64,000 nucleotides of DNA from Rugalucina vietnamica (lineage: Eukaryota; Mollusca; Bivalvia; Lucinida; Lucinidae). This document shows, one piece after another, positions 1 through 64,000 of this stretch. The notes under the pieces are model-generated. The model worked only from the letters and a program-made list of their open reading frames with translations, was not told the DNA's origin and did not search any database. Location of the stretch: assembly GCA_964017185.1 (NCBI GenBank), contig OZ024875.1, forward strand, positions 60,879,043-60,943,042, in the 5' to 3' direction. A program made the translations under genes and the position numbers. Each line of letters starts with the position of its first letter. The first letter of the stretch is position 1.

Positions 1-29
1 GGGTGTAAGAGTATACAGTGCACGGACGC

Positions 30-207
30 TGATCAGCTGTGCAACTTAATTGAACAACTGATCAGCGCCTTTGTTTTCGCTATTCGGACAGTACAATTTC
101 TCTTCTTCTTAGATCCGACATTTCAAGCTTCTAGCCTTTTTCTGTGACTGTACAGTCCGGTTTGTGTCGAACCTGGTCGGAAACCCCGAAGACCGGTTTT
201 CTCACGT
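30..207 (+). repeat. Hairpin MITE family A, partial
   Basis: Central GATCAGCTGTGC...ACTGATCAGCGCC hairpin, TTTGTTTTCGCTATTCGGA and the right end CGGTTTTCTCACG. The left terminus is diverged. Confidence 0.6.
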
Positions 208-448
208 TATCCTGATGGAACAAAGAGTGAAAGTTGTCCACTGATAACATACATGCTGGATGATGGAACGTAATATTAGAAGGTCCAGGGGTACAATTAA
301 ATTTAAAATCCCACCAAAGACACCAGATGGGAAAGAAAGAACAACCCAAGGCATTAAGAGCAAATTGACCAGCTCTTTCCTAGCGAGGTACCCATCCGGC
401 AGGCATCAACAAAATAAACATGGCGAGCACAACAGACAATATAAATAA

Positions 449-656
449 ATGAGCCACCTCGTGAGGAAACCAACAATCTGCATATGCAAAACAAAGGCGC
501 AGATCAGCGCCTTTATTTTCGCTACACGAATAGTACAGGTCCTCTACTTTCTAAATCTGAAATTTAAAGCCTCTAGCCATCTTCTGTGCTTGTACAGCCC
601 AGTTTTTGTCGGGCCTGTTCGGAAACCACATTGTTGGTTTTGTGTTGCGACTCATC
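449..656 (+). repeat. Hairpin MITE family A, hairpin arm deleted
   Basis: Left end ATGAGCCACCTCGTGAGG, right end TTGTTGGTTTTGTGTTGCGA. The central palindrome is shortened to GCGCAGATCAGCGCC, which suggests deletion of one hairpin arm. Confidence 0.7.
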
Positions 657-677
657 AATGATTAAAAAAAAAAAAAA

Positions 678-2225
678 CCAGAGGACCAATGGTCCTGTAA
701 ACGCTCACCTGAGTTCTGCTGCATATACCAATAAACATGTTTGAATATTATGGTATTTAATCCCAGTGCAGGGGCAGATGAAGCCCTTGGGCCATTTTCT
801 TTTTCAGATTAATCAATATTTGTCCATTTGCCAATTTCCTGCTGGCTTTTTCCTTCAAATGACATTTTAACAGTTATTCCCATTCCAATGCATTGGCAAC
901 CCATGTTGACCTTGCCATAAACTGGGTCAAGGTCATCACAGGGTCATGATTTATATATACATTGTAGTACTTGAGCCATCGATGCTTCAAGCCTAGTTTC
1001 GTAGAAATCAGTCCACTGGTTCCGGAGAAGAAGATTTTTGAAATTTTTTTTACCATATATGGGCCTGGCGGCCATCCTGGTCATGTGATCTGGATTATTT
1101 ATATACATATTGGTTACCCCATCCTATAGATGCTTCACATAAAATTTGGCTTTGATTCGCCAAGTGGTTTCAGAGGAGAAGATGTTTGCATATTATGGAG
1201 ATATACATGTATATTGCCCCGGGGTGGGGGCAAATGAGCCCCTGTGGTCCATTTTTTGTCAAAATCATTAATAGTTGGTCCTATTGCCCATTTCCTGCAA
1301 ATCTTTCACTTTAAATGACATTTTAAAAGTTTTCCCCATTCAAATGCATTGGGGACCATGTTGACCTTACCGTAAAATAGGTCAAGGTCATCACAGGGTC
1401 ATGATTTATACATACAATGTAGCGCTTTAGCCATCGATGCTTCATGCCAAGATTCATTGAAATTGGTCTACCGGTTCCGGAGAAGAAGATTTTTGAAGGG
1501 TTTTTACCATATATGGGCATGGCGGCCATCTTGGTCATGTGACCTGGATTATTTATATACACATTGGTTACCCCTTCCTATTGATGCTTTACATAAAATT
1601 TGGCTTTTATTGGTCAAGCGGTTTCAGAGGAGAAGACGTTTGAACATTATGAAGATATACATGTATATTGCCCCGGGGTGGGGGCACATGAGCCCCTGGG
1701 GTCCAATTTTTTTCAGAATCATTAATATTCAGTCCTACTGCCCATTTTCTGCAAGACATTCACTTTAAATGACATTTTAAAAGTTTTCCCCATTCAAATG
1801 CAAAGGCGACCTAAGTTGACCTTGCCGTAAAATAGGTCAAGGTCACCGCAAGGTCATGATTTATATACACATTGTAGTACTTGAGTCATCGATGCTTCAT
1901 GCCAAGTTTGGTTGAAATCGGTCCAGTGGTTCCGGAGAAGAAGATTTTTGAAGGGTTTTTACCATATATGGGCATGGCGGCCATCTTGGTCATGTGACCT
2001 GGATTATTTATATACACATTGGTTCCCCCTTCCCATAGATGCTTCATGTAAAATTTGGCTTTGATTGGCCAAGCTGTTTCAGAGAAGAAGATCTTTGAAA
2101 ATGGTGGACGACGGACGGACGACGGACGACGGACGGACGACGGACGACGGACGGACGGACGGACGCCGGATCATGGCCATCCTATAAGCTCACCTTGTGA
2201 GCCTTACGGCTCAGGTGAGCTAAAA
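678..2225 (+). mobile_element. Helitron-like non-autonomous repeat with three 455-bp units, copy 1
   Basis: It starts at GAGGACCAATGGTCCTG and ends with a hairpin (GCTCACCTTGTGAGCC / GGCTCAGGTGAGC) followed by CTAAAAAA. GCTCACCTGAG at 703-713 and CTCAGGTGAGC at 2210-2220 are perfect subterminal inverted repeats. Internal units are marked by GGTCATGATTTA at 942, 1397 and 1852. A GACGGACG microsatellite lies at 2105-2165. The plan resembles Helentron-derived elements (HINE/DINE); the class is inferred. Confidence 0.65.
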
Positions 2226-2287
2226 AATCGCAGTAGAACCGCAATGAAGCCGTCAGTAAAGCAACATGTTATTGAAATGGTGGCAGA

Positions 2288-5200
2288 GTAGTTAAGACAG
2301 GAATTGAGAAAAGTTAACAAGTACAGGCATTTTGTGAGGAAAAGGGTTTGACACCTGAACTAGGGGTAATTTGGTGTGCTGAATCCAAAAACCAATGTTG
2401 GCAAGTTGAGAAATGACGTCTTCATGTCCTAATTTGCATATTTTCAAAATGGCCGCCAAAATATCTAGAATCTGTTATATTGATGAAACGTTTCATTTGT
2501 TTGTCATAATCGGAGCCTAATATCACTTAAAATATATTGTTAGATGATTGCTTGACTAAATTACATAAATAACAATGCAAAGAATTTTAGCCCGCAAAGA
2601 TAAACTCAATTACACTATGAAAATAACGCATGGTTTCCATGGCAACTATTAATGTGTTTCTTGAGGAGGGGTGTAGCTACAAAATTGATCATATCGCCAC
2701 TGTTGCTCGTCCTATTCCGCTGAGCCTGGTCTCGTTGTTAAGCTTAGACATTTCCCTTTTCTCCTGTGGTAAGTAATGCAATTTATCTAATTTGCATATT
2801 CATGAATTGTAATGAAAACATTAAAATGGTTTAAAATCCTTAAATAAACAGTTTTCAGGCCCAAACCATCATTATGACACTGTTATTGCACAAGTAATAT
2901 ATCATGTGACAACTATATTGATGTCATGGACCTATTTGAAAATTTTATCTCATTTGCATATTCATGAATATTAATTATAATGTTGAAAACTGAGACCAAC
3001 TGAAAACCAGGGGAAAACTATTGCCATTAAAGGTTATGGTGGGTTATAAGATCTTTCTTGCATTTTAGGACAAATTTTCGTGGCTGCCAGTTTGGTCAGT
3101 GGGACCACTTAAATGCCTTAAAATATTGTCCTCAACAATGAACATATTTGCATGATTTAAAAATATTGTTTCCACGCCCATCCATTGTGTGATTCTATAG
3201 AATGGGGTGCACTTACAAAAGTGCAAATATCCTACCAATAGCATGCTCTAGAATACTATGATTGACCTGATAGTAGTGCTTGGACATAACGATTTAATGG
3301 TAATCCTAATATTCAAATCATTGAATTTGCATATTCATGAATATTAATGAAAATCGTAAGAAATGGAAGGAAAATCATGGAAAAAATGTGGGATGTACTA
3401 CAAAATTGCTTGTACCTGGGCTGTAAATAAACATAGGACGTTGAAAATGATATCAAATAAATGATAAGGTATCGTATTATCTCTTTGAAGTGTGATATAA
3501 GGAAAAAATGATTTTCAATTTCATGTATATCAATGAAAACTTATGAAATTGAGGGAAAAAATGGAAAAAGATTAAACAGATACACCTTCACATACACTTG
3601 TATCTTAGCAACCAAAAGCCCCAATGTGCTGAAAATGGAATCAAATGGTTGCTAGGGCAATATTATACCATCCATACTGTAATAGATAAGTTATTTGAGT
3701 TTCATTTTCATGAATATTAATAAAATCTGTAGGAATTGGGGTAAAATGCAGAAAAATTAGGAGGTATACATTTAACACATGTGCGTATCTTGGCTACTTA
3801 AGGACCTAAAGAGTCGAAGTTGAAATCAAATGACTGCTATGACAATGTTCTATAACCATATGATCTGATATGTAAGACATCTAGATATTTTTTTTTTGTT
3901 GTATGGATATTAATGAGATCTTTTAAATTAGAGAAATATCACCGAAAAGTAAAGGCGGTATACCAACAAAGTTGCTTATATCTCCACCGCTAATACCCTT
4001 AGAGGGATGAAAATGGTACCCATAGAATGTTAGGACAATGCAGTCTGATAGATAAACAGCATCTGATTAAAACCATGTAGTCTGATAGATAAACCATAGC
4101 TTATCAAAAGCCATGAATGCTATGAAAAATTGTAAAAATTACATACATAAAGTTGAAGGTTGTGCTCAAACAAAATCGCTTGTATCTTGGTTGCTAACAA
4201 ATACATGTATGCTTTATACATCTGAACATATGGCAATAATAAATTGTACGTGTACTAGCTATAATATGATGCCACTTTGGACTCTCTATGTCTATTTGCA
4301 GTCCAGATATAAGCAATTTTATTGGTAAACCCCCATCATTTTCTGGTCATTTTTCTATTATTTATAAAGATTTTATTAACATTCATACACAAATATTTCA
4401 GATAAAGCAAATAGCAGATCATACAGTTATAGAACAATGTTTAAGCAATCGTTTGATACCAATTTTAGCTCTCTAGGTCTACCGGTAAGCATGATATGCA
4501 CATTTTTACGTGTATACCGCCTTATGCTTTCAGCATTTTTACTCCAATTCCTAAAGATGTTATTAATATTCATGAAAATAAAAACCAAATGACTTATAAA
4601 TTGTTATACAAGATGGCATAATATTGCCTTAAAACCATTTGATCATCATTCAGCACTTTAGGGCTTTGGGTTGCCAAGATACAAGCCATTTCTTACATTT
4701 ACCCCTTTAATTTTTCAAATTTTTTCTGTCATGTTTTTAAAGATTTCATTAATATACATGAAATTACAAATCCGATTATTCTTATATCATATTTCAGAGT
4801 TATAGTACATTGCCACAGCATTCATTTGATATCTCTTTCGGCATCCTAGGTTCATTAACAGCCTGGGTACAGGTGTTTTTGTACGTATAACCCCTATCTT
4901 TTTCCACGATTTTTCTCCCATTATGATTTTATTAATATTCATGAATATATGTAAATTCAATGATTTCAATATTGGTTATGAAGGTTAAATTGCTATGTAA
5001 ATGCAATACTACCAGACCAATCATAGTATTCTAAAGTATGTTTTTGGTGGGACATGGGTATTTTTGTAAGTTCATCCCATTCTATAGAATCACACTAGGG
5101 GTGGTTGTGGAAACAATATGATGTTTACATCATGCGAATGTGTTCATTGTTGGAGACTTTTTATGGCATTTAATTGGCCCATCTGACCAAACTGGCAGTC

Positions 5201-5988
5201 ATGAAAATTTGTCCTAAAATGCAAAAACGATCATATAACGCACCAAAAACCTTTCAATGGCAATTGTTTTCCCCAGGTTTTTGCCCTTATGTTTTGACAT
5301 TTCAATTAATTAATATTCATGAATATGCTAATGAGATGAGTTTCATATTGACCATTGGCATCAATATATCTGTCATATATGGTATTACTGTTGCAATAAC
5401 AAGTTGTCATAACAAGTTGTCATAATGATAGGTTTTTTCTGCCTGAAAATTGTTCACTTATGGATTTCAAAGCCGTTTTTAATATTTTCATTAAAATTCA
5501 TGAATATGCAAATTCGATAATTTGCATTACTTACCAAATGATCAAAAGGCTATATCTATGCTTTACAGTGAGACCAGGTGCAGTGATCAAGGACTTGTTA
5601 CAGTGGAACTATGATCACTTTTGTAGGTACAAGCACAAAAGCCCACACCCCTGCCCCCTCAACACCCCCACCTCAGCCTTTTAACTTTTGAGATTTTTTT
5701 ATTCATTGAAGACCTTCTAATCATTATAAAATGTTACTTTTATTGTTTTGTAGCAGTTTGGAATCCTAAACATATACTAATTTGCAGCAATTGATGTTTA
5801 TCTTAATTTTGGCGGCCATCTTGGAAATATGCAAATAAGATGGTGAAGGAGCCATTTCTCAGCTTGCCAACATTGGTGTTTGGATTCAGCATACCCGAAT
5901 ACCCCTAAAAATGATCTCAAACCCTTTTCCTCACAAAATGCCTGTACATTCATAACGAAGCGTCTTTTCTCATTTTCTGTCTTAACTA
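2288..5988. repeat. Giant inverted repeat (about 3.7 kb) made of about 187-bp units
   Basis: The arms 2288-4090 and 4200-5988 are imperfect reverse complements with a centre near 4140. Paired landmarks: TAGTTAAGACAG (2289) with CTGTCTTAACTA (about 5988); GATTCTATAGAATGGG (3191) with CCCATTCTATAGAATC (5076); AGTTGCTTATATCT (3970) with AGATATAAGCAA (4308). Each arm holds repeats of a TTGCATATTCATGAATATTAATGAAAA-like core, cut here as TTCATGAATATTAAT, at about 2795, 2950, 3325, 3520, 3705 and 3900, mirrored at about 4365, 4560, 4745, 4930, 5305 and 5490. No protein-coding content was recognised. Confidence 0.8.
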
Positions 5989-6002
5989 GAGACGGTCATT
6001 GC

Positions 6003-6295
6003 TTAACCAGTAGGCTTTAGAGAATGAATGTTGGTTTTGGTTTTGAGTAAAATTGTTTTGAGTAGGAAATAAGGACAATTTCAATGAATCATTTGTTTTA
6101 ACATTATGCTAACATGCCCGTGTAAAGAATACCTCTTAAATCCCATTCTATATCGTAAAGCTTAACACCAGTAGGCTTTAGAGAATGAATGTTGGCTTTG
6201 GTTTTAGTAATATTGTTTTGATTATGTTTTAGCATCATGCTAACATGTCCGTGTAAAGAATGCCTCTTAAATCCAATTTTGTATCGTAAAACTGC
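6003..6295 (+). repeat. Tandem duplication, period about 161 bp
   Basis: AACCAGTAGGCTTTAGAGAAT and CGTGTAAAGAATRCCTCTTAA occur twice, at about 6006/6167 and 6118/6253. No protein is evident. Confidence 0.65.
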
Positions 6296-7117
6296 GAGGT
6301 TAACAGCCGTATGCATAGTTTTCGAATTTTTGCTCAAAACATAGATTTTGAGTACTCGTTAGAACCGCCTTGGGTCTAGTTTGTATCCACAATCAATGAT
6401 TAAAAGTATCGCTATTTTTCCCATGAAATGTTCATTTTTACAGCTGAAAAATACTGTATACACGTATTGTATAGAAGAGTATTCGTAATGACTATCCTAC
6501 TGATACCTACTGTGAGTGTGAACATGGGAAAAGTCGTGTGCCTCCGGAACATGGATCATTACTACGAAGTCCCCTTCTTGTCTCAAATTGGTCAGGTAGA
6601 CTGAAATCACAAACGTATAGAGTAATGAGCATTTCGGAATAGTCCCTTTATGCCGCTTTTATCAGCGGAGAACTTTTGAGGACAAATCTTCATATAAAAT
6701 GTTTCTCTTTTTCATATAAAAAGGTTTCTCTTTTCACTTATTTTTATGAAATAAAAATAAAACTGAGATCCATAGAACATATCAATGAAACAGGGGATAG
6801 GTCATAGCATTTTCAGTGACCCTATAAGATTTGGCAACATGGAGCCAAAGAGAATTACTGTAATTTTGCACCCTTCAACGGGATAGTCAATACAAAGACT
6901 AGTAAAATCCAAATGGGGCCAAATATATTAAACGTTGATTAGAAAATGAATCTAAACCGACAATAATTTTCTGATTTCTCAGAATACCCTCGCTGATCTC
7001 AAAGGACCAAAAGAAAAATATATAGAATCAACACTATGGATGGTGTACCTGGAGACGTCATCAACTGCAGTAATAGGAAATAAACAGAAACCTGAGATCA
7101 TTTTTAAGAGCAGTGAA

Positions 7118-7135
7118 CATATGAGCCGCATCATG

Positions 7136-7177
<42 letters not shown>

Positions 7178-7396
7178 CATATGCGAAACCAAAGGTGCAG
7201 ATCAGCTTCGCAGTAACTGCGAAGCTCTGGTCAGCGCCTTTGTTTTCGCTACACGGATAGTACACTTCCTCTTCTTCTTAAATTCGAAATTTCAAAATTT
7301 CAAGCCTCTAGCCATCTTCTTTGATTGTACAGCCTGATGTGTGTTGGACCTGTTTGGAAACCACATTGTTGGTTTTCCCATGAGGCGGCTCATATC
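7118..7396 (+). repeat. Hairpin MITE family A with an A-tract in its left terminus
   Basis: ATATGAGCCGCATCATGA is followed by about 36 A and then ATCTGCATATGCGAAACC, so the A-tract replaces the usual GAAAACCAAC part. The centre is CAGCTTCGCAGTAACTGCG; the right end is CATGAGGCGGCTCAT. Confidence 0.75.
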
Positions 7397-8111
7397 AATG
7401 AGAATCGGGATGGGCCATATCGTGGTTTTGGCTACTTAGGCCTCTTCAGTGACGATATAGAAGTTGAATTCCAACATGCCATGGTCTTTCACAAGATTGT
7501 AACGTACCAGTCATGCAAATTAACCTTGCTGCACATCCTGTCCCCGCCCCGCAGGGGACAAAACTGCATAAATTAGAATTTTGTTTATAAACTGAAAGTA
7601 GGCCTTCATGTACCTTTGAAGGGCATTTACAATTTTTCTGTGACCTTGGTCGTAAAACGGGTGTCAAATACGCATTTTGTTAACAATTACTAACCGTTTC
7701 AAACTAATTCACTTAAAAATCAATTTTAACTTTGAAGACATGCCTTTTCAAAGCTTTTTTCTGAAGCCTCGTGAAATCATGCAGGTTCTTGTTCAATAAA
7801 ATTGACTATAATAACTATAATAACTATAATAACATTATCATTGGAACTGTTTTAATCAATACAACTGTTTAGAAGTAGTACTTTTTTACCTACTTCGTGG
7901 GCCATTGTTACACTTTTCTTGTATCAACTCAGATTGAGATGCCTGGGTGTGCATGACTTTTGCCGGTGTTTATAAACGTTTCCTTGTTTACGTGCAACAA
8001 TTTAACGTGTAGTAAAATCGTTTGTATTATAGCATTGGCACCCTATGAAAAATCTAGAAACTGCGACCGTAACATAGACTTTAAAGAAAAACAAAATAAC
8101 CAGAAACTTAC

Positions 8112-8205
8112 AATCAAGTGCATTCTCTGAGTGTGCGCTAGAATCCACTGCCAGTGCGACCACTCTCTTATGTCCCGAGGACTCTGATTCCATCTGTTGT
8201 TGCAT
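8112..8205 (-). CDS. Universal stress protein (UspA-like), first coding exon only
   Basis: Reading leftward from the ATG at 8205, the exon encodes 31 residues plus one base and ends at a strong donor (GTAAGT at 8111-8106). The peptide is MQQQMESESSGHKRVVALA followed by VDSSAHSENALD; the pattern (R)VV-A-VD-S-HSENAL is the first beta strand and nucleotide-binding loop of the Usp domain, and the split codon T|GG would give the usual W. Bivalves have many such genes. No further exon was recognised between 8111 and the left window edge, so the rest may lie outside, or the exon may be a remnant. The function in stress response is inferred from family only. Confidence 0.6.
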
Positions 8206-8518
8206 TTTTACTTACAAACAAACAGTTTACACAAGTATCTACAAGTAGGAAAAATAAGTTGTAATATAAGTATATGTATTTAAAATGTATTCTAAATGTA
8301 ATGAAAGTTTTTTCGCGTCGGCGATTTTGAATGGCATGCAAAAATATATTAGAAAGTAAACATAGTTTATGACATATTGAATATGCCCACTGACGCGACT
8401 GACCCGACAATTATCACACCGAATAGACCGCTATGGATCGACGAACCATGATCAGTGGACCAGAGAAACAGCGTGTTCGATTCATTCATCCACAAACCAC
8501 GGTTTGTAATCGAAAATG

Positions 8519-8733
8519 TGGGAGCGCGGTGGCGTAGTGGTAGAGCGTCGGACTCCGTCTCGAGAGGCCCTGTGTTCGATCCCCACAGGCGTCAATGTGT
8601 TGTGTCCTTGAGCAAGAAAATATTAAATCCGTACAGTACTGGTTTAACCCAGGAAGCGTTGGCTCCGTCCCGACTTGATTGAAAAATTGTTGACTGGGAC
8701 GTTAAGCCTCAACACAAACAAACGTAATCGAAA
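8519..8733 (+). repeat. tRNA-derived SINE, full length
   Basis: The head is tRNA-like with an A box (TGGCGTAGTGG near 8530) and a B box (GTTCGATCC at 8574-8582). The body GTGTCCTTGAGCAAGAAAA and tail GACGTTAAGCCTCAACACAA recur in other copies in this window. It is not a working tRNA gene, since the head is followed directly by the SINE body. Confidence 0.75.
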
Positions 8734-9437
8734 ATGTTATCATATCAATTAAGAGTCTGTGAATATGAGGAACATCGAAATAAAACCTTATTTTGATCGG
8801 TTGTGGCTTGGTTTAACTTGCGTCTAAACCGGCTCAAATCATGCGTTCCATTACCTTTGCGCCTAACGCAAAAAATAGAGAGCTACAGAAATTATCTTTA
8901 CATCACTAAGAATCAACCATTTTCATGTTTGAGCCGCGATGCGAGAAAACCGGTTTGCACTTTTAGTAATACTTTTGGTAATATAAGCAATCAGTGCATA
9001 TAACATGTGCAACGTAATTAAAGGGTCGATTTCGTGTACACTGAAGTGGAATAAAAACTATATGCCGACAATTAATATACATACAGTCATGTGTTGAGTT
9101 TTATATGGGAGTTTTAAATTGTATGCAAGACATAAAAAATGCTGTTCAGAGTAGGGGCATACGAGACGACAATACATGAAGAAATACATTTGACTTCAAT
9201 GTATTACCTCGTTGGCATTCCTATTCTGATGCGCAAAACAAAACATGACACAAAATGCAAATTGATCAATCTAATTTGCAAGCAAAATCACCAAAATGCC
9301 TTTGCCTATAAGCATTTACAAAGCTTTGGGAATGCAAACAACTGGCATATTTATATTCGGGCCCACATGCATTATATCGAAGACGATTCACATTTCATCT
9401 GGAGAATTATCTTCCACTACTTCTTCTCACTCCCAAC
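8734..9437. other. Unassigned sequence between SINE and foldback element
   Basis: AT-rich, with a chance open frame at 9139-9495 that runs into the foldback arm. No motif or repeat recognised. Confidence 0.4.
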
Positions 9438-9442
9438 AATCA

Positions 9443-11783
9443 CACCCTGGTCCGTCATTACGTACAGGAAACTAAAGCAACGTATAGATTACTAAAGCGC
9501 AACGTATAGTTTACTAAAAAAATGGCGGATTTTGGTGGACACGAATCGGTGAGTAAGATTTGTTTATTGATTCTGATGTTCCTTTTTTGTTTATCTTAAT
9601 CAAACACACCTTACGGACCAGCAAAACTATTGTGTTATTTGCCTCGATCGGTACATTCTGCAGGAAATCACCCATTTAAGTATAATGTTCGACACCCTTA
9701 GACAGCTGATTGCCAAATCGTGTGTTTTGAACTTCTCCGAGAAGAAAACCTTATATTGTGGTCAAAGTTCGATGGTAAATGGGTTGATTTTTGATGTCGA
9801 ACATAGATACTGACCTAATAAGACAATCTGGCCAAAAAAAAATTTCAAATGTCCTTTGATAGCGAAATTATTAATGATTTTTCATTACAACGCATTCGAC
9901 ACCTAAAACGGTACAACGAAAAAACAACTAAAACGTTCTAATTTGGGTAAAATAAACCTTATTACGATACTGTATGTAACATTCTTTGTTACTATAGCGT
10001 TTTATTTCATCCAAAGTTTTCATTTGTATACTTTTATCTCAAGATTTGCTGATATAGCTCACAGGTTAAACCCTAAAACATTAAAATAGGCATCAAAACC
10101 ATCATATGAAGCCAAACTCGAGTTTTATGGCGACTTAATGTTTAAATTTAACAAAAATTTTGGATGAGAGTAATGAAAAGACAAAATCTGATCATTTTGC
10201 TGTTAAATTTAAAAAAAGATAGTTAATCGATATCGAAGAATCGGTTGAATTTAATGCAATATACTGCATGCTTAGTTTTTAATTCAGATACGGTAAAAAA
10301 CTTTACTTTCCTCTTTAAGTGCACGCCGGTGGGTGCATGGGCCCTCAGACTCAATGACGGTACAGAACTAAAGCTGACTTACAGATGGGAGGGACCTGAC
10401 AACAAGGTAAGGTTACGGGATAAACATATGTCTCTGGTCGGGTCCACCAAGGTTGAAATAGTTTTGTTTTGCTCCCGGCGGTTTTTCAGTGTCGGCGTTA
10501 CTGTTGAGTCGTCGTTTTTGTTTCATCACAGTGTTTACATTTGTTTTCTGTGATGCTTCATTGACGAACTAGGACGCTTCTATGAGAACCGAACATTGTT
10601 TGTTATTGAATCACAGTAGACTAAGGGTGAGGTTTGGCGCCAGTAAAACCGGTTTAAGCCCTCCAGTAAAATTTCTTTTGCTGACCATTCTAAGGCGATT
10701 CTACTGTGATTCTTTATATTGTATGTTTGGCATGTCAGCTTCTGTTGTATACGCTTAATTTGTATTTAGTTGAAGGAAGCCGGATAGCTACCTTCCTTGG
10801 AAAGAGCTAGTCATCTTGCTCTTCATGTGTGTTGTCACATTTTCATGTTCAGGCATCCTGAACCTTCTGTTGATCTATTATGTTTGTTCTTGTTAAGTCT
10901 ATATCTTTCCCGCTTGGTGTCTGGGTTTGGATTTTAAATTTAATTGTGTCTATTCCTGGGCTATATTTTCTACTTTATCTAACGTATAATAAACCTAAAT
11001 TGATTTTTTTTTGCTGTATTTCAGGCCAGAATGTGTCAGTGATGCTGATGAATTACCGACTGAGACGTTTAGCCAAGTGACACAAACTAACTAACCAGCG
11101 CCCAAAGAGAAGTTCCTGTTGCAACGTTGTTCCTGTCCTATCCTTTCTGTGTAAATACAAAGTTATCAACTCGTTCAAGAATTTTTACGTTAATACGTTT
11201 TTGATTGTTTTTAGATTGTGGACAGACATTAAGAGGATCTAACTGAGTCCATTGTATCGTAATAAGGTTTATTTTACCCAAATTAGAACGTTTTACTTGT
11301 TTTTTTCGTTGTACCGTTTTAGGTGTCGAATGCGTTGTAATGAAAAATCATTAATAATTTCGCTATCAAAGGACATTTGAAAATTTTTTTTTGGCCAGAT
11401 CGTCTTATTAGGTCAGTATCTATGTTCGACATCAAAAATCAACCCATTTACCATCGAACTTTGACCACAATATAAGGTTTTCTTCTCGGAGAAGTTCAAA
11501 ACACACGATTTGGCAATCAGCTGTCTAAGGGTGTCGAACATTATTCTTAAATGGGTGATTTCCTGCAGAATGTACCGATCGAGGCAAATAACACAATAGT
11601 TTTGCTGGTCCGTAAGGTGTGTTTGATTAAGATAAACAAAAAAGGAACATCAGAATCAATAAACAAATCTTACTCACCGATTCGTGTCCACCAAAATCCG
11701 CCATTTTTTTAGTAAACTATACGTTGCGCTTTAGTAATCTATACGTTGCTTTAGTTTCCTGTACGTAATGACGGACCAGGGTG
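9443..11783. mobile_element. Foldback element with about 530-bp terminal inverted repeats and 5-bp target duplication
   Basis: The left arm 9443-9970 and the right arm 11254-11783 are near-perfect reverse complements beginning CACCCTGGTCCGTCATTACG. The element is flanked by AATCA at 9438-9442 and 11784-11788. The 1.28-kb middle is not repeated, and its 10553-11000 part resembles repeats at 16120 and 61340. The left arm contains a start-like ATGGCGGATTTTGGTGG followed by a donor GTGAGTAAG at 9549. No transposase was found, so it is non-autonomous. CAC ends with a 5-bp duplication recall Transib, but the rest of the terminus does not fit well. Confidence 0.85.
9522..11042 (+). CDS. Possible three-exon small ORF inside the foldback element
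   Basis: Exon-like pieces: 9522-9548 (MADFGGHES, donor GTGAGTAAG), 10320-10406 (CTPVGAWALRLNDGTELK then LTYRWEGPDNK, acceptor TTTAAG, donor GTAAGG) and 11025-11042 (acceptor TGTATTTCAG, then a stop after five codons). The first two join in phase 0. The third would read much further (PECVSDADELPTETFSQ) one base out of phase. The pieces look like parts of a captured or transposon gene; no family was recognised. Splicing is inferred only from sites. Confidence 0.3.
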
Positions 11784-11788
11784 AATCA

Positions 11789-14700
11789 ACTGCTGATTAT
11801 TACTGGGAGGCGCACGGTAAGATCTAAATGATACACGTGTGGACTGAAATGCTCGAAAATAGCTTTGTCAACTGCATGGACTTTACTCAATCGATAAGCA
11901 GTAATTTTACCTTGATGCGAGAACGGTTGTCAGTTTATGTGACAGTCATTGGCAAATCAACTATAAGCTCCGCCCACTAGTACTCTGATTACGGTCATAC
12001 AAAATATTTATTATTCAGGTCAGTGGAAAGATTATAATTAGAGATAAGAATGTGTATCTGTATACAATTGCATGGCACAGTCAACATTTTTCTGGGGCGA
12101 AAGTATTTAACAGTGTGAATTTCAAGTATTTGAAATGTATGTTACGTTAAACGTATCTGTTATGTAATGTATTTAAGTATTTGATAAAGCCCTATATGTT
12201 TTCAGTATTCTGTCAATCATTTCGTGACGTCATTGAGAACGGTAAGATTTAACATTTTTTATAGATGACAGTTTAGTTGGAAATGCTGATTGTCATGTGA
12301 AATAGTTCAAAAGTTATGCCAGCTTCACTGTTTATGTTTATTTTTCCTTAATTCTCAGTTTTTTTTTTATCGTTTTTGTGAATTTGTTGTTAAAATGTTA
12401 ATGAGTGGGCGTGTCTATTGTAAATTGCGTCCTAGTGAACTGAAGCAGCCATTTTCATGCGTTGATTGAAGTTTTGTGCTTGCTCAGTGTTATTTATACT
12501 TGTTTTTGGAACAGTGGGAGGCTTTATTTGGCAATGTTTTCTTCAATGTAGGGAATATGCGTTTTCGATGCGAGGTATTCTGCTTATTTTTTGCAAATAT
12601 GGCTCAAATTGAACGTTGACCTACTTATGATGTGTTTGTCAATATGTGTAGGTAAATTAAATTGACCGTGCCGCTTGAACTCACGTGATATAGTTTTGTA
12701 AACACGCTTTAAAGAGGCACCTATGTGTTTTACACATTTTCTAGTGCAATGTGAGAGTTCGTCGGTAATATATTGTTTACCGTCAGTCGCATTATTGAGA
12801 ACATGTTTATTTAAGCAGTCTGATCAACATGCATATCTATGTCAGAGGTTAAGCAACACGGTTTAAGTACTAACCTAAAAGCTGTTGGGGTCTTCAACAG
12901 GTGTTTTATATTATATTTGACCAGACAACAAAGAATGTTAAGTTGAAACCCCCTTAAAATGCCTCATTTTATACTGGTTTCCGATTCCTTGATAAGACGT
13001 GTAATAACTTGTCTGGTTAAGCGGTAACCAGTTCTTTGTTTATCGATATTTAAGTGGAAAAACCGATGCATGCTAAAAATAGCGTGGTTCTGGTAGAATA
13101 CAAGGATAGCTTTTAAAAAAAGCTAGAAGCGGCTCGTTTAGCATTATGTTTTGTGATCACATATTATCGATTAAAGTTGTGTGCTAGTGGTGTCTGAGAC
13201 AGCAAATATCTTATTTTGATATATGGGCGTTTGCTAAATCGTCAAGAAATCATCTTGAATACTGCTATAGGTCGGCGCGCGTAACAAGCGTGTTCAAAAA
13301 AATTTCTTCAAGCTCGACGTGTGTTAAACGTGTATCATATAAGTTCCACGCGCGTTACAGGTGCTTTGAATACGCTATGAACGCTTTTGGCACACGTTTT
13401 AGGCACGCTAATGTGCGCTACACGTTTTTTCTCTATATATATTTTCTTATTTTATTTTTTAATATTTTGTACGTCTGGACGTCTGGTACACGCCTCAGTC
13501 ACATGCAAATATGTGACTGCTAAAACGAGTTTAAGAAACAAATTAATTTGTATACGTCCAAACTCTTAAGCGTGTCGTGATTTTTCATACGACCTGCGCG
13601 CATTTGTTTCGGTTTAAACATATTTCATTCCAAATTTTGTACAGAAACAATTCAAAAGCATGCAATCAACGACAGAATCAGAACGAAAGCGTATCTTTTC
13701 CTAAGCATTGTAAACAATGAAGCTTGCATTTTGTTTTGAATACTCTTCAAGCATTACCGATAGAGTTTTCATAATAGAGAAAATAAATACTGTGTACGGA
13801 GGCTCATGCACATTTGGTTTATACGCTAGCGTGTGGCGCTCTCTAATGTTATCATGTTTACACTTAGAACGCAGGCAAAAAGTACTCGAATGTTGTTTGG
13901 CTGTAATTTAGAGAAATGTTTGCATCCTGAATACCCTCGATGTAAAATATCTTACAGCGCAGACTGATACAATATCACAAGACACCTGACGGAATGTAGA
14001 TTTAAAACTGAGTTTTTGGAAGCAAACTCGATTTATACTGACGTCAACAAAAAACGCCTCAGTCAATTTTGACACGTGACACTGCCAAGATTAACAGCTT
14101 AGATTATTTCAAATATTGGTCATATTTTTTGCTAATCTTTTACGCATTCGGAAATGGTGAAATGGAATTATACAGACATGCTGTTGAAAACACAGACCCT
14201 AGCAAAATTCTTATTCTGTTCATGAATCGGTCTATCGGGCATCCGGCTTCTTTCGATTACTGATAATCTCCTTTACAAAACCAACACAAAAGCCATAGAG
14301 TGGAATATCAATACGTGACCACAGGTTGCTGAAACACAGTTTTGGAAAACCGATTCTCGTTCTCTAGCGTTATTGACGTCACTGCAGCTAATGACCAATG
14401 CTAAAATGGTAATCGCCGTCAAAATGGTCAAAAAGTTTTCAAAGGCTATCCTGGCATGGCTTTTAGACATAGAATAGTTTCTATAGTTACTTCTCCTGCC
14501 GTTCAGTTAGAAACGAACGTCCTTACGGATAACGTGTATTTGACGTCTAGGGAATTAAGCGCCAGAATACCATTGCTCCATTCTTGGCTATTCATTTGTA
14601 ATAATTCGACTACTTTATGAAGATTAACTCAAGGTATTAACCCGAATATAACAGCATCGTTTCTGAAACGTTTCATCATTAGATTTCGTAAGCAGAAGAG

Positions 14701-14878
14701 ACGTCGACGTCAAAACGATTTTGCTACAGAAGCGTCGGCGAAAGAGCTACGGTAACAAAAAACGAAAGAGGGAATCTTATATCTAAGCGAACGATGGTCC
14801 CAGACTTTGGAGACGCCAGAAACCGAACAGTATCATTTTTTCGTTCCATCTGTGACTTTTCTTGTGAAAAGTCCCTAT

Positions 14879-14932
<54 letters not shown>

Positions 14933-14957
14933 AAAAGTCCCTACGTTTTTCTTTTTC

Positions 14958-15006
<49 letters not shown>

Positions 15007-15741
15007 TTTCAGTATTTCAGTTTCACGTTGTCCAGTAATGTAACGTTTCAAAAGTTTGATGTTCTTCAGTTTGTAAAACGACTTGCACGGCTTTCAAGAA
15101 TTTTCACGTCAAAAACGTCTGTATAATGACGTCATTGTGCATTTTTAAAAATGGTGCACCCATGCAGGTTTCGAGAAAAGTGCGCATCTTAAACAAAGTC
15201 GGTTTATGCTATACCATGAGAGAGAATGTAAAGTAAGGAAAATGCAAATTATGTTCATATTGTGTATTTATTGGTCAAGTTATGCAACATTTTCGGTGAG
15301 GCGTTTTTATTGACGTCAGTATAGTACAACATACATGTACATCGAGGCAACGAACTCTTCGTTTCAGAGTCATGGTTGACGATTCGATAATGCCTCACTG
15401 TACATTGTTGTCCATTCGATCTGGCCTCCAATCAGTGCACTCCCTTTTTTCAACGAGTCGTGTAATGTTGGACCAATCTACGCTATTTTGTTACATGTGA
15501 AGCAGGGAGATTGTAACCGAATATGGTTTGGCAGTAGTTTGAAAAATTAAACGAAATAAAAACAAACAGTTTTATTATCAACATGTTTAAGTAATAAACC
15601 CGACAAAATAAACGCAATGATGAGATTTTTCCATTAAGTCTTCATTAATTGCCCAAATTCAACATGTTGAATTTTTCTTAGTTCTAATTAATCTTGATAA
15701 AATTCACATACAGAGTACTGGAATTTATTTTCTTTAAAAAG
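11789..15741. other. Gene-poor stretch with five TGACGTCA sites
   Basis: No exon or known repeat was recognised. Perfect TGACGTCA octamers lie at 12225, 14039, 14374, 15127 and 15311. The sequence is not obviously repetitive outside the T/ATT tracts, so it could be an intron or an upstream region of an unseen gene. Confidence 0.4.
14880..15006 (+). repeat. T50 homopolymer and (ATT)n microsatellite with flanking duplication
   Basis: Fifty T at 14880-14929 lie between TGAAAAGTCCCTATG (14865) and TGAAAAGTCCCTACG (14931). About 15 ATT triplets follow at 14961-15006. Confidence 0.85.
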
Positions 15742-16119
15742 TTATAGAGGAAAGACATTAATGCAGCCGGTAATCATGCTTTGAATGTGATTATTCAACG
15801 GTACCATCAATTCAAGATTCGGGTAGGTTTTTTTTTTCAATTTTAAGGCTGTACTAAACAAACTCTTGCAGTCTTTCGAAGCTTGTGAAGTTAAACCAAT
15901 GTAGTTTGTCTTTAAACACTCCAGTCTGATCAGCCATGATCGTATTAGATCATTAAAATATGATTGAATGTTTCGCGTTATAAGATTTATCTCCGGTATG
16001 GAATTGTTAACTTTTGCTCCGGGTTTCAGTAAGTTATTCGGCACCCAGGGAGCTTCATCGTCGGGCAGCTTACTGAATCTGTTGAGTCCTCGTATTTGCT
16101 TCACCAGGGTGGTTATCAT
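15742..16119 (-). CDS. Unrecognised 125-residue reading frame
   Basis: Opens at ATG and ends at TAA. The peptide is even in composition, without low complexity (KQIRGLNRFSKLPDDEAPW; IRSWLIRLECLKTNYIGL). It lies against repeat family F, so it may belong to that mobile element. No family recognised; it may also be chance. Confidence 0.2.
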   Translation of the reverse strand: MITTLVKQIRGLNRFSKLPDDEAPWVPNNLLKPGAKVNNSIPEINLITRNIQSYFNDLIRSWLIRLECLKTNYIGLTSQASKDCKSLFSTALKLKKKTYPNLELMVPLNNHIQSMITGCINVFPL

Positions 16120-16560
16120 GATTTATTTGTTTGTCCTTGATGATTCATTGACTAGGAAGAGATTCACCACGAGGACCGAACGACTAACTTAATGTTGTGA
16201 ACCACTGCAGAAGATCAGGGTGAGGTTAGGCGCCTGTAAAACCGGTTTAAGCCTCCCAGTCATTTTATATTACTAATCGTTCCAAGGCGATAGTTCTGTT
16301 GTGGTTCCATTTGTTTTGTGTTATGGAGTCGAATTTTGTACTGTTTGAGCCTTATGTATGTTTTCGTATTTTTATTTAAGTTCGGATAACTGAGTGACCG
16401 TCTTTTGGGAAATAACTGCTCACTTGGTTTTCGATATATTGTCTAAGTACCTAATTGTCGGTTTAGTTTTTCCCTCCTCGGTTTTTGGAGTAGGAGTTTC
16501 TTACTGATTGCGTTTTTCCTCATCATTGCCTACTTGTACCTTTTTTGAAAAGGGTGTCAA
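16120..16560 (+). repeat. Repeat family F
   Basis: Shares GTGAGGTTAGGCGCCTGTAA, AACCGGTTTAAGCC, TCGTTCCAAGGCGATA and GGTTTTTGGAGTAGGA with 10553-11000 and 61340-61680. Class unknown; it may be the end of an LTR or other large element. Confidence 0.5.
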
Positions 16561-16803
16561 ATGACATTCTTCGCCTTTAGAACCCGTCTTTGAACAACAT
16601 ACAGATAAAAGAGGGAGAGAATATGTGTCTGAGTACCTTCAGGACTGGTGTACTAAAAACATTACATACACCTACAGCAATTATTGTAAGGAGAATGTAA
16701 AATGATAAAATTTTAATGCGACTTTAAACATTTGACCCCCACATGGTTTATAGCAGTGTTTTATAAGATATGCCATACATACGGGATCTTCGTACCTGAA
16801 AAA

Positions 16804-17025
16804 TATGAGCCGCATAACGAGAAAATCGGAATTTTGCATATGCGAAATCAAAGGCGCAGATCAACTGTGCAGTAACTGCACAACTGTCCAGCGCCTTTAT
16901 TTTCGCTACTCGGTAAGTACAATTCCTCTATTAATTGTAGCCAAAATTTCAAGCATCTAGCTTGCTTTTGTGTCGCTCCCGGTCGGAAACCCGAAAACCG
17001 GTTTTCTCACGTCGAGGCTCATATG
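16804..17025 (+). repeat. Hairpin MITE family A
   Basis: ATATGAGCCGCATAACGAGA to GTCGAGGCTCATAT. The centre is of the GTGCAGTAACTGCAC type. Confidence 0.75.
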
Positions 17026-17687
17026 TCTTTCAAATTATATCATTACTTGTGATTTTTATGAAAAAAAAAATGATACACGGTACCCTTTCGTTTCTTATTT
17101 TGTCGGGTACAATTACACGATTGCATTTACATTGTCTCAAAGACATGTTCTTTAGTGAAATATTGCATATCTTTCAAATTCTGGGGTAGATCAGCTGGCT
17201 AACCTGTACTCCGATACACTTCTTGACCTCGCTCCTCTCCCGGTATGGAGAGGTCTAACGGAATACCGATGGAAATATTCCGTCTAAATCTGGGATCGAT
17301 ACTTTGCTCTAGAAAAATTGCGATTGACCAGGTGGGGTTCAAATGTAAAAGTGGCATAAAATGTACAGTTTGAATTTTCTAAACAATGATTAATGCTTGT
17401 GTTTGGACCCTTTTGAAAACCCTTGTATATGTACTCAGACACTTATTCCTACCATATTGTATCTGCATTTTGTTCGAATCGGCATTCTACCCTCTGACAC
17501 CTGTTTGAAAATCGATTGTATACAGCGAATAAACCCTATAAATCGTAAAACATTTTAAGCATAATTTTAATTACTTTAACGGTCATGACCGATCAAATTT
17601 GAGTTTCTAAAGACGAACAGCATCGGCCTCAACTTCAAAAGCTTCTAAAATAATGCAAAGAATAAATTGTAATCCCAGCTTAACGGC

Positions 17688-18400
17688 CTAGGGTATTTAA
17701 GGCTTGATTTCGGCCTCATGCGTTGGTAAAAAAAATGAATGTTGAAATTTTTGAGTAGAAAAATATTGCAAATGGCAGGTATATGTCCTTGCTTATAAAT
17801 TCTGGCACAACTACCACTTGCAAATTACACATGTTGGCATGGCAACGCTCCGAAAAGCATAGAAATACCACTTTTTGCAATTTTGGGTCTAATTTTCACA
17901 ATTTTACACCATTTTCTACTACCGGCCCTCGCGACGAACAATTTCTTATTATGAAATAATTATGAAGTATCATCCAGATATATTGTATGCAACGTATCAT
18001 TTTGGTGGTCATGTGGGCCGGCACATAAAATTAAAAATATGTTCAGAAATGGTCAAAAAGGCCAAAAAGTGCAAACTGGGCTCTATCAATGGTTTTGTAG
18101 GATAAATGAAGTACTTGTTCTGGTTTTAAAAAGATGGGACATATGGCTGTTTTAGGAATAGTTTTCTCACCTAAATTCCAAAATTTATTTTCAGCAAAAT
18201 ATGAGACAAAAAAGGGCATAAACGCCCTAGGCCTTTCAAACGCGTACATTTTTCGAATCTTATATTTATGGTACCTTTGAATGATCACGTCAAAACATGT
18301 TCGCTGGTTGAAAGATGACTTTATGTTATAAATGTGTAAAGAACAGATATTTGAGTACTTCAAATATGAATTTTAGCAAGATTAGATGAGGTCTTAGATA
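17688..18400 (+). repeat. Repeat family G
   Basis: The start GGCCTAGGGTATTTAAGGC then TTGATTTCGGCCTCATGCG recurs at 63942-64000 where the window ends, so this is the beginning of a dispersed repeat. Its right limit is not defined; no coding content recognised. Confidence 0.45.
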
Positions 18401-18734
18401 AAAAAGTAAGAAAGCTGGTTGCGTCCCAGTCATACAGGGTGTATTGTTTTCTGCCTTTGTTAAGTCACGGCATGCATACACATGTACCGACCAGCCAATA
18501 AGTTTAAGTTTGGATATTGGATTATCTTTCCACGTGTGTTCATGAACTGAAATGAAAAGATGATTCAATCCCAATATTGTCTTATTTTAGCCCTCAAACT
18601 TCTATGAACCGCCCCGTATAGCATGTTACAAATAACATGATATAATTTTCTTGTTCTGTAAACCAGCAATACTATAGTAGTATCAGCAATACTTTTAGTG
18701 ATGAGTAAAATGTGTCGTGCTCCAGGCAACGTAT

Positions 18735-18915
18735 CTTGTATCTCTAGTGTGTTACACCCTGCCAAGTTTTTTTTACGCCCCAGACAACAATAGACGGAGT
18801 AATTTAACCAGTATTATGGGAAGTAAATGTGCTTTGCCGATGCCGCCGGTGAGGATTGTTACCCCCTCCAAAGCCCGACACTCTACCACTGCTCCACCGC
18901 CACCGCGCTCCGGGC
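18735..18915 (-). repeat. tRNA-derived SINE, reverse, diverged
   Basis: CTCTACCACTGCTCCACCGCC matches the reverse of the A-box region (GGTGG-AGTGGTAGAG). Body parts AACCAGTATTATGGG and AAATGTGCTTTGCC match the reverse SINE body. Confidence 0.55.
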
Positions 18916-19261
18916 GGTATTGGAACAAAAAAACTGGAATTCACATTAAAACACGAGTACTGGTTACAACGTTCGTTCAAAGAAGTTAAATATTCACAGT
19001 GTTTTCTAATTAAATTTATATAAGTCTTCTCAAAACAATCTTTCTGTGCAAGTTTGGTTAAAACCTATTCCATTTGTTCAGAAGATATTGCGTCGGATTC
19101 CAACGTCGTCTATAAAAACATTTAACAGGATGAAAATGAATTTATTAAACATAAATTTATGTAAATTGAGTTCCCTATTGAAAACAAATTACCTAGGTTT
19201 TGAAACTGTTTTCTTAAATGTTATTGTAAACCTTCAATATAACCCGCGTTATTGGAGCCCC

Positions 19262-19412
19262 CACTTCACTGCAATGCAGAGATCAGCGCATTTGCTTTGC
19301 TACAAACAAAGTACCGAATCCCTCTATTTTCCAAATCCAAGCTTTTACAGCCACCGTCTATGCTTGCATAGCCTGGTTTGTAACACCCGAAATAGGTTTT
19401 CTGGAATACATT
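19262..19412 (+). repeat. Hairpin MITE family A, right-half remnant
   Basis: AGATCAGCGCATTTGCTTTG, CAAGCTTTTACAGCCACCG and ATAGCCTGGTTTG resemble the right half of family A. Strongly diverged. Confidence 0.4.
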
Positions 19413-20239
19413 TAAATGCTGTCATTTACAACCCAGTTACGTCAGAAAACATTTACGCCTATCGAAAGTTGTCATTCTGATATTGTGTCGGGTAACTTAA
19501 AAAGGAGAATAAAATCCTTGTCAATTCTATCGGTCTGAAATGATTGATAGCCATATGATTCAAATAGAAATTTTGTCAAGCTCTTAATTCTTATCACACA
19601 CATCTAGGTTTAAAAGCGAGGATAATGGAACACTTAAATTTTCAGTTTTCGGCATGATGTTGGTTGGGGTTGACTGTTGACAGAACCGTTTTTTTTTAAA
19701 CGCCACAGTGAACAGTTATGGCCAACCACATTAACTTGATGAACCAGTGTAAACCCAGATAAACATATGAACACTCGTGTTTCATTTGTGTGTGTGTGTG
19801 TGGGGGGGGGGGGGGGCTCATGTAATGTGGTTCCTAAAACATTCCGTCTCAGCTTTCTCTAGAGCCCCATATTTCACTGTCGGGAAACAATCAAGACTAC
19901 CGCACTCTTACACATCTGTACCAAAAAAGCAAGTTACATTTCATGGCCGAGCGAAACATGAAGTGTTGTGTGTGGGTATACCCTTTTTACATGTTGTCTG
20001 TCCGTAACACTTTTGTTTCTTTAATGTCACATATTGTGGCGAATCGGAGACAATCTGCAATCAGAAACGCTGGCTAAGCAGTTTTCAATCAGTATATGAC
20101 TACATTGAATAACCAAATTTCCACGAAAGAGTAATAAGACGGTCTACTGTACGTAATTGCTAGAAAAATCAAAATACTTCCTTAAAGGAAATTTTGAGCA
20201 GACTAGTTTTAGCTGGCAAACAACAAACAAATGCGCATA

Positions 20240-20432
20240 GTTTCCGACCATCTCCAACATAAACCGGACTGTACAGCCACAGATGCCTAGAGGTTTAGAA
20301 TTTCGGATATAAAAAGAAGAGGCTTTGTGCCGTTTATATAGAAGAAAAAACACTGATCAGCTGCGCAGAAACAGCTGATCTGTCCGCGTCTTTCTCGCAT
20401 ATGCAGATTGTTTGATTTTTCATGATGCGGCT
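20240..20432 (-). repeat. Hairpin MITE family A, partial, reverse
   Basis: CATAAACCGGACTGTACAG, CTGATCAGCTGCGCAG and TTTTTCATGATGCGGCTTA keep the family order. The left terminus is lost. Confidence 0.6.
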
Positions 20433-20487
20433 TAATTATTATTGAAATAAGTAAATATTGATGGGTGACTCCGTTTGAACCCTGTCA

Positions 20488-20650
20488 TGAGAGAACCAAC
20501 ATTGCAGTTTCTGATCAGATCTGACACCAACCGGGCTGTACAGTCACAAAATACGATTTCGGATTTAGAAAGAAGAGCGATAGATGGATCTATGGAGTGA
20601 AAACAAAAGTTCTGATCAGCTGCAGAATGTTTGTTTTCGTTACGTGACTC
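20488..20650 (-). repeat. Hairpin MITE family A, partial, reverse
   Basis: CATGAGAGAACCAACATT, GGGCTGTACAGTCAC and CTGATCAGCTGCAG are readable. The right half is lost. Confidence 0.55.
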
Positions 20651-20920
20651 GCTATTTTTATGTCGACGTCATTAAATTCTACTCTGTCAGTGATCTGTTG
20701 TTAAATGGGTAGAACAGAACAAGTATGAAAGGATTCTTTGTAATTCAGCTTTACAATACGATTTCGTCCATATAATATATGTCAAGATAACATAAACCGT
20801 CTGACAGGACGGCTTTATAATGTTAAAATAAGTCCAACATGCCACACTTTCGTACGACAGTAATTGAACATTAGACGTGTGACCATTAAACGTGCGATAG
20901 CCTCGCTTCAGATCGTGCAT

Positions 20921-22884
20921 TTAACAGTTCAAGAACCCAGTATGTCGGAAATACGCATGCATGTCGCTACTCGATATCATTTTTGTTGCTGAATAAATTG
21001 CAGCATGCAAGTTACTGTGTAAAATATTCCCATAACTAGGGCGACGAAGTATGCTTTTGATCTGACTAAAGCAGCCCTCTATCGGATTCATATCAGGACT
21101 GTATTTGGGTGTGAACACCACATCAATTCCCTGTTGCGACAACCACTGTTTCAGTATCCGCGCTAGCTCAGAATGGTGAATCGGGGCGTTATCAACCACC
21201 AAAATGTCTCCCGGCTTCAGTGCTTGAGTACCATAATCTGTCACTGTTTCCACACATTCTGCGATGAAACTGACAAAAGTGTAAGAATCTGACGCCCCTT
21301 CTGTAACTTTGTAATGTGTTGCTCCCTGCAATCCTGTCAAAAGAGTTGAAACGAGTTTTACACGGACCTATTTGGGAATTTTAATTGGTACAGCTTTTTT
21401 AATTGAAGCAAAAACACTTAGGATATTCTTCAATGGTAATGCTGAGTGATGCCCGTGAAACTGCAAACCAACTATCACGAAGGTACAATCAAAATCACTA
21501 CATGTGCGGTCTACCGAGTCGATACTGCATATATGACTGTCGACCGAGAGTTAAGGCTGTCGACCGAGTCATAACAATAAATGATACTAGTGAACTGGCT
21601 GTCGACCGAATTATGGCTGTCGATCGTTGCGGCGGTCGATGGACTCGGTCGACAGCAGACTATTACGTGTATTGTATACGACTCTTGTCTCGGTTTACAG
21701 CGCAGGTAACTATTTGTATTGTACACCGTGATAATAGTAATTTTACTACAGGTTGTACATGTATAACAGGATCAAATCATCGACTTGGAGCGCGTCAGAA
21801 ACATAAAGTTACACAATATATAAAGTGCAAAAATACACCCAAACAGTAGGTTCAAATTACACAATGCAACAGTAGGTTTCCAAAGCTATGTAAAAGGTAC
21901 ACGCAGGTGGCGAAATAAACCATCGGCTACCTGTTTTATTCTGAATCTAATGTAATTGTAAACTTGTGATACGACGAAATGATAACCAAGCAGGCACATT
22001 ATGACGTCAAATCAACGTCTATGGCGACGTTGATCCGACGTCATAATGATGTCAACCAGGGGATGTCATTTGCTACTTCACCAGGGCAGTGATGAGTCTG
22101 GGTAGTCTAGCAAGGTATTTCTCCATGTTCAAGCCACTCTGTGTTGTTAAAACGCACATGTAAAGAAAAAAGCAAGTACACAACATACGATACCTGCAAG
22201 TAAGTGTAAGGTGGCATTTGGGATGGAATGATAACGAGTTACTTCAACAGCATCCTGTCCTTTAGGCGCATGCCCGTATAGCGGATTTCCTACTTCAGGA
22301 AGGCGAGAGCCAGACTCATCCATAAACTGGAGTTTATATGGATCTACACTGTTTAATAAGTCCATGTAGGTTTCAGTGTACACAAGGTTATTTAATGTCA
22401 GTCTCTCCACTGCCATTGTTTTTATTCTCTTACGCGTCCAAGGCTCAGACATATATGATCTAACAGCTCGACGAACAGTTCGCGGTCCTATATTTGACGT
22501 AGACACCTGCATCAAGTCTGCATGTAAAGCAGCTGAAGTTAACGGCGGTTTCATTGTTTTGCGATATTTGATATAGTCAATGTCCTGGTCGGTTACTGAT
22601 CTGTGTCGACCGACAGGTTGTTTTGGTTCTTTCCCGAAACAAAATCTCTTCCAGTGCAGCGTTACAGTGGAAACACTCACTTTATATTTGTTTGCAACCG
22701 CTGAAAAAGCACCACGATCAACCTGGGATGTGCTTTTGTTTCCATTATAATCCTGCTCTAGATCACCAATGATCAGCTGAATTAAGTCATTAGATAATTC
22801 TTTTCCGCATGCATAATCCCGTTTATGCTTATTCAATTTATGTTTATTATACGACATAATTGTTTCCAAACCAAAGTAACTCAT
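20921..22884 (-). CDS. IS630/Tc1-superfamily DDE transposase with one intron
   Basis: Exon 1 is 22884-22194 and exon 2 is 21333-20921. The donor (GTATCG) and acceptor (TTTTGACAG) join in phase 1 and give a 367-residue protein. Roughly residues 30-150 hold helix-turn-helix DNA-binding regions (VANKYKVSVSTVTLHWKR; VGRHRSVTDQDIDYI). The catalytic domain has the first Asp in FMDESG (about 189), the second in ILVVDNAPIH (about 278) and Glu in YSPDMNPIEG (about 316), a DD37E spacing by count. This is a cut-and-paste transposase of the DDE_3 type. No stop or frameshift interrupts it, so it may be recent or domesticated. I could not find its terminal inverted repeats. The 860-bp intron holds clustered GTCGAC motifs. 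Confidence 0.75.
21530..21662. repeat. Cluster of CTGTCGACCGA repeats in the transposase intron
   Basis: Four direct copies of a CTGTCGACCGA-like motif begin near 21537, 21559, 21599 and 21621 (the last reads CTGTCGATCG), followed by an inverted copy TCGGTCGACAG near 21648. Spacing is irregular (about 22, 40, 22 bp), so it is not a CRISPR array. It may be a set of protein-binding sites belonging to the transposon. Confidence 0.5.
21995..22050. repeat. Imperfect palindrome with TGACGTCA/GACGTCA sites
   Basis: The left arm CATTATGACGTCAAATCAACG is matched by the right arm CGTTGATCCGACGTCATAATG as reverse complement with few changes. A TGACGTCA octamer sits in the left arm. It lies in the transposase intron and could be a nested MITE end or a regulatory palindrome. 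Confidence 0.4.
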
Positions 22885-23607
22885 TAGGTGTGTAATTGAA
22901 TCAATAAGAGTATATGGAAGGTGTGGCTTACTACTTAGGCGGAGCTATCGTCCAATGAAAATAATACAATGATGTACTCAATGACAACCGAGCACGCATC
23001 AAGGTAAAATATCGATCGATGGATTGACAAAATATGACACTGATATGAAGGCTATTTTCGAACCTTTTCGACCATACGTGTATTATCTACAGGAACATCT
23101 TTTTTATCTAAAGAAATAAGGAGAATATGTTGTCGAGAGTAACCGACGACATAGCACGGTATTCGGATCAACAGCTGAGTTCATACACGAAGTCTATATA
23201 AATAGATCCACAGCCGAGTTCATACACGAAGTCTATATAAATAGATCCATGGAACCCGGAAGTACAGAAAAATCAGTTCTAATTTCTTAAAATTTCGCGT
23301 TTTAAATGCCATTTTAAATTATATTGGTAAGAACTTGTCACTGTGTATTTGTAATTATAATTGTAGTGCTAAAGCAAAGGCTACTTTCATTCGTAAAGCT
23401 TGTGACTATATAGATTTGCAATTGTCATATGTTTTCGCGCACGAATTAAAATCCGTTTTACTGCACAGTCAACAAGTTTCAGTCGTGTCGGACAGTACTC
23501 TAGGGATTTTATGTCTTTTTTCTTCTTCTTCTTACTGTGTTCTGAGTCGAGCAATATCTGACCATTACCTTAGGAGCTGTGAAAATCATCCAGTGTGACA
23601 GTTTAAC
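22885..23607. other. Spacer between transposase and LINE copy 1
   Basis: Holds the 39-bp tandem duplication. The stretch 23335-23598 is open in the same frame as LINE copy 1 and ends in TGA; it may be the LINE 5' part before an internal deletion, but no motif proves this. Confidence 0.35.
23166..23243 (+). repeat. 39-bp tandem duplication with TATATAAATA
   Basis: Two units (23166-23204 and 23205-23243) differ at two positions and each end in TCTATATAAATA. They lie 0.4 kb before LINE copy 1. They could be a promoter of the LINE or of an unseen gene. Confidence 0.65.
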
Positions 23608-25977
23608 TTGGAAAGTGAAAATTTTAAGAAACTAGGTTTTTCATTGAGCGTGTCTGAAGGTGCAAAGTTGGTAGAACTTATAAGTGACCACGAATTGGAA
23701 CAGGTAGTGCACTTCCCCACAAGAGGACAAAACACATTGGATTTGATTATCACTTCACTTCCCGGACAATTTGTTGATATTCATTCCCCGGACAGGCTTA
23801 GTGATCATGACATTGTCTCTGGAACTTTGAAAATAGTTATTCCCCCCATCAAGAAACCTAAGAGAAAGGTGTATAAATATCAGAAAGGTGATTATGAATC
23901 TATGAAAGGTGATGCCCTTAAATTTGCAAAGGAGAAATATTTCAACGGTTACTCTGGCACACGGTCGGTTCAAGAAAACTTTAATTTGATCACATCTTTT
24001 ATCCAGGAATCAGTGGATAAACATATCCCATCAAAGACTAGTCGCTCAGTTTCCTCAGTCCCATGGTTAACTCCTGAAATAAGAAGAAAGATTCGTAGAA
24101 AAAATGCAACTCACGCTAAAGCGAAGAAAACTGGGAATGCAAAATTTAGAACGAAATTTGAAACTTTGAGAAGAGAAATTAAAGCAGATATCAGAAAACA
24201 GCATGAGTTGTATGTAAATAACTTGGTTGGTGATGTTAAGGCTAATCCAAGAGATTTTTATCGGTACATAAATAGTCAGAAAAAAGATGTTCAAGGTATC
24301 CCCCCTTTGAAAAAGCGAAATGGAAGTGGTCTTGCTGAATCAGATTTTGAAAAGGCTGGTGAATTCAATGGTCAGTTTACGGATGTGTTCACCAAAACTG
24401 AACATAGCCAGGTCCCTCTTCTGAATAGAAAAGCCCCGTTTATGGAAGACATAGTGGTATCCAAAGAAGGTGTCACAAAACTTCTGAAAGGTTTGAACCC
24501 GTCGAAAGCTTTAGGTCCTGATGAGCTTCATCCCAGAGTCCTTAAGGAATTGGCATCTGAGCTAGGTCCTGTTTTTGCACATCTTTTTCAACAGTCAATA
24601 GACTCAGGTGAAATCCCCAAAGAATGGTCTTTAGCAAACATTTGTCCCCTGTTCAAAAAGGCTGACAGGTCTCTTGCTTGCAACTATCGTCCAGTTTCCT
24701 TGACCTGCGTACCCTGCAAACTTCTGGAACATATAGTGTGTTCTAATATCATGTCCCATTTGGATCATCATAAACTTTTGTCAGACAGGCAACATGCATT
24801 CAGGAAATCCCACAGTTGTGAAACCCAGTTAGCTACAGTGATTGATGACTGGGCAAAAATCTTAGACAATCAAGGTCAGGTTGACACATTTATCTTGGAT
24901 TTCGAAAAAGCTTTTGACACTCCTCCGCATGAACTCCTTAAAAGCAAATTGTTCAGATATGGAATTGGTGGGAAGACAATTAAATGGATTGATGCCTTCC
25001 TTTGCTATAGACAACAAAGAGTTGTGGTTAATGGCGTTAAATCAGACTGGGCTCCTGTTGTATCTGGTGTCCCACAGGGCACCGTTCTTGGCCCCTTGTT
25101 GTTTTCGTTGCATATAAATGATATCACCTCAGATATTGAATCGGAAATCAGACTCTTTGCTGATGATTGTGTTTGTTATCGTGAAATTAAGAATGTGGAG
25201 GATACAGTGAAACTTCAGAAGGATATTGATCGATTAGGTAGTTGGGCCAGGAAATGGGGTATGAGATTTCAACCTGTCAAGTGCAACATGATGCAGCTGA
25301 CAAATAAACGTACTAGTAAAATTCAGGCTTCTTACAAGCTTGAGGGTACTGTGTTGGAAAATGTTGAGAGTATCAAATATCTTGGTGTAACAATAACTAA
25401 GGATTTAAAATGGAATACTCACATCAGCAATGTGTGTACCAAAGCCAATAGGACCCTTGGTTTTTTGAGACGAAATCTGTTTTCTTGCCCCCAAGATGTG
25501 AGAGAAGCTGCCTATAAAGGTCTGGTGAGACCTATTCTTGAATATGGTAGCTCAGTTTGGGACCCTCATTATGAAGGTTTGATAGATGATTTGGAGAAGG
25601 TGCAAAAGCGTGCGGCTAGGTTTGTAACTAGGAACTATACATATGAAAAAGGTAGTATGACTGGCATCCTTAAAAAACTAAAATGGGAATCCCTGCAGAA
25701 AAGAAGGAAGGATAATAGAATTATATTACTTTACAAAGGTCTAAAAGGGAGAGCAAAAATACCCACGGATGACCTTATCCCCAAAAACAGGCGTTGTAGG
25801 AATCAACACTCCTTGGCATTTCAGATACCTTCAGCAAGTACAAATGCCTATTTACACAGTTTCTTCCCCCAGACCATTAGAGATTGGAATGAACTCCCTG
25901 ATTCTCTGATCTCCTCTGCTGAATTGTCAGATGATTGTGTGTCTAAATTTACTTCTCTTGTGAGAGCTCGGGACTAA
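23608..25977 (+). mobile_element. LINE copy 1 (CR1/Jockey-like), 5' truncated endonuclease, intact reverse transcriptase
   Basis: An open frame of about 789 residues begins inside the endonuclease domain (TRGQNTLDLIITSLPGQF, then LSDHDIVSG with the catalytic His) and lacks about 210 residues present in the neighbour at 26126. The reverse transcriptase follows whole: GPDELHPRVLKEL, NYRPVSLTCVPCKLLE, FILDFEKAFDTPPHELL, GVPQGTVLGPLLFSL and the catalytic LFADDCVCY. The C-terminal region has CPQDVREAAYKGLVRPILEY, typical of this superfamily. No ATG opens the frame; an in-frame TGA at 23596-23598 separates it from more open sequence upstream. The 3' end is at the TTCTGA repeat (26044-26073). Expression is doubtful without the 5' part. 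Confidence 0.85.
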
Positions 25978-26043
25978 TCCCCTCCGGTCAAGCCCCATCC
26001 CCCTGGTGTAGTATTGTCAGTTTGACGTTTCACCAGTAAACTA

Positions 26044-26073
26044 TTCTGATTCTGATTCTGATTCTGATTCTGA
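26044..26073 (+). repeat. 3' tail microsatellite (TTCTGA)n of LINE copy 1
   Basis: About five TTCTGA hexamers follow a conserved ACGTTTCACCAGTAAACTA stretch that also precedes the tail of LINE copy 2. Such short terminal repeats mark 3' ends of CR1-like elements. LINE copy 2 begins directly after it. Confidence 0.8.
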
Positions 26074-29000
26074 AAATAGGTTTGACCTACTTGCAAGAGG
26101 TCATGAAAACAAGTCCACTGAAACCTTGAATAGCAAAAACAGTTTTATTAGTGGTCTGAAATTTTCCAGTATCAACATAAACAGTATAAGAGGAAAAAAA
26201 CTTGAGTTGTTGGCCTTCATTGATTTTCATCAATCGCAGATTTTGGCGATTCAGGAAACAAAAATTGACAATTCCATATTAACGTCTGAATTATTTCCGG
26301 AATCTTTTCCATACAGCGTGTACAGAAAGGATAGAACCTTACATGGTGGTGGTGTTATGCTTCTTGTACACAAGGACATCCCACACATGCCCCTCACAGA
26401 ATTGGACAATGACTCAGAGTCAGTTTGGGTCAAACTTTTTGTAAATAAGAAAACTCACTTTGTGGCTAGCTGGTATCGACCACCTGTCGATGGTCATTTA
26501 CCAGTATCGGACAATGGAAATGACTTATTGAATTCACTGGAAAAGTTTGACAATTTATTTAGAGAACAGCTTGACAAAATCAAAAATATTAATAAAGGCA
26601 ACAAACCCCCCTTAATTCATGTTTTAGGTGATTTTAACTTTAGAGATATTGTATGGCCGGACAGACTCAGCAAATCTGGGTCATCATTGAGTCAGACGGA
26701 GGGTCAAATTTTGATAGATATCATGAATGACCATGGTTTGGAACAATTAGTCAATTTCCCCACCAGAGAAAGAAATACTTTGGACTTAATTTTGACCTCT
26801 CTTCCTGGTCAGTTTGTAGACATTCATTCCCCGGATAAGCTCAGTGATCATGACATTGTTTCTGGCACATTGAAAATTGCTATCCCCCCTATAAAGAAAC
26901 CTAGGAGAAAAGTGTATCGTTATCAGAAAGGTGATTATGAATCTATGAGAGCAGAAACACTTAAATTTGCAAAGGAAAGATACTTCAATGGTTACTCAGA
27001 TACTCGGTCGGTCCAGGAAAATTTCAATCTCATTACATCGTTTATTCAGGAATCGGCAGATAAACATATCCCCTCAAAAACTAGTCGCTCAGTTTCCTCC
27101 GTCCCTTGGATAACACCTGAAATAAGAAGGAAGATTCGCAGAAAAAATGCAACTCATGCAAAAGCTAAAAAGACTGGTAGTGCAAAATTTAGATCTAAAT
27201 TTGAATCTTTACGGAAAGAGATCAAAGCTGATATCAGGAAGCAGCATGATCTTTATGTGAACAACTTGGTAGGAGATGTTAAGGCTAATCCTAGAGATTT
27301 TTACAGGTACATAAACAGTCAGAAAAAAGATACCCAAGGTATTCCCCCGTTGAAAAAGAGAAATGGAAATGGAATAGCTCAATCTGAATTTGAGAAGGCG
27401 GAAGAATTTAATGGTCAGTTCTCGGATGTTTTCACTAAAAGTGAATACAAACAGGTCCCTCTTATGGATAGATCTGCCCCATTCATGCATGATATTGTGG
27501 TCACAAAGGAAGGGGTGACCAAACTTCTCAAAGGTCTAAACCCGTCTAAAGCCTTAGGGCCTGATGAGCTTCATCCCAGAGTCCTGAAGGAACTGGCTAT
27601 GGAATTAGGGCCGGTATTCGCCCATCTCTTCCAGCAGTCAATTGATACAGGTGAAATTCCTAAAGAATGGTCTCTTGCTAATATTTGCCCCCTGTTTAAG
27701 AAGGGTGACAGGTCACTTGCCCGCAATTACCGCCCTGTTTCTTTGACATGCATTCCTTGTAAGCTTCTTGAACATATTGTATGCTCAAATATTATGTCCC
27801 ATCTTGATGAACATGAACTCCTGTCGGACAGGCAACACGCATTTAGGAAATGGCATAGCTGTGAAACTCAGTTGACTACAGTGATAAATGACTGGGCCAA
27901 AATCTTAGACAAAAAAGGCCAGGTCGACACTTTTATACTCGATTTTGAAAAGGCTTTCGATACTCCTCCCCACGAACTCCTTAAAAGCAAATTGTTCAGC
28001 TATGGAATAGGTGGAACAACACTGAATTGGATAAATGCTTTCCTTTGTTTCAGACAACAAAGGGTAGTGGTTAATGGTATTAAATCGGATTGGGCTCCAG
28101 TTGTGTCGGGTGTCCCTCAGGGCACCGTTCTCGGCCCCTTGCTGTTTTCCTTGTATATAAATGACATCTCAGCAGACATCGAGTCTGAAATAAGACTCTT
28201 TGCTGATGATTGTGTTTGCTATCGTGAAATCAAGAATGAAGAGGATACATTGAAACTTCAAAGAGACATTGATCGCCTAGGCAGTTGGGCTAGAAAATGG
28301 GGAATGAGATTTCAACCCGTCAAATGCAACATGATGCAGCTGACAAATAAACGGTCTAGTAAGATACAGGCTAACTACACCCTTGAGGGCACTTTACTGG
28401 AAAACGTTGAAAGCATAAAATACCTGGGTGTAACTATCACAAATGATTTGAAATGGAATACTCATATTTCCAATGTTTGTACAAAGGCTAACAGAACTCT
28501 CGGATTCTTGAGGAGAAATTTGTATTCTTGTCCCCCAGATGTGAAAGAAGCAGCTTATAAAGGACTGGTGCGGCCGGTCTTGGAATATGGAAGCTCAGTT
28601 TGGGACCCTCACACTCATGGCCTCCAGGAAGAACTGGAAAAGGTCCAAAATCGTGCGGCAAGGTTTGTGACGGGAAATTATGTTTTTGAAACTGGGAGCA
28701 TGACTGGCATTTTAGGTCAACTGAAATGGGAATCTCTTAAGAAAAGGAGGAAGGATAGCAGACTTATATTGCTATACAAAGGTCTAAAGGGTAAAGCCAG
28801 AATACCCACAGATGACCTTATCCCAAAGAATAGGCGTTGTAGAAATCAACACTCTTTGGCTTTTCAGATACCTTCAGCTAGCAAAGAAGCGTACAAAAGT
28901 TACTGTAGTTTCTTTCCACAGACTATCAGGGACTGGAATGACCTCCCTGATTCACTTGTCTCCTCTGCTGAAATGTCTGATGACTGTGTGTCCAAGTTCG

Positions 29001-29116
29001 CTTCACTCGTGCGTTCAAGGGACTAATTTCCCCCCCATCCGAACCCCCTGGTGAAATAATGTCATTTGGCGTGTCACCAGTAAACTATTCAGATTCAGAT
29101 TCAGATTCAGATTCTC
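26074..29116 (+). mobile_element. LINE copy 2 (same family), endonuclease plus reverse transcriptase
   Basis: The main protein region is 26126-29026, about 966 residues and open throughout. The AP endonuclease is complete: SSININSIRGKKLELLA, ILAIQETKID (catalytic Glu), SWYRPP, HVLGDFNFRD and LSDHDIVSG. The reverse transcriptase has FILDFEKAFDTPP, GVPQGTVLGPLLFSLYIND and LFADDCVCYREI. It is close to copy 1 across the shared part but differs at many codons and in its tail hexamer (TTCAGA, 29089-29116 against TTCTGA). The 5' end sits on the tail of copy 1, with no ORF1 or 5' UTR seen, so it is probably 5' truncated. The frame is open upstream to 26012, through the tail of copy 1. Confidence 0.85.
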
Positions 29117-29910
29117 CCAAACCAACATCGGCATTAACGGGAAATGACACTGTTATGGCCTGTTGTAAAAGCTGCTGTCTACTTTTTACCTCGTTGATAA
29201 AACCTGCAGTTTTGTGCTATATTTTGTGCTGCATAATGACGCCGGGTGCAAAATAATGTTGTTTTCCAATTGATCAGATTCGCTAAAAACAAATAACTTG
29301 GGTAGCTTGCCATTTATTACATAATGCCTTATTATCTAAGCTTCATTTTGATAGATGATACAAGGCGGAATGTTCCAATCATGCAGCTATTATGGGTATA
29401 AATTCATTGCACCTTGATGCATTTTCCAGACAGGTACCAGTAGCTGACGTTACATCTTTATGAACTTGTTGGGTATTGCATGACTATTTCCATACGTTTT
29501 GGAATGGCTCATAGTCATTTACAAGTGCTCTGAAGCTACAGATTATGTCCGTTTTTCAACTCTAGTCGTCTTGAATATACTTTGATAATGTGTATACAGC
29601 AAGGTCTACAAATATTTTTAGCTTTAACATATCGCTTTGTGACACGGCACCACGATAAAGAATTAAGCAGACCCTTAAATTTGAACCTTTAAGTGAAACT
29701 GTGTTATAGTGAGGTGGTTCTAATGTGTACCCACAAACTATGTTTTGAGCAAAAATAAGAAAATAAAAAAAAAAAATTCTAATGAAATTTTGAATTATTA
29801 CAGGGAAAAAAATCTCTAGATATTGCATGGGCGTGTTTTAATAATGACCACCACACTCACTGTCACCTTAAAGTGATGTTTTTCTTTGTTTATGTTTACA
29901 GGCAGAATAA

Positions 29911-31185
29911 ATGGACAAACAGGATTTTAAAATGAGAAGAAGAAAATTCTGTACAGCAAAGAAAATTATCCTTGTGGCTTTCTTGACAGTCATATTTCTT
30001 TTTATCTCTTCAATGGTGTTTGAAAAGCAGTGGACTGGCATTTTCTCTGAACTTCAAAAGAATTTTTATACTGTTGAGTATATCAATGTAACAGACTGGA
30101 AAAGGCTAAAGTATGAAAGCTGCGATGGAAAGTTTATTGGATATGGTCACCAGTTTGCTTTGCTGAAGGACGTTGCCCTTATTCCTAACGATGATAAGTT
30201 CTACATGGCTTGCCAAAGTTTGCCAAAATATCATTTCAAATATGGGAAAGAGGGAACACATCTGAATGATTGGATGGAGAACATTGACTACATAGAAAGT
30301 ATGGGCCAAGGAAAATTAGTTTCTAAAGGAGCAAAGCATAAGATCAGTGAAACATTTACAGTAGCTGTTTTGAGATATGAATATGCTAATTTTTACCATA
30401 CAGTAACAGATTGGTATAATGTTTTCATACTGACAAAACTGTTAAATGAACCAATTAAAGACACTAGCATTATTTTATATGATCAAAATGCAAAAGGGCA
30501 TTTAGATGAAACATGGTCAACATTGTTTAAGAATGTAATTTTTAGACAAGACCTGTCAGAAACAACATTTTACAAGAAGTTAGCATGGAATGTACTTGGA
30601 TATGAGAGCCCAATAAATTTCCATGCAGCACTGTCACTGCCGTATGTTACAGACTTTCACAGTTTCTTCATACAACAACATGGAATTCATGCTGCAAAAT
30701 CCCTGAATTGCAGCCAGATTGTCATCACATTCATCTGGAGGAGGGATTATGTCGCACATCCTGGCAATCCAACAGGTTTAATCTCAAGGAAGGTGAAAAA
30801 TGAGGAGGAACTTGTATCTCATTTACAAAAAGTTTTCCCCAAGGTGTTAGTCAAGGGGATCCAGTTAGACCAACATTCTATGAGGACACAACTGGAAGTA
30901 ATTACAAACACAGACATTCTGATATCTATGCATGGTGCAGGACTTTCACATATTTTGTTTCTACCCCACCATGCAGGGGTTGTAGAACTATTTCCAATAT
31001 ACTGGAAGAAATATTTTGGTGCTTCACATTTTAAAGCTATGGCTAAATGGAGAAAACTTCACTATAGTGCCTGGCAAAATCTGAACCCATCTAATGAGTT
31101 TGACAAGTTTTATACATACGTTCCACCATCAGCATTAGAAAGTCATGTCAAACCTCTCTATAAACAGATGTGTACAACTTTGTGA
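29911..31185 (+). CDS. GT61-family glycosyltransferase (EOGT/POMGNT2-like), type II membrane protein
   Basis: A 424-residue reading frame without introns. Residues about 9-16 are basic (RRRKF, KK) and about 18-36 form one hydrophobic segment (IILVAFLTVIFLFISS), a signal anchor for a type II protein of the ER or Golgi. The C-terminal half carries the DUF563/GT61 signature: TDILISMHGAGLSHILFLP followed by GVVELFP, with FIWRRDY before it. Known members add GlcNAc or xylose to proteins or glycans; the acceptor here cannot be told. The start is chosen because a 3' splice site (tttacag) ends at 29901 and an in-frame TAA sits directly before the ATG, so a 5' untranslated exon is spliced to 29902; that exon was not found. 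AATAAA lies at 31203-31208, about 18 bp after the stop. LINE copies end 0.8 kb upstream. Confidence 0.8.
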   Translation: MDKQDFKMRRRKFCTAKKIILVAFLTVIFLFISSMVFEKQWTGIFSELQKNFYTVEYINVTDWKRLKYESCDGKFIGYGHQFALLKDVALIPNDDKFYMACQSLPKYHFKYGKEGTHLNDWMENIDYIESMGQGKLVSKGAKHKISETFTVAVLRYEYANFYHTVTDWYNVFILTKLLNEPIKDTSIILYDQNAKGHLDETWSTLFKNVIFRQDLSETTFYKKLAWNVLGYESPINFHAALSLPYVTDFHSFFIQQHGIHAAKSLNCSQIVITFIWRRDYVAHPGNPTGLISRKVKNEEELVSHLQKVFPKVLVKGIQLDQHSMRTQLEVITNTDILISMHGAGLSHILFLPHHAGVVELFPIYWKKYFGASHFKAMAKWRKLHYSAWQNLNPSNEFDKFYTYVPPSALESHVKPLYKQMCTTL

Positions 31186-31459
31186 ATATGCATTGTGTTG
31201 TGAATAAAATTGTGCCATATGAAAGGGAAAGTATTCATATACAGAAAGATTCTAATGCAGAACTTAAAGAATTTAGCCATAATTGTCATCATATACACAT
31301 CATATCACAACATTCGCTGGATCACTCGGAAGGGATTAGAACACGCAGCCTACGACCTTGTGTTAAAATGCTTTCCTGATCCATCTGTGTTCAAACGCCT
31401 TTGTGATCCATCAAATGTTTGAACACTGAAAACCATGGTTGATCCCTATAATTTAGCTG

Positions 31460-31688
31460 CATCCTGAGAAAACCAACACTGTCAGTGTGGTTTCGGAACA
31501 GGTCCGACACAAACTGAGCTGTACAAGCACAGAAAATAACTAGGGGCTGGAAATTTTGGTTTTAGAAAGTAGAGCAATATTATCCGGAAAACAAAGGTGC
31601 TGATCAGCTGTTTAGTTACAACAAAGCTGATCTGCGTCTTTGTTTTCACATATGTAGATTGTTGGTTTTCTTGTGCTGCAGCTCATAT
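31460..31688 (-). repeat. Hairpin MITE family A, reverse, 3' of the GT61 gene
   Basis: TGAGAAAACCAACACTG to GCTGCAGCTCATAT, with GCTGATCAGCTGTTTAG in the centre. Confidence 0.7.
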
Positions 31689-32257
31689 ATCTGTTAAACC
31701 GGAGTGATTATTTTTGAAACAGGTCCAGGTTAAGTGAAAATGTGTATTTGAAGCCAACCTGCCAACAGAGACTTAACAAATCACATTTTCTACTCATACT
31801 GAGCCAGTGATGGGCATGAGGGCCATTGCTGATTAATATTACTTGCAAGTAACAAGACTATTTGCTCAACAGGTTTTACGCCATCTTCGAGAAACTACCT
31901 TTTCTAAATCACACTTTTCTGACACACTCCAGAAAATTATGACTCTGTACAGTGGCTGCATTGTTTATTGTTGTCTCCCCATGGCCAGCATTGTCCCTTT
32001 TTAAGTTTTTAGTTAACGGAACATGGAGCCAAAATGACCTTTGATAGGACATGTTTACAAAACCACATTATAATCCTTTTGCTTTTCAAAATTCCTAAAA
32101 TTGCCACAAAAATTTTGAAAATCATTTCACTATAAAATTATGTACAGTTGGCATATTGCATGTACAAGGGAGGTAATCCAAAAACCTTTATATTGAATGT
32201 TTAACAAATCCATGAAATAGTTATGTTTTTGGACCGCAGTTATGTATACACTTCAAC

Positions 32258-32452
32258 CTCATTATAACACACCTCACTATAAGATGGCTTTCAATATAAT
32301 ACTGCCATGTCATGGCTCCAAAATTGATTATTTTGCTATGTGTCTATATATGTAACATATTTAAACCTCATTATAACACGGTTTCACAACTCTTTTTCAC
32401 TTATAACACTGTCTACTTCTATGTTATAATGAGGTTGTACCGTACTATACAG
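32258..32452 (+). repeat. MITE family B (Tc1/mariner-like termini)
   Basis: TTCAACCTCATTATAACACAC to ATGTTATAATGAGGTTGTACCGTA. Internal TTATAACACGGTTTCAC is shared with the copies at 58.7, 60.4 and 63.3 kb. Confidence 0.65.
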
Positions 32453-32487
32453 TTATATTTTGGTTGGGTACAGTTTATATAAAAAAC

Positions 32488-32657
32488 AGTGACGGATTTA
32501 GAGGGGGTTCCCGGGGTTTGCTTGAACCCTCCTCCGGAAGCAAATTCTTTCAATTTCATGGGGAAATTTATGAAAAATCAGGTAAAATGTTAGAAACAAA
32601 CCCCCCTTTGTGAATTTGAACCCCCCTTCCAGAAATCCTGGATCCGCCCCTGGAAAA
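32488..32657 (-). repeat. MITE family E (CAGTGGCGGAT termini), reverse
   Basis: CAGTGACGGATTTAGAGGGG to CAGAAATCCTGGATCCGCCCCTG. Termini resemble hAT-type MITEs. Confidence 0.65.
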
Positions 32658-33718
32658 ATGATAAATTTTGATTTTTTTTTCTGCGAAATCAGTTTCTTTT
32701 GCTTCCATTAAAACAATGCATAACGCCCTATTCAAAAATTATTTTCTGACATAAAATTTATATTTGTAAACCAATTTTCAAAATTTTGTTGCCACTTTTT
32801 AGGATTTTTGGAATGCAACACGTAACAAAATCGCTTATTTAATGAGATGTTTCAGAAAAGTGTAATTTTGAAAAGGCAGTTTCTGAAAGATGGTGTTATG
32901 ACAGTAGGCTATTTGAAGCAAAGTTTTGGAATGGTTGGCTGTATGAAAGACGTGACTTAAAAGTTTAAAATATAAATGCTGATTTTGATTTTTTACTGTC
33001 TTTCCATCAAGATCAACAATTTGACATAATAAATAATATCCTATCATATTAATTCATGACATGTGTTTTTAAAATCAGTGAACCAGAATGAATGTTTCTA
33101 TAAATCAGTAGGTAGGACTCCACAAATTTAATGAATTTCAACCTTCCATTTCATTTTCATTGATGTGTTATATTCTTGGGTTTTGTATATCAAATTTACT
33201 ATCAAATATTCTTCATTAACATTCCTATGCCAACCACTAAACATTTTCACAAAAAGTTCAAAAGTAGTAGTGTTTTTTCTCTTGCCTCTCAACATATGAC
33301 CTATAAACAAACAAAGTCTCATCAGCTCTGACACAGGCAATTTTTGGCCAGAATATACTGGCTCATTTTTTCTCCAAAGAATAATTGTGACATTTACATA
33401 TTAGCCACAAAATATCAAGTTAGTTGATGTTTCCAGCATAGGCCCACACACACTACGGTGGCAAAACTTTGGTCACAGCCCCACTCATTTCCATGGCTAT
33501 CCCCTGTCCTCCCCCGGGGCTGTGGTTACAAATGACTAGTGCATAAAACAGATTTTGACTACTCTGTGCTATTGTTGATTCCGCCACTGAATACCAGTAT
33601 TTACCTCGGCTTTTGCTTTGGTCAATATTTGTATCCACCGGTGGATATTGGTGCATACTATTGCATATGCATGATACAGCATTGCCAGATTTGTTCGAAC
33701 GAGACAAAATGAAATGAA

Positions 33719-33946
33719 ATATGAGCCGCTGCACCAGAAAACCAACAATTTGCACATGGGAAAACAAAGGCACAGACCAGCTTTATGGTAACCGCAAAGC
33801 TGATTAGCACCTTTATTTTCCCTACATGGCCAGTACAATCCCTCTTCTACTGAAATCCAAAATTTCAAGCTTTTTACCTGCAGGCTGGTTTGTGTCGGAC
33901 CTTGTCGGAAACCAAAACTGTTGGTTTTCTCACGCAGAGGCTAATA
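33719..33946 (+). repeat. Hairpin MITE family A
   Basis: ATATGAGCCGCTGCACCAGA to TTTTCTCACGCAGAGGCTAA. Central arms have partly lost pairing. Confidence 0.7.
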
Positions 33947-34086
33947 TAATATCCTTTGCATTTTCTATGTTGCATTTGGCAATACTAAGAGTTGTGTTAC
34001 TGTAATTAGTTAATAACATCATGTACTTGAAATATTGTTTGATCCTTATCTGCACTGTAACTAGTCTATCCAAAGTCATGACAGTA

Positions 34087-37000
34087 TCAGTGCCCTTTGT
34101 ATACTGGTTGTCGTTTCTCTTTAAATGCTGTTAATCCTTCTATCCTGTCTTTGGTTGGGATAACCTGAAAGGGACAAATAGAAAAACCATTATGGTTTAC
34201 TCTTTCACAACTGAGCCACAATGCATGCAATGTGAAACTGAATATTTTACATGTATGTATGGATGGTTTGACTTGAACCACTTTTCCTATGCAGGCTCAG
34301 AGAGTGATTAACCAGTAATCATGTGGTCAGTCAGTAGCGTAGAAGCTTTATCTGTAGGCACAAGCAGCCCAATTATTTCTTTAGGCCCTAATGGGTGGGG
34401 GCCCTTGGCCAATAGAAGCTGACTTGAGGCTTGAAATGACATGTACAAAGTAGAACTGTACTATCTGTGGAGTCAAAGGTGTTGAGCAGCTATATGCAAA
34501 ACTATGATGAAACAGTGACTACCTTTGTATAAATCTTCATGTTGAGGGCTATATAGATAGGTTGTTTTTATAGCTGACAAGTTGATTTCTATATTTTGTG
34601 GTTACATGTCCCAAACAACAATATTATTGCAGTAATTTCTGTTTCCTGTGTATTTACCAGTACTATGAGGTATAAATGTGTCTCACTAAAGAAAACAACA
34701 TGGGATCAGTGGGTTTCAAACCCAGAATCCCTCAATTCAAACACCAATGCTCTATCACGTGAAGGCCACCACTGATGCTTCCCACTGACAAGCTGAGGTG
34801 ACCTGTTAAATTTCCTGAATATAATTGTTGTTGACTGCTTCATTGTTATGACTGTTTAATGAGTTTTAAATAAACAAGAAATTTGTAAGCTTATAATACT
34901 GTTATATTCCTATAGATGATAATATTTAATATAGGCCTAAGTAAAAAGTTAAGGTTCAGATCATAGTATGCCTAAATATGTCTGGTAATGTGTCTGCATT
35001 GTATGCAGAGTAGTAGTAGTAGTAAAAAGTGGCAGTTTTTCGTCATGCCGGGCTGAACGGACTTAATCCAAGATTGCACCACAAGGACGAATGGACATTG
35101 TATGCATGATTTGTGAAATGTTATATATGAGTCGCGTCATGAGAAAACCAACATTTTGCATATGCGAAAACAAAGGCGCAGATCAGCTTCGCAGTCACTG
35201 CGAAGCTGATCAGCGCCTTTGTTTTCGCTACACAGGTAGTACACTTCCTCTACTTTATAAATCTAAAATTTCTAGCCACTGGTCATCTTCTGTGACAGTA
35301 CAGTCTGGTTTGTGTGGGACATGTTCAAAATCACATTGTTTGTTTTCTCATGTTGTGGCTCATATTTTGGATGTTTTGTGTCTGACAGTTTTTCTCCAGA
35401 TACAGTTGTTATATACCTGAGCGTAGCATGTTTCTTCAAATTTCAAACCACTTTCTAAGTCTACCTGAAATTACAAAGAAACTAAAAATGTGATTCAAGC
35501 ACATAAACAATGATATTGTTGACTGCTGATGATTTGTAACTTATCATAAGTAATGTGCAAGCGCTAAATTCTGCTAGAGGCACCAAGTATAAATTTTTAT
35601 GTTCAAATGGGTCATTAACATTTATTATTTTTATCTAGTAGTTTTTGCTATACCATATGTTTTATAGTATAATCTATAACAACCCAATTGGGCCACACCA
35701 TGTGAAAACCAGCATTTTGCATATACGAAAACAAAGGTGCAGATCAGCTTCTCAGTAACTGCAAAGCTGATCAGCGCCTGTGTCTTCACTACACTGACAG
35801 TACAATTCCTCTATTTCTTAAATCCCAAATTTCAAGCTTGTATCTGTCTTCTGTCGGTGCTTGTACAGTTCTGTTTGTGTCATACCTGTTCGCAAACCAC
35901 ATTGTTGGTTTTCTCATGAAGCTGCTCAAATGATTTCAAGCATTAAGTTTAAAAACAGGAGCCAGTTGTTCAAAACTAACGATGTCGTTAGTTAACGATT
36001 TGTTAAAATTTCAAACATGAATACTACAAATACACTGTTATTTTTTGTTGAAAAAATGTGAGAATTCTTTGCACTGCAAAGGATTCTCACATTTTTTCAA
36101 CAAAAAATAACAGTGTATTTGTTACTTTAGCTGATATTTGCTTAACAAATTTATGTCTTAACGATATCGTTAAGCTAACGATGCTTTGAACAACTGGGTC
36201 CAGATGTTTAAAATGCAAGAAGACAATTGCTAAAAGTAATAACAACATACCTCTATACCCCTATTAATTGCAAGTTTTGCCATTTTGAGAGCTATAGGTC
36301 CCTGCAAAATTAAAAGAGATTGGTCTTCATTACTACACTTATACCATCTACCAGAGTTCTGTTTATACTAAAATAACAACTTTTGACATGAATAGCCCAC
36401 TTAAAATGTATGCAAAGGAAATTCACATACACATTGAATGAAGAACAAATTAAAACAATTCATAATGCACCAATCACACAATCAAAATGATTGCCAAGCA
36501 AGAAAACAAAACAAAATTGCCAAATGCAAGACTTCTTAAAAGTGGATTATCTCCCTTGCACCAGATCATTTACAGTATAAACATTATGCTTCTTACAAGT
36601 TCTTAGCAGATAGTTGAGTGGAGGTTGAAGCACTTAACTAGCAAAAAGTGCATATTCTTGTGTCAGTAACTGATAATTGCACATCTTTTTATGGAAAAAA
36701 GGTGTAATATTTTTGTGACCAAATCAACATGCAAATCGACATGGTGGTTAACCGAGGGAACCACTAACTTGCAGTCTTGCAGCCAAGCAGCCTTGCTGAT
36801 GACTAAGCTATTAATGTGGTCTCAATGCAAGATTGTTGCACCTGCGAAAAAAAAAAGTATTGACCTGTATCCCATTACCTGAGGTGCTATTTCCTTTGCT
36901 AGCTCTACAGCCCTGTGATAAGCGGCATCACCCTCGTCATTCTGTTTAACTACATGGTTCACCAGTCTCATCCTTTCAGCATCTATACCGTCTATGACTC

Positions 37001-40000
37001 TAGCAGTAAATATTAATTCTTTAGCTAGAGATGGACCAACAATTCTAGCTAGCCTCTGTGTCCCTCCTGTAAATATCAAATATTATATTTAATTTGTGGC
37101 ATAAAGAAACAGTATTCAGCTAGACATATACTTGTCTGGATAGCTACCGGTACATATATACAAATAAATAGGTTTATTTAAGCTTTTGAGACAGAAGTTC
37201 CTCTAAATACGCATAAGTAAATCAAACCTTTCTTTAGCTTGCCCCTATGATTTAGTGCCGATTGAATTTCAAATTATTGAGCCATGGCTTAAAATACTAG
37301 ATTAAGCATGCAGCTGGCATCAACCTAGCTGCGTTACAATTTGAGCCTGTGCGTGAGAAAAACAACAGTTTGGGATCTGACCAGGTCCGACACAAACCAG
37401 GCTGTACAGTCACAGCATAAAGCTAGAAGCTTGAAACTTTGGATATAAGTAGAAGAGGAATAGTACTATCCGTGTGGCGAAAACAAAGGCGCTGATCAGC
37501 TGTACAGTTACTGCACAGCTGATCTGCGCCTTTGTTTTCCCATATGCAAATCGTTGGTTTTCTCATGCGAAGGCTCCTTTATGTGATGTCTGATCAAGAT
37601 TTTTCAACACAAAAGATCTACATGTAGTACATTTAAACTTAGCAAACCTAAAGCTGAACCATCTGATTACAGGTTAACGGATCAAGTCCAAGCCTGCCAG
37701 GAAAAGTTGTTCAAGTCAAACCATCCATACATATAAGCCTTATTGGTTTAGTTGGGTGGTTATGTTTGAACCACTTTTTGGATGTCATGACATCCTATTT
37801 TTGGGTAAAAGTCTCATAAAATGGTAGCAACGCCCCAACAGAACCATAGCTGTTGACTGGAATGTTAAGCATCAATACAAATAAACAAACAAATCTAAAA
37901 CTGACACATGAACTGGCATGAATTACCTCCTCCTGGTATTATAGCCAGCTTTGTCTCAACAAGACCCATCTTGGCTGTTTCTGCTGCAAGATATATGAGC
38001 CGCCTTGTGAGAAAACCAACAATGTGGTTTGTGAACAGGACCGGCACAAACTGTATCGTCATAGAAGATGGATAGACGCTAGAAATTTCGGATTTAGAAA
38101 GTAGAGGAATTGTACTATCCCTGCAGCGAAAACAGGCGCTGATCAGCTTCGCAGTTACTGCGAAGCTGATCTGCACCTTTGTTTTCGCATATGCAAATTT
38201 TGGTTTTCTCATGACACCACTCATATGTAAAGGCTGAAATAAAGTACATGTTTGCAGAAACGTTAATGCAATCAAACAAATGTATACTTTTTCTTACTAG
38301 CTAGGCAGATTAAGTCAATTTTCAATAAAAATCGTGCATTTAGTGAAACAAGCATGAAATTTGGCATATAGGCTCAGAATGCCCAACTGTTTTGAAAAAT
38401 ATCGTTGTCCAGCTAAAAATTCAAAATGGCGGACAAAATGGCTGCCATTTTCAAAATGGCCACCCTGAAAGACTACAGATCATAGTTTGCTATCTAAAAC
38501 TTCACTGCATTGACTGATTTTCAGGTTTTGGTGTCAATGTCAATGTTTAAGAACCCATTGAATCTAAATTTCCACTTAATATTCATAATGGCAGATAAAC
38601 ACGGCGGCCATTTTCAAAATGGCCACCATTGAAGGCTTGAATTACAGTTTTTCATCTTACATTTCACTGCATTGACCGATTTTGATGCTTTTGGTGTCTA
38701 AATGTATGTAAATGAACCTATAGAATATGAATATACACATAGTTTTCTTGTATTTATCATTTGTCATGACATATTTGTCAAATGTAAAGCAAAAACCTCA
38801 GCCTTTAATGCGCAAAATGCAGTTTATATGTAGCCGTCTGATAAAATATAATGATTTTAGTTGCCTTTAATTTTGTATAGTTGATACGAATTTGTCAGGT
38901 GATAGTATTTAATGATTATCTCATTGCATTTTATGTGTTTAGCAATTTACACCATGAAAACCAACTGACAATTCACCATTTTGATTTAAAATGGGACCGT
39001 TGTATAAATGAGATTGTTATTTTTTCGCCTTATCTTGTGTAACGAGAGTGAAATTATTCCTTCTTTTAAAAACTTCACTACATTGACTGATTTTTTACTT
39101 TTTTGGTGTTAATGTCCATGATTAAGAATCCATTGAATCTAAATGTTTACTTAATATTCATGATTGCGGACAAAATGGCGACCAATATCAAAATTGACGC
39201 CACTGAAGACTTGAATGACAGCTTTTCATCTTACATTTCACTGTGTAAATGAACCTATAGAATATAAATATTCACATAGTTTTCTTGTATTTAACATTAG
39301 TCGTGACATATTTGCCAAATAAAAAGCAATAACACCAGCCTTTAATGTGCAAAATGCACTGTATATGGAGCCATCTGATGAAAATAATGATTTTAGTTGC
39401 ATTTATTTTTGCAAGAATTTGATATGAATATGTCAGGTGATTATATTTAATGATTATCTCTTATTTTTAGCAATTTTTAAAACACTATTAAAAATCAAAA
39501 TGGTGGCCATGTTTTAGCCATACAGAACTTACCCTTATGAATGGCAATTCACCGTTTTGATTGTAAAATAGGACTGTAGTATAAATGACACTGTTATTTG
39601 TTTTGCGCTTATCTTGTGTAAGGAGAGTGAAATCAGTCCTTTTAAAATAAATGCAACATAAATGTCTATGATGCCCGCTTATTTACACTTATTGTGTGGA
39701 TTTATGGTCACTTGAAATGATGTCTGTAAGACGTGTAAGTATCAGTGCCATTTTTGTGGTAGTTGCGTGCATTGGATACACAATAAATGTAATGGCGTGA
39801 CGGGCACAATGTGTCCTTGCCCTGATTTCAACTGTGCTTCATGCTTTGGCTTAGCTAGTCCTATGGATGGAACAGACAAAATGGGGGTGGAGTTTGGTGA
39901 TGAAAAGAAACAGAGGGAGAACACCCATCAAGAAGCATCTATTGAAGTCATGAAGACTTGGTTGACGTCAAGGACCAATATGTCAAATAAGTGGAACATG

Positions 40001-43000
40001 TCACATAATTTTGCTATTTAGGGATATGGTCTCTGGTGGTGGCTGTGAACTACTTTAACCCGATAGCGGGTGTAGTCAACCTGCGTGAGAAATGCCATGC
40101 TTCATGCTGCAGACACTTGAACCATGTCTGTGACTACTCTGAGCCATATTCAATGTCATGCCAAGCAATGGTCCATTTGATTTGTAATGTCCAACGTCAA
40201 ACAAAATGTTGTAGCGGTGGAAAGATTGCCCAAGTACGCAAACTGCACAGAAGAGACAATGCAGACCAAAGAAAACTTGGGAAGAATTATTTCGAGACGG
40301 CAGAAAGAAACTTGGAATTGATTTAACCACCCTGAAAACCGATCTGAACAGACGGGGGCATTTGCGGGGAAGACTTGTCTATCTATCTATCTTCCTTTAC
40401 ATCTTAACCTCCGAGGAGGACTTCAGATGTGTTCCGGTATACCAAGAGCTGAAGGGGGTTAGTTGAAATAAAAGCAATGAAAAGTGGGTGACAAGACTTT
40501 GTACAGTGCGATCAAGAGTGTTAGTATAGTTAAAAGATAAAAACAGATGCTGGTGTTCAAGGACTTTTGTGGTTTATCTGGCAGACAGCTGTGCTAAACT
40601 GAGCCAGAGTGGGTAGTACGGGGATATGCAGTGCTAGGGCATTCCAGTGTATAATTGTCCGGGGGAAAAATGTGAACTTGTAGTAGTCTCTTAGAGCTAG
40701 GATCTGCCTGTATGCCATGGAGTGATTTCTGGATGATTGTCGGGTGTTCCGGATCAGGAAGTCTTGAGCAGGGATGGCTACAAGGTCGTATGTGACCTTG
40801 TATAGGAGGACCAATCGACTATCTATTGGTCAACCCTCAGATGAGGAAAATGGACTATAAACTGGATATAATGATAGTGTGATGACAAAATTAGACTCGT
40901 GTTTTCAGACCTTTTCTAACCACATTCATGTTAGGTGTATCAAATCTCTGTCTAACAGTGATGTCACCACTGTGCCCTGCTTGTGTATAGACAAGACACT
41001 CTTTTCTCTACACCTACAAAATTTAATGGCAGAAAATAGATTATGATTAGAAAGGTCTGATAACAAAAATCTAATTCATCATCATAACATCATTAGATCC
41101 AGTTTATGGTCCATTTTCCTCTACTGAGAGTTGAACTTTCTGCCAAGTCTTCCTCGCAAATGCCGTTCAGACTGGTTTTGAGGGCAGCTAAATCCATTCC
41201 AAGTTTCTTTCTGCCATCTTGCAATACTTCATCCCAAGCTTTCTTTGGGGTGCATTATCTCTTCTGTGCAATTTGCGTACTTAAGCAATCCTTCAATCGC
41301 AACACTCCACATGCCCAAACCGTGCAAAGTACAGCATCCAAAGTTTGGATGTCAAGCTTTTAGTTTCATCATTTTCTTTGACATTACCAATCAAATGGAC
41401 TACTGCCCTGCCATAACACTGGGAATTGCTTAGAGTAGTAACAGGCATGGAACAAGTCTCTGCAGCATAAAACATAATACTTCTCATACAGGTTGATTAC
41501 ACCTGCTATCGGGTCAGATGCGACAAGTAGCAGTATACAAGGGGATGCAGTTGGCAGACTTTCCTCAAACAGCAGCCAGTTCACAGCCACCACAAGAGAC
41601 CATATCCCTAAATAGCAAAACTATGTGACCCGTTCCCCCTTATTGGACATACTGGTCCTCCACGTCAACTAAGTCTGCATGACTTCTATACGCGCTTCGT
41701 GATGGGTTTTCTCCCTCTGTTTCTTTTCATCACCAAACTCCAACTCCATTTTGTCTGTTCCATCCATAGGACTAGCTAAGCCCAAGCATGAAGCACAGTT
41801 GTGTATCCAATGCATGCAACTACCACAAAAATGGCACTGATACCTGTACCTGTCTTACAGACACCATTTCCAGTGACCATGAATTCATATATTCCATACA
41901 CAATAATTGTCAATTACAAAGGGCGGCATGGATATTTATGGTGCATTAATTTAAAAAGAAGGAATAATTTCAATCTCGTTATACAAGATGAGGTGCAAAA
42001 TTACAATCCTATTGATACAATGGTCCCATTGTACAACCAAAATGGTGAATTGCCAGTTTTAAAGGAATGTGCCTGTATTGACAAAACATGGCAACCATTA
42101 TTATTTTAATGGTGTACATTGCTAAACACATAAAATGCAAAGAGATAATCATTAAATGTAATCACCTGACATATTCATATCCACTTTATACAAAAATAAA
42201 GGCAATTAAAATCATTATATTTTATCAGACGGATGCATACAAAATGCATTTCGCACATTAAAGGCTGACGTCTTTGCTTTACATTTGACAAATATGTCAT
42301 GGCAAATAATAAATACAAGAAAACTTTGTGTTTATTCATATTCTATAGGTTCATTTACATACATTTTGACACCAACAACATCAAAATCGGTCAATGCAGT
42401 GAAATGTAAGATGAAAAACTGTAATTCAAGCCTTCAATGGCGGCCATTTTGAAAATGGCCGCCACTTTGTCTGCCATTATGAATATTAAGTAGAACTTTA
42501 GATTCAATGGGTCCTTAAACACGGACACTGACACCAAAAACCTAAAAATCAGTCAATACAGTGAAGTTTTAGATAGCAAACTATGATCTGTAGTCTTTCA
42601 GGGCGGCCATTTTGAAAATGGCGGCCATTTTGTCCGCCATTCTGAATTTTCGACTGGACAACAATATTTTTCAAAATAGTTGGGCATTCTGAGCCTACAT
42701 GCCAAATTTCATGCTTGTTTCACCAAATGCACGATTGTTTCACTAATCTGCCTAGCTATACTTATTTTTCTCCATTATGATAAAAAACCATTAAATTTTG
42801 TGAATACCTGACTATCAACAACCTATGTTCTCGCAAAATACAAGTACCTATATCTATTTTTTCATCAAAGAAATGTCATTTTCATCAGCTGTAATTTCTT
42901 AAAGGTATAGTAATGATGTATCTTTGCAATTTTACTGTATAGTTTATTGTATAAGTTTCCTAACAAAATATTTGTACAAATGATCCAAACCTGCCACCCT

Positions 43001-46000
43001 CATATCACAGGCCAGTGAGAGCTCCAGGCCTCCACCCACCGCAGTACCGTCCAGTGCCACTATGGTGGGTATCGGTAAGTTGGCAATTTCAGACAGTGAC
43101 CCTCTTAACTTGGCAACAAAAGGGCCAACATCTTCTGGTTTCATCGTAGCTCTCTCCTTTAAATCTGCGCCTGATGAAAAATAATATGGTAAATTTTCAA
43201 CATCATTTTTAGAGATGAATTGGATTAAAATAGAAATTTTGAAAAAAAAATTCAGCTACCGACTATACATTTCTGTGAAGTGAGACGATTAAAAGAGCAG
43301 TATTTATTTGATTTTCGTAAGTTATGTAGTAAGTTTAAGAATGTTATCTTACTTAATTTTTATCTCATGCCTTCTTAAACTAAAAGAATGGTATACACAG
43401 GCAGATCCAGGATTTCTGGAATCAGGGTTCAAACACACCAACGGGTTCATTTTCTACATTAAACCTGATTTTTCTGATATTGTCCCATGAAAATCAAACA
43501 ATTCGGACCCACAAAGTGGAGGCTCGAGTGTAACCCCTCTAAATCCGCCACTGGTATTTAGTTGGCCATTTATCAAGCTTCTCTATCAAAATACATGTAT
43601 AACACAACCAATTAATTGTGGAAGTGTCTAATAGTAGTAAACAGTTATCCACATACCTGCACAGAATGTTCCCTTGACTTCACTTCTAAGTATCAGAGCT
43701 CTTAAACTATCATCATATTTCACCTTCTCTAGGGCTTCTGTCAGCTACAGAAAAATATATAAAAAAATATAATGAACAAATTTAATTAATGTCACAGCAA
43801 AACATTTTTTAAAGTAGAAAAAAGTAATAAATCTCAGTCATCAAGTATGACACAACCTCATCTGCATAAAAAAAAACAAAAAACAAAAAAAAAAACAAAA
43901 AACAAAACAAAAAAAAAAAAAACAGAAAATAAGTGACAAGGCAAAATGATAGGTTTTATTAGAATAGCTTTTTAGCTCACCTGAGCAGTTAGGCTCACAA
44001 GGTGAGCTTGTTTGATGGCCATGATCCGGCGTCCGTCCGTCGTCCGTCCGTCCGTCGTCGTCCACCATTTTCAAAGATCTTCTTCTCTGAAACCGCTTGG
44101 CCAATCAAAGCCAAATTTTATAGGAAGCATCTATAGGAAGGGGGAACCAATGTGTTTATAAATAATCCAGGTCACATGACCAAGATGGCCGCCATGCCCA
44201 TATATGGTAAAAACCCTTCAAAATTCTTCTTCTCCGGAACCACTGGACCGATTTCCATGAAACTTGGCATGAAGCATTGGGGATTAGAGTACTACAATGT
44301 GTTTATAAATTATGACCTTCTAATGACCTTGACCTATTTTACAGCAAGGTCAACATAGGTCGCCCGTGCATTTGAATGGGGAAAATTGTTAAAATGTCAT
44401 TTGAAAGGCAAATCTTGCAGGAAATGGGCAAATGGACTGAAGGTAGGTAATTCTAAAAAAAAATTGGACCCCAGGGGTTGGTCTGCCCCCACCCCGGGGC
44501 AATATACATATATATTACAAAAATATTCAAAGATCTTCTTCTCTGAAACCACTTGGCCAATCAAAGCCCAATTTTATAGGAAGCATCTATGGGAAGGGGA
44601 AATCAATGTTTTTATAAATAATTTAGGGTCACATGACCAAGATGGCCGCCATGCCCATATATGGTAAAAACCCTTTAAAATTCTTCTTCTCCTGAACCAA
44701 TGGACCGATTTCAACAAAACTTGGCATGAAGCATCAGGGACTAAAGTACTAAAATGTGTTAATAAATTATGACCTTTGGATGACCTTGACCTATTTTACA
44801 GCAAGGTCAACATGGGTCGCCAATGCATTTGAATGGGGAAAACTTTTAAAATGTCATTGAAAGTGATAGTCTTGCAGGAAATGGGCAGTAGGACTGAATA
44901 TTAATGATTCTGAAAATAAATGGACCCCAGGGGCTCATTTGCCCCAGCCCGGGGCATTATACATGTATATTACCATAATATTCAAACATCTTCTCCTCTG
45001 AAACCACTTGGCCAGTCAAAGCCAAATTTTATGTGAAGCATCTGTAGAATGGAGGAATCAATGTGTATATAAATAATCAAGGTCACATGACCAAGATGGC
45101 CGCCATGCCCATATATGGTATAAACCCTTCCAAAATCTTCTTCTCGGGAACCGGTGAATCGGTTTCGAAGAAACTTGGCATGAAGCATCAATGACTCAAG
45201 TACTACAATGTGTGTATAAATCATGACCCTGTGATGACCTTGACCTATTTTAAGGCAAGGTCAACATGGGTTGCCTATGTATTTGAATGGGTAAATTGTT
45301 AAAATGTCATTTGAAGGGAAAAACTTGTATGGACAGTATATTGATTATTCTGAAAAAAAAAATGACACAAGGGCTTCATCTGCCCCTATACTTGAACTAT
45401 TTTCTATAACATTTGTATATACAGCAGATCTCAGTTGAGCGTTTACAGGACCATTGGTCCTCTGGTTTCATATAGTGACAAAGGTGCTGATCAGTTGCAC
45501 AGTCACCTGATTACTGAGTTCTGAAGAACACTTGTGAATGGTTGCACTATTGATAATCATCATACTTCCACCTCTAGATTCTTCACTTGCTCTACTTGCA
45601 ACCAATAAACTCACAACATTGGTTGACCTCTATTTGAAAATTCAGTGATTAGAAAATACCTTTTGCAGTAGACTCCTGCTAATAGCATTTCTTGCAGCCT
45701 GTCTGTTCAGAGAAAATACAGCTATCCCTGGAACATAGTAAATAGAAGAGATTGTCAGCGAATTGGCATGAAACAAATCTTTCAGCTTCAGCCACAGAAT
45801 ACGACTAGTGACTTGAAACATCTATTAAGAAATTCTGGAATGAACATTCTATAATCTGTCAACCTTATTATTTCATTCTCAATCCGAAGTTTAAAAATCA
45901 TGAAAAAGAAAGACTATGGAAGCCATTTAACATATTTGGTCACTCCATAATTTTGTATTACAAAGGTATTGTTAGAACAAATTTTGTGTATAATCGGATT

Positions 46001-47639
46001 ATTCAACAATTTATTTCTAGTCATGATTCAAAAATACATTCTACTAATATCAAACATGGTGAAATATTTGATTAACAAAATGCATACATGTGATACCTCC
46101 CTCATCATCAGGGAGACTCCAGGAAATGAGCCATAAAATTGGTAAAAATTTTCCTCAAATGTACCACTTTTTAAACAAAAATTCAAAACCTCCCTGAAAT
46201 GAATCAAGATTTTTCCTATATATTCTATACATTTTTCAAAAATCTCCCTGATTCCTCTTTCAGACTCATCACGTATGAAAATATTGTGCACATTTTATTA
46301 AATGTCAACCCATCTGTGTTTCCAAATATAGCCTTTATTCATAAATATGAGAAAATTTAACCAATTACTCTATCAATTGCAAAATTATTTTGCAAACCAG
46401 CTGACCAGAAAAGAAAAGCAGTCCTACCAGGAAGTGACTTATCTAGTGAAAAATTCAAACACCAAAGAGATCAAGTTAGATGACTGGCATGTCCTTTAAC
46501 ATAACAGTAAATGTAGTATTTGATCTTACCATAGATACGATACTATCAAAGGAAGTATTGGTATTTTTTATGGAGAAATCTTCATTAAAACAGGTAAATA
46601 ATAATGAGACCTGTTTTGAAAATGATAATGACAATGATGATTATGGTGATAGTGGTTGCAGTGGTAGTGGTTACAATGATGATGATGATGATCTAGTTCA
46701 GTTGCATAAACTATTCTCTTCTAAAAGACCAATTCCTTCTATGACAGCATATAATTATGGTAACAGTGTAGGGAAGCTAAAAGACAACCTTTTAATAGTA
46801 ATGACCTGTCAATCTCAGGAGCATGGCTCTATTTTCCCGTCCAGGTGTTTTGCTAAATGTTTTGTTATGCAATCAGTAATATTTGTAATGTCAGCCTGTC
46901 TTTGCTTAGAAATTTATGGTATAATTTGGCATTCTCATGCATCGTAGACTTATTTACAACTGTGTTAAATACATGCACCAATAAAATGATAGACACAGAC
47001 AGCTAATATCTACACAGCCTTAAGTAAGTGATGCAGACCAGGAGGGCTAGATATTATATTATTGTGTGGATGCTAAAACAAAGGCACTCATCAGTCGTCT
47101 TGTGTGCCTCCGAGTTGCTCAAAAGTGCAGCTATTTGTTCATATTGAGGTTTAACGTCTCGGTCAACCATTTGGGACTTAGCCATCCCTTCCTGTGTATT
47201 AACCAGTGTAGTGGGGAGTTAATGTGCATTGCTCAAGGACACAACACTGTGCCGCCAGTGGGGATCAAGCCCAGGATTCGATTCGGAGTCTGATGCCCTA
47301 ACACTACGCCATTGCAGGTATGCTATATATGTGAATGTCCCTGAATATAGACTCTTGGACCGAACAACTGGATCAGGTGCCAGTGTACCAGACAACACAC
47401 AGATACACAGTTGCATGGGTGATCTGTAAATCAACATTGTTGACATTGGCAACTGGACAAATCTGAATGGTGCAAATTCATATTTTAGAGAATGTTTCAG
47501 TACCACCGTCTAAATAATTCATTTTAAACTCCTCTGAGCTCGCCTCTGTAGCTGTGCTGTAGCATGACAATGCTTCTACGCTACGAAAACCCCGTGTCAA
47601 TGCAACCCGCAAAGAGTTTCTGAACAAGCAAGCGGCCAT
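34087..47639 (-). CDS. ECHDC2: Mitochondrial enoyl-CoA hydratase of the AUH/ECHDC2 type, complete, 9 exons
   Basis: Coding exons in order of transcription: 47639-47507, 45727-45660, 43744-43657, 43170-42991, 37983-37927, 37066-36879, 36301-36251, 35464-35417, 34164-34087; total 891 nt, 296 residues plus TGA, every junction in phase. Exon 1 gives a basic, Ser/Arg-rich start ([18 protein letters not shown]) fitting a mitochondrial presequence. Then come crotonase motifs: FCAGADLKER (oxyanion hole), [16 protein letters not shown] (second oxyanion Gly and one catalytic Glu), [20 protein letters not shown] (second catalytic Glu), [15 protein letters not shown], and the C-terminal [17 protein letters not shown]. 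The family hydrates unsaturated acyl-CoAs; AUH itself is the 3-methylglutaconyl-CoA hydratase of leucine breakdown. AUH and ECHDC2 are close: SEVKG, KLRG and LVNH lean to ECHDC2, while [15 protein letters not shown] leans to AUH, so the symbol is tentative. Exon 1 was found by reading the strand directly and is the least certain exon. Confidence 0.88.
34443..34505 (-). repeat. Hairpin MITE family A, short remnant
   Basis: GTAGAACTGTACTATCTGTGG and GGTGTTGAGCAGCT match the middle of a reverse copy. Confidence 0.35.
35126..35370 (+). repeat. Hairpin MITE family A in hydratase intron 8
   Basis: ATATGAGTCGCGTCATGAGA to ATGTTGTGGCTCATAT. The central hairpin GCTTCGCAGTCACTGCGAAGC is perfect. It ends about 46 bp from exon 8 of the hydratase. 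Confidence 0.8.
35692..35931 (+). repeat. Hairpin MITE family A in hydratase intron 7
   Basis: GGGCCACACCATGTGAAAACC to CTCATGAAGCTGCTCAAA. The central arms are partly decayed. Confidence 0.7.
35955..36202. repeat. MITE family D, almost fully palindromic, in hydratase intron 7
   Basis: CCAGTTGTTCAAAACTAACG to AGCTAACGATGCTTTGAACAACTGG, with centre AGAATTCTTTGCACTGCAAAGGATTCT. It can fold over nearly its whole length. A second copy lies at 62870. Confidence 0.8.
37343..37575 (-). repeat. Hairpin MITE family A in hydratase intron 5
   Basis: TGAGCCTGTGCGTGAGAAAA to CTCATGCGAAGGCTCC. The central hairpin is CTGTACAGTTACTGCACAG. Confidence 0.75.
37800..37893 (+). repeat. SINE tail fragment in hydratase intron 5
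   Basis: GTTGACTGGAATGTTAAGCA followed by ACAAATAAACAAACAAA matches SINE tails in this window. Confidence 0.45.
37991..38226 (-). repeat. Hairpin MITE family A abutting hydratase exon 5
   Basis: Terminus ATATATGAGCCGCC starts at 37991, only 7 bp beyond the exon limit (37983). The other end is GACACCACTCATAT. The central hairpin GCTTCGCAGTTACTGCGAAGC is perfect. Confidence 0.8.
39740..40330 (+). pseudogene. Decayed LINE reverse transcriptase C-terminus in the left foldback arm
   Basis: Broken frames read [56 protein letters not shown] and RRQKETW, the order seen at the C-terminus of a common animal LINE class (zinc-binding CxxC...WVHxxCSG, then CVRSxMLxxSETW). Several stops and frameshifts interrupt it. 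Confidence 0.55.
40557..40814 (-). pseudogene. Fragment of a Jockey/CR1-type reverse transcriptase C-terminus in the foldback loop
   Basis: [38 protein letters not shown] and [21 protein letters not shown] match the LMYKIxHGLVAIPxxxYL...FFPRTIxxWNxLP ending common to Jockey/CR1-like LINEs. Only this end is present. It belongs to a different LINE than the arm fragments. Confidence 0.65.
41145..41835 (-). pseudogene. Decayed LINE reverse transcriptase C-terminus in the right foldback arm
   Basis: The mirror copy of 39740-40330. [19 protein letters not shown] and [13 protein letters not shown] are readable in the frame ending 41293; the latter matches the RWFGHVE motif of this LINE class. It is interrupted at other places than the left-arm copy. 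Confidence 0.5.
43402..43558 (+). repeat. MITE family E in hydratase intron 3
   Basis: AGGCAGATCCAGGATTTCTGG to CCCTCTAAATCCGCCACTG. This uninterrupted copy serves as reference for the split one at 49536. Confidence 0.7.
43971..45466 (-). mobile_element. Helitron-like non-autonomous repeat, copy 2 (reverse), in hydratase intron 2
   Basis: The reverse complement of the 678-2225 repeat: hairpin end GCTCACCTGAGC near 43976, CGTCCGTC microsatellite near 44030-44060, three units, and GGACCATTGGTCC at 45448-45460. Units carry CATGACCAAGATGGCCGCCA and TGACCTTGACCTATTTTA. It lies between hydratase exons 3 and 2. Confidence 0.65.
45730..47144. other. Hydratase intron 1, mostly unassigned
   Basis: Contains a (GATGAT)-type low-complexity run at 46625-46690 and AT-rich sequence. 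No exon was found between hydratase exons 1 and 2, whose phases already fit. Confidence 0.5.
47145..47320 (-). repeat. tRNA-derived SINE, reverse, in hydratase intron 1
   Basis: GGTTTAACGTCTCGGTCAAC is the reverse tail; TTGCTCAAGGACACAACAC is the reverse body; GGGGATCAAGCCC...CTAACACTACGCCATTG is the reverse head. Confidence 0.65.
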
Positions 47640-47957
47640 TGTTGTCGACAACACCGGGAAAATGTTTACGACAACACCGGTCGATAAAAAATTTGTTTGA
47701 TTGGCATGAAAATTTGTGCAATAAGAAAGGTTTTCGGATGTATTTGAAAGTTAAAATGAATCTAATTCAAGCTTGAAATGATTGAAAGCGTTTAATTATC
47801 CTTTTTTAAAATTATTTTACGACTATCGCATTTCGTAAAATCAATACCCATTTACGTCATCAGTTACGCCTACTTTCGTTTTCACAAAATGCGCTTCAAA
47901 TTTTTCAATATTTAGGGACAGTTTATATCTTAAAATCATTCAACTTGAACTGCAGCA
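47640..47957. promoter_or_regulatory. Shared intergenic promoter region of the head-to-head hydratase and PXK genes
   Basis: Only 318 bp lie between the two opposed start codons. The stretch has two direct copies of CGACAACACCGG at 47646-47657 and 47669-47680, a GATTGG (inverted CCAAT) near 47700, and no clear TATA box. This layout suits a bidirectional promoter, but transcription starts are not visible from sequence and the elements are inferred. Confidence 0.5.
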
Positions 47958-50900
47958 ATGGCAACAAAACTTTTTGAAAGATCAAAGTCAATGAAAATCT
48001 CTCTTGATGACACAACTCCTCTGATGTGTGTTGTTGAGAGTGGTGAAAAAGTCCAGGATCATGTTGTAAGTTCATCACTGTTCGCTGTAATTCTGTCATC
48101 TGATATTCAGTGGTTGTGGGGAGTGCAGTGGCCAGATTGTAGCGCATTGCATTCAGAATCAAGAGGTTCTGGGTTCAGTCCCCCACACGGTTTGACATGT
48201 TGTGTCTTTTAGGACAGCAGGAGCCAGGAGTGTACGTGATGGAAGTTACATAAAAGACTATCCTAAATGCGGTGCGTTCCTTTACCGGAATGGACCTGAT
48301 TACCGGAATGGACTACCGGAATGGACATTTATTTGAGTATTTTTCATTTGGATTTTTAGTACAGATTTGCCTAGAATGTACACAGACAAGGATTAGTTCG
48401 AGAATCATGTAGTTTAAGTACAGTTAAATTGTGTTCCGTACGAATGGGTGGCCCTAAATTCAAGATATTCCAAGCTATTTAAGGAAAAGCAACTTAAAAC
48501 CGGACATCCGGGTGTGCCTTGTCCAAAGGCAGAATCTGTAAAGAAAAGAAGAAGAAGATGGCTTAGTGGTAGAGCATCAGACTCCAAAATGAAAATTCCT
48601 GGGTTTGATCCCCACAGGTGTCACCGAGTTGTATCCTTGAGCAAGACACATTAACTCCCCAGAGTACTGGTTTAACACCCTGGAGGCAGTGGTGGTGGCT
48701 CCGTCTTGATATGACTGAAAAATGTTGACTTGGACATATTATACTCTGACAAATAAACATGTACACTAACTCTACAGTGTACTGGTTACAGGGCTTTATC
48801 CAGGTATTTTGGGAATGGGGCCTTTTTCCCCTATAATTGAGAAAATATTCTGCAATTTGAGAACGAAAATTCCAGGTGTAAGTTGCCAAAATTGGGAATT
48901 TTGCATGATTTTTAGAAAATATCATTTGGGAAAGGGGCCTCTTTTCTGCCCCTGAGGATACCTGGATAAAGCCCTGGGTTACTACATAGGAAGCGTTTGC
49001 TCCATCCAGGCATGACTGAAAAATTGTTGCCTTGACCTTAAACCTCAATGCAAAGATACTACAAGCTACTACAAAGTGACATTAAGTATAGTCAGATTGT
49101 TACGGTTCATACTTAGCTATAAGCTCAGCATGTCATAAGCCCTTGTCAAGTGGAGTTGACTCAGGGCGCAGTGGTGAAAGCCTTTAATGTCATGATGGAA
49201 AATCATAGCAATTGCACAGCAACCTTTGTGCTTCTTGGCAGTGACAGAGCTCCTCTTTCATAGGAGACGGGATCAGTCATTTTAACTTTAAATTTATTTT
49301 AGGAGTACAACTTGAAGATTCAAAGAGGTCTTGCCTCTGACTTGTGTTGGCAGCTGCAGAAAAGATACTCCGACTTTCTGCAGTTAGACACAGACCTGAG
49401 TATAGCAGGAATAGAACTACCAATGCCAAAGAAGAAACTCATAGGGAACTTTGACAGAGAGTTTGTGGCAGAAAGACAGGTGGGACTACAGGTAAGGACA
49501 TTACAAAAACATGCCCATGTAATATACTGAATTATCAGTGGCGGATCCAGGATTTCTGGAAGGGGGGCTCAAACCCACCAACAGGGGCTTGACATTAAAA
49601 TCCTGAGCCTAGTGTGGTCATGTATCTCTCTTGGTACATGTAAATGGTTTATACTGCTTGCTGATTATTGTAAGCCCAATAAGTTGAACAATAGGATTTC
49701 TTCGTTGAACATTGTCAATATTAATGAACATTGTATATTTACATATAAGAAGCCATATCGCAATGTTTCATATGAAGGCTAAACATGTGACACTGCATAG
49801 TGCATTCAATGCCCTTTGATCGTGATTATCAGCGCGTCATTGGATGGGCCCGTTGCCGCTAACATCATCTAAGTTTGTTGATTTTGAGCTGGAAATAATG
49901 ATCAACTTGCTTTTGATATATGTATACAATGCTATGCTAATGCACTGATTACGGTATTAACTTTTGCATTCTCCTTGAGACAGTATGTTACTACTTGTGT
50001 GTGTTATAAATTTATTTTGTACTATGAATGTAATGTGATTTAATTTGTGTTTTCTGATTCTTAAAAATGCATTTTGCATATATTAAACTAGTATAAGAAT
50101 ATACTTTTAAGCGACCAGCAACCACTCAAGATAACATGATAGTATTCTAAACCATTACATATATATTTACTCCAGTTTGCTCCACATAAATAAGTCAGAG
50201 TAACTGTTTTGCTCCCCTGCTACTATAGTAAGTAAAGTAAGTATTTTTATCCTTGTAACTGAATCTAATTTTGCTTTGAAAGTTATGAAGTATTTATTTT
50301 TATGGAGGAATAAGAAAATATTGATGGCAGGGGAAATAGACAATCATTAGAAACATAATATGTATATGCATACTACGTACCCATTTATAACTGGGTCCGA
50401 CAAAAAACCGGATAATCTATACGAATCGTTATTTTTATGTCAATTTTAGTTAAGAATAGGTAAAAGCTTTTCTACAGCCTCACACAATGTATATAAATAT
50501 TAAGAAGACGCTTTGAAAATAGTCTCTTCCTGCTGACTTTATTCTCTCATGACCTTGTATTGTTTTTCATGTTTTGTTGATATGTTTGTGTTGCTTTCTT
50601 TGGTTGGTCCCGGGTTGCCTTCGGTCCCAATCTTTTCTCGGATTTGGCTGATGCCCGACGCTGGGTGCGTTCCGCTTTTTTGAGATAATACGATTGGATT
50701 TAACTTCAGAAATACAAGTTTGCTCGGACGGAATCCCAGCGTCGGGTATCATCGCGGCAAGGGCATTATTCTACGTCTCTTTATATTACATGTATTTTTG
50801 TGCTTCTTTATTAATTATGTTTATGCAAACAATGCAAATTTTGCGTTAACACTCTACTGTGTGAAACGATGGTTTGACGAAGATCGAGAAGTTAAAATAA

Positions 50901-53900
50901 GACCTCCCTCATCATTTAAACGCATTACCCCTCTGCTAACGATCTATGAACGGAATGTTTTGTTCTCAACAAAGATTCTCTTTATTTTTGTTACATCGCT
51001 TGTAAGTTTATGGCTATATATCCTTATCTTAGGCTGCGGCGATGTTGAAGTCAACCCTGGGCCGAGTCTCAGTGCGAGTGCGAGTACGAGCTCAAATTCC
51101 TTATCAAGTATGTCAAGTCTTTCATCTCTCCAGTACGATTCACATTTTAGCATATGCCACTTAAATATTTAAAGTTTACTTCCAAAAATCGATCTTCTCC
51201 AGTACGAAATGCAACCTTTTGATGTTTTTGTTTTCATGGAGTCCTGGTTGAATGACGATATAGGAACGGATGATTTAAGGATAGTAAACTTCAACGAGCC
51301 ATATAGATGCGATAGAGAAACTAGAGATGGCGGCGTTGCTATATACGTTAAAGAAAATATATCATGTAAATGCAGACCTGACCTGGAAATTAACAATTTA
51401 GAATGTGTATGGGTCGAAATAAAAACATACGGGCATATTTTTCTCGTTGCGGGTATATATAGACCACCTGATGCAAACCAAAATTACTGGACTTTGATTT
51501 CGGAATCTGTGGATAGGGCTAAAAATACGAATATTTCTGATATTATAATAGTAGGAGACCTCAATAACGATCTGTTGAAGCCGTCAAAGTTCAAACACTT
51601 AAGGGAATTAATAGCTAATTATGAGCTTAGTCAACTTATAAAAGAACCTACGCATTTTACAGAGATCTCATCTTCATTAATAGATGTCATAATGACATCG
51701 AATTTAAACTCACTTATCGCTAGCGAAGTTTGTGATCCATTTATACCAAATCTTATACGATATCATTGCCCTGTTGCTGTAATTCTTTCATTTCCGAAGT
51801 ATAAATCTCAAAATTATAAACGACAAATATGGAAATATGACGCAGCAGATTATAGTAAATATCGTCAAATTTTAACAGAAGCAGATCTGTTAGGAACTGT
51901 AACAAACATGCACGAAGATGTCAATACAATAGCACAACAAATAAATTCAATCATTCTGTCAGCCGCAGAGCAATCAATTCCAAACAAAATAGTTACTATT
52001 CGACCTTCTGACCAACCTTGGATGCATGATGAAATAAGGAAGCTTATTCGTCAAAGGAAAAGAATACACAAAAAAGCAAAGCAAACTAATAGTGATATAA
52101 TCTGGAATAAGTTTAGAAAAATCAGAAACAAAATAGTTAAAAAAATAAGAAGTGCAAAACTAAGGTATGAACATAATACTGCCATTAAACTAAAAGATAA
52201 AACAACGGACATAAAAACCTGGTGGAAACTATCAAAACAAACCTTAAATATTAATAATAAATCTGACATAATACCGAACATAGAATATAATGGTAAAACA
52301 CATGAAACAAACATTGAGAAAGCCGAAGCCTTAAATTCATTTTTCATAAAACAATCACAGTTAAGTAAAGATGCCCCCTCATTGCCAATGAATATACCTC
52401 CTGAATACCCTCTTCTTGACATGGTCAACATAAGTTCACAAGATGTACACGATATTCTTCGAAATTTGAATATAACGAAAGCCCCAGGCCCTGATTTAAT
52501 TAATCCTCGTTTACTTAAAGAAGCCACTGCCGAACTATGCGGTCCACTGAGCGTTTATTATAATAGGTTATTACATGAAGAAATATTTCCAATTGATTAT
52601 AAGAAATCTAACATAGTACCTATCCACAAAAAAGGAGACCGATCAGTTCCAAATAATTACAGACCTATATCTCTTTTAAGCATTATTGGGAAAACTATGG
52701 AGCGTTGTATTCATAAACACGTATATAATTATTGTGTATTAAATAACATTATAACACCATTTCAATCAGGATTTATTCATGGGTATTCAACGACTTATCA
52801 ATTAATTGACATGTATAATTCATTCTGTGAAGCAGTTGACTCGGGTAAAGAGGTGCGTGTAGTATTCTGCGATATAAGCAAAGCATTCGACCGGGTCTGG
52901 CACAACAGCTTATTATTCAAATTAAAAAGTATAGGAATCTCTGGTAAATTACTAAACTGGTTTTCAGATTACTTAGCAGATAGGAAACAACGTGTTGTAA
53001 TTAATGGCAATACATCAGAGTTTAAATTAGTTGAAGCAGGCGTTCCACAGGGCTCTATACTTGGCCCACTTTTATTTCTGGTTTATATTAATGATATTGT
53101 TCGTGAATTAGATTGTAATGTTAGACTTTTTGCTGATGATACCAGTTTGTATATTGTGGTTGAAAACCCCTTACATGCAGCTAATATATTGAATAACAAT
53201 TTGGGAAGAATTTATAGGTGGGCTGGAGTTTGGCTGGTTGATTTTAATGCAACAAAAACAGAATCTATGTTACTAACGCGCAAACGAATTCAAATAGTTC
53301 ATCCCGATTTGATTATGGATAATACTATATTGAGAAAAGTAGATACACATAAACATTTAGGTTTGATATTCTCTCAAGATTGTGGATGGAAGTCTCATAT
53401 TGAAGATATATTAAATAAAGCATGGCATCGTCTTAATATAATAAGAGCTTTTAAATTTAAATTCGATAGACAATCTTTAGAACGAATGTACATATCTTTT
53501 GTCAGACCAGTTCTTGAATATGGAGGGCCTATATGGGATAATTGTAATAAAGAAGAGAAATCCAAATTAGAATCTGTACAAATCGAAGCAATGAGAATTG
53601 TGACCGGAGCTACTAAATTATGCAGTATTGAAAAGTTATACAAAGACACAGGATGGGAAACACTCCAAACCAGACGTAATAAACAGAAATTACAAATCTT
53701 TTATAAAATGGTCAATAGAATAGGACCGAATTACCTTAATAATCTTGTTCCTCCGTTAGTTCAAGATAATTCTCGTTATTCATTAAGGAATGCAAGAAAC
53801 GTATCAACGATTAGGAGCCAATCAAAATTGCACTATGATTCGTTTTTGCCATCATCTATACGTGATTGGAACAGTTTATCGGAAGAAACAAGAAATTCGC

Positions 53901-56900
53901 AATCGTTTTCCATCTTTAAATCGAAACTTAACGCTGACAAAGTCAGACCACCGTTATATTATAACTATGGTCAACGAACACTCCAAATTTATCATACACG
54001 CCTTCGACTAGAGTGTAGTTCATTAAAATTTCATCTTCATAAGTCAAAAATTGTTGATTCTCCTCTTTGTGATTGTGGTGAAGTTGAAACAACCAAACAT
54101 TACCTCATACATTGCCCTCAACACCACATACCACGTAACCAATTTCTAACTAACTTCCTCGATAAACCTATCAAAACCCTATTACATGGAGATTCTCGGC
54201 TAACTCTAGCTGAAAATGAAGAAATTTTTAATGCAGTTCAAACATTTATTGCACACACTAAAAGGTTTTCATAATTGGTTGTCCTTTGCGCAATACCGGG
54301 TTCGGGACTGGGTTGGGATCTGATCTTCCCATGGGTCGCCAGAGTACAGCAACACATCTCCCATTTTTGTTATTTTGTTCTCTACAGAAAAAGTTCAATT
54401 ATATTGTCTACCGAATAAATACAATGTACCATCATAACATATATTTGCTCGAAAATGTAATCTAACTATTTCAGGAGAGGATGTTTATGAGCCAAATGAC
54501 TTGTTTTTCAATCCTGACACTTTATTTGTTTTGTAATGTAAACTGATATGTTATTTTTGATTCAAAAATAAATATTGTTTAAACGGTTCGTTTTCTACAT
54601 TTTACCAGATTTTTTTAAATTTGCCCATGAAATTGAACTAATTTGGTCACAGAGGGGGACTTGTTTGAACCCTCCAAACCCCCTCTAAATCCGCCACTGG
54701 AATTTTCTGAAGTTGTAAAAATTGAAAAAAATTCAGTAGAAAATTTTTGAATTTCTTATAAAATTTCTCAAAACATAGATTGTAGGACCATGTTAGAACC
54801 ACCTCACAGATGAGGATCTAACGAGTACTCACTATCTATGTTTTAGAGCAAAAATAAGAAAAATAGGTAAACTCCTGCAAACCTATTTTCACTTTATAAA
54901 AGTGGGGTTTAAGGGGGTGTACATTTCACGGAAATATTTTCCTGATGAAAAGATGAGTTAAAACAAGATTTAAGCAGAAAAATTATATGTTCCATCAATA
55001 GCAGCATCATTTGAGCCACCTCATAGGAAAACCAAGAATCTGCATAGGCGAAAACAAAGGTGCAGATCAGCTTCGCGGTAACCGCAAAGCTGATCAGCGC
55101 CTTTGTTTTCGCTACTCGGATTGTACAATTCCTCCTCTACTTAACTCCAAAATTTCAAGCTTCTAGCCTGCTTCTGTGACCGTACAGCCTGATTTGTGTC
55201 GGACCTGTTCGGAAACCACATTGTTGGTTTTCCCATGAGGCGGCTCATTTCAAAGTAAATAAAGTTTCTGGTAAGCACAGTTGACTGGTCATTAATGCAT
55301 TCCATTTTGATAGTAATAAAATATATTTGGAGTCTTTGCTCTTGGCTTGTAGAATCTTTGAGCCCTCACTACCAATTAGTTTTCATGAAATAGATAAATT
55401 CTTGGCCATGTATTCATTATGTTTGTTTCATAAGTATTCAACTCTTGTTGGTAACATAGGCATTCTGTGATGTATAATTCTTACTTATGGAAATCTAAAC
55501 AAAAGCAGTAGGAGTTGTTCTACATGCAATATTCCATATAAATGTCTGTGCAGCTTCGAGTTTAAAGCTATTTGCACAAGGAAGTGAAGGAACTATATGC
55601 CTACATATTTTATGTTGTTATTGATGTTTCCAGAACTACCTGACAGAATTACTAAGCAAGCCTGTGTTATATAACAGTCTCCCTGTGAAGAGGTTCTTAG
55701 ACCCTGACAACTACAGCTGTAACTTTACAGGTAAAACAACCCCTATTGAGACTGTTAAATGAGCTACTGGTCATCGGGGTATCGATATAGGTCTGTTACA
55801 AACTAGCCTGTGCAGTCACAGAAGAAGGCTTAAAACTTGAAGTTTCAGATTTAAGAAGAAGAGTGATTGTACAGTTAGCAAAAACAAAGGCGTTGATCAG
55901 CTGTGCAATGACTGCACAGCTGATCTGCACCTTTGTTTTCACAAAGGCAAATGGACAAAAATTTGGGTTTCTCATAGATTCAGCTTACATTTAGCTTTAT
56001 GTGAGACTCCAGGCTTTCGTTATTGATAAGAGTGTGCTGTGGCAGAGCAGTTGGTTTGTCTTGTTCCAAACTTTAGCAATTTTTCTTGTAAAGCAAACCT
56101 TACATATTACAACAAAAGCCTGCAATATCACTGTGAGGGATATATGCCAGTGTACTGCGGCTGCCTGAAGCGCCATGTGTTAGTGGTCGACAGGGTAGAT
56201 AATTCGGAAGTCGGTTGAACATTCATTGAGAGTATATAACAGACTATAAACCACCAACTTTAAACTGTAACAGTATTTTCCATGTTCAACTTTTAAATTC
56301 ATTGCAGTATTTCTTATGTTTTCTTATATTTGATGTAAAGATTCAACAGTTAATCTTATTTTCTGAATTGACAGAGATAGCTCTATGTTTCTATGGTGAA
56401 ACACTCAGAGAAACTGTGTTGAACTTGAAATAATTTTTTCTGTATGTTTACAGAGATAGCTCTACAGCATGTGTCTATGGTGTTACGATCAGAGAAACAG
56501 TGGGATGTCGTTGAAGCACTGCCAGATATAGGTAATTTGCTCTTCTATAGATTTATATTTTAACAGCATCACAAGAAAACCAATTTTTATGCCCCCAACT
56601 TCGAAGAAGTTGAGGGGGCATATTGGTTTGGGTCTGTCCGTGCAGTGAGTGCGTGCATGCAGTCAGTCAGTCTGTGATCAAACTGATGTGTGAGCACACG
56701 GACAGGAACCGTTAGAGCTAGGATCTTGAAATTTGGTATGTAGTTTGTATATGAAAATTAAGAGGACCCATATTTTTTCTTTCAGGTAAATTCAAGGGGC
56801 TAGGGGCCAATTCTGTGAGAGTTATTTCCCTTTTTAATTCTTGATAAAGTGAATAGATAGTGGATACCTTGTGTGCGCAACTCCTCCTACAGTTTTATTC

Positions 56901-59900
56901 CGATTCTCTTGAAACTTTACAGATGTTGTGACCATGCTTTGAAGATATGCATGTGGTTTGGATATAATCCTCAGATTAATTTTTGTCACTTTTTTTGCAA
57001 TTTGAACTTAGCCATTTTTCAGGCATTTTGACAATGAAAGTGAATGGGCAGTGGGTACCTTGTGTGCGCAACTCCTCCTACAGTTTCATGCCAATTCATT
57101 TAAAACTTTACATGTATTATGGGCATGGTCTGAAGATATGCATGTGGTTTGGATATAATCCTTGGATTATTTTTTGTCATTTTTTTCACAATTTGAACTT
57201 AGTCATTTTTTCGGGCATTTTAGTGGATGGATAGAGGGTAACTTGTGTGCGCAACTCCTCCTACAATTTAATACCGATACTTTTGAAACTTTGCAGACAT
57301 TGTGACCATGCTTTGAAGATATGCATGTGGTTGGGATATACTCCTCAGATTAATTTTGTCACTTTTTTTACAATTTGAACTTAGTCATTTTTTGGACATT
57401 TTTACATCTTGAAAGTGGCTTACCAGTTGGGGGCATAGTGTTTCATAAACACATTTTCTAGTTAATTACTGCACAGCTGATCTATGCCTTTGTTTTCACC
57501 TATGCATGTTCTAATGAGGTTGCTCATTTGCAAAACAAAATCTGCAAGATGTGACCTGATTTGCTGCCGCAAAGTTTCAGTCTGGCAGGAGTCTTAAAGA
57601 ATTGTATATTTATCATGCACTTAACTTTTAACATATTTCTCAAGTTTTATTTGCTACCAATGATCATATGTTGTCATAAGCAAATGAGATTTGAGCCTGT
57701 GCGTGAGAAAACCAACAATTTGGGTTCCGACCAGGTCCGACACAAACCGGCCTGTACAGTCACAGGAGCACGCTAGAAGCTTGAAATTTCAGATTTAAGA
57801 AGAAGAGGAAGTGTACTATCCTTGTAGCGAAAACAAAGGCGCTGATCAGCTTCGAGGTCACCGCGAAGCTGATCTGCGTCTTTGTTTTCGCCTATGCAAA
57901 TTGTTGGTTTTCTCATGCACAGGCTCATTTTCCAGATCAGCCTTAGCATTTTAATAGTCTAGTCAGCACTTCTATTGATTATTTCCTTTATAGTACAATA
58001 CAGGGCCAATGAGTCAAGCAGAAACTGCAAGTGTGACTTATAAAGATTTAGTGAATAATTTCACAAAATATTCAATAAATTCAGATTTATCCACACCACT
58101 AATTCAATTAAAGCTTTAATACTTTCACAGCATCACAACAATTGCTTTCATTCTTTGCTGGACTTTGAAAATTTGAGCCATCCCATAATAAATAAAAAAC
58201 AACATGAATAGGCAAAAACAAAGGTGCAGATCAGATGTTAATAAACTGCACAGCTGATCAGCATCTTTGTTTTTGCTACACAGACAGTGCATTCAATCCC
58301 TTTTCTTTTTAAATAAAAACTTTCAAGCATCTAGCCTGCTTCTGAGACTATAGGCCAGTTTGTATCTGACCTGGTCGGACACCAAGATTGTGTGTGCTTT
58401 CTCATGCCAAAGCTTAAATTATTTAATATGTTTTACCATCGACCAGATGATCAGTTTTCTTGATGTTTGTATATTTTAGGGTGGAGAATAAGAAAATCAT
58501 ACATTCTGGTGAAACCAGTTGGTGTCTCAAAAGTTAGGCAAATGTTGACATGGGTAAGTTATTCCAAGGAATACTCACTTTGGTTTAATAGCAGCTAAAT
58601 GATTGTCAGCACTCATATGTGTTATTGTGTTATTAAACGGAATGCAACACGTTCATCTATAGTGGTGATGCATGGTTTCAATGTACAGGTCAACCTCTTT
58701 TAACACTATCTTTGGGATCTATGAAACAGACCGTGTTATAAGTGAAACTGTGTTATACTGAGATTATTTACTATCAACATATGAGCCACCTCGTGGGAAA
58801 ACCAACAATGTGGTTTCCGAACAGGTCTGACACAAACTGGGCTGTACAAGCACAGAAGACAGCTAGAAGCATGAATTTTCTTATTTAGGAAGTAGAGGGA
58901 TTGTAGTATCCGAGTAGCGAAAACAAAGGCGCTGATCAGCTTCGCGGTTACCGCGAAGCTGATCTGCGCCTTTGTTTTCGCATATGCAAATTGTTGGTTT
59001 TCCCATGAGGCGGCTCATATAGTAAAATAATCATTTTGGTTGCCATGACATGGCTGGGTTGTATTGAGAACTGCACTATAGTGAGTCACATTATAATGAG
59101 GTTGAACTGTACATTGTTGACCCCTTCGGTGCCATGATTAGTAAATTGTAGATTAGTTTTTATCGCACCTGCTTATAGCCCCGACCTATATTCCACATTT
59201 TTAGTTATTTTGCCAGATGCAGGTGCGATACCGACCTCCGTGGCGTTCTTGTTCATCATAGTGGTAAATGCTGTATGTTTGAAAATGTTTGTGAGAACTT
59301 TATTTTGGCGAATATTCGTGATTTTGATGCCTCACAAATTCAAGGTTCTTGCTAATAAAGAATCTATATGCCATAAGACTACACTTGATTACGAATTCAA
59401 GGCATCTCCAATAATTCGAAAATAGAAACTTCACAAAATAAAAGTCACACGAAAATTTCTGAATTATGCTATTAAGGGACACTCTAAACATGCTAAATTG
59501 CAAAAGAGGGGCCCTGAATTACTTCCTAACTTTAAAAGTTGTATCAATCATGGAATCATTACATGCAAAGGAGCATCCAAGTTTGCACTTAACACATAGT
59601 AAAAAATAGGGTACCATGGTGTTAAGTCAACATTTGAGCCACTGCATAAGAAACTCAACAAAATGCTTGGGCGAAAACAAAGGCTCAGATCAGCTTCGCG
59701 GTAACCGCAAAGCTGATCAGCGCCTTTGTTTTCGCTACACTGATAGTACACCGGTGTACAATCCTTCTTCTTCTTAAATCAGAAATTTCAAGCTTCCAGC
59801 CTGCTTCAGTGACTGTACAGACTGGTTTGTATCGGACCTGGTCGGAACCCAAATTGTTGGTTTTCTCACGCACAGGCTCATTTATAAAAGTCATAAGTTT

Positions 59901-62900
59901 GCATATATTAAAGAGTTGCTTTTCAAGTTGATATTACTTTTTTTGTATGTTAACTTTATTTTTCATTTTATTTTTTTTTTTTTTTATTTTTCATTTTTTG
60001 GTTACAGAGATGCTTAAGTTATTGTTTATTTGTTTTCAGTGTGAATTTGGACCAGACAGATATCTGCCAGATAAGGAGCTTGCTGCATTAATGAGAGTTT
60101 TAGAAAAAGTTCAACATCCTAACATTCCTACAGCAATTTTATCTACCGCAAATGAAAGTGGCGGTCTTGTGATACGTCCCTGTTATGATAAAGGAACTCT
60201 TAGAGACCTAATTTGCAAGTGCAAACCGAGAGGACATTATTTAAAGAAATATGCCTCTCCCGGAAAGACTCAAGCTCTGGACTTACCATCAATTAAGTTA
60301 TTCGGAAAACAGATTTTAGAAACCTTAAGCCTTCTACATGAAAAGGGTTTGCCATACGGTAAGTGATTATACATTTATCTTGAATACACTTTGACCACAT
60401 TAAAATGTCTCTCATTATAATGTTTTTCAGTATAACACAGCCATATCGTGGCTACCAAATTGATAACTTTGCTAACTGTCTGTAGGAAGTAATCTTATTA
60501 TAACACAGTTTCATTTATAACATGGTCTGCGTCTATGGACCTCAAAGATAGTGTTATGATAAGGCTGATTTGTAATTAAATTAAACAAATTCTGAAAACA
60601 CACCCTTGTGAAAAAGAAATGCTTAATCACATAATATCTCATTAAAAACAAACAGGCAAAATGCCTAAATAAACTTCTGCTTACCACTATTTCTAGTCTT
60701 AGGTATAAAATTCATTGATGTATGAGCAGCCTCATGGGAAAACCAACAATCTGCATAGGCGAAAACAAAGACGCAGATCAGCTTCGCGGTAACCGCGAAG
60801 ATGATCAGTGCCTTTGTTTTCGCTACACGGATAGTATACTTCCTCTTCTTCTTAAATCCAAAATTTCAAGCCTCTAGCCATCTTCTGTGCTTGTGCAGCT
60901 TGGTTTGTGTCCGACCTGTTCGGAAACCACATTGTTGGTTTTCCCACGAGGCGGCTCGTATGTTGATACAAGGGTAAATGTTTTTCATTGTTTCAGGTCA
61001 TCTCCATGCAGGCAATGTGGTTGTTGAGGGTCAGAATTGTAAATTATTAGACATAGAAAACGGGTTGTTAGGTTTACCATCATATCATAGACAACATGTG
61101 CTACAGTTTAAGAAAATACAGGTTAGTTTAGTTTATACTGTAAGTTTGGAAATTTTCGTGTGACTTTTATTTCGTGAATTTTCAATTTCCAATTTATTAG
61201 CCAGTTCTTGATTTGGCGAGCGAGTGGCGATATGTTCTATAAAGCTTATAGTGACACTTAATTAGCGAGAACTTTGAATTCGCGAGGCAACCGATTTGTG
61301 AATATTAGTGAAAATTAAGTTCTCACTAATATTCCTGAATCTACATAAGCCCGCCAGTAACTTTTTGTTACTGATCGTTCCAAGTCGATACTTCTGTGGT
61401 GGTTCTTTTAGTTTTATGTCTTGGTGTTTAAAAAAATTTTTGTGCTGTTGGCGCCTTATGTATGTTTTCATATTTTAGTTAAGTTAAGGTAACTGAGTGG
61501 CCACCTATTGGGAAAATAGCTGCTCATTCGGCTTACGATATGTTTCATGGTATAAGTACCTGATTGTTAGTTTGGTTTTTTCCCACCACGGTTTTTGGAG
61601 TGGGAATCTTTTTCTGATTGCACCTTTTCCTGATCTTTGCCTACTTGTACCTTTTCATATAATTTTCCTTGTGATTCTAATCTTTGTACTTTGAAAGTCT
61701 CTCAATGATTCAGACTGATAAAGGAGTATTTCAGTTTCAATTAGACATGATTGCAAGACAAATACAAAGTAGCTTTTTCCTCAAATGGAAACAACCCAAA
61801 CCTATGTAAATATTAGTTGCAAACAACACAGCAACAAAGAGAATGCAAGATTAATACTGCCTTGGAACGACCAGGTACATTAGTCATATAAAATTCTTTG
61901 GGTGGCTTCAGCTGATTTAATGGGTACCAACCATGCTGACAGCTTCACCTGCTCAGCTCATCTGCGTCTATGGTTTTGCAACATTATATGTGATCAGTTA
62001 TCATAATAAATCATTTTTTCCAGACAACAGAAATGATAGATGTATATTGTTTTGGGCATCTACTGTATGAGATGACCTTTGGTAAACAACTAGACCAAGA
62101 AAACTGTGATAACTTTCCTCCTCAATGTCCGGCACAACTAAGTAAGTTTGGGGCTTATGTCTTATTTTGATAAAAAGTGATTGAATAAAGTAAGTGAAAC
62201 AGTTTGAAAATATTGTCAAAGTTTAAATGCATCTCAATCAGGGAAGCAAGAATGTTAGATTGATGACAAACATTTGAGCCGCGTCATGAGAAAACCAACA
62301 AATCACATATGCGAAAGCAAAGGTGCTGATCAGCCTCTTAGTTACTGCAAAGCTGATCAGCACCTTTGTTTTCGCTACATGGATAGTACATTTCTTCTAC
62401 TTTCTAAATCCAAAATTTCTAGCCTTTAGCCATCTTCTATGATTGTAAATCTCGGTTTGTGTCGAACCTGTTTGGAAACCACATTGTTGGTTTTTCTCAT
62501 GACATGGCTCATTTTTTCCCTTCAGCCTGTGATCCAGTAAAACCTTATTATTTTAGACCCCAGCTTCAGCCAAGCAATGTTCAATGCACATGTACATGCA
62601 GAAATTAGAAACATTTAGAATGTACATGTATGGCTTAGAACATCACATTCAAGGAACCTGTATTTCCATTTCTAGGGTCAGTGTTAGAGTCAATACTCAC
62701 AACAGAGGCATGTAAAAATGGCCTACCAACAGTAGAAGGATTGTTAATGCATCCGTAAGTATTTTATATATTCTGCAGCTTTAAGCTTTTAATGACAGTG
62801 TTTTCTGTTTTGCTCTTTATAGAATCATTTTGAATAAAATAAAGCCAAGGCATTCATACAATCAGGGCCCAGTTGTTCAAAACTAACGACGTCGTTAGTT

Positions 62901-63634
62901 AATGTTTTGTTAAAATTTCAAACATTAATATTACAAATACACTGTTTTTTTGTTGAAAAAATGTGAGAATCCTTTGCACTGCAAAGGATTCTCACATTTT
63001 TTCAACAGAAAATAATGTATTTGTTACTTTAGCTGATATTTGCTTAACAAATTTATGTCTTAACGATATCGTTAAGCTAACGATGCTTTGAACAACTGGG
63101 TCCAGATATATTACATGTTTACAGTATTGCTTTAGTAAATGTGAGAACTAAAGGTGCTGACCAGCCTTCCAGATTTAAATTATTCAACTCGGCTAATAGC
63201 TTTAGGAATATGAGTATAGGTGACGACCATGAAGATTGTAATGTGCCGATTGATTTGTATACAGTCCAACCTCATTATAACGCGCCTCGTTATAACACGG
63301 TTTCCAATATAACACGGCCATGACATGGCTCCCAAATTACTATTTTCCTATAATGCATATAGTAAATAACCTCATTATAACATGACTCACATATAACACG
63401 GTCTGTTTCTTTGGACCCCAAACATAGCGTTATAATGAGGTTGTACTGTAGTTAAATAAAATGTAGGTTTTCATAAGACATGATGGTGTGTTTGGTTCTT
63501 ATTACAGATTATTCTCAGATGTAGTGCTACCATCAACAGACAAGCCGGTGCTCAAAATTCCCAGTAAACTGAAAGAAGCATTAAAGCATAGTAAAGAAGA
63601 ATTTGAAAGAAGATTAAAAGAAGAACAAAAACAA
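47958..63634 (+). CDS. PXK: PX domain-containing kinase-like protein (PXK), exons 1-10, 3' end outside window
   Basis: Ten coding exons were joined by GT/AG sites with matching phases: 47958-48065, 49303-49491, 55634-55730, 56454-56531, 58480-58553, 60040-60358, 60997-61121, 62024-62141, 62676-62754, 63508-63634. The product follows vertebrate PXK in order: PX domain in exons 1-4 (RYSDF for phosphoinositide binding, then KKLIGN and DREFVAERQ), a kinase-like domain in exons 5-9 (ATAILSTANESGG-like region, GTLRDLI, LLHEKGLPYGHLHAGNVVV, then LLDIEN, YCFGHLLYEMTFG), and the C-terminal LFSDV and KIPSKLKEAL stretch. The usual HRD and DFG motifs read HLHAGN and DIEN, as in the PXK family, so activity may be weak or absent. 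Family knowledge: PXK binds phosphoinositides, acts in endosomal receptor traffic and touches Na,K-ATPase. The tail after EEQKQ is beyond the window. Introns are loaded with MITEs, a LINE and a Helitron-like element. Confidence 0.93.
48110..48215 (+). repeat. tRNA-derived SINE head fragment in PXK intron 1
   Basis: GGTTCTGGGTTCAGTCCCCCACA with GACATGTTGTGTCTTTT is a SINE head and first part of the body. Confidence 0.45.
48556..48752 (+). repeat. tRNA-derived SINE in PXK intron 1
   Basis: TGGCTTAGTGGTAGAGCATC (A box), GGGTTTGATCCCCACAGG (B box), TATCCTTGAGCAAGACACATT, then the ATGACTGAAAAATGTTGACT tail. Confidence 0.65.
48791..48976. repeat. Short MITE (CAGGGCTTTATCCAGG termini) inserted in a SINE tail
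   Basis: CAGGGCTTTATCCAGGTATT and ATACCTGGATAAAGCCCTG are inverted termini. GGTTA directly flanks both sides. The outside sequence joins as a SINE tail (TACTGGTTACTACATAGGAAGCG, here in two pieces). Confidence 0.65.
50651..50745. repeat. 12-bp inverted repeat in the LINE 5' leader
   Basis: CCCGACGCTGGG near 50652-50663 is matched by CCCAGCGTCGGG near 50734-50745. In RNA this could close a loop of about 70 nt just before the leader frame. It is GC-rich in an AT-rich setting. Confidence 0.5.
50720..51172 (+). CDS. LINE leader frame: hydrophobic segment, 2A recoding motif, start of endonuclease
   Basis: The frame carries two hydrophobic stretches (about residues 19-34, and KILFIFVTSLVSLWLYILIL at 85-104) followed at once by GCGDVEVNPGP, with DVEVNPGP at 51041-51064. 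This fits the 2A consensus D(V/I)ExNPGP, where the ribosome skips the Gly-Pro bond. A Ser-rich linker then leads to FSICHLNI, the start of the AP endonuclease, and a TAA. No ATG lies before the 2A motif; 50720 is only the left edge of open frame (a TTG). Known: such 2A motifs occur at the N-terminus of CR1-type LINE proteins of sea urchin, oyster and others, and some also act as signal sequences. So a start codon was lost, or initiation is not at AUG. Confidence 0.75.
   Translation: MLGRNPSVGYHRGKGIILRLFILHVFLCFFINYVYANNANFALTLYCVKRWFDEDREVKIRPPSSFKRITPLLTIYERNVLFSTKILFIFVTSLVSLWLYILILGCGDVEVNPGPSLSASASTSSNSLSSMSSLSSLQYDSHFSICHLNI
51173..54274 (+). CDS. LINE endonuclease-reverse transcriptase with C-terminal zinc knuckle
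   Basis: The first ATG is at 51209, but the conserved protein starts at 51173 right after the TAA (SLLPKIDLLQYEM). Endonuclease motifs: DVFVFMESWLND (catalytic Glu), AGIYRPPDAN, IIVGDLNNDLL. Where the family has SDH, this copy reads IRYHCPV, so the Asp that pairs with the catalytic His is replaced. Reverse transcriptase: APGPDLINPRLLKEA, NYRPISLLSIIGK, VVFCDISKAFDRVW, GVPQGSILGPLLFLVYIND, RLFADDTSLY. The C-terminus has LCDCGEVETTKHYLIHCPQH, a CxC...H...C zinc knuckle. About 1,021 residues without further stops, clearly different from the LINE pair at 23.6-29.1 kb. Confidence 0.85.
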   Translation, partial: SLLPKIDLLQYEMQPFDVFVFMESWLNDDIGTDDLRIVNFNEPYRCDRETRDGGVAIYVKENISCKCRPDLEINNLECVWVEIKTYGHIFLVAGIYRPPDANQNYWTLISESVDRAKNTNISDIIIVGDLNNDLLKPSKFKHLRELIANYELSQLIKEPTHFTEISSSLIDVIMTSNLNSLIASEVCDPFIPNLIRYHCPVAVILSFPKYKSQNYKRQIWKYDAADYSKYRQILTEADLLGTVTNMHEDVNTIAQQINSIILSAAEQSIPNKIVTIRPSDQPWMHDEIRKLIRQRKRIHKKAKQTNSDIIWNKFRKIRNKIVKKIRSAKLRYEHNTAIKLKDKTTDIKTWWKLSKQTLNINNKSDIIPNIEYNGKTHETNIEKAEALNSFFIKQSQLSKDAPSLPMNIPPEYPLLDMVNISSQDVHDILRNLNITKAPGPDLINPRLLKEATAELCGPLSVYYNRLLHEEIFPIDYKKSNIVPIHKKGDRSVPNNYRPISLLSIIGKTMERCIHKHVYNYCVLNNIITPFQSGFIHGYSTTYQLIDMYNSFCEAVDSGKEVRVVFCDISKAFDRVWHNSLLFKLKSIGISGKLLNWFSDYLADRKQRVVINGNTSEFKLVEAGVPQGSILGPLLFLVYINDIVRELDCNVRLFADDTSLYIVVENPLHAANILNNNLGRIYRWAGVWLVDFNATKTESMLLTRKRIQIVHPDLIMDNTILRKVDTHKHLGLIFSQDCGWKSHIEDILNKAWHRLNIIRAFKFKFDRQSLERMYISFVRPVLEYGGPIWDNCNKEEKSKLESVQIEAMRIVTGATKLCSIEKLYKDTGWETLQTRRNKQKLQIFYKMVNRIGPNYLNNLVPPLVQDNSRYSLRNARNVSTIRSQSKLHYDSFLPSSIRDWNSLSEETRNSQSFSIFKSKLNADKVRPPLYYNYGQRTLQIYHTRLRLECSSLKFHLHKSKIVDSPLCDCGEVETTKHYLIHCPQHHIPRNQFLTNFLDKPIKTLLHGDSRLTLAENEEIFNAVQTFIAHTKRFS
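55012..55248 (+). repeat. Hairpin MITE family A in PXK intron 2
   Basis: TTGAGCCACCTCATAGGAAA to CCATGAGGCGGCTCAT. The central arms are GCTTCGCGGTAACCGCAAAGC. Confidence 0.8.
55760..55987 (-). repeat. Hairpin MITE family A in PXK intron 3, left end diverged
   Basis: GTTGATCAGCTGTGCAATGA / CTGCACAGCTGATC centre and TTGGGTTTCTCATAGATTC at the end. Confidence 0.65.
56375..56430 (+). pseudogene. Decayed duplicate of PXK exon 4
   Basis: ACAG followed by AGATAGCTCTATGTTTCTATG and CACTCAGAGAAACTGTG resembles the true exon start at 56454 (AGATAGCTCTACAGCATGTG, TCAGAGAAACAGTGGG). It has a deletion and runs to a TAA. It lies 79 bp upstream of the real exon. Confidence 0.6.
56562..57533 (-). repeat. 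Hairpin MITE (family A) split by the Helitron-like repeat
   Basis: The left piece 56562-56588 (CATCACAAGAAAACCAA) and right piece 57462-57533 (ACTGCACAGCTGATC, then TTTGTTTTCACCTATGCA) are remains of family A on both sides of the inserted element. Family A is about 240 bp, with termini ATATGAGCCRCNTCATGAGA, a GAAAACCAACA motif and a central palindromic hairpin. Confidence 0.55.
56589..57461 (+). mobile_element. Helitron-like repeat with 185-bp units in PXK intron 4
   Basis: A 5' hairpin (TGCCCCCAACTTC...GAAGAAGTTGAGGGGGCA) at 56590-56620 and AGTTGGGGGCA at 57425-57435 form 11-bp subterminal inverted repeats. The 3' end has hairpin GTGTTTCATAAACAC (57438-57452), five bases, then CTAG and T, the classic Helitron terminus. 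Three units share TTGTGTGCGCAACTCCTCCT at about 56870, 57058 and 57243. It splits a hairpin MITE. Confidence 0.65.
57692..57928 (-). repeat. Hairpin MITE family A in PXK intron 4
   Basis: TTGAGCCTGTGCGTGAGAAA to TCTCATGCACAGGCTCA. The central arms are CTTCGAGGTCACCGCGAAG. Confidence 0.8.
58172..58417 (+). repeat. Hairpin MITE family A in PXK intron 4, diverged
   Basis: TTGAGCCATCCCATAATAAA to TCTCATGCCAAAGCTTA. The central palindrome is largely lost. Confidence 0.65.
58685..59115 (-). repeat. MITE family B split by a family A MITE
   Basis: Pieces 58685-58777 (GTACAGGTCAACCTCTTTTAAC, CTTTGGGATCTATG) and 59023-59115 (CATGACATGGCTGG to CATTATAATGAGGTTGAACTGTA) flank the family A copy. This gives the order of insertion. 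Confidence 0.7.
58778..59022 (-). repeat. Hairpin MITE family A in PXK intron 5, near-perfect
   Basis: ATATGAGCCACCTCGTGGGA to CCCATGAGGCGGCTCATAT. The centre GCTTCGCGGTTACCGCGAAGC is perfect. It is inserted in a TA-flanked MITE (family B). Confidence 0.85.
59634..59882 (+). repeat. Hairpin MITE family A in PXK intron 5
   Basis: TTGAGCCACTGCATAAGAAA to TCTCACGCACAGGCTCAT. The centre is GCTTCGCGGTAACCGCAAAGC. Confidence 0.8.
60392..60572 (+). repeat. MITE family B, diverged
   Basis: CTCATTATAATGTTTTTCAG, TATAACACAGCC and ATAGTGTTATGATAAGGCTG keep the family order. Confidence 0.55.
60720..60962 (+). repeat. Hairpin MITE family A in PXK intron 6
   Basis: GTATGAGCAGCCTCATGGGA to CCACGAGGCGGCTCGTAT. 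The centre is GCTTCGCGGTAACCGCGAAG. It ends about 35 bp before PXK exon 7. Confidence 0.8.
61340..61680 (+). repeat. Repeat family F, copy in PXK intron 7
   Basis: CGTTCCAAGTCGATACTTCT, GCCTTATGTATGTTTTCATA, CGGTTTTTGGAGTGGGAAT and TGCCTACTTGTACCTTTT align in order with 16280-16560. Confidence 0.5.
62274..62513 (+). repeat. Hairpin MITE family A in PXK intron 8
   Basis: TTGAGCCGCGTCATGAGAAA to CTCATGACATGGCTCAT. The central arms are partly decayed (GCCTCTTAGTTACTGCAAAGC). Confidence 0.75.
62870..63104. repeat. MITE family D, copy 2, in PXK intron 9
   Basis: CCCAGTTGTTCAAAACTAAC to GAACAACTGGGTCC, with the same AATCCTTTGCACTGCAAAGGATT centre. Confidence 0.8.
63260..63453 (+). repeat. MITE family B with TA target, in PXK intron 9
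   Basis: TATACAGTCCAACCTCATTA at the left and ATAATGAGGTTGTACTGTA at the right give inverted termini CAGTNCAACCTCATTATAACG flanked by TA, as in Tc1/mariner MITEs. Confidence 0.75.
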
Positions 63635-63941
63635 GTAAGGATAGAAATAACATTCTTGCACACCTGACAAGAAAATATCGTTACTTCCAAGGTTTTGGAG
63701 AGGGTTAGAATCCTGGTCTACCCCTGGTTGTCTGACCCTGTGTTCTGATGTTCCTTTTTAACATTGGTTGTATAGGATGTTAATTACACACTTCACAATG
63801 ACGTCAAAATGTTCAATTTCAAAGTGGCAGACAACACAGTTGTAGCATTATTCTATGTACATGCTGTAAAAATCAAGCCTCGCTGCATTAAGGCGTGCTA
63901 GAAAAAGAATCTATCATGCGTGTAAGGTATGGACAGACAAA

Positions 63942-64000
63942 GGCCTAGGGAATTTAAGGCCTGATTTCGGCCTCATGTGTTGGTAAAAAAATGAATTTTG
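63942..64000 (+). repeat. Repeat family G, start only, cut by the window edge
   Basis: GGCCTAGGGAATTTAAGGCC and TTTCGGCCTCATGTGTTGG match the start of the 17688 repeat. Confidence 0.5.

What the first reader, a model, noticed from the sequence alone, without database searches (positions are those of the whole stretch)
51041..51064. 2A-type translational recoding motif in a LINE inside PXK
DVEVNPGP follows a hydrophobic stretch and precedes the AP endonuclease. It fits the 2A consensus under which ribosomes release the upstream peptide and carry on. 2A motifs at the N-terminus of CR1-type LINE proteins are known in some invertebrates, and some double as signal sequences; the hydrophobic run (KILFIFVTSLVSLWLYILIL) directly upstream fits that second role. 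This copy therefore marks a LINE family that may split its protein and route part of it through the secretory pathway.
Basis: partly seen in the sequence, partly recalled or inferred. Interest (0 to 1): 0.7.

Follow-up and report, generated by a model that had tools for sequence, protein, structure and literature searches.

The report
Ribosome-skipping leader in a LINE retrotransposon
A jumping-gene copy in an animal gene carries a 2A "stop-and-carry-on" peptide that hundreds of sister sites keep, together with a greasy leader and an RNA hairpin at the start of the protein; 2A peptides in such elements are already known, the conserved hairpin and altered 2A versions look new, and this particular copy is broken.

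Summary
The motif is real. GCG-DVEVNPGP ends at window 51064 (+), after a hydrophobic run and before an AP-endonuclease/RT frame. This copy is dead: in-frame TAA at 51170-51172, no in-frame ATG before the motif, 5'-truncated. It lies in sense orientation in the intron after a PX-domain exon.

The window's own genome is held (1.09 Gb). A relaxed core pattern occurs 824 times there, against 0 for the reversed control. Of 150 relatives found by endonuclease alone, 16 could be checked; all 16 have a 2A-like motif. The leader is under purifying selection (dN/dS 0.21-0.29 in five pairs).

2A in AP-endonuclease LINEs is prior art. Three things look new. Position 14 is mostly H, not E (50 of 81 copies), and 10 of 81 have Q for the last P. 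The leader is ~100 aa with two hydrophobic stretches. A conserved RNA hairpin lies at the leader start (17 of 27 groups z<=-2; 0 of 48 ORF2 windows), and in a short-leader lineage it sits at the nearer start codon.

Skipping is likely. Secretory routing is unproven.

The parts
51041..51064 (+). 2A/StopGo core DVEVNPGP; predicted break between Gly (51059-51061) and Pro (51062-51064)
   Evidence: family conservation
50975..51040 (+). hydrophobic run ILFIFVTSLVSLWLYILIL plus GCG, directly upstream of the core (StopGo upstream context)
   Evidence: inside the last helix of the AlphaFold model
50765..51061 (+). leader region under amino-acid constraint (about -100 to the break), two hydrophobic stretches; no ATG in this frame of this copy
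   Evidence: dN/dS 0.22 versus L055 over -100..0, 0.84 before -100; codons; AlphaFold of 50762-51064: helices at residues 3-22, 27-46, 58-92, pLDDT 78.6, pTM 0.41
50649..50751 (+). conserved RNA hairpin ending 13 nt before codon -100 of the leader
   Evidence: stretch 50640-50780: -50.8 kcal/mol, z -3.47
51170..51172 (+). in-frame TAA that separates leader+2A from endonuclease-RT in this copy; the frame is open there in L047 and L054
51173..54274 (+). AP endonuclease + reverse transcriptase frame, 1033 aa
49785..54583 (+). approximate extent of this LINE copy (5'-truncated; 3' end ...AATAAATATTGTTTAAAC shared with L054-L057)
49303..49491 (+). PX-domain exon of the host gene; splice-like borders ttttag|gag and cag|gtaagg; LINE is in sense orientation in the next intron
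   Evidence: Pfam PX on 49303-49527; borders read by eye

Best explanation
The site is a fossil copy of a genome-wide, functional StopGo (2A) module at the N-terminus of the endonuclease-RT protein of an AP-endonuclease LINE group. In an intact element the ribosome starts at or beside a conserved RNA hairpin and makes a leader of about 100 residues (about 50 in a sister lineage). It reaches G-D-[VI]-x-x-N-P-G with a hydrophobic helix in the exit tunnel, fails to make the Gly-Pro bond, releases the leader, and continues with Pro + Ser-rich linker + endonuclease-RT. Molecules in which the bond does form keep a greasy N-terminus and may be held at the ER. Shown: motif, family-wide conservation, purifying selection on the leader, conserved hairpin, open copies. 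Inferred: skipping itself (from published activity of the same motif class), fate of the leader, ER targeting, role of the hairpin.
For: Core pattern 824 times in the own genome, reversed control 0. Endonuclease-only query: 16 of its 150 scored hits lie in the part of the genome for which pattern places were listed (C1, and C2 up to 31.4 Mb); all 16 have a 2A-like motif upstream, 15 exact and one with N before D. The 27 leader groups share G, D, N and P of the core and a Trp in helix 2 (A1 with 26 of the 27). Leader dN/dS 0.21-0.29 for five less-saturated pairs; core pN 0.065 against saturated pS for window-L055. Helix 2 hydrophobic in 27 of 27 groups. A representative of the L-rich upstream class (motif 6) and a p14=H variant were active in rabbit reticulocyte lysate in PMC12846837 (sections read). 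N-terminal 2A signal sequences with dual fate are published for sea urchin NLRs (PMC4981915: abstract, first part of Results, passages).
Against: No translation assay was possible. p14 is H or Q in 61 of 81 sampled copies and K in a sister subfamily; E14Q is reported at 26-56% in PMC12846837. 10 of 81 copies have Q at p19, for which I know of no activity data. This copy has no in-frame ATG and has a stop 35 codons after the motif. dS is near saturation for most pairs, so only 7 of 16 pairs gave a ratio, and two close pairs gave 0.55 and 0.58. The first leader search used a query that contains NPGP, so that sample is biased (the endonuclease-only check is not).
Confidence: 0.75

Rival explanations
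1. Dual-targeting switch: the leader is a signal sequence; skipped molecules are cytosolic/nuclear, unskipped molecules enter the secretory pathway, and the ratio is selected.
For: Two hydrophobic stretches at similar positions with a loop that is not hydrophobic in 27 of 27 groups; a short basic N-terminus starting with Met, such as MPVYRR or MHTYRK, before helix 1 in 11 of 27 groups (by eye); published precedent with a 26-aa N-terminal 2A (PMC4981915).
Against: Helix 1 passes KD 1.6 in only 14 of 27 groups and shuffled leaders often score as high. A sister lineage with leaders of about 50 aa has only the 2A-proximal run (by eye). No signal-peptide predictor was on hand. Helix 2 is still inside the ribosome when the break occurs (recalled tunnel length).
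Confidence: 0.3
2. No skipping: G-D-V/I-x-x-N-P-G is kept for another reason (a protease site or a structural turn after a membrane anchor), and the RT is made as one anchored protein.
For: p14 drift to H/Q/K; of 10 sampled copies with Q at p19, 5 lie in open frames of 1193-1222 aa.
Against: The core is what StopGo needs; p14=H was above 95% active and p19=M/W about 92% active in PMC12846837; other LINE lineages with unrelated leaders, some with a PHD-like finger after the break, share the same core.
Confidence: 0.15
3. Only a fossil: the motif at this locus does nothing now and is simply inherited from the master element.
For: TAA at 51170-51172, no in-frame ATG, 5' truncation.
Against: True for this copy but no explanation of family-wide conservation.
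Confidence: 0.9

Closest known systems
2A-like sequences in AP-endonuclease non-LTR retrotransposons (Odon et al. 2013, Mol Biol Evol 30:1955; not held here, known from citations in PMC4981915/PMC11512398 and from recall)
   Same: 2A core in a LINE endonuclease-RT protein of multicellular animals
   Different: Core mostly D[VI]H/Q rather than D[VI]E; copies with NPGQ; ~100-aa leader with two hydrophobic stretches; start-site RNA hairpin; several copies also carry an upstream coiled-coil-like frame (as I recall it, Odon linked 2A to one-ORF elements). Whether Odon lists these variants could not be checked.
Sea urchin SpNLR 2A-like signal sequences (Roulston et al. 2016, PMC4981915)
   Same: N-terminal 2A with a hydrophobic stretch just upstream of the core
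   Different: There 26 aa on host NLRs, with measured recoding and targeting; here a longer leader on a retrotransposon RT, nothing measured
Viral StopGo upstream-motif classes 2/6 and core variants (Li et al. 2026, PMC12846837)
   Same: L-rich + [ASC]G before p12=D; p14=H active
   Different: In viruses p14 is almost exclusively E; here H is the commonest. Q at p19 is not among the variants named in the sections read
SART1 UAAUG stop-start coupling with an RNA structure (Kojima 2005, seen only as passages of the review PMC5972666)
   Same: RNA structure at the ORF2 start of a LINE
   Different: SART1 structure is downstream of an ORF1-ORF2 overlap; here the hairpin surrounds or precedes the start, and where an ORF1-like frame was seen it ended 1.5-2.1 kb upstream of the 2A

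Membership tests
2A/StopGo peptides | N-P-G at p16-p18 | tested here: met
   window copy NPG; N 80/81, P 80/81, G 79/81 copies (the locator favours such letters)
2A/StopGo peptides | Pro at p19 | tested here: met
   Pro in the window copy and in 70/81 copies; Gln in 10, Leu in 1
2A/StopGo peptides | canonical D[VI]E core | tested here: met
   Met by the window copy (DVE). In the group p14 is H 50, E 20, Q 11 of 81; H is a published active variant
2A/StopGo peptides | fitting upstream context | tested here: met
   L-rich + CG before D, compared by eye with the class description
2A/StopGo peptides | separates two products in translation | not testable with these tools
   needs an assay
AP-endonuclease LINE | endonuclease and RT domains | tested here: met
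   PF03372, PF00078
AP-endonuclease LINE | dispersed copies, some 5'-truncated, with a shared 3' end | tested here: met
AP-endonuclease LINE | target-site duplication at this copy | tested here: inconclusive
   no shared stretch of 8 bases or more between 49651-49900 and 54521-54680; the copy is old and its 5' end only approximate
CR1 clade | RT phylogeny within CR1 | not tested
   no reference LINE set on hand
2A signal sequences (SpNLR type) | short 2A acting as N-terminal signal sequence | tested here: inconclusive
   hydropathy only; leaders about 50 to 125 aa, not 26; no SignalP

The most novel reading that the evidence does not exclude
A LINE group has evolved its own translation-control cassette: a conserved RNA hairpin around the ORF2 start that allows initiation at near-cognate codons (GTG in two subfamilies, TTG or ATT in the window clade), then a small membrane leader that is shed by StopGo with a derived H/Q/K14 core. 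Subfamilies with NPGQ have lost or retuned the shedding and keep the reverse transcriptase tied to a membrane.
Probability: 0.3. Interest if true: 0.7.

Novelty: new variant of a known kind. Interest (0 to 1): 0.5.

Why it matters
How LINEs set the small amount of endonuclease-RT they make is an old question. This genome offers many natural variants of one cassette (H, E, Q, K at p14; P or Q at p19; long and short leaders; ATG and GTG at the start position; a hairpin near the start codon), so initiation, skipping and membrane fate can be tested separately with reporters. It would also widen the set of natural StopGo cores beyond RNA viruses.

Tried and rejected
Relatives outside the genome: the RT query in viral contigs found none. 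The 2A pattern gave 2 stretches in viral contigs: read, one is antisense to a repetitive frame and one lies inside a 986-aa phage-like protein. It gave 43 stretches in genome contigs, all titled as bacteria or archaea; not read further and not used.

Known RNA family or ribozyme at the hairpin: 5 Rfam matches for the LINE at E<=5, none near its gathering score. Shunt-type initiation: the in-frame uORF ATG at -414 lies inside the hairpin arm, not before it, so it was not pursued. Stop readthrough from that uORF: the stretch before -100 shows little amino-acid constraint in window-L055 and L054-L055 (0.84, 0.96); in L054-L057 the value is 0.37. Splicing into the leader was considered (a ttcag near 50709) but could not be tested.

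Pairing between distant hairpin groups: with sequence alignment L087 against L071 and L072 keeps 16 of 31 and 14 of 29 pairs, no better than when slid, and L129 against five groups is only partly better; pair-by-pair homology was therefore claimed only within clades.

Helix 1 as a proven signal peptide: not claimed. Target-site duplication: none found. Genome counts for NPGQ and E cores: machine busy, not obtained.

Dropped before counts: 15 of 81 copies with leaders under 95 aa were left out of the 27 groups. L120 (truncated inside the hairpin) and L094 (same as L092 over this stretch) were left out of alignment A5 after A2 was seen. A3 was made but not counted. L123 was left out of protein alignment A1. 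Loci L046-L053 were not in the tallies (L046 is the window copy, L048 is the same place as L054).

Full report
Observation. The window encodes GCG-DVEVNPGP with the last Pro codon at 51062-51064 (+), after KILFIFVTSLVSLWLYILIL. No other D.E.NPGP occurs in six frames, and 0 of 100 shuffles hold the DNA pattern. The following frame, 51173-54274, matches Exo_endo_phos and RVT_1. An exon at 49303-49491 matches Pfam PX (borders read by eye), so the LINE lies in sense orientation in the next intron of a PX-domain gene. The name PXK was not tested further.

State of this copy. The leader frame has no in-frame ATG before the motif, and a TAA at 51170-51172 cuts leader from endonuclease. The frame is open at that place in L047 and L054, and L054 is open for 1194 aa. 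Homology to L054 starts near 49785, and the 3' end ...AATAAATATTGTTTAAAC is shared with L054-L057. The copy is a 5'-truncated fossil.

Family test. That query contains NPGP, so an unbiased check was made with the endonuclease alone (2988 candidates, 150 scored). Sixteen of the 150 hits fall in the part of the genome for which pattern places were listed (C1, and C2 to 31.4 Mb). Fifteen have the exact pattern just upstream, and the sixteenth reads N-DVHPNPGP (L134). Genome-wide the relaxed core occurs 824 times and the reversed control 0 times; 130 of these have H at p14. Which lineages make up the 824 was seen only for the fetched places.

Core variants. In 81 distinct copies (20 long loci, 60 short loci, and the window; all but the window chosen from the list) p12 is D in 81, p14 is H 50, E 20, Q 11, p16-p18 are N 80, P 80, G 79, and p19 is P 70, Q 10, L 1 (the motif locator favours such letters). 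A sister subfamily has K at p14 in 4 of 4 copies (L141, L156, L157, L159). In the viral survey of Li 2026 p14 is almost exclusively E, H is rare but above 95% active, and p19 M/W are about 92% active (PMC12846837, sections read). The L-rich + [ASC]G + D context here resembles their motifs 2/6.

Leader. Of the 81 copies, 66 have an open leader of at least 95 aa and form 27 groups at 75% identity. They share a Trp in helix 2 and G-D...N-P, and nearly all an Asn before helix 2. Helix 2 passes KD 1.6 in 27 of 27 groups, helix 1 in 14 of 27, the loop in 0 of 27; whole-leader shuffles often reach helix-1 values. Sixteen pairs were compared for dN/dS. Seven gave a ratio for -100..0: 0.22, 0.21, 0.29, 0.27, 0.28, and for two close pairs 0.58 and 0.55; the first two share L055 and are not independent. 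In the other nine dS was saturated or there was no synonymous change. Before -100 the values are 0.84 (window-L055), 0.96 (L054-L055) and 0.37 (L054-L057); in the L114-L133 pair, where hairpin arm and codons coincide, 0.15. So constraint starts near -100 in the window's nearest pairs, less clearly beyond. AlphaFold gives helices 3-22, 27-46 and 58-92 of the 101-residue window stretch (pLDDT 78.6, pTM 0.41), the last ending just before GD.

Start codon. Eleven of 27 groups have a Met in a [VI]-M-x-x-Y context before helix 1 (by eye). The window clade does not. Where L056 has ATG-AAG-ATG, L055 has ACG-AAG-ATG, the window, L047 and L054 have ATT-ATT-CTA, and L057, L076, L077 and L079 have a TTG (placing from the alignment). 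In a sister lineage with leaders of about 50 aa, L140, L143, L147 and L150 have an ATG, but one subfamily has GTG directly after a stop codon at that place in 4 of 4 copies and another in 2 of 2 readable copies (a third fetched copy, L160, gave no readable motif). Later ATGs exist in these frames, so non-AUG initiation is a hypothesis.

Hairpin. In the window 50649-50751 forms a long stem (stretch 50640-50780: -50.8 kcal/mol, z -3.47). Over 27 groups the segment -450..-285 has z<=-2 in 17 (mean -2.09). Controls: leader 1 of 27, 2A region 0 of 27, tail 0 of 27, ORF2 0 of 48 windows, further upstream 1 of 16. Four groups (L061, L126, L106, L102) show z above 0 there. In alignment A5 (5 distinct rows, 27 pairs) 89.6% of cells pair against 35-48% when slid, with 7 pairs changed on both sides and 0 of 500 shuffles reaching the covariation score. 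In the window clade (4 rows) 88% pair against 30-48% slid, with 3 pairs changed on both sides; 4 of 500 shuffles reach the score, and 176 of 500 reach the count of both-side pairs, which is weaker. Between distant groups alignment-based pairing is not better than slid (L087 against L071 and L072). By eye, the ATG lies in the 3' arm in MxxY groups such as L071, L112, L129 and in the loop in L114, L092, L098. In the short-leader lineage the low-energy window lies at about -210 to -240, at its start codon: L140 -2.8, L141 -5.0, L142 -3.6, but only -1.9 in L143 and L150 and -1.1 in L147. Other lineages: L153 -3.6; no clear hairpin in L148, L151, L152, L154, weak in L144-L146. G-U pairs among the counted types fit a fold of the sense-strand RNA. 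Rfam has no convincing match.

Mechanism and rivals. The simplest account is StopGo release of the leader, with the 2A-proximal helix acting in the tunnel. Dual targeting as in sea urchin NLR 2A sequences (PMC4981915; abstract, first part of Results and passages read) remains possible for molecules that fail to skip. NPGQ subfamilies are natural candidates for reduced skipping. None of this was measured.

Prior art and novelty. 2A in AP-endonuclease LINEs was reported by Odon et al. 2013, which is not held and was seen only as a citation; its clade list and one-ORF correlation are recalled. Several copies here also have an upstream frame of 345-394 aa (L058, L059, L062, L064); in L058 and L062 it has only weak Pfam matches, mostly coiled-coil families, and between L058 and L059 this region is 96% alike. 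I found no paper on a LINE start-site hairpin or on H14/NPGQ LINE cores in the listings, which show 4 to 25 titles each; this library lacks most subscription journals. HPNPGP itself occurs in a mycovirus paper of the listing (PMC10817634, not opened).

Noticed in passing
L071, L112, L129, L118, L133 and others, about -450 to -285 relative to the 2A; L140-L142 at about -240 to -70: Conserved long RNA hairpin at the start of the 2A leader; in a short-leader lineage it lies at the nearer start codon (3 of 6 copies clear, 3 weak).
   Followed up: partly
L141, L156, L157, L159 and L142, L158: Two LINE subfamilies have GTG where sisters have the ATG start, directly after an in-frame stop; the first also has K at 2A position 14.
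   Followed up: partly
L100, L101, L105, L113, L118, L119, L121, L122, L128 (NPVQ in L130): Copies whose 2A ends NPGQ instead of NPGP, 5 of these 10 in open frames of 1193-1222 aa: a possible natural loss or retuning of skipping.
   Followed up: partly
L151 (minus strand), 347-258: A Met-started 28-residue peptide ending LKLLLSGDVEQNPGP, followed 6 bases later by a splice-donor-like ATG|gtaagc and no LINE frame: possibly a host gene exon with an N-terminal 2A, like sea urchin NLRs. The next 6 kb (L155) was read only by eye.
   Followed up: partly
L144, L148, L152; L149; window 26012-29026: Other LINE lineages have the 2A followed by a Cys/His-rich PHD-like finger. Sequence downstream of L144 (L149) closely resembles the window's own LINE at 26-29 kb, which would then be a 5'-truncated member of that 2A lineage (by eye).
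   Followed up: partly
L145, L146, L153, L154: A further LINE lineage with an unrelated leader of roughly 80-100 aa ([SQ]WR...G[LM]F) and a canonical 2A.
   Followed up: no
L002 2165-5125 (+): Phage-like 986-aa protein containing TTGDIESNPGP; StopGo does not work in E. coli (PMC12846837), so probably chance.
   Followed up: no
window 22147-22944 (-) and 29911-31185 (+): A transposase-like frame and an open 424-aa frame that looks like a glycosyltransferase; judged by eye only.
   Followed up: no
window 54585-54700 versus 32487-32602 and 43444-43554: A repeat of about 115 bp directly abuts the LINE 3' end and occurs twice more in the window at 71-76% identity.
   Followed up: no
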